From: Halothiobacillaceae bacterium
Lineage (GTDB): Bacteria; Pseudomonadota; Gammaproteobacteria; Halothiobacillales; Halothiobacillaceae
Length of the DNA stretch: 35,563 bases
Assembly: GCA_006212015.1 (NCBI GenBank)
Contig: SDAY01000009.1
Span: 1-35,563 of the forward strand
Reading direction: 5' to 3'
The notes under the pieces are model-generated. The model was given only the letters and a program-made list of their open reading frames with translations, ran no database searches and was not told the origin of the DNA. This document shows, in pieces, positions 1-35,563 of this stretch; position 1 is the first letter of the stretch, and the number at the start of each line of letters is the position of its first letter. Both the position numbers and the translations under genes were made by a program.

Positions 1-40
1 AAGCGTTTGTGGGGAAAGCCCATTAACGAGTTGCTGAGCA

Positions 41-201
41 GTCATTGCGGCAGAAGCCTTCCATGGCTTCTGGCCTTCGGCCAACGCCAAGGTGTTGCAA
101 CATTGCTCCTGCAATGTTGTTAGCGTGGCGAAGCAATCCGGAGTGCTTGGAGAATCCGCGGCCCATGGATCGCCACGCCGCTTTGCGGCTCGCGATGACG
201 G
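41..201. repeat. Intergenic palindromic repeat bounded by GTCATTGCGG / CGCGATGACG, with nested hairpins
   Basis: No gene is visible in the first 221 bases. The block starts with GTCATTGCGG and ends with CGCGATGACG, which are imperfect inverted ends. Its inner arms (GCGAAGCAATCC near 129-140 and GGATCGCCACGCC near 167-179) are also inverted. Between them lie three small palindromes: AGAAGCC/GGCTTCT (52-58, 65-71), TGGCC/GGCCA (71-75, 79-83) and GCAACATTG/CAATGTTGT (97-105, 112-120). A shorter relative with the same outer and inner arms lies at 34244-34310. The element sits downstream of the gene that ends at 222, so it could also act in RNA 3' end formation (inference). Confidence 0.6.
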
Positions 202-221
202 TTTTTCAAGGACCCCTCTAT

Positions 222-764
222 TTACCCGATCTCCTCCACCCCATAGCGCCACGCCCGCATGCCTTCCGGCCAGCCGCGCGTGGGCAGGCCGGCCTTGTGG
301 CGCAGGTGCATGAGGAAGTCCGCCGGCTCGGGCAGTTGCGACCAGACCGAGGGCAGGAAGGTGGCGCGGCGGCCCATGGCCTCGATGATCAGGCCGTCCT
401 CGCCGGGGCGCAGGGCCTCCAGCAGCTCGGTCTCTGAACGCACCGCCATGTCCTCGGGCACGCCGAGGATGGCGATGTGGATCTCCAGCGCCTCGAATTC
501 CGCATGATGCAGCGCCGGGAAGCGCGGGTCGCGGAAGGCGGCGTTCCAGGCGTTTTCGGCCACGTCCCGCACCAGCGGCTGAATGGCCTGCAGGTTGCCG
601 ATGCAGCCACGCAGGTTGCCATGCTTGTTGAGGGTGACGAAGCAGGCGCGTTCGGCCTGCCATTCGGCGGGGTGATCCTTGACCCGCACCGGCAGGGCGC
701 GGGCATGTTCCAGCCCATGAGCAATCGATTGCCGGGCCAGCTCGATCAGCGGATGCGTGCTCAT
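222..764 (-). CDS. amrA: AmmeMemoRadiSam system protein A (AMMECR1 domain)
   Basis: This 180-residue protein belongs to the AMMECR1 family. It has the family hallmark LRGCIG at residues 51-56, the downstream NAAFRDPRFPAL segment, and the C-terminal FLPSVW...FL..L..KAGLP..GW pattern. The start at 764 is preferred over an in-frame start 27 bases upstream because a GAGGAG ribosome site lies just before it and because the ATG overlaps the stop of the Memo-like gene by ATGA, a typical translational-coupling junction. The domain is conserved from archaea to humans. Its biochemical role in bacteria is not settled, although the conserved Cys in LRGCIG suggests a catalytic or redox role (inference). 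Its neighbours are the other two members of the three-gene AmmeMemoRadiSam set. Confidence 0.93.
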   Translation of the reverse strand: MSTHPLIELARQSIAHGLEHARALPVRVKDHPAEWQAERACFVTLNKHGNLRGCIGNLQAIQPLVRDVAENAWNAAFRDPRFPALHHAEFEALEIHIAILGVPEDMAVRSETELLEALRPGEDGLIIEAMGRRATFLPSVWSQLPEPADFLMHLRHKAGLPTRGWPEGMRAWRYGVEEIG

Positions 765-1561
765 GCCGGAGACTCCTCGTACAGCGCCCACGCGCCGTAG
801 CCGACCACCTGATCCCTTGGCCCGGCGGTATCGCCCGAGTTGCGCAGGTCCAGCCGTTCGATGCGCATGCCGCGCTGGCGGGCGAGTTGCAACAGCCCGC
901 CCAGCGGGGTGCGGCCGCAGGCCTGTTCATAACGGATGGCTTCCGGCTGCAGGGCCTCGATGGCCTCGGCGGTCTGCGCGTCCAGCGCTCGCGCGGTGGC
1001 GTAGTCGAGGACGTGGCTCAGGTCGGTGCTGATGACGATCAGGGTCTCCGGCCCGCCCCACAGGCGCTCGATCACCTCGGCCACCGCTTCATAGGTGGCA
1101 TCGCCCACCACCAGCGGCACCACGCTGAACCCATCAAGCATGTGCTGGAGGAAGGGCAGGTGTACCTCCAGGCTGTGCTCCGGCGCATGCGGCGCATCGG
1201 CCCGGATGACCTGCGGCAGATCGGCGATGGCGCGCACCGCGTCCATGTCGACCGGCACCGTGCCCAGCGGCGTGGCGAAGGCCTCGGCCTCCGGCAGGGC
1301 GAGGCCGCGCAGGCGGACGAAATGCGCCGGGCCGAGCAGGACGACGCGGGAAATCTGGCCGCGCGCAGCCCGCAGCAGGGCATAGGCCTGGCCGGCAATC
1401 GGCCCCGAATAGATGTAACCGGCGTGCGGGGCGATCAGCACCTTGGGCCAGCTCGACGTTTCCCTAGCGGGCGCGATGAAATCATCGAGCTGGTGCAAGA
1501 GCGCGCTGGGCTGGGCCGGGTAGAAGCGACCGGCGACGGCGGCGGGACGGACATGAGGCAT
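761..1561 (-). CDS. amrB: AmmeMemoRadiSam system protein B (Memo-like)
   Basis: This 266-residue protein has the Memo fold signature: APHAGYIYSG (His46), LGPAHF (His80), the EHSLEVHLPFLQ segment, STDLSH, and a C-terminal CGRTP motif (Cys215). His46, His80 and Cys215 correspond to the metal-binding His/His/Cys set known from human MEMO1, which is related to extradiol dioxygenases, so a metal-dependent redox role is plausible. The ATG at 1559-1561 starts the conserved VRPAAVAGRFYP segment. The gene is transcribed away from the radical SAM gene at 1684, with 122 bp between the two starts. Its stop overlaps the start of the AMMECR1 gene. The substrate in bacteria is unknown. Confidence 0.93.
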   Translation of the reverse strand: MPHVRPAAVAGRFYPAQPSALLHQLDDFIAPARETSSWPKVLIAPHAGYIYSGPIAGQAYALLRAARGQISRVVLLGPAHFVRLRGLALPEAEAFATPLGTVPVDMDAVRAIADLPQVIRADAPHAPEHSLEVHLPFLQHMLDGFSVVPLVVGDATYEAVAEVIERLWGGPETLIVISTDLSHVLDYATARALDAQTAEAIEALQPEAIRYEQACGRTPLGGLLQLARQRGMRIERLDLRNSGDTAGPRDQVVGYGAWALYEESPA

Positions 1562-1624
1562 GGGAATACCGTGGGTAGATCAATGCCTTAAAAGTGGTGC
1601 CCAGGCCCGGTTTTTTAAAGACCC

Positions 1625-1653
1625 TTGAACTGTAACGTGTTCGTGCCTATCTA
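1625..1653 (+). promoter_or_regulatory. Predicted sigma70 promoter for the radical SAM gene
   Basis: TTGAAC at 1625-1630 and TATCTA at 1648-1653 are separated by 17 bases. This places transcription start near 1660, about 24 bases before the ATG at 1684. No strong Shine-Dalgarno is seen before that ATG, so the leader would be short and weakly primed. The 122-bp divergent region must also hold the promoter for the minus-strand pair, which I could not place. Confidence 0.55.
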
Positions 1654-1683
1654 CATGGGTACCTCCACCGCCTTGGCCGCCCC

Positions 1684-2820
<1,137 letters not shown>

Positions 2821-2862
2821 GTCATGCGGCACAGGCTTTTCCTAGTTTCTTGCCCGGTTATT

Positions 2863-2891
2863 TTGCCGGGACATGCAAATTCCGTTATATT
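2863..2891 (+). promoter_or_regulatory. Predicted sigma70 promoter for the CorC/MgtE pair
   Basis: TTGCCG (2863-2868) and TATATT (2886-2891) are separated by 17 bases. The implied transcription start near 2898 leaves a leader of about 95 bases before the ATG at 2992. The -35 box overlaps the right arm of a small hairpin, CCCGG/CCGGG, at 2853-2870, which lies 33 bases after the stop of the upstream gene. The hairpin has no T-tract, so it is at best a weak terminator. I saw no recognisable magnesium riboswitch in the leader. Confidence 0.55.
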
Positions 2892-2991
2892 CAACGACTT
2901 AGACTTATAACCGTGCAGTCTTCCAAACCGCCCTTCGGGTGACTACACCCTGTTCCAAGATGCATTTGCCGATCCACGCAAGGAGTTCCCC

Positions 2992-4341
<1,350 letters not shown>

Positions 4342-4350
4342 GGGCGCATC

Positions 4351-5706
4351 ATGGTCGATAAGATTGAGCTGCACGCGGACCGCCTGAGCCGCGTCAACCA
4401 GGCCCTCGAAGCCGAGGATTTCGCCACCATCGAGGCCCTGCTGGCCGAACTCGAGCCGGCGGAAATCGCCATCCTGCTCGAATCGCTGCCGCATGACGAC
4501 CGCGCCCTGGTATGGGCGCGCGTCAGCCGCGATGACGACGGCGAGGTGCTGCTGCATGTGCACGACGAGGCCCGCGCCAGCCTGCTGGAGGACATGGACT
4601 CCGAGGAGATCGTCGCCGCCACCGAGGGCATGGACTCGACCGATCTGGCCGAACTGATCGAGCTTCTGCCGGAGGATGTCGGCGATGACGTGCTGCGGGC
4701 CATGGATGCCCAGCAGCGCCTGCGCGTCGAGACCATGCTCGCCTACGACGAGGACACCGCCGGTCGCCTGATGCACGTCGACACGGTCAGCGTGCGTGCC
4801 GACGTGGAGCTGGAGGTGGTGCAACGCTACCTGCGCTTCCAGGGCGATGCGGTGCCGGAAAACACCGACATGGTGATGGTGGTCGACCGCGAAGGCGTGT
4901 TTGTCGGCCGCCTGCCGCTGGCCCGGCTGGTGACTCGCGACCAGGAGCTGACCGTGGCCGAGGTGATGGACACCGAGGTGGACACCATCCCGGCCACCAT
5001 GAGCGCGCACGATGTCGCCAGCCTGTTCGAGACCCACGACCTGGTCTCCGCGCCGGTGGTGGACGACGACGGCCGCCTGCTGGGCCGCGTCACCATCGAC
5101 GACGTGGTCGACATCATCCGCGGGGAGGCCGACCACACCCTGATGAACATGGCCGGCCTGGACGAGGAGGAGGACCTGTTCGCGCCGGTGCTGCCCAGCG
5201 CCAGGCGTCGCGCGGTGTGGCTGGGCATCAACCTGCTCACCGCATTTCTTGCCGCCTGGGTCATTGGCCTGTTCCAGGGCACGCTGGAAAAGATCGTCGC
5301 GCTCGCCGTGCTGATGCCCATCGTCGCCAGCATGGGCGGCATTGCCGGCAGCCAGACCCTGACCCTGACCATCCGCGGGCTGGCGCTGGGGCAGATCGGC
5401 AAGTCCAACAGCCGCTGGCTGCTGAACAAGGAAATGGGCATCGCCGCCATCAATGGGGTGATCTGGGCGCTGGTGGTGGCGGTGATCGCCTACCTCTGGT
5501 TCGGCAACCCGATGATCGGCGCGGTGATCGGCGCCGCGCTCGTCATCAACATGCTGGCGGCGGGCATCGCGGGCATCCTCGTGCCGTTGACCCTCAAGCG
5601 CATGGGCATCGACCCGGCGCTGTCCGGCGCGGTGATCCTGACCACCGTGACCGACGTGGTGGGTTTCATGTCCTTCCTCGGACTGGCGACCCTCTTCCTT
5701 TTGTAA
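4351..5706 (+). CDS. mgtE: Magnesium transporter MgtE
   Basis: This 451-residue protein has the complete MgtE layout. The acidic N domain covers about residues 1-130 and is followed by AYDEDTAGRLM at 131-141. A CBS pair spans about 140-262, then comes a connecting helix and five transmembrane helices from about 289. The pore signatures PIVASMGGIAGSQT (about 323-336) and DPALSGAVILTTVTD (about 421-435) are present. MgtE is a Mg2+-gated Mg2+ channel of the inner membrane in which the N and CBS domains close the pore when Mg2+ is plentiful. The gene follows a CNNM/CorC-type gene by 9 bases and ends just before a strong terminator, so the two look like a small magnesium-homeostasis operon. Confidence 0.95.
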   Translation: MVDKIELHADRLSRVNQALEAEDFATIEALLAELEPAEIAILLESLPHDDRALVWARVSRDDDGEVLLHVHDEARASLLEDMDSEEIVAATEGMDSTDLAELIELLPEDVGDDVLRAMDAQQRLRVETMLAYDEDTAGRLMHVDTVSVRADVELEVVQRYLRFQGDAVPENTDMVMVVDREGVFVGRLPLARLVTRDQELTVAEVMDTEVDTIPATMSAHDVASLFETHDLVSAPVVDDDGRLLGRVTIDDVVDIIRGEADHTLMNMAGLDEEEDLFAPVLPSARRRAVWLGINLLTAFLAAWVIGLFQGTLEKIVALAVLMPIVASMGGIAGSQTLTLTIRGLALGQIGKSNSRWLLNKEMGIAAINGVIWALVVAVIAYLWFGNPMIGAVIGAALVINMLAAGIAGILVPLTLKRMGIDPALSGAVILTTVTDVVGFMSFLGLATLFLL

Positions 5707-5732
5707 GTCATCGCGCATCCGTGTCTGCTTGA

Positions 5733-5762
5733 GGGAGGCCCAGGCCTCCCGCTTTCATTTTT
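5733..5762 (+). terminator. Rho-independent terminator after mgtE
   Basis: The 8-bp perfect stem GGGAGGCC/GGCCTCCC (5733-5740, 5743-5750) is followed by GCTTTCATTTTT. It lies 26 bases downstream of the mgtE stop and separates the transport pair from opgD. Confidence 0.75.
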
Positions 5763-5848
5763 GCGCCACGAACCCCCGCAGGCTCCCACGAACCGGCGGG
5801 CGGGGTTAACATACAAGAATTGATCCGATCACCGAACTGGAGCCTTGC

Positions 5849-7435
5849 ATGTCCGTAGACCACTCTCGCCGCAGCTTTCTCGCCGCCATGAGCAGCCTGC
5901 CGCTGCTGGGCCTGTTCGGGGCCGAGGCCCGCGCCGCCGCCGAGGCCGCCGGACTGAAATTTGGTGAAGCCAAACCCTTCGACTTTGGCATGCTGATCAA
6001 GATGGCCGAAGACATGGCGGGGCAGCCCTACAAGGAGCCGGCGCGCCCCAACCCGGAGGCGGTCAGGAAGATCGACTACGACGAGCAGGGCAAGGTCAAG
6101 TTCAAGCATGAGAACGCCCTGTGGAAGGACGGCCCCTCGGCCTTCCCGATCACCTTCCGTCCGGTCGGCCTCTACTTCCAGAAGTCCGTGCGCATGCACG
6201 CCATTGAGAACGGCCAGGCGCGCGAGATCCTCTACAGGCCCGACTATTTCAGCTTCGGCCCGAAGAGCCCGATGAACCAGATCCGCGAGGGCGAGTCCGC
6301 CATCGCCGGTTTCTGGGTGCAGGAATCTCGCCGCATCGGCGACTGGACCAAGCAGGAGCCCTGGGCCACCTTCCAGGGCGGCGCCTACTTCCGTGCCGTG
6401 GGTGAGCTTGGCCAGGTGGGCATGTCCGCGCGCGGCATCGCCCTCAACGTCGGCGCCAGCGAGCCGGAGGAGTTCCCGGACTTCCGCGCCTTCTGGTTCG
6501 AGCCCGCCAGGAACGAGGGTGACCCGGTCATCGTCCATGCCCTGCTGGACGGCCCGTCCGTCACCGGCGCCTACCGCTTCGAGCTGCACCGCGGCAAGGG
6601 CGTGGTGATGAAGATCGAGAACCAGATCTTCCTGCGCCGGGATGTCGAGCGCCTAGGCATCGCCCCGCTGACCTCGATGTTCTGGTACGGCGAATACCCG
6701 GCCGCGCATTCGCACGACTGGCGCCCGGAGGTGCACGATTCCGACAGCCTGGTGATGTGGAACGGCACCGGCGAGCGCCTGGTGCGCCCCATCAACAACC
6801 CGGGCCGGATCATGTTCTCGTCCTTCATGGACGAGAACCCGCGCGGTTTCGGCCTGGCCCAGCGCGACCGCAATTACGACCACTACCTCGACGGCGTCAG
6901 CTACGACCGTCGCCCGACCACCTGGGTCGAGCCCATCGGCGACTGGGGGCGCGGCCGCATCCAGCTGGTCGAGATCCCGACCGATGACGAGATCTACGAC
7001 AACATCGGCGTGTTCTGGGTGCCGGAAAGGCCCGCCAAGGCGGGCGCCAGCTTCAGCTTCAGCTACCGCCTGCACTGGGTCGCCGATACGCCCTACTTCC
7101 CGGCCAAGGACCTGGCCCGCGCGGTGGCCCTGCGGGTCGGGCGCGGCGGCGAGCCCGGCAAGGATCGCCCGGCCAACGCCAGGAAGATCGTGATCGAGTG
7201 GGATGGCGAGGAAGTGCTCAAGGCCATCCCCTGGGGCGTGCGCCCGACCGTGGTCGCCTCCGCCTCGCGCGGCGTCCTCGGCCTGCAGCGCGCCGAGCCG
7301 ATCTGGTACACCCCGCGCTGGCGCTCGGAGTTCGACATCACCGTCGACGGCCCCGAGCCGGTCGAGCTGCGCTGCCACCTGGAGGTCAACGGCAAGCCGA
7401 TCACCGAGACCTGGCTGTACCAGTACCATCCATGA
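5849..7435 (+). CDS. opgD: Glucan biosynthesis protein D (MdoG/OpgD family, Tat-exported)
   Basis: This 528-residue periplasmic protein opens with a twin-arginine signal, HSRRSFLAA at residues 5-13, a hydrophobic stretch, and a cleavage site near AEARA-AA. The Tat signal points to OpgD rather than Sec-dependent OpgG. The rest matches the MdoG/OpgD family along its length (for example LKFGEAKPFDFGML, FRPVGLYFQKSV, FWYGEYP, RGFGLAQRDRNYDHYLD). Family members modify the backbone of osmoregulated periplasmic glucans, and OpgD controls their branching or linkage structure. No glucan synthase gene (opgH) lies in the window. The gene stands alone, with a terminator before it and a structured region after it. 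Confidence 0.9.
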   Translation: MSVDHSRRSFLAAMSSLPLLGLFGAEARAAAEAAGLKFGEAKPFDFGMLIKMAEDMAGQPYKEPARPNPEAVRKIDYDEQGKVKFKHENALWKDGPSAFPITFRPVGLYFQKSVRMHAIENGQAREILYRPDYFSFGPKSPMNQIREGESAIAGFWVQESRRIGDWTKQEPWATFQGGAYFRAVGELGQVGMSARGIALNVGASEPEEFPDFRAFWFEPARNEGDPVIVHALLDGPSVTGAYRFELHRGKGVVMKIENQIFLRRDVERLGIAPLTSMFWYGEYPAAHSHDWRPEVHDSDSLVMWNGTGERLVRPINNPGRIMFSSFMDENPRGFGLAQRDRNYDHYLDGVSYDRRPTTWVEPIGDWGRGRIQLVEIPTDDEIYDNIGVFWVPERPAKAGASFSFSYRLHWVADTPYFPAKDLARAVALRVGRGGEPGKDRPANARKIVIEWDGEEVLKAIPWGVRPTVVASASRGVLGLQRAEPIWYTPRWRSEFDITVDGPEPVELRCHLEVNGKPITETWLYQYHP

Positions 7436-7442
7436 TGAAGAT

Positions 7443-7560
7443 GCTGAAAAAATCCATCCCTGGATTATTTCAGCTCGGCTCAGCGCGAATCAAGGGCTTG
7501 CGCCCTTGTTCGCGCCGGGGCATCCGGCCCCGGACGGGAAGCGCTGAAGGGTTCAGCGCC
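7443..7560. repeat. Run of four consecutive hairpins downstream of opgD
   Basis: Four palindromes follow one another with little spacer. (1) A 14-bp stem with one mismatch, 7443-7456 with 7461-7474, around the loop TCCC. (2) CGCGAA plus CAAGGGC paired with GCCCTTG plus TTCGCG, 7484-7514, with a single bulged base. (3) CCGGGGC/GCCCCGG, 7515-7533. (4) GCGCTGAA/TTCAGCGC, 7541-7559, around GGG. None has a T-tract. The cluster begins 7 bases after the opgD stop. It looks like a BIME-type composite of REP-like units, or a 3' mRNA-stabilising structure (inference). Confidence 0.65.
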
Positions 7561-7596
7561 TCCCTGAATCCGGCCATGGGCCATACGTAATTCTCT

Positions 7597-7639
7597 GGCC
7601 CGCCCGATGCACTGCGAAATCGGGCGGGCCGCTTTCATT
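7597..7639 (+). terminator. Strong stem-loop terminator before the rRNA methyltransferase gene
   Basis: The 12-bp perfect stem GGCCCGCCCGAT / ATCGGGCGGGCC (7597-7608, 7619-7630) has a 10-base loop and is followed by GCTTTCATT. It lies 16 bases before the downstream start at 7655, so it probably ends opgD transcripts. It leaves almost no room for a downstream promoter unless one overlaps the stem. An attenuator role is possible. Confidence 0.7.
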
Positions 7640-7654
7640 GATGGGATGATCCAG

Positions 7655-8953
7655 ATGACCTCACCCGCCGCCTTCCGCGCCCGTTACCACCACTTCGGCC
7701 TCGCCGTCGAGATCATGCAGGAGATCGCCCAGGGCAGCGCCCCGGCCGATCAGGTGCTGTACCACCACTTCCGCCAGCGCCCGCAGATGGGCGCGCGCGA
7801 TCGCGGCGTGGTGGCGGAGAGCGTCTACGGCGTGCTGCGCAACCGCCGCAGCCTGGCCTGGAGGATGAAGGTCGCGGAAAACCAGTGGAACCTGCTGATC
7901 GCCGGTTTCATGATCGACCAGGGCTGGGCCGACCTTGAGTTCGCCCTGAAATGGATCGGCACGCAGGGCGCGGCCGATGCGCTCGACCGCCTCAAGCGCG
8001 GCGACGAGGACGCGCCCATCGCCGTGCGCGCCAACCTGCCGGATGCGGTGGCCGAGCGCCTGCTGCCGGTCTACGGCGAGGAGGGCCTGCTGGCGCTGAT
8101 GGCGGCGATGAACCAGCCCGCCCCGGTCGATATTCGCGTCAACCCGCTGAAGACCGACCGCGCCTCCATTCAGGCCATGCTCAACGAACTCGGACTGGAA
8201 ACCGAGACCACGCCCTATGCCCCGCAGGGCCTGCGCCGCCATGACCGGCGCCCCCTGTTCAGCCTGCCCGCCTTCAAGGACGGCCTGTTCGAGCTGCAGG
8301 ACGAGGCCAGCCAGCTGGTCGGCCAGCTGGTCGCCCCGCAGCCGGGCGAGCGCGTGCTCGACCTGTGCGCCGGCGCGGGCGGCAAGACCCTCCAGCTCGG
8401 CGCGCTGATGCAGAGCAAGGGCAGCCTGATGGCGACCGACATCGCCGCCCACCGGCTGGACAAGCTCACCCCGCGCATGCGCCGCGCCGGGCTGTCCAAC
8501 GTCCGCCCGGTCGCCATCACCGGCATGACCGACCCGCACCTCAAGCGCAACAAGGGCAGCTTCGACCGCATCCTGATCGACGCCCCCTGTTCCGGCACCG
8601 GCACCTGGCGGCGCAACCCGGACCTGAAATGGCGCCCGTTGAACCTGGACGAGCTCAACGTCACCCAGTCCGATCTACTGCAGGGCGCGGTGCGCCTGCT
8701 CAAGCCGGGCGGGCGCATCGTCTACGCCACCTGCTCCATCCTGCCGGAGGAGAACGAGCGCATCGTCGAGCAGTTCCTGACCCAGAACCCGGATTTCAGC
8801 CTGCATTCGGCAGCAGCGATCCTGGCCGAGCAGGGCATCGAGGTTCCCGGCGTGGGCGAGATGCTGCGCCTGGACCCTGCGCGCCACGGCACGGACGGCT
8901 TCTTTGCCGCCGTGCTCGAACGCGCCCATGAACCGGCCCCTTCACAGGCCTGA
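7655..8953 (+). CDS. RsmB/NOP family SAM-dependent rRNA (cytosine-C5) methyltransferase
   Basis: This 432-residue protein has the class I methyltransferase core of m5C RNA methylases: motif I VLDLCAGAGGKTLQL (234-248), motif IV DAPCSGTG with Cys312, and motif VI YATCS with the nucleophile candidate Cys360. Two conserved cysteines are typical of RsmB/RsmF/NOP2 enzymes. An N-terminal helical region of about 140 residues precedes the core. It lacks a clear NusB-like signature, so the exact rRNA position (967 or another) cannot be named. The ATG at 7655 is preferred because an upstream in-frame ATG at 7607 lies inside the loop of the 12-bp terminator hairpin. An ATG at 7646 is an alternative. Confidence 0.88.
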   Translation: MTSPAAFRARYHHFGLAVEIMQEIAQGSAPADQVLYHHFRQRPQMGARDRGVVAESVYGVLRNRRSLAWRMKVAENQWNLLIAGFMIDQGWADLEFALKWIGTQGAADALDRLKRGDEDAPIAVRANLPDAVAERLLPVYGEEGLLALMAAMNQPAPVDIRVNPLKTDRASIQAMLNELGLETETTPYAPQGLRRHDRRPLFSLPAFKDGLFELQDEASQLVGQLVAPQPGERVLDLCAGAGGKTLQLGALMQSKGSLMATDIAAHRLDKLTPRMRRAGLSNVRPVAITGMTDPHLKRNKGSFDRILIDAPCSGTGTWRRNPDLKWRPLNLDELNVTQSDLLQGAVRLLKPGGRIVYATCSILPEENERIVEQFLTQNPDFSLHSAAAILAEQGIEVPGVGEMLRLDPARHGTDGFFAAVLERAHEPAPSQA

Positions 8954-9086
8954 AACGATGCCGCGCGACCCTGACCGATGCCGCCCGACCCGCTCAATCC
9001 ATCACGATATGCGGGCGGCGGGTGGCGCATTCACGCCCGCGCATCCGCAGTCACGATCACGGCCCTATCTCCAGGAAAAGACAAGC

Positions 9087-10187
9087 ATGAAGCCTCGCCC
9101 TCCCGTTTCCCTGCTGCTGGGCGCCCTCCTCGCCACAGGGCTTGCCTGGGCGGATGACGCGCCCCTGCCCGTCAGGATCGGGGCCGACGACGCCTCCATC
9201 CGCTATATCGGGCATTTCGACCGCCAGGATGCGGCCGGGCCGAAGTGCTCGTGGTCCGCCTGCACCGCGACGCTGCGCGTCAACGGCGCCGACGTCAACG
9301 TGCGCCTGAGCGAGGGCGGCGGCAAGATCCAGGGGCAGCAGGGCGTGAACCAGTGGCAGGTCGTGATCGACGGGCAGCCCGCCAAGATACTGAAACCCGT
9401 CCAGGGCGAGGGCCTGTACCGCATCGCCTCCGGCCTGCCGCCGGGCGAGCACCTGATCGAACTCGTGCGCCGCACCGAGGGATCGCTGGGCGTCTCGCAA
9501 CTGCTCGGTTTCGAACTGAGCGCGGGCGGACGCCTGCTTGAGCCCCGCCCCAAGCGCCGCCACATCGAGACGATCGGCGCCTCCATCATGTGCGGCTATG
9601 GCGTCGAGGCGACGGACCCTGAGGAGCGCTTCAGCATCGACACGGAAAACGCCAACCTGAGCGTGGGCGCCGTGGCCGCGCGCGCCGTGCAGGCGGACTT
9701 CAGCAGCCTGTGCAAGTCCGGCATGACGCTGCAGGGCGCGCGCAACCTGTTCATGAGCGAGTCACTGATGCACGGGGCGCCCGATGTCGATTTCTTCAGC
9801 ATCACCCCCGATGCCGTCCTGATCAACCTGGGCACGAACGATTTCGCCAAGGGCAACCCGCCGCAGCGCACCTGGACGGACGCCTTCAAGCAGCTGGTCG
9901 CTCGCGTGCGCGCCTTCTACCCCAATGCAATGATCTACATTTCAAGCAGCCCGGTGCTGACCGACCTGTGGCCGGAAGGCCAGATCGCCTGGTCCACCCA
10001 CGCCACCTACATGCGCGAGCTCGCGTCCGCGCTGGGCCAGGCGGGGGACGCCCGGGTGCGCTACATCGAGTTCCCAAGCCAACTGCGGATGAACGGCATC
10101 GGCGCGGACTACCATCCCAGCATCAAGACGCAGGAACTGATGGCGCAAACATGGGTCAAGGCCCTGCAAAAGGACCTGGGATGGTGA
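9087..10187 (+). CDS. Secreted SGNH/GDSL hydrolase, CE2-like esterase (copy 1)
   Basis: This 366-residue protein has a Sec signal peptide (cleavage near GLAWA-DD), an N-terminal beta-sandwich-like region (about 25-150) and a C-terminal SGNH hydrolase domain. Block I reads ETIGASIMCGYG with the nucleophile candidate Ser166. Block III is LGTNDF (Asn251), and block V is DYHPS with His343. The layout and the CGYG and TENA segments resemble CE2 carbohydrate acetyl-esterases. The usual GDS of block I is GAS here, whereas the paralogue next door has GDS. CE2 enzymes use a Ser-His dyad, so activity need not be lost. AGGAAAAG precedes the ATG at 9087. The substrate is unknown. Confidence 0.8.
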   Translation: MKPRPPVSLLLGALLATGLAWADDAPLPVRIGADDASIRYIGHFDRQDAAGPKCSWSACTATLRVNGADVNVRLSEGGGKIQGQQGVNQWQVVIDGQPAKILKPVQGEGLYRIASGLPPGEHLIELVRRTEGSLGVSQLLGFELSAGGRLLEPRPKRRHIETIGASIMCGYGVEATDPEERFSIDTENANLSVGAVAARAVQADFSSLCKSGMTLQGARNLFMSESLMHGAPDVDFFSITPDAVLINLGTNDFAKGNPPQRTWTDAFKQLVARVRAFYPNAMIYISSSPVLTDLWPEGQIAWSTHATYMRELASALGQAGDARVRYIEFPSQLRMNGIGADYHPSIKTQELMAQTWVKALQKDLGW

Positions 10188-10244
10188 TCGAGACCCGCGC
10201 CACGGAGTCGTGTCCCGCCCGTAGAGCATTCGAGGAATGAAGCG

Positions 10245-11354
10245 ATGATGAACCCCCTGCCCCGTCTCCTGTTCGCCCTGACCCTGACCTCGGGCCTTGC
10301 CTGGGGCGGCGAGGGCCCCCTGCCGGTCCATGTCGACGCCTACGACGCCAACATCCTTTATACCGGACACTTCGACCGGCGCGACCCGGCAGGCCCCAAA
10401 TGCGCCTGGTCCGCCTGCGCCGCCTCGCTGCGCTTCAGCGGCTCGGCCGTCAACCTGCGCCTGAGCGAGAGCGGCGGCCAGGCGCGCGGCCAGAAGGGCG
10501 TCAACCAATGGCAGGTCGTGCTCGACGGTCAACCGGTCCAGGTGCTCGCGCCCCCGCAAGGCGAAGGCGTGTACCGCATCGCCTCCGACCTCGCGCCAGG
10601 CGAGCACCGGATCGAGCTCGTGCGGCGCACCGAGGGCTCGCTGGGCGTCTCCCAGATTCGCGGCTTCGAGCTGAGCCAGGGCGGGACACCCCTTCCCCCG
10701 CAAGCTCGCGGCCGCCTCATCGAGACGATCGGCGACTCCATCGTCTGCGGCTACGGCAACGAGGCGGCCACCCCGGAAGAGTCTTTCAGCAGCGCCACGG
10801 AGAACGCCTACATGAGCTTCGGCGCCATCGCCGCGCGCGCCGTGCAGGCCGATTACTCCAGCCTGTGCTGGACGGGCATGATGCTGCGCGGGCTGCAACG
10901 CAGCGCGGCCAGCCTGTTCCTCAAGAACTCGCCGGCGCACATGGCCCCTGACGCGGACTTCTTCCGCGCGATCCCGGACGCCGTGCTGATCCATCTGGGA
11001 ACCAATGACTTTGCCAAGGGCAACCCGGAGGAACAGGCCTGGAGCGATGCCTACAAGACCCTCATCGCGCGGGTACGCGCGCGCTACCCCAGGGCCATAA
11101 TCTACCTCGCCACCAGCCCGATGCTGACGGACTACTGGCCGGAGGGGCAAAAGACCTGGTCCACCCATGCCCTGTACCTGCGCACCATCGTGTCCGACCT
11201 GCACCAGAGCGGCGAGCTGAACGTGCGGTCCATCGTCTTCCCGACCCAGCGCAAGGAAGACGGCATCGGTGCGGACTGGCACCCGAGCGTCAATACGCAC
11301 AAGAAGATGGCCGACACCTGGGCGCAGGCCCTGAAGAAGGACTTGAAGTGGTAA
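10245..11354 (+). CDS. Secreted SGNH/GDSL hydrolase, CE2-like esterase (copy 2)
   Basis: This 369-residue protein is a tandem paralogue of the gene ending at 10187, with long identical stretches (for example GSLGVSQ, LGTNDFAKGNP, PEGQ, GIGAD.HPS). It has a signal peptide (near GLAWG-GE), an N-terminal sandwich-like domain, and an SGNH domain with canonical IGDSIVCGYG (Ser165), LGTND (Asn254) and GADWHPS (His346). The gap to copy 1 is 57 bp and holds GAGGA at 10232-10236. A second ATG at 10248 is equally possible. By family it is probably a periplasmic or extracellular carbohydrate O-deacetylase. The duplication and the difference at block I suggest divergence of substrate or rate (inference). 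Confidence 0.82.
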   Translation: MMNPLPRLLFALTLTSGLAWGGEGPLPVHVDAYDANILYTGHFDRRDPAGPKCAWSACAASLRFSGSAVNLRLSESGGQARGQKGVNQWQVVLDGQPVQVLAPPQGEGVYRIASDLAPGEHRIELVRRTEGSLGVSQIRGFELSQGGTPLPPQARGRLIETIGDSIVCGYGNEAATPEESFSSATENAYMSFGAIAARAVQADYSSLCWTGMMLRGLQRSAASLFLKNSPAHMAPDADFFRAIPDAVLIHLGTNDFAKGNPEEQAWSDAYKTLIARVRARYPRAIIYLATSPMLTDYWPEGQKTWSTHALYLRTIVSDLHQSGELNVRSIVFPTQRKEDGIGADWHPSVNTHKKMADTWAQALKKDLKW

Positions 11355-11448
11355 GCGCCGGCATCCCGGAGCGGGGCGAGAACAGGGCCACGAATCTCGC
11401 CCAGCGGACACCCCTGTGGCGGGCAGCGGCTCAGCGCCTGTTCACGAT

Positions 11449-11683
11449 CTCTCGGACGCTGTGAATTGCCCCCACACGACCTGATCAGGCATCGTCGAGC
11501 AGCCCGAATGAAGTGCAGCGAAATCCGGGAATTCGAGGCGGGGCAAGGGGTAAATGCGCCAGCTTCGCGTTAGCAACGCTCCCCCCTGTGTAAAGAGGCT
11601 TGTGAAGCCATCGTTGCACGTACACCCCACGTCGTGTTCGGGACAGAAATCAGAGGGTGGTCGATTTATTCACAGGCGCTCAG
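11449..11683. repeat. Dispersed ~235-bp repeat, copy A (inverted ends)
   Basis: This stretch fills most of the gap between the second esterase gene and xth and contains no convincing gene. Its left arm (CTGTGAATT, CTGATCAGGCATCGTC, and further) and right arm (CTTGTGAAG, ACGTCGTG, CAGAAATC, TTATTCACAG) align closely with 13957-14194. The central 60-70 bases do not align. The ends are inverted: CTGTGAATT on the left against ATTCACAG on the right. A further partial copy of the end, CTCAGCGCCTGT, lies at 11430-11441 in the opposite orientation. The right end supplies the TGA stop of xth (11680-11682). Confidence 0.7.
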
Positions 11684-12462
11684 CCCAGCCCCGGCAGGTC
11701 GTAGTCCATGATCAGCGGGGCGTGGTCGGAGAAGCGACTGTCCTTCCAGATCGACGCGGCCAGCACCTTGTCAGCGAGGTCCGGCGTGACCATCGGATAG
11801 TCGATCCGCCAGCCGACGTTCTTGGCCCAGGCCTGGCCCCGGTTGGACCACCAGGTGTACTGGTCCGCCTCCTGGTTCACCACGCGGAAGGCGTCCACCC
11901 AGCCGTCCACATCAAAACGGGCATCCAGCCAGGCGCGCTCGTGCGGCAGGAAGCCGGAGTTCTTCTGGTTGCCGCGCCAGTTCTTCAGGTCGATCGGCCT
12001 GTGCGCGATGTTCCAGTCGGCGCAGATGATGACGCTGCGCCCCGCGTCCTTCAGCTCGCGCATCTTCTCGGGGAAGACGTCGAGGAAGCGGTCCTTGCTC
12101 GCCTGCCGCTCCGGCCCGGCGGAGCCTGACGGCGCGTACAGGCTGATGACGCTGAGATTGCCGAAGCGCGCCTCGATGTAGCGCCCCTCGCGGTCGAATT
12201 CCTCCATACCGAAACCGGCGATCACGTCATCCGGCTCGCGCCGGGCGTACAGGCCCACGCCGCTGTAGCCCTTGCGCTCGGCGGGTTCGTAGTAGCAGCG
12301 GTAACCCTCGGGCCAGAACACGGGATCGCCGAGCTGGTCGACCTGCGCCTTGAGCTCCTGCAGGCAGACGATGTCGGCGTGCTGCGTGGGAAGCCAGTCG
12401 AAGAAGCCCTTGCTGGCCGCCGAGCGGATGCCGTTGAGGTTGGCGGTGATGACGCGCAGCAT
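11680..12462 (-). CDS. xth: Exodeoxyribonuclease III
   Basis: This 260-residue member of the EEP nuclease superfamily has the AP-endonuclease catalytic set: Asn8, Glu36 in LQELK, Asp149 and Asn151 in ADWN, Asp221 in WRIDY, and the terminal SDHAPL with Asp246-His247. It removes 3' blocks and cleaves abasic sites in DNA base-excision repair. The length is normal for bacterial exonuclease III. The gene starts 3 bases after the der stop, so it is very probably read from the der transcript. Its stop codon lies inside the end of dispersed repeat copy A. Confidence 0.95.
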   Translation of the reverse strand: MLRVITANLNGIRSAASKGFFDWLPTQHADIVCLQELKAQVDQLGDPVFWPEGYRCYYEPAERKGYSGVGLYARREPDDVIAGFGMEEFDREGRYIEARFGNLSVISLYAPSGSAGPERQASKDRFLDVFPEKMRELKDAGRSVIICADWNIAHRPIDLKNWRGNQKNSGFLPHERAWLDARFDVDGWVDAFRVVNQEADQYTWWSNRGQAWAKNVGWRIDYPMVTPDLADKVLAASIWKDSRFSDHAPLIMDYDLPGLG

Positions 12463-12465
12463 GGG

Positions 12466-13890
12466 TTATTTCTTCTCGCCGCGCGCGACCTTGCCCTTGT
12501 TGATCCGGCGGTCGCGCTTGTCCTTGAGATGCTGCATCAGCGACTTGGTGTTGCGCTGGGCGTCCGGCTGGTAGGGGTTCTCGTCGGTCTTGAACTGCAG
12601 CCTGACCGGGGTGGCGTACAGGGCGAAGGTCTCGCGGAAGAACTTCTCCAGATAGCGCTTGTACGAGCCCGGCAGGCGGTCGGTCTGCTTGCCGTGGATG
12701 ATGATGGTCGGTGGAAAGCGTCCGCCCTGGTGGGCGTAGCGCAGCTTGATCCTTCGGCCGTTGACCAGCGGCGGCTGGTGCTTGAACTGGGCCACCTCCA
12801 GCGAGTCGGTCAGCTTGGGCGTGGACAGCTTGATGCCGGCGGAGGCATGCGCCTTCTCGACCTTGTCCATCAGCAGGCCGACGTTGGAGCCGTGCAGGGC
12901 GGAGATGAAGATGATCTCGGCGTAGTCGATGAAATCCAGGCGGCGATCCAGCTCGACCTTGACCCGCTCGCGCTGGTCCGGGGTCAGGCCGTCCCACTTG
13001 TTGACCGCGATGATCAGGGCGCAGCCGCGCTCGATGACGAAGCCGAGCAGGTGCAGGTCCTGCTCGACCACGCCTTCCTGCGCATCCAGAATCAGCAGCA
13101 CGACCTGCGCGGCATCGATGGCCTGCAGGGTCTTCACCACGCTGAACTTCTCGATCATGTTGTCCACCCGCCCGCGACGGCGCACCCCGGCGGTGTCGAT
13201 CAGGGTGACCGGCTTGCCCTTGTGCTCGTAGGGGATGAACACCGAGTCGCGGGTGGTGCCGGGCATGTCCATGGTCACCATGCGTTCCTCGCCGAGCAGG
13301 CGGTTGACCAGGGTGGACTTGCCGACGTTCGGGCGGCCGATGATGGCGACCTTCATGCCTGCCGCGTCGATGGCGTCGTCGTCCAGCGCTTCCGGCGCCG
13401 GCGGCAGGAGCGCCAGGGTGCGCTCGGCCAGGCCGATCAGGCCACGACCGTGGGAGGCGACCAGGCGCACCGGCTCGCCCAGACCCAGCATGCTGAACTC
13501 GGCCATGACGGTGTTTTCTTCCGCCCCGTCCATCTTGTTGGTGACCAGGATGATGGGCTTGTTCTTGCGCCGCAGTTGCTCGGCCACCGTGCTGTCGGCG
13601 CCGGTCAGGCCCGCGCGGGCGTCGACCAGGAACAGCACCACGTCGGCCTCGTCCACCGCGCGCCAGGTCTGCACCGCCATGCGCTCGTCGAGCACCGCCT
13701 CCTCGCCGGACAGGCCACCGGTGTCGATCAGGATGATGTCGCGGTCGCCCAGGCGCGCCGCGCCGTACTTGCGGTCGCGGGTGAGGCCGGGCTGGTCGGC
13801 GACCAGCGCGTCGCGCGAGCGGGTCATCTGGTTGAAGAGGGTGGACTTGCCGACGTTCGGGCGGCCCACCAGGGCGATCACGGGTTTCAT
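12466..13890 (-). CDS. der: Ribosome biogenesis GTPase Der (EngA)
   Basis: This 474-residue protein has two tandem GTPase domains, each with GRPNVGKS (9-16 and 185-192). The matching base-specificity motifs are NKMD (118-121) and NKWD (297-300). A C-terminal KH-like domain follows. Der is essential for maturation of the 50S subunit. In many Gammaproteobacteria der follows bamB directly; here a DUF945-type gene and a dispersed repeat stand between them. The 66 bases just upstream contain a 7-bp hairpin. I could not identify a consensus promoter with confidence. Confidence 0.97.
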   Translation of the reverse strand: MKPVIALVGRPNVGKSTLFNQMTRSRDALVADQPGLTRDRKYGAARLGDRDIILIDTGGLSGEEAVLDERMAVQTWRAVDEADVVLFLVDARAGLTGADSTVAEQLRRKNKPIILVTNKMDGAEENTVMAEFSMLGLGEPVRLVASHGRGLIGLAERTLALLPPAPEALDDDAIDAAGMKVAIIGRPNVGKSTLVNRLLGEERMVTMDMPGTTRDSVFIPYEHKGKPVTLIDTAGVRRRGRVDNMIEKFSVVKTLQAIDAAQVVLLILDAQEGVVEQDLHLLGFVIERGCALIIAVNKWDGLTPDQRERVKVELDRRLDFIDYAEIIFISALHGSNVGLLMDKVEKAHASAGIKLSTPKLTDSLEVAQFKHQPPLVNGRRIKLRYAHQGGRFPPTIIIHGKQTDRLPGSYKRYLEKFFRETFALYATPVRLQFKTDENPYQPDAQRNTKSLMQHLKDKRDRRINKGKVARGEKK

Positions 13891-13909
13891 GGGTTCATGT
13901 ACTCAATGC

Positions 13910-13931
13910 GCGCCGGACTATTTCCCGGCGC
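13910..13931. repeat. Small hairpin in the der leader
   Basis: The perfect 7-bp inverted repeat GCGCCGG/CCGGCGC (13910-13916, 13925-13931) has an 8-base loop and starts 20 bases upstream of the der ATG. It lies between repeat copy B and der. There is no T-tract. It could be a leader structure or a REP-like remnant. Confidence 0.45.
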
Positions 13932-13956
13932 AATGTTGTTGATTATGCGGCAAAAA

Positions 13957-14194
13957 CTCTCAGCGGCCGTGAATTTTTCACCCCACATGAGCTGATCAGG
14001 CATCGTCAAGTCACCCGGATGCAACACAGCGGAATCCGGGGGATTTGAAGCACCCATCCAGGCGACGCCGGCCCTTGGCGGGAGGAGCACGCTCGCTCCT
14101 ACATGCGAAGACTTGTGAAGTCATCGGCAAGCACACCCAACGTCGTGATCAGGGCAGAAATCGGGGCGCAGTCGATTCATTCACAGCCTCTCAG
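13957..14194. repeat. Dispersed ~238-bp repeat, copy B (inverted ends, nested REP-like hairpin)
   Basis: Both arms align with 11449-11683. The left end reads CTCAGCGGCCGTGAAT and the right end reads ATTCACAGCCTCTCAG, so the termini are inverted. The centre carries AGGAGC/GCTCCT (14083-14088, 14095-14100), resembling the GTAGGAGC-type REP at 18587. As in copy A, the right end provides the TGA stop of the neighbouring minus-strand gene (14191-14193). I see no open frame in it that looks like a real protein. The 300-bp gap between der and the DUF945 gene holds only this element and the small hairpin. Confidence 0.7.
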
Positions 14195-15444
14195 TCGATG
14201 CCGTCTGAATTCAGTGGCGAGCCGGTGCCCAGCACCTCGTCGAGCGCCATCGGCCGCCCCGACAAGGTCAAGCCACCATCCCACAGGCTGGCCGCCCCTT
14301 GCAGCCAGTCCGCGCCATCCAGAATGTGCTGCTCCTTCAGTGTCTCCAGCAGACGCTCCGCGCCCGCCTCGTCGCCGACCCAGCGGCTGTCCCGGATCGC
14401 CTTGATGGCCACGGCACGGTCGGCGCCAAGGCGCAGGTCCACATGCAGCCGCCGCAGCCCGCTCGAGGCCTCTCGCCCACGCATCAGTCCCTCCAGTCTC
14501 ATCCGCCCGGCGGGCTGGGCCAGCTCGAATCGCTCCAGCACGATCTCGCCCTGCCCCAGCGCCATCCCCAGCCGATCCAGCTGGCGCCGGAGGCGCCGCG
14601 GGTCATTCAGCCTGAGCGCCCGCCGGTCGAGGCTTGCGCGCAAGGCCGACCCATCCACCGCCTGCCAGCGCAGCGCCATGTCCAGCCCGCCAAGATCCGC
14701 GCCGCCACGCACGCCCTGCCACTGCAGGCTCATGCGCCGCCAGCCCTCCGCCCCCGGCTCCATGCTCAGGTCGAGTCGCGGCTGGTCGATCAGCCAGGCC
14801 TCCGCGCCCCTGCCAAGCCCCGCCCGAACGGCATCCAGCCCGACCGCGCCCTCGGCCCGGCCATGACCACCGACCAGCCGCGCCCGGACATTCATCTCGG
14901 CCAACCTGGCATCGCCCTGTACATGCTTGATCAGCAGCCCCGGCAAGCGGGCCTCCCCGACCAGGGTTCGGGAACCGCGCTGCATGCGGAAACGCCCGAT
15001 GACTTCATCGCCGCCGCTGGAGAGGCGCCAGACATCCATCCGCACGTCGCCCAGCAGACCGACCTTCAGCCGCAGCTCAAGCCGCTCTTGCGGCGGGAAG
15101 GGCGTGACGCCCCCCTGCCCCGGCCATGGCGCACGCATGCCCAGCCAGCCCAGCCCCACCGCGCCGAGCCATGGGCCATGCTGGATATCCAGCGCCAGCG
15201 GGATCGCCTCCCGCAGGGATGGCAGATGCAGCTCGACCTGCGCGCTGCCATGCCCCCACGCGCGCTGCATGCCCGTCAGTCGCGCCTCGCCCTGCAAGGC
15301 CTGCCCCAGGCCGTCGAGCACGGCCGGCATGGCGCGTTCCGCCACCTTGCCCGCCTGCCAGGGCAGCAGCAGGCCAAGGAGCGCAAAAAACACAAGCCCC
15401 CAGAGCGTCATCGCCCAGGGGGCCAGCCATCGCGAGTTCAGCAC
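14191..15444 (-). CDS. DUF945 (YdgA-like) family protein
   Basis: The predicted protein has 417 residues from a GTG start. It has one N-terminal membrane helix (TLWGLVFFALLGLLLPW), then a long region rich in beta-strand-like alternation. The ALDIQHGPW segment matches the DUF945/YdgA pattern of a conserved hHGP motif. No enzyme motif is visible. The frame is open further upstream, but that part overlaps bamB and reads as its shadow. GTG at 15444 is chosen because it precedes the hydrophobic helix; ATG at 15411 is the alternative. The gene lies 25 bases after bamB and is not usually found between bamB and der. An inner-membrane-anchored periplasmic protein of unknown function is the safest statement. 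Confidence 0.65.
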   Translation of the reverse strand: MLNSRWLAPWAMTLWGLVFFALLGLLLPWQAGKVAERAMPAVLDGLGQALQGEARLTGMQRAWGHGSAQVELHLPSLREAIPLALDIQHGPWLGAVGLGWLGMRAPWPGQGGVTPFPPQERLELRLKVGLLGDVRMDVWRLSSGGDEVIGRFRMQRGSRTLVGEARLPGLLIKHVQGDARLAEMNVRARLVGGHGRAEGAVGLDAVRAGLGRGAEAWLIDQPRLDLSMEPGAEGWRRMSLQWQGVRGGADLGGLDMALRWQAVDGSALRASLDRRALRLNDPRRLRRQLDRLGMALGQGEIVLERFELAQPAGRMRLEGLMRGREASSGLRRLHVDLRLGADRAVAIKAIRDSRWVGDEAGAERLLETLKEQHILDGADWLQGAASLWDGGLTLSGRPMALDEVLGTGSPLNSDGID

Positions 15445-15469
15445 GGCGGCGCGACCGGAGGGGCTGTCC

Positions 15470-16639
15470 TCAGGGGGCCGGCGCAGTGACCGGCAGGGCC
15501 TGCACCGCAGCGACGCGACCGTCGCGCCCCTGCACGACCAGCAGCTCGCCCGCCAGGCGTGGGGCGCCGACGATCGCGGAACTGAGCGGGCGCAGGCGCG
15601 CCAGCAGGCGGCCATCCTCGGCGGACAGCCAGTGCAGATAGCCTTCGCCATCGCCCACCACCACCATGTCGCCAACCCGCGCCGGCGCGGTGACGCCGCG
15701 CGCATGCAGGGCATCCTGGTTCCACAGCGGCTTGCCGCTGCGCTTGTCGATCGCCATCACGGTGCCGTGCGCATCGGTCAGGTAGAGGTTGGCGCGGTCA
15801 TGGGCGAGGTCGCTGAAACCGGACAGGTCACGCGACCAGATCAGCTGGGTGCTGGCGGCGTCGATGGCCACCAGACGGCCCTGGTAGGCCAGCGCATAGA
15901 TCACGCCGCGATCGAGGATCGGGGTGCTGTCCACGTCGACCATGCGCTCCACCTCGGAGCGCCCCTTCGGCAGGGCGACGTTGACGGTGAACAGCTTGCG
16001 GCCCTGCTCCAGCGCGTAGGCGGCGAGCTCGCCATTGTCGAAACCGGCGATCACGGCATCCTCGAGCAGCAGCGGACGGCTGGTGCCCTGCAGGGAGAGC
16101 GGCGGCACCGGACGGGTGTCCGCCCAGCGGCGCTCGCCCGTGGCCGCATCCAGCACCATCAGCCGCCCGTCAGCGCCGCGCAGGGCCACCCGGCCCGCGC
16201 CGACCACGGCGGGCGCATAGGCCACGCTGCCGATGTTCTGGCGCCAGCGCTGCTCGCCGCTCGCGGCATCCAGCGCCACGATCTCGCCCTCGCGCCCGTT
16301 GACGATGACCAGCCCGGCGCCGCCGCCGACACCGCCGGCCACCTGCAGATCAAGCTCGCGCTTCCAGCGCACGGCGCCCGTGGCGCTGTCATGGGCCACG
16401 ACCAGGCCGCGGCCATCCACGGCGATGACCGCGCCTTCGGACACATGGGGCGTCAGGGCCAGCAGGCCGGTTGCATCGCTGCTTCCGGCGGAGGACGACC
16501 AGACCTCGCGCGGGGTGAAGCTGGCGCTGATGTCGGCCAGCCTGGCGGGCGGTTCGACATGGTCGCGCTTGGCACTGCAGCCGCTGAGGGCAACGACCGC
16601 CGCCAGCAGGCCGAGTCCCAGCCATTCGATTCGCATCAT
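15470..16639 (-). CDS. bamB: Outer-membrane protein assembly factor BamB
   Basis: This 389-residue lipoprotein has a signal peptide ending in the lipobox ALSGC (Cys21) and then a PQQ-like eight-bladed beta-propeller. Repeated blade motifs are visible, such as DAASGEQRW, DAATGERRW and DKRSGKPLW. BamB is the lipoprotein of the BAM complex that helps insert beta-barrel proteins into the outer membrane. The start overlaps the stop of yfgM by ATGA, and a second in-frame ATG follows immediately. The position after hisS-yfgM is the conserved gammaproteobacterial order. Confidence 0.94.
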   Translation of the reverse strand: MMRIEWLGLGLLAAVVALSGCSAKRDHVEPPARLADISASFTPREVWSSSAGSSDATGLLALTPHVSEGAVIAVDGRGLVVAHDSATGAVRWKRELDLQVAGGVGGGAGLVIVNGREGEIVALDAASGEQRWRQNIGSVAYAPAVVGAGRVALRGADGRLMVLDAATGERRWADTRPVPPLSLQGTSRPLLLEDAVIAGFDNGELAAYALEQGRKLFTVNVALPKGRSEVERMVDVDSTPILDRGVIYALAYQGRLVAIDAASTQLIWSRDLSGFSDLAHDRANLYLTDAHGTVMAIDKRSGKPLWNQDALHARGVTAPARVGDMVVVGDGEGYLHWLSAEDGRLLARLRPLSSAIVGAPRLAGELLVVQGRDGRVAAVQALPVTAPAP

Positions 16640-17271
16640 GACGTCGATCCTCCAAGGTCGTCGCGCCTGAGGCGGATCAGACCCGTCTCCTGCCCCAGCA
16701 GGGCGGCCTGCGCCAGCGCCGCGTCATAGGCCTTGCGCGCCTCGTCCGGGCGCTTGAGCGCCAGCAGCAGGTCGCCGCGCAGGGTTTCGGCCTCGGCCAT
16801 GAAGGCCTCCGGCCAGGCCGTATCGAGCTGCCTGAGCGCAGCCTCGGCATCGCCCATGCCCCAGTCTAGGCGGGCCAGACGCAGGCGGGCAAGGAACTTG
16901 ATGGACTCGTCGCGGCCGTTGTCGACCAGATGCTGAAGGCGGACGCGCGCAGCATCCGCCTGGCCGCCCTCCACCTCGACGCGGGCCAGCGCCAGCGCGG
17001 CGAGGTCGGCATAGGTGGTGCCGGCGAAGTCACTCAGCAGGCGCTCGGCGGGGGCTCGGGCCTCCGCCGGCGCGCTGTCCAGCTTGGCCAGCAGCTCGGC
17101 ATAGACCTGACCGGCGAGATGGGCCTTGGCCTCGCGCTGGCCCTGCCACCACTGCCACCCCAGGGTGATGACGACCGCCAGCGCGAGGCCGCCGATGACC
17201 GCTACGCCATTCTCGCGCCACCAGCGCTTGAACGCCTCGACCTGTTCTTCTTCGTTCGCATCGTAGGCCAC
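16636..17271 (-). CDS. yfgM: YfgM family tetratricopeptide protein (ancillary SecYEG translocon subunit)
   Basis: This 211-residue protein has a short cytoplasmic N-terminus (EEEQVEAFKRWWRENG), one membrane helix (about 22-43), and a periplasmic helical region of TPR-like repeats. In E. coli the homologue binds SecYEG and the chaperone PpiD and helps hand over exported proteins. The start is GTG at 17271, backed by GAGGA seven bases upstream. That site overlaps the end of hisS, which stops 9 bases before. The overlap with bamB suggests coupled translation of two envelope-biogenesis proteins. Confidence 0.9.
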   Translation of the reverse strand: MAYDANEEEQVEAFKRWWRENGVAVIGGLALAVVITLGWQWWQGQREAKAHLAGQVYAELLAKLDSAPAEARAPAERLLSDFAGTTYADLAALALARVEVEGGQADAARVRLQHLVDNGRDESIKFLARLRLARLDWGMGDAEAALRQLDTAWPEAFMAEAETLRGDLLLALKRPDEARKAYDAALAQAALLGQETGLIRLRRDDLGGSTS

Positions 17272-17280
17272 GGGTAATCC

Positions 17281-18570
17281 TCAAACTTGTCCGAATCGTT
17301 GTGCTTCAAGCATGGCGGCCAGCTGGTCGAGGGCCACCGATTGCTGCTCGCCCTCGCCACGCAAGGGCTTGAGCTGGGCCACGCCCTGCCTGACCTCGTC
17401 CTCGCCCAAGACCACGGCGAAGGCCGCGCCGGACTTGTCGGCGCGCTTGAATTGCGCCTTGAAGCCGCCGCCGCCCGCGTTGTTCTGGACGCGCAGACCC
17501 GATACGGCGTCGCGCAGACGCTCGGCCAGCACCAGCGCCTCACGCTCGGCGTCCGCGCCGGTCGAAATCATGTAGACATGCGGCGCGGCGGCCTGAGCCT
17601 GTGCCTCGCCATAGCCCTCGCCCAGCAGGGCGAGCAGGCGTTCGAGACCGATGGCAAAGCCCGCCGCCGGGGTGGCGGAGCCGCCGAGCTGGCTCACCAG
17701 CCCGTCGAAACGACCGCCCGCGCAGATGGTGCCTTGGCTACCAAGCCGCGTGGTGACCCATTCAAACACGGTCTTGTTGTAGTAATCCAGCCCGCGCACC
17801 AGGTTGGGATTGACCTCGTAGCCGATGCCCGCGGCATGCAGCAGGTCGCACAGGCGCAGGAAGTCGGCGCGGGAGGCCTCGTCCAGATGCTCGTCCAGAC
17901 GCGGCGCGCCCTGCAGCACCTCGCGCACCTCCGGGTTCTTGGAATCCAGCACGCGCAGCGGGTTGGTCTCCAGCCGGCGACGGCTGTCCTCGTCCAGACG
18001 CGCGTGATGCTGGCGCAGGTAGGCGACCAGGTGCTCGCGATACCGGGCGCGCGCCTCGTTCGAGCCGAGGGTGTTGATCTCGAGCTTGACCTCGTCGATC
18101 AGGCCGAGCTGGCGCCACAGGCGGGCGGCCATCAGGATCAACTCGGCGTCGAGGTCCGGGGTCGCCATGCCGAAGGCCTCCACCCCGAGCTGGTGGAACT
18201 GGCGGTAGCGGCCCTTCTGCGGACGCTCGTGGCGGAACATCGGGCCCATGTACCAGAGGCGTTGCTGCTGGTTGTGCAGCAGGCCGTGCTCCAGGGCCGC
18301 GCGCACGCAGGAGGCGGTGCCCTCGGGACGCAGGGTCAGGCTCTCGCCGTTGCGATCCTCGAAGCTGTACATCTCCTTCTCGACGATGTCGGTGACCTCG
18401 CCGATGGAGCGCTTGAACAGGGCGGTCTGCTCGACCACCGGCATGCGGATCTCGCGGTAGCCGTAGCCCGCCATCAGCTCGCGCAGGATGGCCTCCAGGC
18501 GTTGCCAGCCCGGCGTCTCGTGCGGCAGGGCGTCGTGCATGCCGCGGATGGATTGGATGTGCTTGCTCAT
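17281..18570 (-). CDS. hisS: Histidine--tRNA ligase
   Basis: This 429-residue class II synthetase has the class II motif 2 loop [16 protein letters not shown] (112-127), the histidyl signature [21 protein letters not shown], and motif 3 [10 protein letters not shown]. An anticodon-binding domain ends the protein. Length and motif order are normal, and the ATG at 18570 begins the usual IQSIRGMHD segment. The gene lies downstream of ispG, with a REP-like hairpin in the 73-base gap, and upstream of yfgM. Confidence 0.97.
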
Positions 18571-18586
18571 GATTCTGCGATGTTCA

Positions 18587-18633
18587 GTAGGAGCGGCCCT
18601 CGGGCCGCGATTCGGGCCTGGATCCGCTCCTAC
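18587..18633. repeat. REP-like palindromic element between ispG and hisS
   Basis: The perfect 10-bp inverted repeat GTAGGAGCGG / CCGCTCCTAC forms the outer arms (18587-18596, 18624-18633). An inner hairpin GCGGCCC/GGGCCGC (18593-18599, 18602-18608) overlaps the left arm. This is the common GTAGGAGC-type REP known from Pseudomonas and other Gammaproteobacteria. It is intergenic and would be transcribed as part of the ispG-hisS message. Confidence 0.85.
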
Positions 18634-18643
18634 ATCTGAATGG

Positions 18644-19741
18644 TCAGCCTGGATTCTGCGCCTTCTTCTCGGCCACCCTGGCCCGAATGGTGCGCTCCAG
18701 CTCGTCCACCAGGTCCTCGTTCTCGACCTTGTGGTGCGGCTGGCCGTCGATGTACATCAGGTTCGGCTTGCCACCGGTCAGGCCGACCTCGACCTCGCGC
18801 GCCTCGCCCGGGCCGTTGACCACGCAGCCGATCACCGCCACGTCGAGCGGGGTGTCGATGTCCTCCAGGCGCTGCTCCAGCAGGTTGACGACCTTGATCA
18901 CGTCGAACTGCTGGCGCGAGCAGGACGGGCAGGCGATCAGGTTGATGCCGCGCGAGCGCAGGTGCAGGCTCTTGAGGATGTCCCAGCCGACCTTGACCTC
19001 CTCGACCGGGTCGGCGGCCAGGCTGACGCGCAGGGTGTCGCCGATGCCCTCGGCCAGCAGCATGCCGAGGCCGATGGCGGACTTGACCGCCCCGGCGCGC
19101 GCGCCGCCCGCCTCGGTGATGCCCAGGTGCAGGGGCTGCTCGATCTGTTTCGCCAGGATGCGGTAGGCCTCCACGCTCAGGAACACGTCCGAGGCCTTGA
19201 GACTGACCTTGAAGTCCGGGAAGTTGAGGCGGTCGAGGATCTCGACATGGCGCAGGGCGGACTCGACCAGCGCCTCGGGGGTCGGCTCGCCGTACTTCTC
19301 CTGCAGGTCCTTCTCCAGCGAGCCGGCATTGACCCCGATGCGGATCGGGATGCCCCGCTCGCGCGCGGCCTCGACCACGGCGCGAACCCGGTCCTCGCGG
19401 CCGATGTTGCCGGGGTTGATGCGCAGGCAGTCCACCCCAAGCTCCGCCACGCGCAGGGCGATGCGGTGATCGAAATGGATGTCGGCGATCAGCGGGAAGC
19501 AGCCGACCTGACGCTTGATCTGGCCGAAGGCCTCGGCGGCCTCCATGCTCGGCACCGAGACGCGCACGATGTCCGCGCCCGCCTGCCTGAGCGCCATAAT
19601 CTGGCCGACCGTGGCCGCCACGTCGCAGGTCTCGGTATTGGTCATGCTCTGGATGCTGATGGGCGCGTCGCCGCCCACCGGCACCTTGCCGACCATGATC
19701 TGGCGCGACGTGCGGCGCGGGATGTCGTGGATGAAGTGCAT
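18644..19741 (-). CDS. ispG: (E)-4-hydroxy-3-methylbut-2-enyl-diphosphate synthase (flavodoxin)
   Basis: This 365-residue enzyme catalyses the penultimate step of the MEP isoprenoid pathway. It begins with the substrate-binding TIM-barrel segments ([28 protein letters not shown]). It carries the [4Fe-4S] ligands Cys271, Cys274 (ACPSC) and Cys306 ([10 protein letters not shown]), with Glu313 close to the cluster. These positions are one residue off the E. coli numbering. The gene starts 3 bases after the rodZ stop, which is the classic rodZ-ispG arrangement. As an Fe-S enzyme it depends on the assembly system encoded in the same window. Confidence 0.97.
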
Positions 19742-19744
19742 GGA

Positions 19745-20641
19745 TCAGCCTCCCAGCTTGGTGATGAAGGCCTTGCCGTTGGGGCGACCGTAGGGCGCAA
19801 GATCGACCGGCTTGCCATCCAGACTGAGCGTCAGGGCGGCCCGGTTGCCGATCACGACCTGGAGGGGGCGCGCCCCCTCCACCTGACGCACCGTGCCGGA
19901 CTTGAGCGTCTCCTCGAGCAGCACATGGCCGCCGGCATCCTTGACCTGCACCCAGGACTCGCCCTTCGTCACCCGCAGCTCGAGCCCCCGCATGGCGGCA
20001 GGCTCGGCAGACTGGGCCTCAGCCTGGGCGGGAACGGGGGCGACCACCTCGCCCACCATCGGGACGGCCACGGGCGCCTGCTCGGGCGGGGGTTCGATGT
20101 CGAGCGGAATCGACGGGGCCAGCGGCACGCTGGCAGACTCGACCGGCAGGGTCGGGACGGGCGACAGCATGGCGCCCTCCTCGGCCGGCGGGCCGAACGG
20201 GCCGTCCAGCCAGTGCTCGGGCAGGAAGCGCGCCCCGTAGATGCCGGCGGCGACCACGCCCAGCACGAGGACGAGCCCCGCCCACGGGAAGCGGCGGCCG
20301 GTGCCGCGCGGCGCCTTCATCGCCTCGATCGGCGGGGTGTGACGCAGATGGACCGGCTCGACCGTGCCGACGAGGCGCAGGTAGGCCTGCTGCAACTCGG
20401 CCTCGTCCAGTTTCAGGGTCGCCGCCAGGCGGCGCAGGTAGCCGCGCACGTAGACGGCGGCGGGCAGCGCCTCCTTGTCTTCGCGCTCCAGCGCCTCGAT
20501 CAGGCGGGTGTCGAGATTCAACTGGTGGGCCAGATCGGCGGGCGTCAGCCCCAGCGTCTGACGGGCCTGGCGCAGCATGTCGCCCAGCCCCGAAATCCCG
20601 TCCGCAGTCGCTGCCGCGTCATCCATCTTCGACGAACTCAC
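19745..20641 (-). CDS. rodZ: RodZ-like cytoskeleton protein
   Basis: This 298-residue protein has an N-terminal HTH_25-type domain (about 17-85), a basic juxtamembrane stretch, one membrane helix (about 119-136), a Pro/Ala/Glu-rich periplasmic linker and a C-terminal DUF4115 domain (about 220-298). This is the layout of RodZ, which links MreB to the cell-wall elongation machinery. The assigned start is GTG at 20641, whose GTGA overlaps the pilW stop. ATG at 20626 is a reasonable alternative, since AGGTGA lies about 12 bases before it. pilW and ispG flank it, as in related genomes. Confidence 0.9.
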   Translation of the reverse strand: MSSSKMDDAAATADGISGLGDMLRQARQTLGLTPADLAHQLNLDTRLIEALEREDKEALPAAVYVRGYLRRLAATLKLDEAELQQAYLRLVGTVEPVHLRHTPPIEAMKAPRGTGRRFPWAGLVLVLGVVAAGIYGARFLPEHWLDGPFGPPAEEGAMLSPVPTLPVESASVPLAPSIPLDIEPPPEQAPVAVPMVGEVVAPVPAQAEAQSAEPAAMRGLELRVTKGESWVQVKDAGGHVLLEETLKSGTVRQVEGARPLQVVIGNRAALTLSLDGKPVDLAPYGRPNGKAFITKLGG

Positions 20642-21404
20642 CTTTGCATCTCCCCGAGACGACGCGCCTCATCGGATTCAGGAAACTTGCCGCGCAGCAG
20701 CAGCTCGTAGTGCGCCCGTGCATCGCGATGGCCCAGCGCCGACTCAATCCGTGAACCGAGCCACAGGCTGGCCGGCGTTTGCGAGGCCAGCTCGTGGAAG
20801 CGCTGCAGGCTGGTATTGGCCTTGATCGGCTGGCCGAGCTCCAGCCGGACCTCGCTCAACTGCAGCCAGGCGGAGGCATGCCGCCCGTTGGCCTGGACGG
20901 CCTTGCCCAGGGCCGCCTCGGCCTCGGTCAGCTGGCCGGCCTGGCGGCGGCACTGGCCGATGTTGGACCAGGCGAACTCGGGCGTGGCATAGAGCGGATT
21001 GGCCGCGGCGCGCTCCAGCATGGAGACACCCTCATCGGTGCGCTGCTGGCGGCAGAGGAAGGCGCCGAAGTTGTTCAGCGCCTCGGAGTCCTTCGGGTCC
21101 AGTTCCACCGCGCGACGGAAATGGCGCTCGGCCTCGGCGGTCTCGCCCAGCACGTCCTGCAGCAGGGCGTAGGCATGATGCGCCAGGGCCGAATCGGGAT
21201 CATGCTCCAGGGCCCGGGTCAGCTTCTCGTGGGCGGCCTGTTTCTGGCCGCGCTGCAGATAGCCGAGCCCCAGCTGAACGTTGACCTGGGCGGCCCGCGC
21301 GCCTTCCGATGCATCATCCTTGATCGATGACGGCGGCAGGCTGGACACGCAGCCGCTCAACATGGCGGCGGCGAACAAGAGGACCAGGGGCCATGAGCGG
21401 GGGA

Positions 21405-21408
<4 letters not shown>
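20638..21408 (-). CDS. pilW: Type IV pilus biogenesis/stability lipoprotein PilW (PilF)
   Basis: This 256-residue outer-membrane lipoprotein has a signal peptide ending in MLSGC (Cys20), followed by about six tetratricopeptide repeats (for example AALHHAY-like, [27 protein letters not shown]). PilW/PilF is the pilotin that localises and helps assemble the PilQ secretin in type IV pili. The frame is open far upstream, but that part is the shadow of rlmN. ATG at 21408 gives the lipoprotein signal and overlaps the rlmN stop by ATGA. No other pilus gene lies in the window, which is normal for this locus. Confidence 0.93.
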
Positions 21409-22664
<1,256 letters not shown>

Positions 22665-22685
22665 GCCCAATCGATCAGCCCCGGC

Positions 22686-23111
22686 TCAGCGCGGGCAGAT
22701 CTCGTCAGCCTTGAAGAAGAACTCGGCTTCGATCTTCGCGTTCTCCAGGCTGTCGGAACCGTGCACGGCGTTGGCGTCGATGCTGTCGGCGAAGTCGGCG
22801 CGGATGGTGCCCGGCTCGGCCTTCTTCGGATCGGTGGCGCCCATCAGGTCGCGGTTCTTGATGACGGCATCCTCGCCTTCCAGGAGCTGGACCATGACCG
22901 GGCCGGAGATCATGAAGCTGACCAGATCACCGAAGAACGGGCGTTCCCTGTGCACGGCGTAGAAGCCTTCGGCCTGCTCCTTGCTCATGTGCATCATCTT
23001 GGCGGCGATGATCTTCAGGCCGGCGTTCTCGAAACGGCTGTAGATGGCGCCGATCACGTTCTTGGCAACGGCATCCGGCTTGATGATGGAAATGGTGCGC
23101 TCGATGGCCAT
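22686..23111 (-). CDS. ndk: Nucleoside-diphosphate kinase
   Basis: This 141-residue enzyme transfers phosphate between nucleoside di- and triphosphates. It has the family start [15 protein letters not shown] and the active-site NAVHGSDS with phospho-acceptor His117. The length equals the usual bacterial size. The frame is open upstream, but ATG at 23111 begins the conserved region and has CTGGAG before it. A 100-bp palindromic element lies just upstream, between the predicted promoter and the start. It is the first gene of the ndk-rlmN-pilW-rodZ-ispG-hisS run. Confidence 0.97.
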
Positions 23112-23150
23112 GGTCTTGAAACTCCAGAAGGATGGGTAAGGAAAATTGCA

Positions 23151-23250
23151 GGACTTGCGCAAAAATGTTCCAGCAAGGCAAAGCACCGAAGACAGTACAC
23201 CCAGTACGGCGAGGTGCTTGAACGCCGCTGGGGCGGTTTTGCGCAAGTCC
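23151..23250. repeat. 100-bp MITE/REP-like palindromic element in the ndk leader
   Basis: Perfect 14-bp terminal inverted repeats, GGACTTGCGCAAAA (23151-23164) and TTTTGCGCAAGTCC (23237-23250), enclose a centre that is itself an imperfect palindrome: CCAGC/GCTGG, AAGCACC/GGTGCTT and GTAC on each side. It has no coding capacity. The size and ends fit a non-autonomous transposon-like or REP-type element. It lies 39 bases upstream of the ndk ATG. Confidence 0.8.
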
Positions 23251-23265
23251 CAACTTGAACAGGGC

Positions 23266-23294
23266 ATTGTATGCGGGTTCAAGTGCCTGATAAA
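23266..23294 (-). promoter_or_regulatory. Predicted sigma70 promoter for ndk
   Basis: Read on the minus strand, TTTATC (23289-23294) and TACAAT (23266-23271) are separated by 17 bases. Transcription would start near 23259, just before the palindromic element, so the element would be in the ndk 5' leader. The -35 box is weak; the -10 is good. It lies downstream of the iscX stop (23337). Confidence 0.4.
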
Positions 23295-23336
23295 GGGAAC
23301 CTATAAAGGGAGCATAGGGGAGGCCAGCCCCGCCCT

Positions 23337-23531
23337 TCAATCGCGCTCTTCAAGCCAGGCCATCTGGATGGCCTCGAGGATCTTCTCGCTGGACGTGCCG
23401 GCCTCGCCCTCGAACTCCGGCAGGGCCAGCACCCAGGCATGCAGGTCGGTGAAGCGCACCCACTGCGGGTCGACGTCCGGATGCGCCTCGTTCAGCGCGA
23501 TGGCGATGTCGAGCGTGTCGGTCCAGTTCAT
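23337..23531 (-). CDS. iscX: Fe-S cluster assembly protein IscX
   Basis: This 64-residue acidic protein has the IscX pattern: WTDTLDIAIAL, HPDVDP, VRFTDLHAWV and a C-terminal SSEKILEAIQMAWLEE. In E. coli IscX binds IscS and iron and modulates cysteine desulfurase. ATG at 23531 is chosen; an in-frame TTG at 23537 overlapping the fdx stop is possible. It is the last gene of the isc operon. Its usual partner IscS is not encoded in this operon, which makes its presence noteworthy. Confidence 0.93.
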   Translation of the reverse strand: MNWTDTLDIAIALNEAHPDVDPQWVRFTDLHAWVLALPEFEGEAGTSSEKILEAIQMAWLEERD

Positions 23532-23533
23532 CT

Positions 23534-23872
23534 TCAATGACCCTCGGAGGCAAGGTTGATGGTGTACCTGGGGATTTCGACCACCAGGTCCTTGTCATCC
23601 ACCACGGCCTGGCAGGACAGGCGCGAGTCCGGGTCCAGGCCCCAGGCCTTGTCGAGCATGTCGTCCTCGCATTCGGACGGCGGCGCCAGGCTCTCGCCGC
23701 CCTCGCGCACCCACACATGGCAGGTGGTGCAGGCGCAGGACTTCTCGCAGGCGTGCTCGATGTCGATGCCATGCGCGAGCGCGGCATCGAGGAGGGTGAC
23801 GCCCGGCTCGGCCTCGATCACCATGCCCTCGGGGCAGTAGCGTTCGTTCGGCAGGACGATGATGCGTGGCAT
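23534..23872 (-). CDS. fdx: ISC-system [2Fe-2S] ferredoxin
   Basis: This 112-residue adrenodoxin-type ferredoxin has cluster ligands Cys42, Cys48, Cys51 (ACEKSCACTTC) and Cys87 (RLSCQA), the same numbers as in E. coli Fdx. It supplies electrons for Fe-S cluster formation on scaffold proteins. It starts 3 bases after the hscA stop and abuts iscX, so it is co-transcribed with the chaperone genes. Confidence 0.96.
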   Translation of the reverse strand: MPRIIVLPNERYCPEGMVIEAEPGVTLLDAALAHGIDIEHACEKSCACTTCHVWVREGGESLAPPSECEDDMLDKAWGLDPDSRLSCQAVVDDKDLVVEIPRYTINLASEGH

Positions 23873-23875
23873 GGC

Positions 23876-25864
<1,989 letters not shown>

Positions 25865-25875
25865 GGGGTGAATAC

Positions 25876-26367
25876 TCAGCCCGGGGCGGGGCGGGGCAGT
25901 TGGTCAAGGAAACGGCGCAGGAACTGCAGGCGCTGGAGCTGGCGACGCGCCTGCTCGGCCTCGTCGGCTTGCAGGGCCTGCCCGAGCGCAGCCCAGTCCG
26001 CCGCCCACAAGCCCTGGACTTCGGTGCGCAGACGCTCGCGGGCCGGGGCGTCCGCCGCCTCGTCGAGCGCCTCGCGCAGATCCATCTGCCGCATCAGGAA
26101 GGCGGGATCCTGCACGGTCGCCGCCTCATCCATCGACACCCCGCGCAGCTCCAGCAGCAGGCGTGCACGGGCCATCGGATCGGCCAGGGTGGCATGGGCG
26201 TCGTTGATGTCGGCCGCGCGCTGCACGGCCAGGCGGCGCTCCAGCGCGGAGCCCAAGGCGAAGCGGTCGGGATGGAACTGGGCGCGCAGGCGCTGGAAAC
26301 GCTCGGCAAGCAGGGCGTCGTCGATATCCAGCGCCGGTTCGAGGCCAAACAGGGCAAAGGCGGTCAT
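25876..26367 (-). CDS. hscB: Co-chaperone HscB (J-domain protein)
   Basis: This 163-residue type III J protein has the N-terminal J domain with His32-Pro33-Asp34 (FHPDRF), a linker, and a C-terminal three-helix domain that in E. coli binds IscU. The frame is open for 15 more codons upstream, but ATG at 26367 starts the conserved FALFGLEP segment and leaves a 10-base gap to the preceding gene. HscB stimulates the ATPase of HscA and brings it the scaffold protein. That scaffold (IscU) is not encoded in this operon. Confidence 0.93.
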
Positions 26368-26377
26368 GGGGCCCCGC

Positions 26378-27199
26378 TCAAACCGTGAAGCTCTCGCCGC
26401 AGCCGCAGGCATCCTTGACGTTCGGATTGTTGAACTTGAGGCCGAGATTCAGCCCCTCGCGCACCAGGTCCAGTTCCGAGCCATCCAGATGCAGCAGACC
26501 CTTCGGGTCGGTCACCACGGTCACCCCGTGGCTCTCGAACACGATGTCCTCCGGGCGCACTGCATCGGCGTATTCGAGCACATAGGACAGCCCCGAGCAG
26601 CCGGAGGTCTTCACCCCCACGCGCAGGCCTACCCCGTGACCGCGACGGGCGAGATAGTCCTTGACGTAGTCGGCGGCCTTTTCGGACAGGGTGATGCTCA
26701 TGGGGGCTCGAACCTCGGTCGGTGTGGAGGCGATGAGCTGCTCATGCTGATCGCCAAAGCGCATGCGATGATCCTGCTTCTCGGCCACGTCCAGAATGTC
26801 TCGTCGCTGCATCAGCCCTTCCAGCGAGATGGCATCGAGAAAGTCGTGGATCTGCCGGGTCAGATCGGTCCACAGGTCATGGGTCAGGCACTGGGTGCTG
26901 TCATGACAATCGCCCTTGCCTGCGCAGCGGCGCACGTCCAGCGACTCATCAACCGCGGTGATGACCTCGGCCACGCTGATCTGGCTGGCGGGGCGGCCAA
27001 GATTGTAGCCGCCGCCCGGACCGCGCGTGCTGGAGACCAGCCCCCGGCGACGCAACTGGGCGAACAGCTGCTCAAGGTAGGACAGGGAAATCCCCTGCCG
27101 TTCGGCAATGTCCGCCAGCGTGATCGGCCCGTGGCCCTGGTGCAGGGCGAGGTCGAGAATGGCGGTGACCGCATAACGGCCCTTGGTGGTCAGGCGCAT
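26378..27199 (-). CDS. IscR-IscA fusion protein (Fe-S regulator joined to A-type carrier)
   Basis: A single 273-codon frame encodes two complete ISC proteins. Residues 1 to about 142 are IscR, an Rrf2-type winged-helix regulator ([13 protein letters not shown] start, [10 protein letters not shown] recognition region), with [2Fe-2S] ligands Cys92, Cys98, Cys104 and His107 at the E. coli positions. A linker of about 25 residues follows. Residues 167-273 are a full 107-residue IscA, with ligands equivalent to Cys35, Cys99 and Cys101 and the usual GCGESFTV end. I read the codons across the junction and found no stop. ATG at 26701 with GAGG 11 bases upstream could also allow separate IscA translation. 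iscS and iscU, normally between the two genes, are absent. GGAG precedes the first ATG. Confidence 0.93.
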
Positions 27200-27233
27200 G
27201 GCCCACTCCGTATCGATGCAACAATAGGGACAC

Positions 27234-27265
27234 AGGATACAATCCCGAGCTGACAGGTCAACTAT
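27234..27265 (-). promoter_or_regulatory. isc promoter overlapping an IscR type-1-like operator
   Basis: On the minus strand TTGACC (27256-27261) and TATCCT (27234-27239) are separated by 16 bases. The -35 lies inside a site at 27242-27265 of the form ATAG-TTGAC-N7-CTCGGG-AT, which matches the known gammaproteobacterial IscR type-1 pattern (TTGAC, spacer, CTCGG). The site covers the cysE stop codon (27262-27264). The arrangement predicts repression of the fusion and downstream isc genes by the cluster-loaded IscR domain. Only one such site is evident, where E. coli has more. Confidence 0.75.
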
Positions 27266-28047
27266 TTATTCCCTGATTCGGGCGTGGCATTGTCCGCCGG
27301 GGCCTCCTCCGGCATGGCCACCCCGCTCAGCGAGGGCAGCGCCACCGACTCGACCTCCCCGCCCATCGAGCGGACCTGAGCGGAAAGCTGCTCGACCCGC
27401 TCATCCAGCACCCGGATATGATCGAGCATGCAGTTGATCGCATGGGCCACCGGATCGGGCATGTCCTGGGCCATGCCGTAGGCGTCGAAACCCAGCTTCT
27501 GCGCCATCTCGGCGCGCTTGGGGTCGACCTCCTCGCGCTTCTGCACGACCCGCCCCGGAATGCCGACCACCGTCGCCCCCGGCTCGACGTCCTTCAGCAC
27601 CACCGCGTTCGAGCCGACCCGACTGCCTTGTGCCAGGGTGATCGGACCGAGGATCTTCGCCCCCGCCCCCACCACTACATTGTCTTCCAGCGTGGGATGA
27701 CGCTTGCCTTCCTTCCAGCTGGTCCCGCCCAGGGTCACGCCATGATAGAGGGTGCAGTCGTCGCCGATCTCGGCGGTCTCGCCAATCACCACGCCCATGC
27801 CGTGGTCGATGAAGAAGCGCCGCCCGATCCGCGCCCCCGGGTGAATCTCGATCCCGGTCAGCCAGCGGCCAAGCGTCGACAGCCAACGCGCCAGCCAGCG
27901 CAAGCCGCGCCCCCACAGCCAGTGACTCAGCCGATGCAGCCAGATGGCGTGCAGGCCGGGGTAGGTGGTGAGGATCTCGAACGCGTTGCGCGCGGCCGGA
28001 TCGCGCGCATACACGCTGCGGATATCTTCACGGATACGATCAAACAC
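27262..28047 (-). CDS. cysE: Serine O-acetyltransferase
   Basis: This 261-residue left-handed beta-helix acyltransferase makes O-acetylserine for cysteine synthesis. The N-terminal helical domain is short (about 65 residues), unlike the roughly 140-residue domain of E. coli CysE. The catalytic region [14 protein letters not shown] (His82) and the hexapeptide repeats through VVGIPGRVV are present. A C-terminal tail of about 95 residues includes a short heptad-like stretch ([13 protein letters not shown]). The start is GTG at 28047, directly after the trmJ stop (TGAGTG). Cysteine is the sulfur source for Fe-S assembly, consistent with its place before the isc genes. Confidence 0.93.
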
Positions 28048-28857
28048 TCATTCGTCCCTCTCGCCAGCCCTTGGCAGGCCAGCCTTACGCTGCACCGCGG
28101 TCAACATGCCGCGCAGGATGTCCACCTCGTTCGGGGTGACACGGCCGCGCTGCAGCAGGCCGCGCAGCTTCTGCATCAGGTGGCGCGGGTTGGCCGGATC
28201 GAGAAAGCCCAGCCCCTCCAGCGTCGCCTGCCAGTGGGTCAGCAGGTTCTCCACCGCATCATGCGTGGCCGGGGCGGGCTGATCAACCGCCGCAGGCAGG
28301 CCGCCATCCTCGGCCAGAAAGGCCTGGCGCAGCTCGTAGGCCGCCACCTGCACGGCCTGGGCCAGATTGAGCGAACTGTACTCGGGATTGGCGGGGATCA
28401 TCATGTGCGCATGACAGCGCCCGAGCTCGGCGTTGGTCAGGCCGGCATGCTCGCGCCCGAACACCAGCGCCACGTCGCCCTCGCCCTGCGCCAGCTCCCC
28501 GCCGGCATGCTCGGCCGCCTGGCGGAAGGTCATCAGCTCGTGCGGGGCGTCGCGCAGGCGGGCGCTCGCGCCCACCACCCAGCGGCAACCGGCCAGCGCG
28601 GCATCCAGGTCAGCGACCTCCCGCACGGCGTCGAGCACATCCAGCGCATTGGAGGCCATCGACAAGGCCTCGGCCGTGATGCGCGCCCTGGGCGCGACCA
28701 GCACCAGCCTCGACAGCCCCATGGTCTTCATCGCCCGCGCGGCGGAGCCGATGTTGCCGGCATGGGTCGTACCCACCAGCACGACCCGGATTCGATCCAG
28801 GCCGACCGGGTCCGGTCTGGTCCGCTCCGGTACGCCTGTGGTATTTTTATCGGTCAT
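28048..28857 (-). CDS. trmJ: tRNA (cytidine/uridine-2'-O-)-methyltransferase TrmJ
   Basis: This 269-residue SPOUT-class methylase has the N-terminal RIRVVLVGTTHAGNIGSAARAMK segment and the knot motifs FGREHAGLTNAEL and NPEYSSLNLAQAVQV. It methylates the 2'-O of position 32 in the tRNA anticodon loop. A C-terminal helical extension is present as in E. coli TrmJ. The ATG at 28857 lies only 23 bases from the divergent suhB start, so their promoters must overlap each other or the coding ends. The order trmJ-cysE-iscR is conserved in many Gammaproteobacteria. Confidence 0.95.
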   Translation of the reverse strand: MTDKNTTGVPERTRPDPVGLDRIRVVLVGTTHAGNIGSAARAMKTMGLSRLVLVAPRARITAEALSMASNALDVLDAVREVADLDAALAGCRWVVGASARLRDAPHELMTFRQAAEHAGGELAQGEGDVALVFGREHAGLTNAELGRCHAHMMIPANPEYSSLNLAQAVQVAAYELRQAFLAEDGGLPAAVDQPAPATHDAVENLLTHWQATLEGLGFLDPANPRHLMQKLRGLLQRGRVTPNEVDILRGMLTAVQRKAGLPRAGERDE

Positions 28858-28880
28858 ATTTCTTTTACAGATCCGCCGCC

Positions 28881-29684
28881 ATGCATCCGATGCTCAATAC
28901 CGCCGTGCGCGCCGCCCGCGCCGCCGGCAACGTCATGTTGCGCGCCTCCTCCCGCATCGACAGCCTGAATGTCGAGAGCAAGCAGCGCAATGATTTTGTT
29001 TCCGAAATCGACCGTCAGGCCGAGGACGTGATTCTCGACATCCTCTACACCGCTTACCCGCAGCACGCCTTCATGTGCGAGGAAAGCGGCGGCAGCGGCC
29101 ATGGCGGCAGCGACTACCAGTGGATCATCGACCCGCTCGACGGCACCACCAACTACCTGCACGGCTTCCCGCAGTTCGCCGTCTCCATCGCCCTGGAAGT
29201 GCAGGGCCGCCTGGAGCAGGCCGTGATCTACGACCCGGTCAAGGACGAGCTGTTCACCGCCAGCCGTGGCGGCGGGGCCTACCTCAACAGCCGCCGCATC
29301 CGCGTCACCGGCCTCAAGACCCTCGAAGGCGCCCTCCTCGGCACCGGCATCCCGTTCCGTGACGACCAGCCGATCGAGCCGTTCATCGCCACCATGCGCG
29401 GCATGCTCGGCCCCATCGCCGGCATCCGTCGCGCCGGTTCCGCCGCGCTCGACCTCGCCTACGTCGCCGCCGGCCGCCTGGACGGCTACTGGGAATTCGG
29501 CCTCAAGCCCTGGGACATGGCCGCCGGCCTGCTGCTGGTGCGCGAGGCGGGCGGCATGATCACCGACTTCGCCGGCGGCGACAACTCCATGCGCAGCGGC
29601 AACGTGATCGCCGCCAACCCGCGCCTGCTGCACGGCATGCTCACCGTGGTGCAGAACAGCATCGAGCCGGAATACCGCCGCTGA
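28881..29684 (+). CDS. suhB: Inositol-1-monophosphatase family protein SuhB
   Basis: This 267-residue Mg2+-dependent phosphatase has the motif DPLDGTTNY (Asp84, Asp87), the upstream EESG metal ligand, and WDMAAG near the C-terminus. In E. coli SuhB also works with Nus factors in rRNA transcription antitermination, so a role beyond inositol phosphate hydrolysis is likely. It is divergent from trmJ, with 23 bases between start codons, and convergent with secF across a shared terminator. No strong Shine-Dalgarno is seen before the ATG. Confidence 0.95.
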   Translation: MHPMLNTAVRAARAAGNVMLRASSRIDSLNVESKQRNDFVSEIDRQAEDVILDILYTAYPQHAFMCEESGGSGHGGSDYQWIIDPLDGTTNYLHGFPQFAVSIALEVQGRLEQAVIYDPVKDELFTASRGGGAYLNSRRIRVTGLKTLEGALLGTGIPFRDDQPIEPFIATMRGMLGPIAGIRRAGSAALDLAYVAAGRLDGYWEFGLKPWDMAAGLLLVREAGGMITDFAGGDNSMRSGNVIAANPRLLHGMLTVVQNSIEPEYRR

Positions 29685-29718
29685 TCCATTCTTCAGCTCG
29701 CGAAGTGCAGAAAACGAT

Positions 29719-29742
29719 AAGGGACCCGCGGGTCCCTTTTTT
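29719..29742. terminator. Bidirectional terminator between suhB and secF
   Basis: The 7-bp perfect stem GGGACCC/GGGTCCC (29721-29727, 29730-29736) has flanking AA on the left and six T on the right. The T-tract serves suhB strongly. The A residues on the left give a shorter U-run for the opposing secF transcript, which stops at 29755. Confidence 0.85.
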
Positions 29743-29754
29743 CATGCCCGGCGA

Positions 29755-30690
29755 TCAAGGGCTTTGGTCGGCCTCCGCTTCGGCCTTCTCCGGCTTCATC
29801 AGGTCGCTGCGCTTGAGGCCCATCGCCAGCGCCAGCGCGGCGGCCACGAAGATCGACGAATAGGTGCCGGAGAGGATGCCGATGATCATCGCGTAGGCGA
29901 AGCCGTGCACCGCGTCGCCGCCCATGTAGAACAGAACGACCACGGTGAACAGGGTGGTCAGCGAGGTCATGGTGGTGCGCGACAGGGTGTCGTTGATCGA
30001 CAGGTTCATGACGTCGATCGGGCTGGCCTTGCGCATCTTGAGGAAGTTCTCGCGGATGCGGTCGAACACCACGATGGTGTCGTTGATGGAGTAGCCCATC
30101 ACCGCCAGCACCGCCGCCAGCACCGCCAGATCGAACTCGACCTGGAAGAAGCTGAGGAAACCGAGCACCACCAGCACGTCGTGCGCCATCGCCTGGATCG
30201 CGCCGAAGGCGAGCTTGAACTCGAAGCGCAGACCGACGTACACCAGGATGCCGAGCAGGACGAAGGCGATCGCCAGCGCACCGGCCTCGACCAGTTCCTG
30301 TCCCACCGCCGGGCCGACGAACTCGACGCGGCGCATCTCGACACCCGCGTCGACGCCCTTGATTGCCGCCAGCACCTGGCCGGACAGCTCGGCCTGCTTC
30401 ACGCCCTCGCGCGGGGGCATGCGCACCAGCACCTCGGAGCTTGAGCCGAAGTGCTGGACGACCGCGTCGTCGAGGCCCTTCTCGCGCAGCGCGCCGCGCA
30501 CCTTGTCCAGCTCCACCGGCTGGCTGGAGGCCGCCTCGATCAGCATGCCGCCAGTGAAATCCAGACCGAAGTTGAGACCCTTGGTGGCCAGCGAAAAGAT
30601 CGATGCAAGGACGAAGAAGATCGTCACCGCGTAGCCGATATGACGCCTGCCGAAAAAGTCGAAGTTGGTCTTGCTGGGAACGAATTTCAT
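29755..30690 (-). CDS. secF: Protein translocase subunit SecF
   Basis: This 311-residue protein has six membrane helices, with the SecF signature NFGLDFTGGMLIE after helix 1, the segment VGYSINDT-like (MGYSINDTIVVFDRIREN) and the C-terminal helices of the RND-like fold. With SecD it uses the proton motive force to pull exported proteins through SecYEG. ATG at 30690 is chosen because it gives the usual start and lies one base after the secD stop. The open frame upstream is secD shadow. It ends just before a shared terminator with suhB. Confidence 0.96.
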   Translation of the reverse strand: MKFVPSKTNFDFFGRRHIGYAVTIFFVLASIFSLATKGLNFGLDFTGGMLIEAASSQPVELDKVRGALREKGLDDAVVQHFGSSSEVLVRMPPREGVKQAELSGQVLAAIKGVDAGVEMRRVEFVGPAVGQELVEAGALAIAFVLLGILVYVGLRFEFKLAFGAIQAMAHDVLVVLGFLSFFQVEFDLAVLAAVLAVMGYSINDTIVVFDRIRENFLKMRKASPIDVMNLSINDTLSRTTMTSLTTLFTVVVLFYMGGDAVHGFAYAMIIGILSGTYSSIFVAAALALAMGLKRSDLMKPEKAEAEADQSP

Positions 30691-30691
30691 A

Positions 30692-32560
30692 TCAATAGCC
30701 CCCGATGGCGATGGACTTGATGCGTGCGCGACGACCATAGATCTGGTTCACCACAGCGCGGCTGACGATGACGGCGGTGAACATGGAGGCCAGGATGCCG
30801 ATCGACAGGGTCACGGCGAAGCCCTTGACCGGGCCGGTGCCGAAGGCGAACAGCACCAGCGCCGCCAGCAGGGTGGTCAGGTTGGCGTCGAGGATGGTCG
30901 CCAGGGCACGCTCATAGCCGGCGTGAATGGCCGCCTGCGGGGTGTTGCCGTTGCGCAGTTCCTCGCGGATGCGCTCGTTGATCAGCACGTTGGCGTCCAC
31001 CGCCATGCCGAGGGTCAGGACAATGCCGGCAATGCCCGGCAGGGTCAGGGTGGCCTGCAGCAGGGACAGCACGGCGACGATCAGGACCAGGTTGACAAAC
31101 AAGGCAACGTTGGCCACCACGCCGAACAGGCTGTAGTAGAGGATCATGAACAGCGCGACGGCGATGAAGCCGACCACGGCGGCCTTCACGCCGGCGCTGA
31201 TGTTGTCGGCCCCCAGGCTCGGGCCGATGGTGCGTTCCTCGACGATCTCGATCGGCGCGCGCAGGGCGCCGGCGCGCAGCAGCAGGGCGAGGTCGCGCGC
31301 CTCGTTGCCGTTGTCCAGCCCGCTGATCTGGAAGCGGTTGGAGAGCTGGTCGCGGATGGTGGCGATGTTGATCACCTCCTCGATCACGCTCTTCTTCTTC
31401 ACCATCTGGCCGTTTTCCTCGACCGTCTCGACCTTGTTCTCGATGAACACCACCGCCATCGGCTTGCCGATGCTCTGGGCGGTGACCTCGCTCATGCGGC
31501 GCGCGCCCTTGCCGTCCAGGTTGACGAACACGGCGGAGGAGCCGCTCTGCTGCTCGATCCCGGAGGCCGCGTCGACGATCTGGTCGCCGGTGATGATGAC
31601 CTGGCGCTTGAGCAGCACCGAGCCGCCGTCACGCTGCGGGTAGAGGCGGCTGCCGACCGGCGTGCGGCCGGACTTGGCGGCCTCGTCCCAGTCGACCGGG
31701 CTGCCCTCGACCAGGCGGAACTCCAGGGTCGCGGTGGCGCCGAGGATCTCCTTGGCGCGCGCGGTGTCCTGCACGCCGGGCAGCTGCACCACGATGCGGG
31801 CATCGCCCTGCTGCTGGATGACCGGCTCGGCCACGCCGAGCTCGTTCACCCGGTTGCGCAGGGTGGTGATGTTCTGGTCCAGCGCGGCCTTGCGCTCGGC
31901 AAGCACGGCCTTCTCGGTGAAGCGTCCGATGATGAAGGAGTCCTTGCCCTCCTCGCGCAGCAGCAGGTCGAGATCCGGGTACTGCCTGCCGATGGCCTTC
32001 TGCGCGGCATCACGCTCGGCCTCGTCGGCAAAGCGCACCAGCAGGTCCTCGCCCTCCAGCCCCACCGTCAGGTAGCGCAGCTTCTCGCCGCGCAGGAAGC
32101 CGCGCATGTCCTCGACCGTGCGCTCGCGCAGCTGCTTGAGCGCGGCGTCCATGTCGACCTCCATCAGGAAGTGCACGCCGCCGCGCAGGTCGAGGCCGAG
32201 GTACATCGGCTTGGCGCCCAGCGCGGACAGCCAGGCCGGGGTGTTGGGCGCGAGGTTGAGCGCGACCACGTAGCCGCGCCCCAGTTCCTTGCGCACGAGG
32301 TCGGCGGCCTTGAGCTGGCTCTCGGTGCTATCGAAGCGGACCAGCAACTGCTCGCCCTGGCGCTCGATGCGCTTGGGCGTGAGATTGCCGGCCTTGAGGG
32401 CCGCGTCCACGCGCTGCAGGTCGGCATCGCTCAGCTGAACGCTGCGCGGGCTGATCTGCACGGCGGGGTCTTCGCCGTACAGGTTGGGCAGGGCATAGAC
32501 CGTGGCCAACAGCAGCGCGACGACAATGAGGAGGTTTTTCCAGAGTGGATAGCGGTTCAT
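30692..32560 (-). CDS. secD: Protein translocase subunit SecD
   Basis: This 622-residue protein has one N-terminal membrane helix (NLLIVVALLLATVYALPNL), the LGLDLRGGVHFLMEVD signature, a large periplasmic region with P1-type domains (about 30-440) and five C-terminal helices with DANVLINERIREE. Length and order match SecD of E. coli. It partners with SecF and YajC in the Sec accessory complex. The gene starts 102 bases after yajC, with an intervening region able to form two hairpins. Confidence 0.97.
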   Translation of the reverse strand: MNRYPLWKNLLIVVALLLATVYALPNLYGEDPAVQISPRSVQLSDADLQRVDAALKAGNLTPKRIERQGEQLLVRFDSTESQLKAADLVRKELGRGYVVALNLAPNTPAWLSALGAKPMYLGLDLRGGVHFLMEVDMDAALKQLRERTVEDMRGFLRGEKLRYLTVGLEGEDLLVRFADEAERDAAQKAIGRQYPDLDLLLREEGKDSFIIGRFTEKAVLAERKAALDQNITTLRNRVNELGVAEPVIQQQGDARIVVQLPGVQDTARAKEILGATATLEFRLVEGSPVDWDEAAKSGRTPVGSRLYPQRDGGSVLLKRQVIITGDQIVDAASGIEQQSGSSAVFVNLDGKGARRMSEVTAQSIGKPMAVVFIENKVETVEENGQMVKKKSVIEEVINIATIRDQLSNRFQISGLDNGNEARDLALLLRAGALRAPIEIVEERTIGPSLGADNISAGVKAAVVGFIAVALFMILYYSLFGVVANVALFVNLVLIVAVLSLLQATLTLPGIAGIVLTLGMAVDANVLINERIREELRNGNTPQAAIHAGYERALATILDANLTTLLAALVLFAFGTGPVKGFAVTLSIGILASMFTAVIVSRAVVNQIYGRRARIKSIAIGGY

Positions 32561-32585
32561 GCGCTCGCTCCCGGCATGAGGGGCC

Positions 32586-32639
32586 GTAAGGATGGGCCTT
32601 ACAAGCAGAAGGCCTCGAACCCGTCCGGGGGCGAGGCCT
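32586..32639 (-). promoter_or_regulatory. Hairpin-forming yajC-secD spacer
   Basis: The 102-base gap between yajC and secD contains two inverted repeats: GTAAGG/CCTTAC (32586-32591, 32597-32602) and AGGCCTCG/CGAGGCCT (32610-32617, 32632-32639). There is no T-tract. They may tune mRNA stability or the secD/yajC ratio (inference); no arrest peptide frame is evident. Confidence 0.35.
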
Positions 32640-32662
32640 CGTTAATCAGAAAGGTATGGGCT

Positions 32663-33004
32663 TCAGCCGCCGCGCAGGTCGCGGAGGGTGCCCTTGGGCA
32701 GCACGGTGGTCACGGCGGAACGCTGCACGATGGCGTTGGCGCCCTCGGCGATCTCGACCGTGAGGAAGCTGTCACCCAGCTCGACCACGCGACCGACCAG
32801 GCCACCGGAGGTCAGCACCTCGTCACCCTTGGCCAGCGCGTCGACCAGCTTCTTGTGCTCCTTCTGGCGCTTGACCTGCGGGCGGATCAGCAGGAAGTAC
32901 ATGACCGCGAAGATCAGGATCAGCGGCAGGAAGCTCATCAGCGGATCGGGCTGCTGGGCGGCGGCGGCCGGGGCCTCGGCCATGGCGACGGAGATGATAT
33001 CCAT
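32663..33004 (-). CDS. yajC: Preprotein translocase subunit YajC
   Basis: This 113-residue single-span protein has a short periplasmic Ala-rich N-terminus, the helix FLPLILIFAVMYFLLIRPQ followed by the family KRQKEHKKL, and a small SH3-like cytoplasmic region with LASGDEV-like (LAKGDEVLTSGGLVGRV). YajC associates with SecDF. ATG at 33004 is favoured over an in-frame TTG at 33013 because AAGGG lies 11 bases upstream. The order tgt-yajC-secD-secF is conserved. Confidence 0.95.
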   Translation of the reverse strand: MDIISVAMAEAPAAAAQQPDPLMSFLPLILIFAVMYFLLIRPQVKRQKEHKKLVDALAKGDEVLTSGGLVGRVVELGDSFLTVEIAEGANAIVQRSAVTTVLPKGTLRDLRGG

Positions 33005-33073
33005 GAAAATCAATACCCTTGGGGTTTGTTAAGGCAAAAATCGCTTGGCATTATGCCACAGGCTTGCGCGGGA

Positions 33074-34243
<1,170 letters not shown>

Positions 34244-34310
34244 TCATTGCGAACGAAGCGCGGAATCCATCCCGCGCCATGGATTGCCACGGCCCGGGGC
34301 CTCGCAATGA
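34244..34310. repeat. Intergenic repeat TCATTGCGA...TCGCAATGA between queA and tgt
   Basis: Outer arms TCATTGCGA (34244-34252) and TCGCAATGA (34302-34310) are perfect inverted repeats. Inner arms AATCCAT/ATGGATT (34264-34270, 34279-34285) are also perfect. The same arms, more diverged and expanded, occur at 41-201. The whole queA-tgt gap of 116 bases is mostly this element. Confidence 0.75.
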
Positions 34311-34326
34311 CGGAAACAGGGGCCCG

Positions 34327-35385
34327 TCATGCAGCCTTGCCGCCCCCCTCGGCGGGGGTCAGGAACATGGCGTCGCCATAACTGAAAAAACGGTAACCGG
34401 CCGCGACCGCGTGGCGATAGGCGCCCATCACGGTCTCATGGCCGCCGAACGCGCAGACCAGCATCAGCAGGGTGGAGCGCGGAAGGTGGAAATTGGTGAA
34501 CAGGGCATCGACCACGCGGAAACGCCTGCCGGGGGTGATGAACAGCCGCGTGTCGCCGGCAAAGGGTTCCAGCGCGCCCGAAGGGCTGGCGGCCGCCGCC
34601 GACTCCAGTGCCCGCACCGCCGTGGTGCCGATGGCGACCACCCGGCCGCCGCGCGCACGGGTGGCGCGGATGGCCTCGACCGTGGCTGCGGAAACCTCGA
34701 CCCACTCGGCATGCATGTGATGCTGGCTCAGATCCTCGCCCCGCACAGGCTGGAAGGTGCCCGCGCCGACATGCAGGGTCACGCGGGCGGTTTCGACGCC
34801 CCTGGCGCGGATCGCCGCCAGCAGGTCCTCGTCGAAATGCAGGCCCGCCGTCGGCGCGGCCACCGCGCCGGGGCGGTCGGCGAACACGGTCTGGTAACGG
34901 GTGCGATCGGCGGCCGTGTCGGCGCGCTCGATGTAGGGCGGCAGCGGCATGTGGCCATGCGCCTCCAGCGCGGCCAGCAGGGTCTCGCCGCCCTCGATCA
35001 GCTTGAGGCGGAACAGCGCGTCCTCGCGCCCGACCATGTCCAGCACGATGCCGCCTTCCAGCAGCAGCCGCGCGCCGGCCCTGGGCGACTTGCTGGCGCG
35101 CACATGGAAGATGCCTTCGCGCTCATTGAGCAGGCGCTCGAGCAGCACCTCGACCTTGCCGCCGCTATCCTTGCGGCCGTGCAGGCGCGCGGGGATGACG
35201 CGCGTGTCGTTCAGCACCAGCAGGTCGCCCTCGCGCAGCAGGGAAGGCAGGTCGCGCACGCGGGCATCACGCCAGGCACCCGCCGCGCCGTCCACCACCA
35301 GCAGGCGGGCGGCCGAACGCTCGGCCAGCGGCGCCTGGGCGATCTGGGCCTCGGGCAGCTCGAAATCGAAGTCGGATACTTTCAT
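34327..35385 (-). CDS. queA: S-adenosylmethionine:tRNA ribosyltransferase-isomerase
   Basis: This 352-residue enzyme transfers the ribosyl part of SAM to preQ1-tRNA, giving epoxyqueuosine. Family segments are visible: [15 protein letters not shown] at the start, [53 protein letters not shown] and [12 protein letters not shown] at the end. Length is close to E. coli QueA. The frame is open for 54 codons upstream, but that stretch covers the divergent tRNA-Leu, so ATG at 35385 is right. It heads the queA-tgt-yajC-secDF group. Confidence 0.96.
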
Positions 35386-35410
35386 GGCGCGCGAGGATAG
35401 CACGCCGCCA

Positions 35411-35439
35411 TTGGCCGCTGCGCAAGCCTGCTGTAGAAT
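35411..35439 (+). promoter_or_regulatory. Promoter of tRNA-Leu with GC-rich discriminator
   Basis: TTGGCC (35411-35416) and TAGAAT (35434-35439) are separated by exactly 17 bases. CGCCCCTCCCCC follows the -10. A GC-rich discriminator is typical of stable-RNA promoters under stringent (ppGpp) control. The start would be near 35446, about 8 bases before the mature tRNA. Confidence 0.75.
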
Positions 35440-35453
35440 CGCCCCTCCCCCGT

Positions 35454-35540
35454 GCCGGGGTGGCGGAATCGGTAGACGCAGCGGATTCAAAATCCGCCGT
35501 TGGCAACAACGTGAGGGTTCGAGTCCCTCCCTCGGCACCA
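35454..35540 (+). tRNA. tRNA-Leu (anticodon CAA)
   Basis: The 87-base sequence folds as a class II tRNA. The acceptor arm is GCCGGGG/CCTCGGC with one G-U pair. The D-arm region GGCGGAATCGGTAGACGC is normal, and the anticodon stem is GCGGA/TCCGC with CAA at 35488-35490. A long variable arm (CGTTGGCAACAACG) and a T arm (GAGGG TTCGAGT CCCTC) follow. The terminal CCA is encoded. The remaining 23 bases to the window edge show no feature. Confidence 0.97.
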
Positions 35541-35563
35541 CTCTCATTCAGTTCCCGATCCCC

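Follow-up and report, generated by a model that had tools for sequence, protein, structure and literature searches.

ERIC and REP-type palindromes are intergenic and can be transcribed, and the palindrome described here, from the leader of the nucleoside-diphosphate kinase gene ndk in a Halothiobacillaceae genome, differs from them in having IS701-type ends and 5-bp target duplications. Correia elements, which are MITEs of Neisseria, have ends and a mobiliser unlike those of the ndk-leader family. They resemble it in being short palindromic MITEs present in many copies, and a review (PMC10969869), which also covers ERIC, describes a Correia element just downstream of the mtrCDE promoter that affects the mtrCDE operon and whose transcript is cleaved by RNase III. 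QMITE1 and QMITE2 of Coxiella are likewise Gammaproteobacterial MITEs with stable transcript folds, and both promoters and sRNAs have been reported for them (PMC5896051; PMC10969869). QMITE2 differs from the 104-bp ndk MITE with its 5-bp duplication in being 150–190 bp long and having direct repeats of 7–11 nt.

With respect to its ends, the family is matched by insertion sequences of the NF049921 group of the IS701 family, two of which (L286 and L291) carry the family's 16-bp end on both sides, while ISPlag1 (L294) carries its outer 13 bases, with T or C first. These IS701-family copies are about 1.1–1.4 kb long and encode a transposase, whereas the MITE has 104 bp, no gene and a folded core. 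The element at ndk is of an ordinary, already known kind, a MITE, and its location in a leader has precedents; the folded core of the family is unusually well conserved.

The element at ndk

Within the window (the whole 35,563-nucleotide stretch that was analysed), ndk occupies 22686..23111 on the minus strand. An earlier note had described a 100-bp MITE-like palindrome with 14-bp perfect terminal repeats at 23151–23250, 39 bases from the start codon, and both the palindrome and its distance from the ATG at 23111 are real. Over the outer 14 bp the inverted repeats are perfect (23151–23164 and 23237–23250), the 24-nt arms (23151–23174 and 23227–23250) are 83% complementary, and the exact 14-bp end is present at just those two sites in the entire window. 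The fold is far beyond chance both for RNA (23112–23262, minus strand, z = −4.75) and for DNA (23151–23250, z = −5.9), and in neither case was any of 200 shuffles as good. The proposed size needs correction: the terminal repeat of the family extends two bases further on each side (YA...TR), with the 5-bp duplication outside them, which makes the true element 104 bp long (23149..23252, strand-neutral, CAGGACTTGCGCAAAA ... TTTTGCGCAAGTCCCA, two tip bases per side included).

The two copies of the target duplication, also strand-neutral, read AATTG on the left (23144..23148) and ACTTG on the right (23253..23257), a match of 4/5. At this copy the tips are CA and CA, which do not pair with each other, so that the ends match at 14 of 16 positions; the combination is found in 3 of 117 family placements, the right tip of the family being mostly TR. 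The copy also deviates from the family consensus at position 7 of both 14-bp ends.

Judged by its sequence, the ndk-leader palindrome is a MITE, i.e. a non-autonomous derivative of an insertion sequence. It is short, with terminal inverted repeats and no gene of its own, and the MITE-like nature suggested earlier is borne out by its multiple copies and by ends and a target duplication common to autonomous insertion sequences. That it might instead be a non-mobile structure, made by the host as a leader hairpin or representing a REP or terminator palindrome, would suit the leader position and the strong hairpin, but is extremely improbable given the many copies with target duplications, the empty ndk sites in relatives and the ends held in common with IS701-family elements.

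The ndk promoter and empty sites in the genus

The predicted promoter upstream of the element is the single match in a promoter scan of 22600–23600 (shuffle mean 0.1). It lies on the minus strand at 23266..23293, with the −35 hexamer TTATCA at 23293–23288 and the −10 hexamer TACAAT at 23271–23266. Farther upstream is an IscX-like gene (23337..23531, minus strand; PF04384, Fe-S assembly), and the frame upstream of ndk resembles iscX in each of the five genomes of the genus (G000, our own, to G004; all drafts). The minus-strand run after ndk comprises rlmN, pilW, a rodZ-like gene (below the model's cut-off), ispG and hisS, in agreement with the multigene run, including rlmN, ispG and hisS, that the note had placed behind the element.

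In the other four genomes of the genus (G001–G004) ndk is present and the element is absent from that site, which provides the comparison with element-free relatives that had been proposed as a check. These genomes have the same −10, the sequence CATACAATGC being invariant in 5 of 5 genomes including our own, and the element was therefore inserted downstream of an existing promoter. When the element and one copy of the duplication are removed, our own leader aligns with that of G001 across the junction, and the emptied leader aligns with those of G001–G004. Because the promoter upstream of the element has an invariant −10 and four congeners are element-free, a transcription start between 23150 and 23112, which would leave the element outside the transcript, appears unlikely. 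The start would be expected near 23259, 7 bases past the −10, with about 7 bases of RNA ahead of the element, which should then be part of the ndk leader transcript.

Across the Halothiobacillaceae, 26 of 27 genomes have ndk. Searching up to 600 bases upstream of these 26 loci, and allowing at most three mismatches per end, we found paired ends at our own locus only, and a lone end match with three mismatches at one other (L054); 14 of the 26 loci were additionally inspected by eye.

Copies in the genus and beyond

Our own draft genome (2.39 Mb, 227 contigs) has two credible copies among the ten places listed, namely that at ndk and a shortened one on another contig (C82:3373–3457, E = 5.9e-19); the remaining eight reflect the ends matching themselves or matching by chance. 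At E ≤ 0.001, 7 of 96 genomes match (own included), among them three congeners with at least nine matches each, 86–95% identical to the window copy. Genomic copies, sought at the suggestion of the note, are thus found both in the genome itself and in its congeners. Exact 14-bp ends (GGACTTRCGCAAAA) number 3, 0, 77, 64 and 20 in G000–G004 respectively, against 0 in each for a reversed control. In G003, 36 copies were placed within the 40 regions examined, and the loci are unrelated to each other. About ten of these 36 (L097, L109, L110, L114, L115, L118, L119, L125, L128 and L132) have the outermost bases of one end missing or altered; in five of them the remainder is identical to the consensus and unrelated DNA starts after GCGTAA or nearby.

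Named genomes scanned for the two ends at a spacing of 60–85 bases yielded at least 118 stretches. The hosts among the matches listed are Halothiobacillus-like MAGs, Undibacterium, other Burkholderiales, Rhodoferax, Glaciimonas and Collimonas, together with cyanobacteria and a few others in which the ends are as in the family and the interiors unrelated. The cyanobacterial elements (e.g. at L179, L180, L195 and L228) are each about 88–113 bp long as a whole, and their right tip is often TG. The exact 16-base end occurs in 8 (own included) of 369 sampled Gammaproteobacteria.

Among the collected loci, 112 of 125 distinct sequences of 92–108 bp align to the window core above a score that we set ourselves. 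By a crude ORF caller, and counting one place for each, 105 of these 112 distinct copies lie outside ORFs; the same 112, with the same caller, revealed no rule of orientation or placement relative to genes. A DNA search of a plasmid collection returned no match. One structured copy with intact ends lies on a viral contig (L285, IMGVR_UViG_3300027835_000056, 2100–2199). Text searches of the literature with ggacttacgcaaa and shorter fragments found no description of the family among the titles listed, sequences often being printed in figures, and none was found on inverted-repeat transposable elements of Halothiobacillus; this is a weak indication that the MITE family is undescribed.

Ends, target duplications and the probable mobiliser

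When 185 flanked elements are pooled, the two bases that adjoin GGAC prove to be YA in most left ends and TR in most right ends. Beyond these bases, 51.9% of the elements have a complete 5-bp direct repeat, compared with 0.7% of shuffles. Within the 112 structured copies the duplication matches at 5/5 in 57 and at 4/5 in 25 (shuffles 0.7% and 4.3% respectively), so that 82 of 112 match at 4/5 or better. An IS630/mariner origin, first suggested by the flanking TA, was rejected, the duplication being 5 bp outside YA/TR and not a 2-bp TA. The 30 PF13358 loci examined for an IS630-type parent, taken from 5 of 15 genomes, are without such an end pair.

In a Gammaproteobacterium (G058), a 97-bp sequence recurs at four of the contig ends. 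This sequence, matched in 2 of 42 genomes of the same order (G058 included), led to a parent in another genome (L286, in G429). This is an insertion sequence of 1096 bp with TAGGACTTACGCAAAA at both ends (16 bp), an exact 5-bp duplication (CATAT) and a transposase that scores 408 bits on NF049921 (transpos_IS701_2; cut-off 250) and carries the Pfam domain DDE_Tnp_1. A second such element (L291), on the Paraburkholderia plasmid pBN3, is 1122 bp long with TAGGACTTACGCAAAA at both ends, the duplication ACCTC and a transposase of 412 bits on the same model. Matching transposase ends, the remaining check of this kind in the note, are therefore found on elements of the IS701 family. Copies in Nostoc, Nodularia, Gloeocapsopsis and Planktothrix (ISPlag1) have the outer 13 bases of the end, with T or C first; the end of ISPlag1 (L294) is CAGGACTTACGCA. 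A 5-bp target duplication is seen at L286, L291, L293 and L294.

The presence of the transposase in the same genome is not strictly required of a MITE. An IS701-type transposase protein query matched 2 of 96 relatives and 0 of 27 genomes in the window's family. With the NF049921 model, 3 of 29 genomes searched were above the cut-off, none of them in the genus, and 1 of 14 control genomes passed; within the genus there was no match in G000–G003, and G004 reached 23.7 bits. Seeking the parent among wide end pairs in the collected loci returned only MITE pairs or host genes. One copy-bearing MAG (G441) has a full transposase (400 bits) with one exact end and one with two mismatches, and no visible duplication. 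Several copies and a transposase also occur together in a 2.6-Mb MAG titled Klebsiella pneumoniae, a name that its size renders doubtful (CAMAPQ01; L167, L170, L178, L192, L193, L205 and L216). From the shared ends we infer that an IS701-type transposase moved the element in trans. Since G000–G004 have no IS701_2 match above the cut-off, the mobiliser would have been lost from the genus, would lie in unassembled DNA, or would have come and gone.

A conserved folded core

Inside the terminal repeats lies a conserved folded core (23165..23236), which reads GAAGACAGTAC on the plus strand, the one that folds more stably in the majority of the family, and whose inner arms are at 23180–23187 and 23213–23220. 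Copies with the shared core are Beta- and Gammaproteobacterial. Two sets of copies, both chosen in ways that favour those fitting the motif and both compared with shuffles that ignore relatedness, indicate that the inner arms covary: in 43 distinct arm pairs (from 81 of 118 sequences, 16 unparsed and 21 with other arm lengths being left out) 244 of 344 cells are Watson–Crick pairs, where re-pairing the arms gives 176 (sd 6; no more than 197 in any of 2000), and in 39 aligned copies, length-matched and thinned and with the structure set by hand, the paired share of inner cells is 88.0%, compared with 81.7% (sd 0.6) after shuffling and no more than 47.8% in slid versions. The same 39 copies have 64 double-change cells against 22.7 shuffled and a covariation of 0.288 against 0.169, while their complementary strand pairs at just 73.8% of inner cells. 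This signal is apparent only with hand-set arms. RNAalifold on an automatic alignment of 57 copies found three double-change pairs for one strand and a single such pair for its complement, recovering little covariation because the inner arms are misaligned there.

Of 112 distinct copies, 105 fold better as the GAAGACAGTAC strand and 6 as its complement. On the GAAGACAGTAC strand G.T outnumbers A.C by 29 to 3, an excess that must be read against the 44 to 22 already present in shuffled arms.

Together, the covarying arms, the G.T excess, the poorer pairing of the complement and the constant strand argue for a core that is a strand-specific functional RNA or single-stranded DNA module, carried by the MITE family and kept by selection, which by chance lies antisense at ndk. 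We put this forward tentatively, as possible but more doubtful than not. The copies share descent, so that polarity can be inherited, and the shuffles take no account of relatedness; shuffled arms have a G.T excess of their own; no gene-orientation rule was seen; and automatic alignments yielded little covariation. Rfam likewise gave no match at E ≤ 1 in 22600–23600; for eight loci it returned a tRNA and a V_AS5 match of 44.7 bits, under the gathering score of 96, and both lie away from the copies. The more far-reaching proposal, in which the core of about 100 bp is such a module on IS701 ends across Beta- and Gammaproteobacteria, its fold kept by compensatory changes and persistent G.U, and the MITE a mobile structured-RNA cassette that sits antisense in the ndk leader, is in our judgement more doubtful again.

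Covariation might also arise from the correction of quasi-palindromes, i.e. template switching in hairpins, with no selection on the fold. The perfect outer repeats and the many near-perfect stems are as this process would leave them. It should tend to produce perfect palindromes, however, and G.U is instead the commonest standard pair at alignment columns 15/88, 16/87, 18/85 and 19/84 in copies from Beta- and Gammaproteobacteria; we regard it as an unlikely source of the signal.

The same 16-bp ends extend from Halothiobacillaceae to Undibacterium and cyanobacteria, and the family is plentiful in genomes that yielded no matching transposase; covariation and a preferred strand are seen in its interior, a part for which a transposase should have no need. 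The family offers a clean case for asking whether the core of a MITE is a selected RNA.

Probable effect on ndk

For the ndk locus itself, we are confident of the following reading, although several of its steps rest on prediction. A non-autonomous transposon with IS701-family ends landed in the ndk leader, about 7 bases downstream of the expected start, and 5 bp of target were duplicated. Its movement was presumably catalysed in trans by a DDE transposase of the IS701 type, which searches of this lineage did not find. The element would now be transcribed within the ndk mRNA, which would open with a hairpin, the element part alone contributing about −50 kcal/mol. The strand transcribed at ndk folds at −50.1 kcal/mol against −55.5 for the other, so that the weaker strand is the one present in the mRNA. 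The insertion was probably near neutral and tolerated as such, because the Shine-Dalgarno is predicted to be equally accessible with and without the element (0.53 and 0.51 respectively) and because ispG and hisS lie downstream. Full termination in the leader would presumably be costly to the rlmN–hisS genes unless internal promoters exist. Any effect would be at most modest and exerted via RNA stability, through protection of the 5′ end or through RNase III cutting as in Correia elements.

A regulatory role of the element at ndk is possible. In its stronger form, with the hairpin a working regulator under selection (an attenuator, an RNase III processing site or a stabiliser of the mRNA), it draws on the long hairpin right behind the expected start and on the Correia element in mtrCDE transcripts, which are cut by RNase III (PMC10969869). 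The ndk copy also differs from the G003 consensus at six positions, and four of these changes compensate each other two by two (7/94 and 35/65); since similar variants are present in other copies, these pairs may predate the insertion. The only terminator candidate is weak, with 0.6 expected by chance, and the predicted fold has some of the U residues that follow the stem pairing with flanking sequence. The element is present at only this one of the 26 ndk loci examined. We consider selection for such a regulator improbable and favour the near-neutral insertion.

At the second copy in our own genome (L069, G000:C82, 3373–3457), the duplication is TCCTT on both sides, or AAGGA on the gene strand. 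The bases duplicated at this insertion seem to be the Shine-Dalgarno of an ArsS radical SAM gene (TIGR04167, 457.6 bits), the ATG of which follows 7 bases on.
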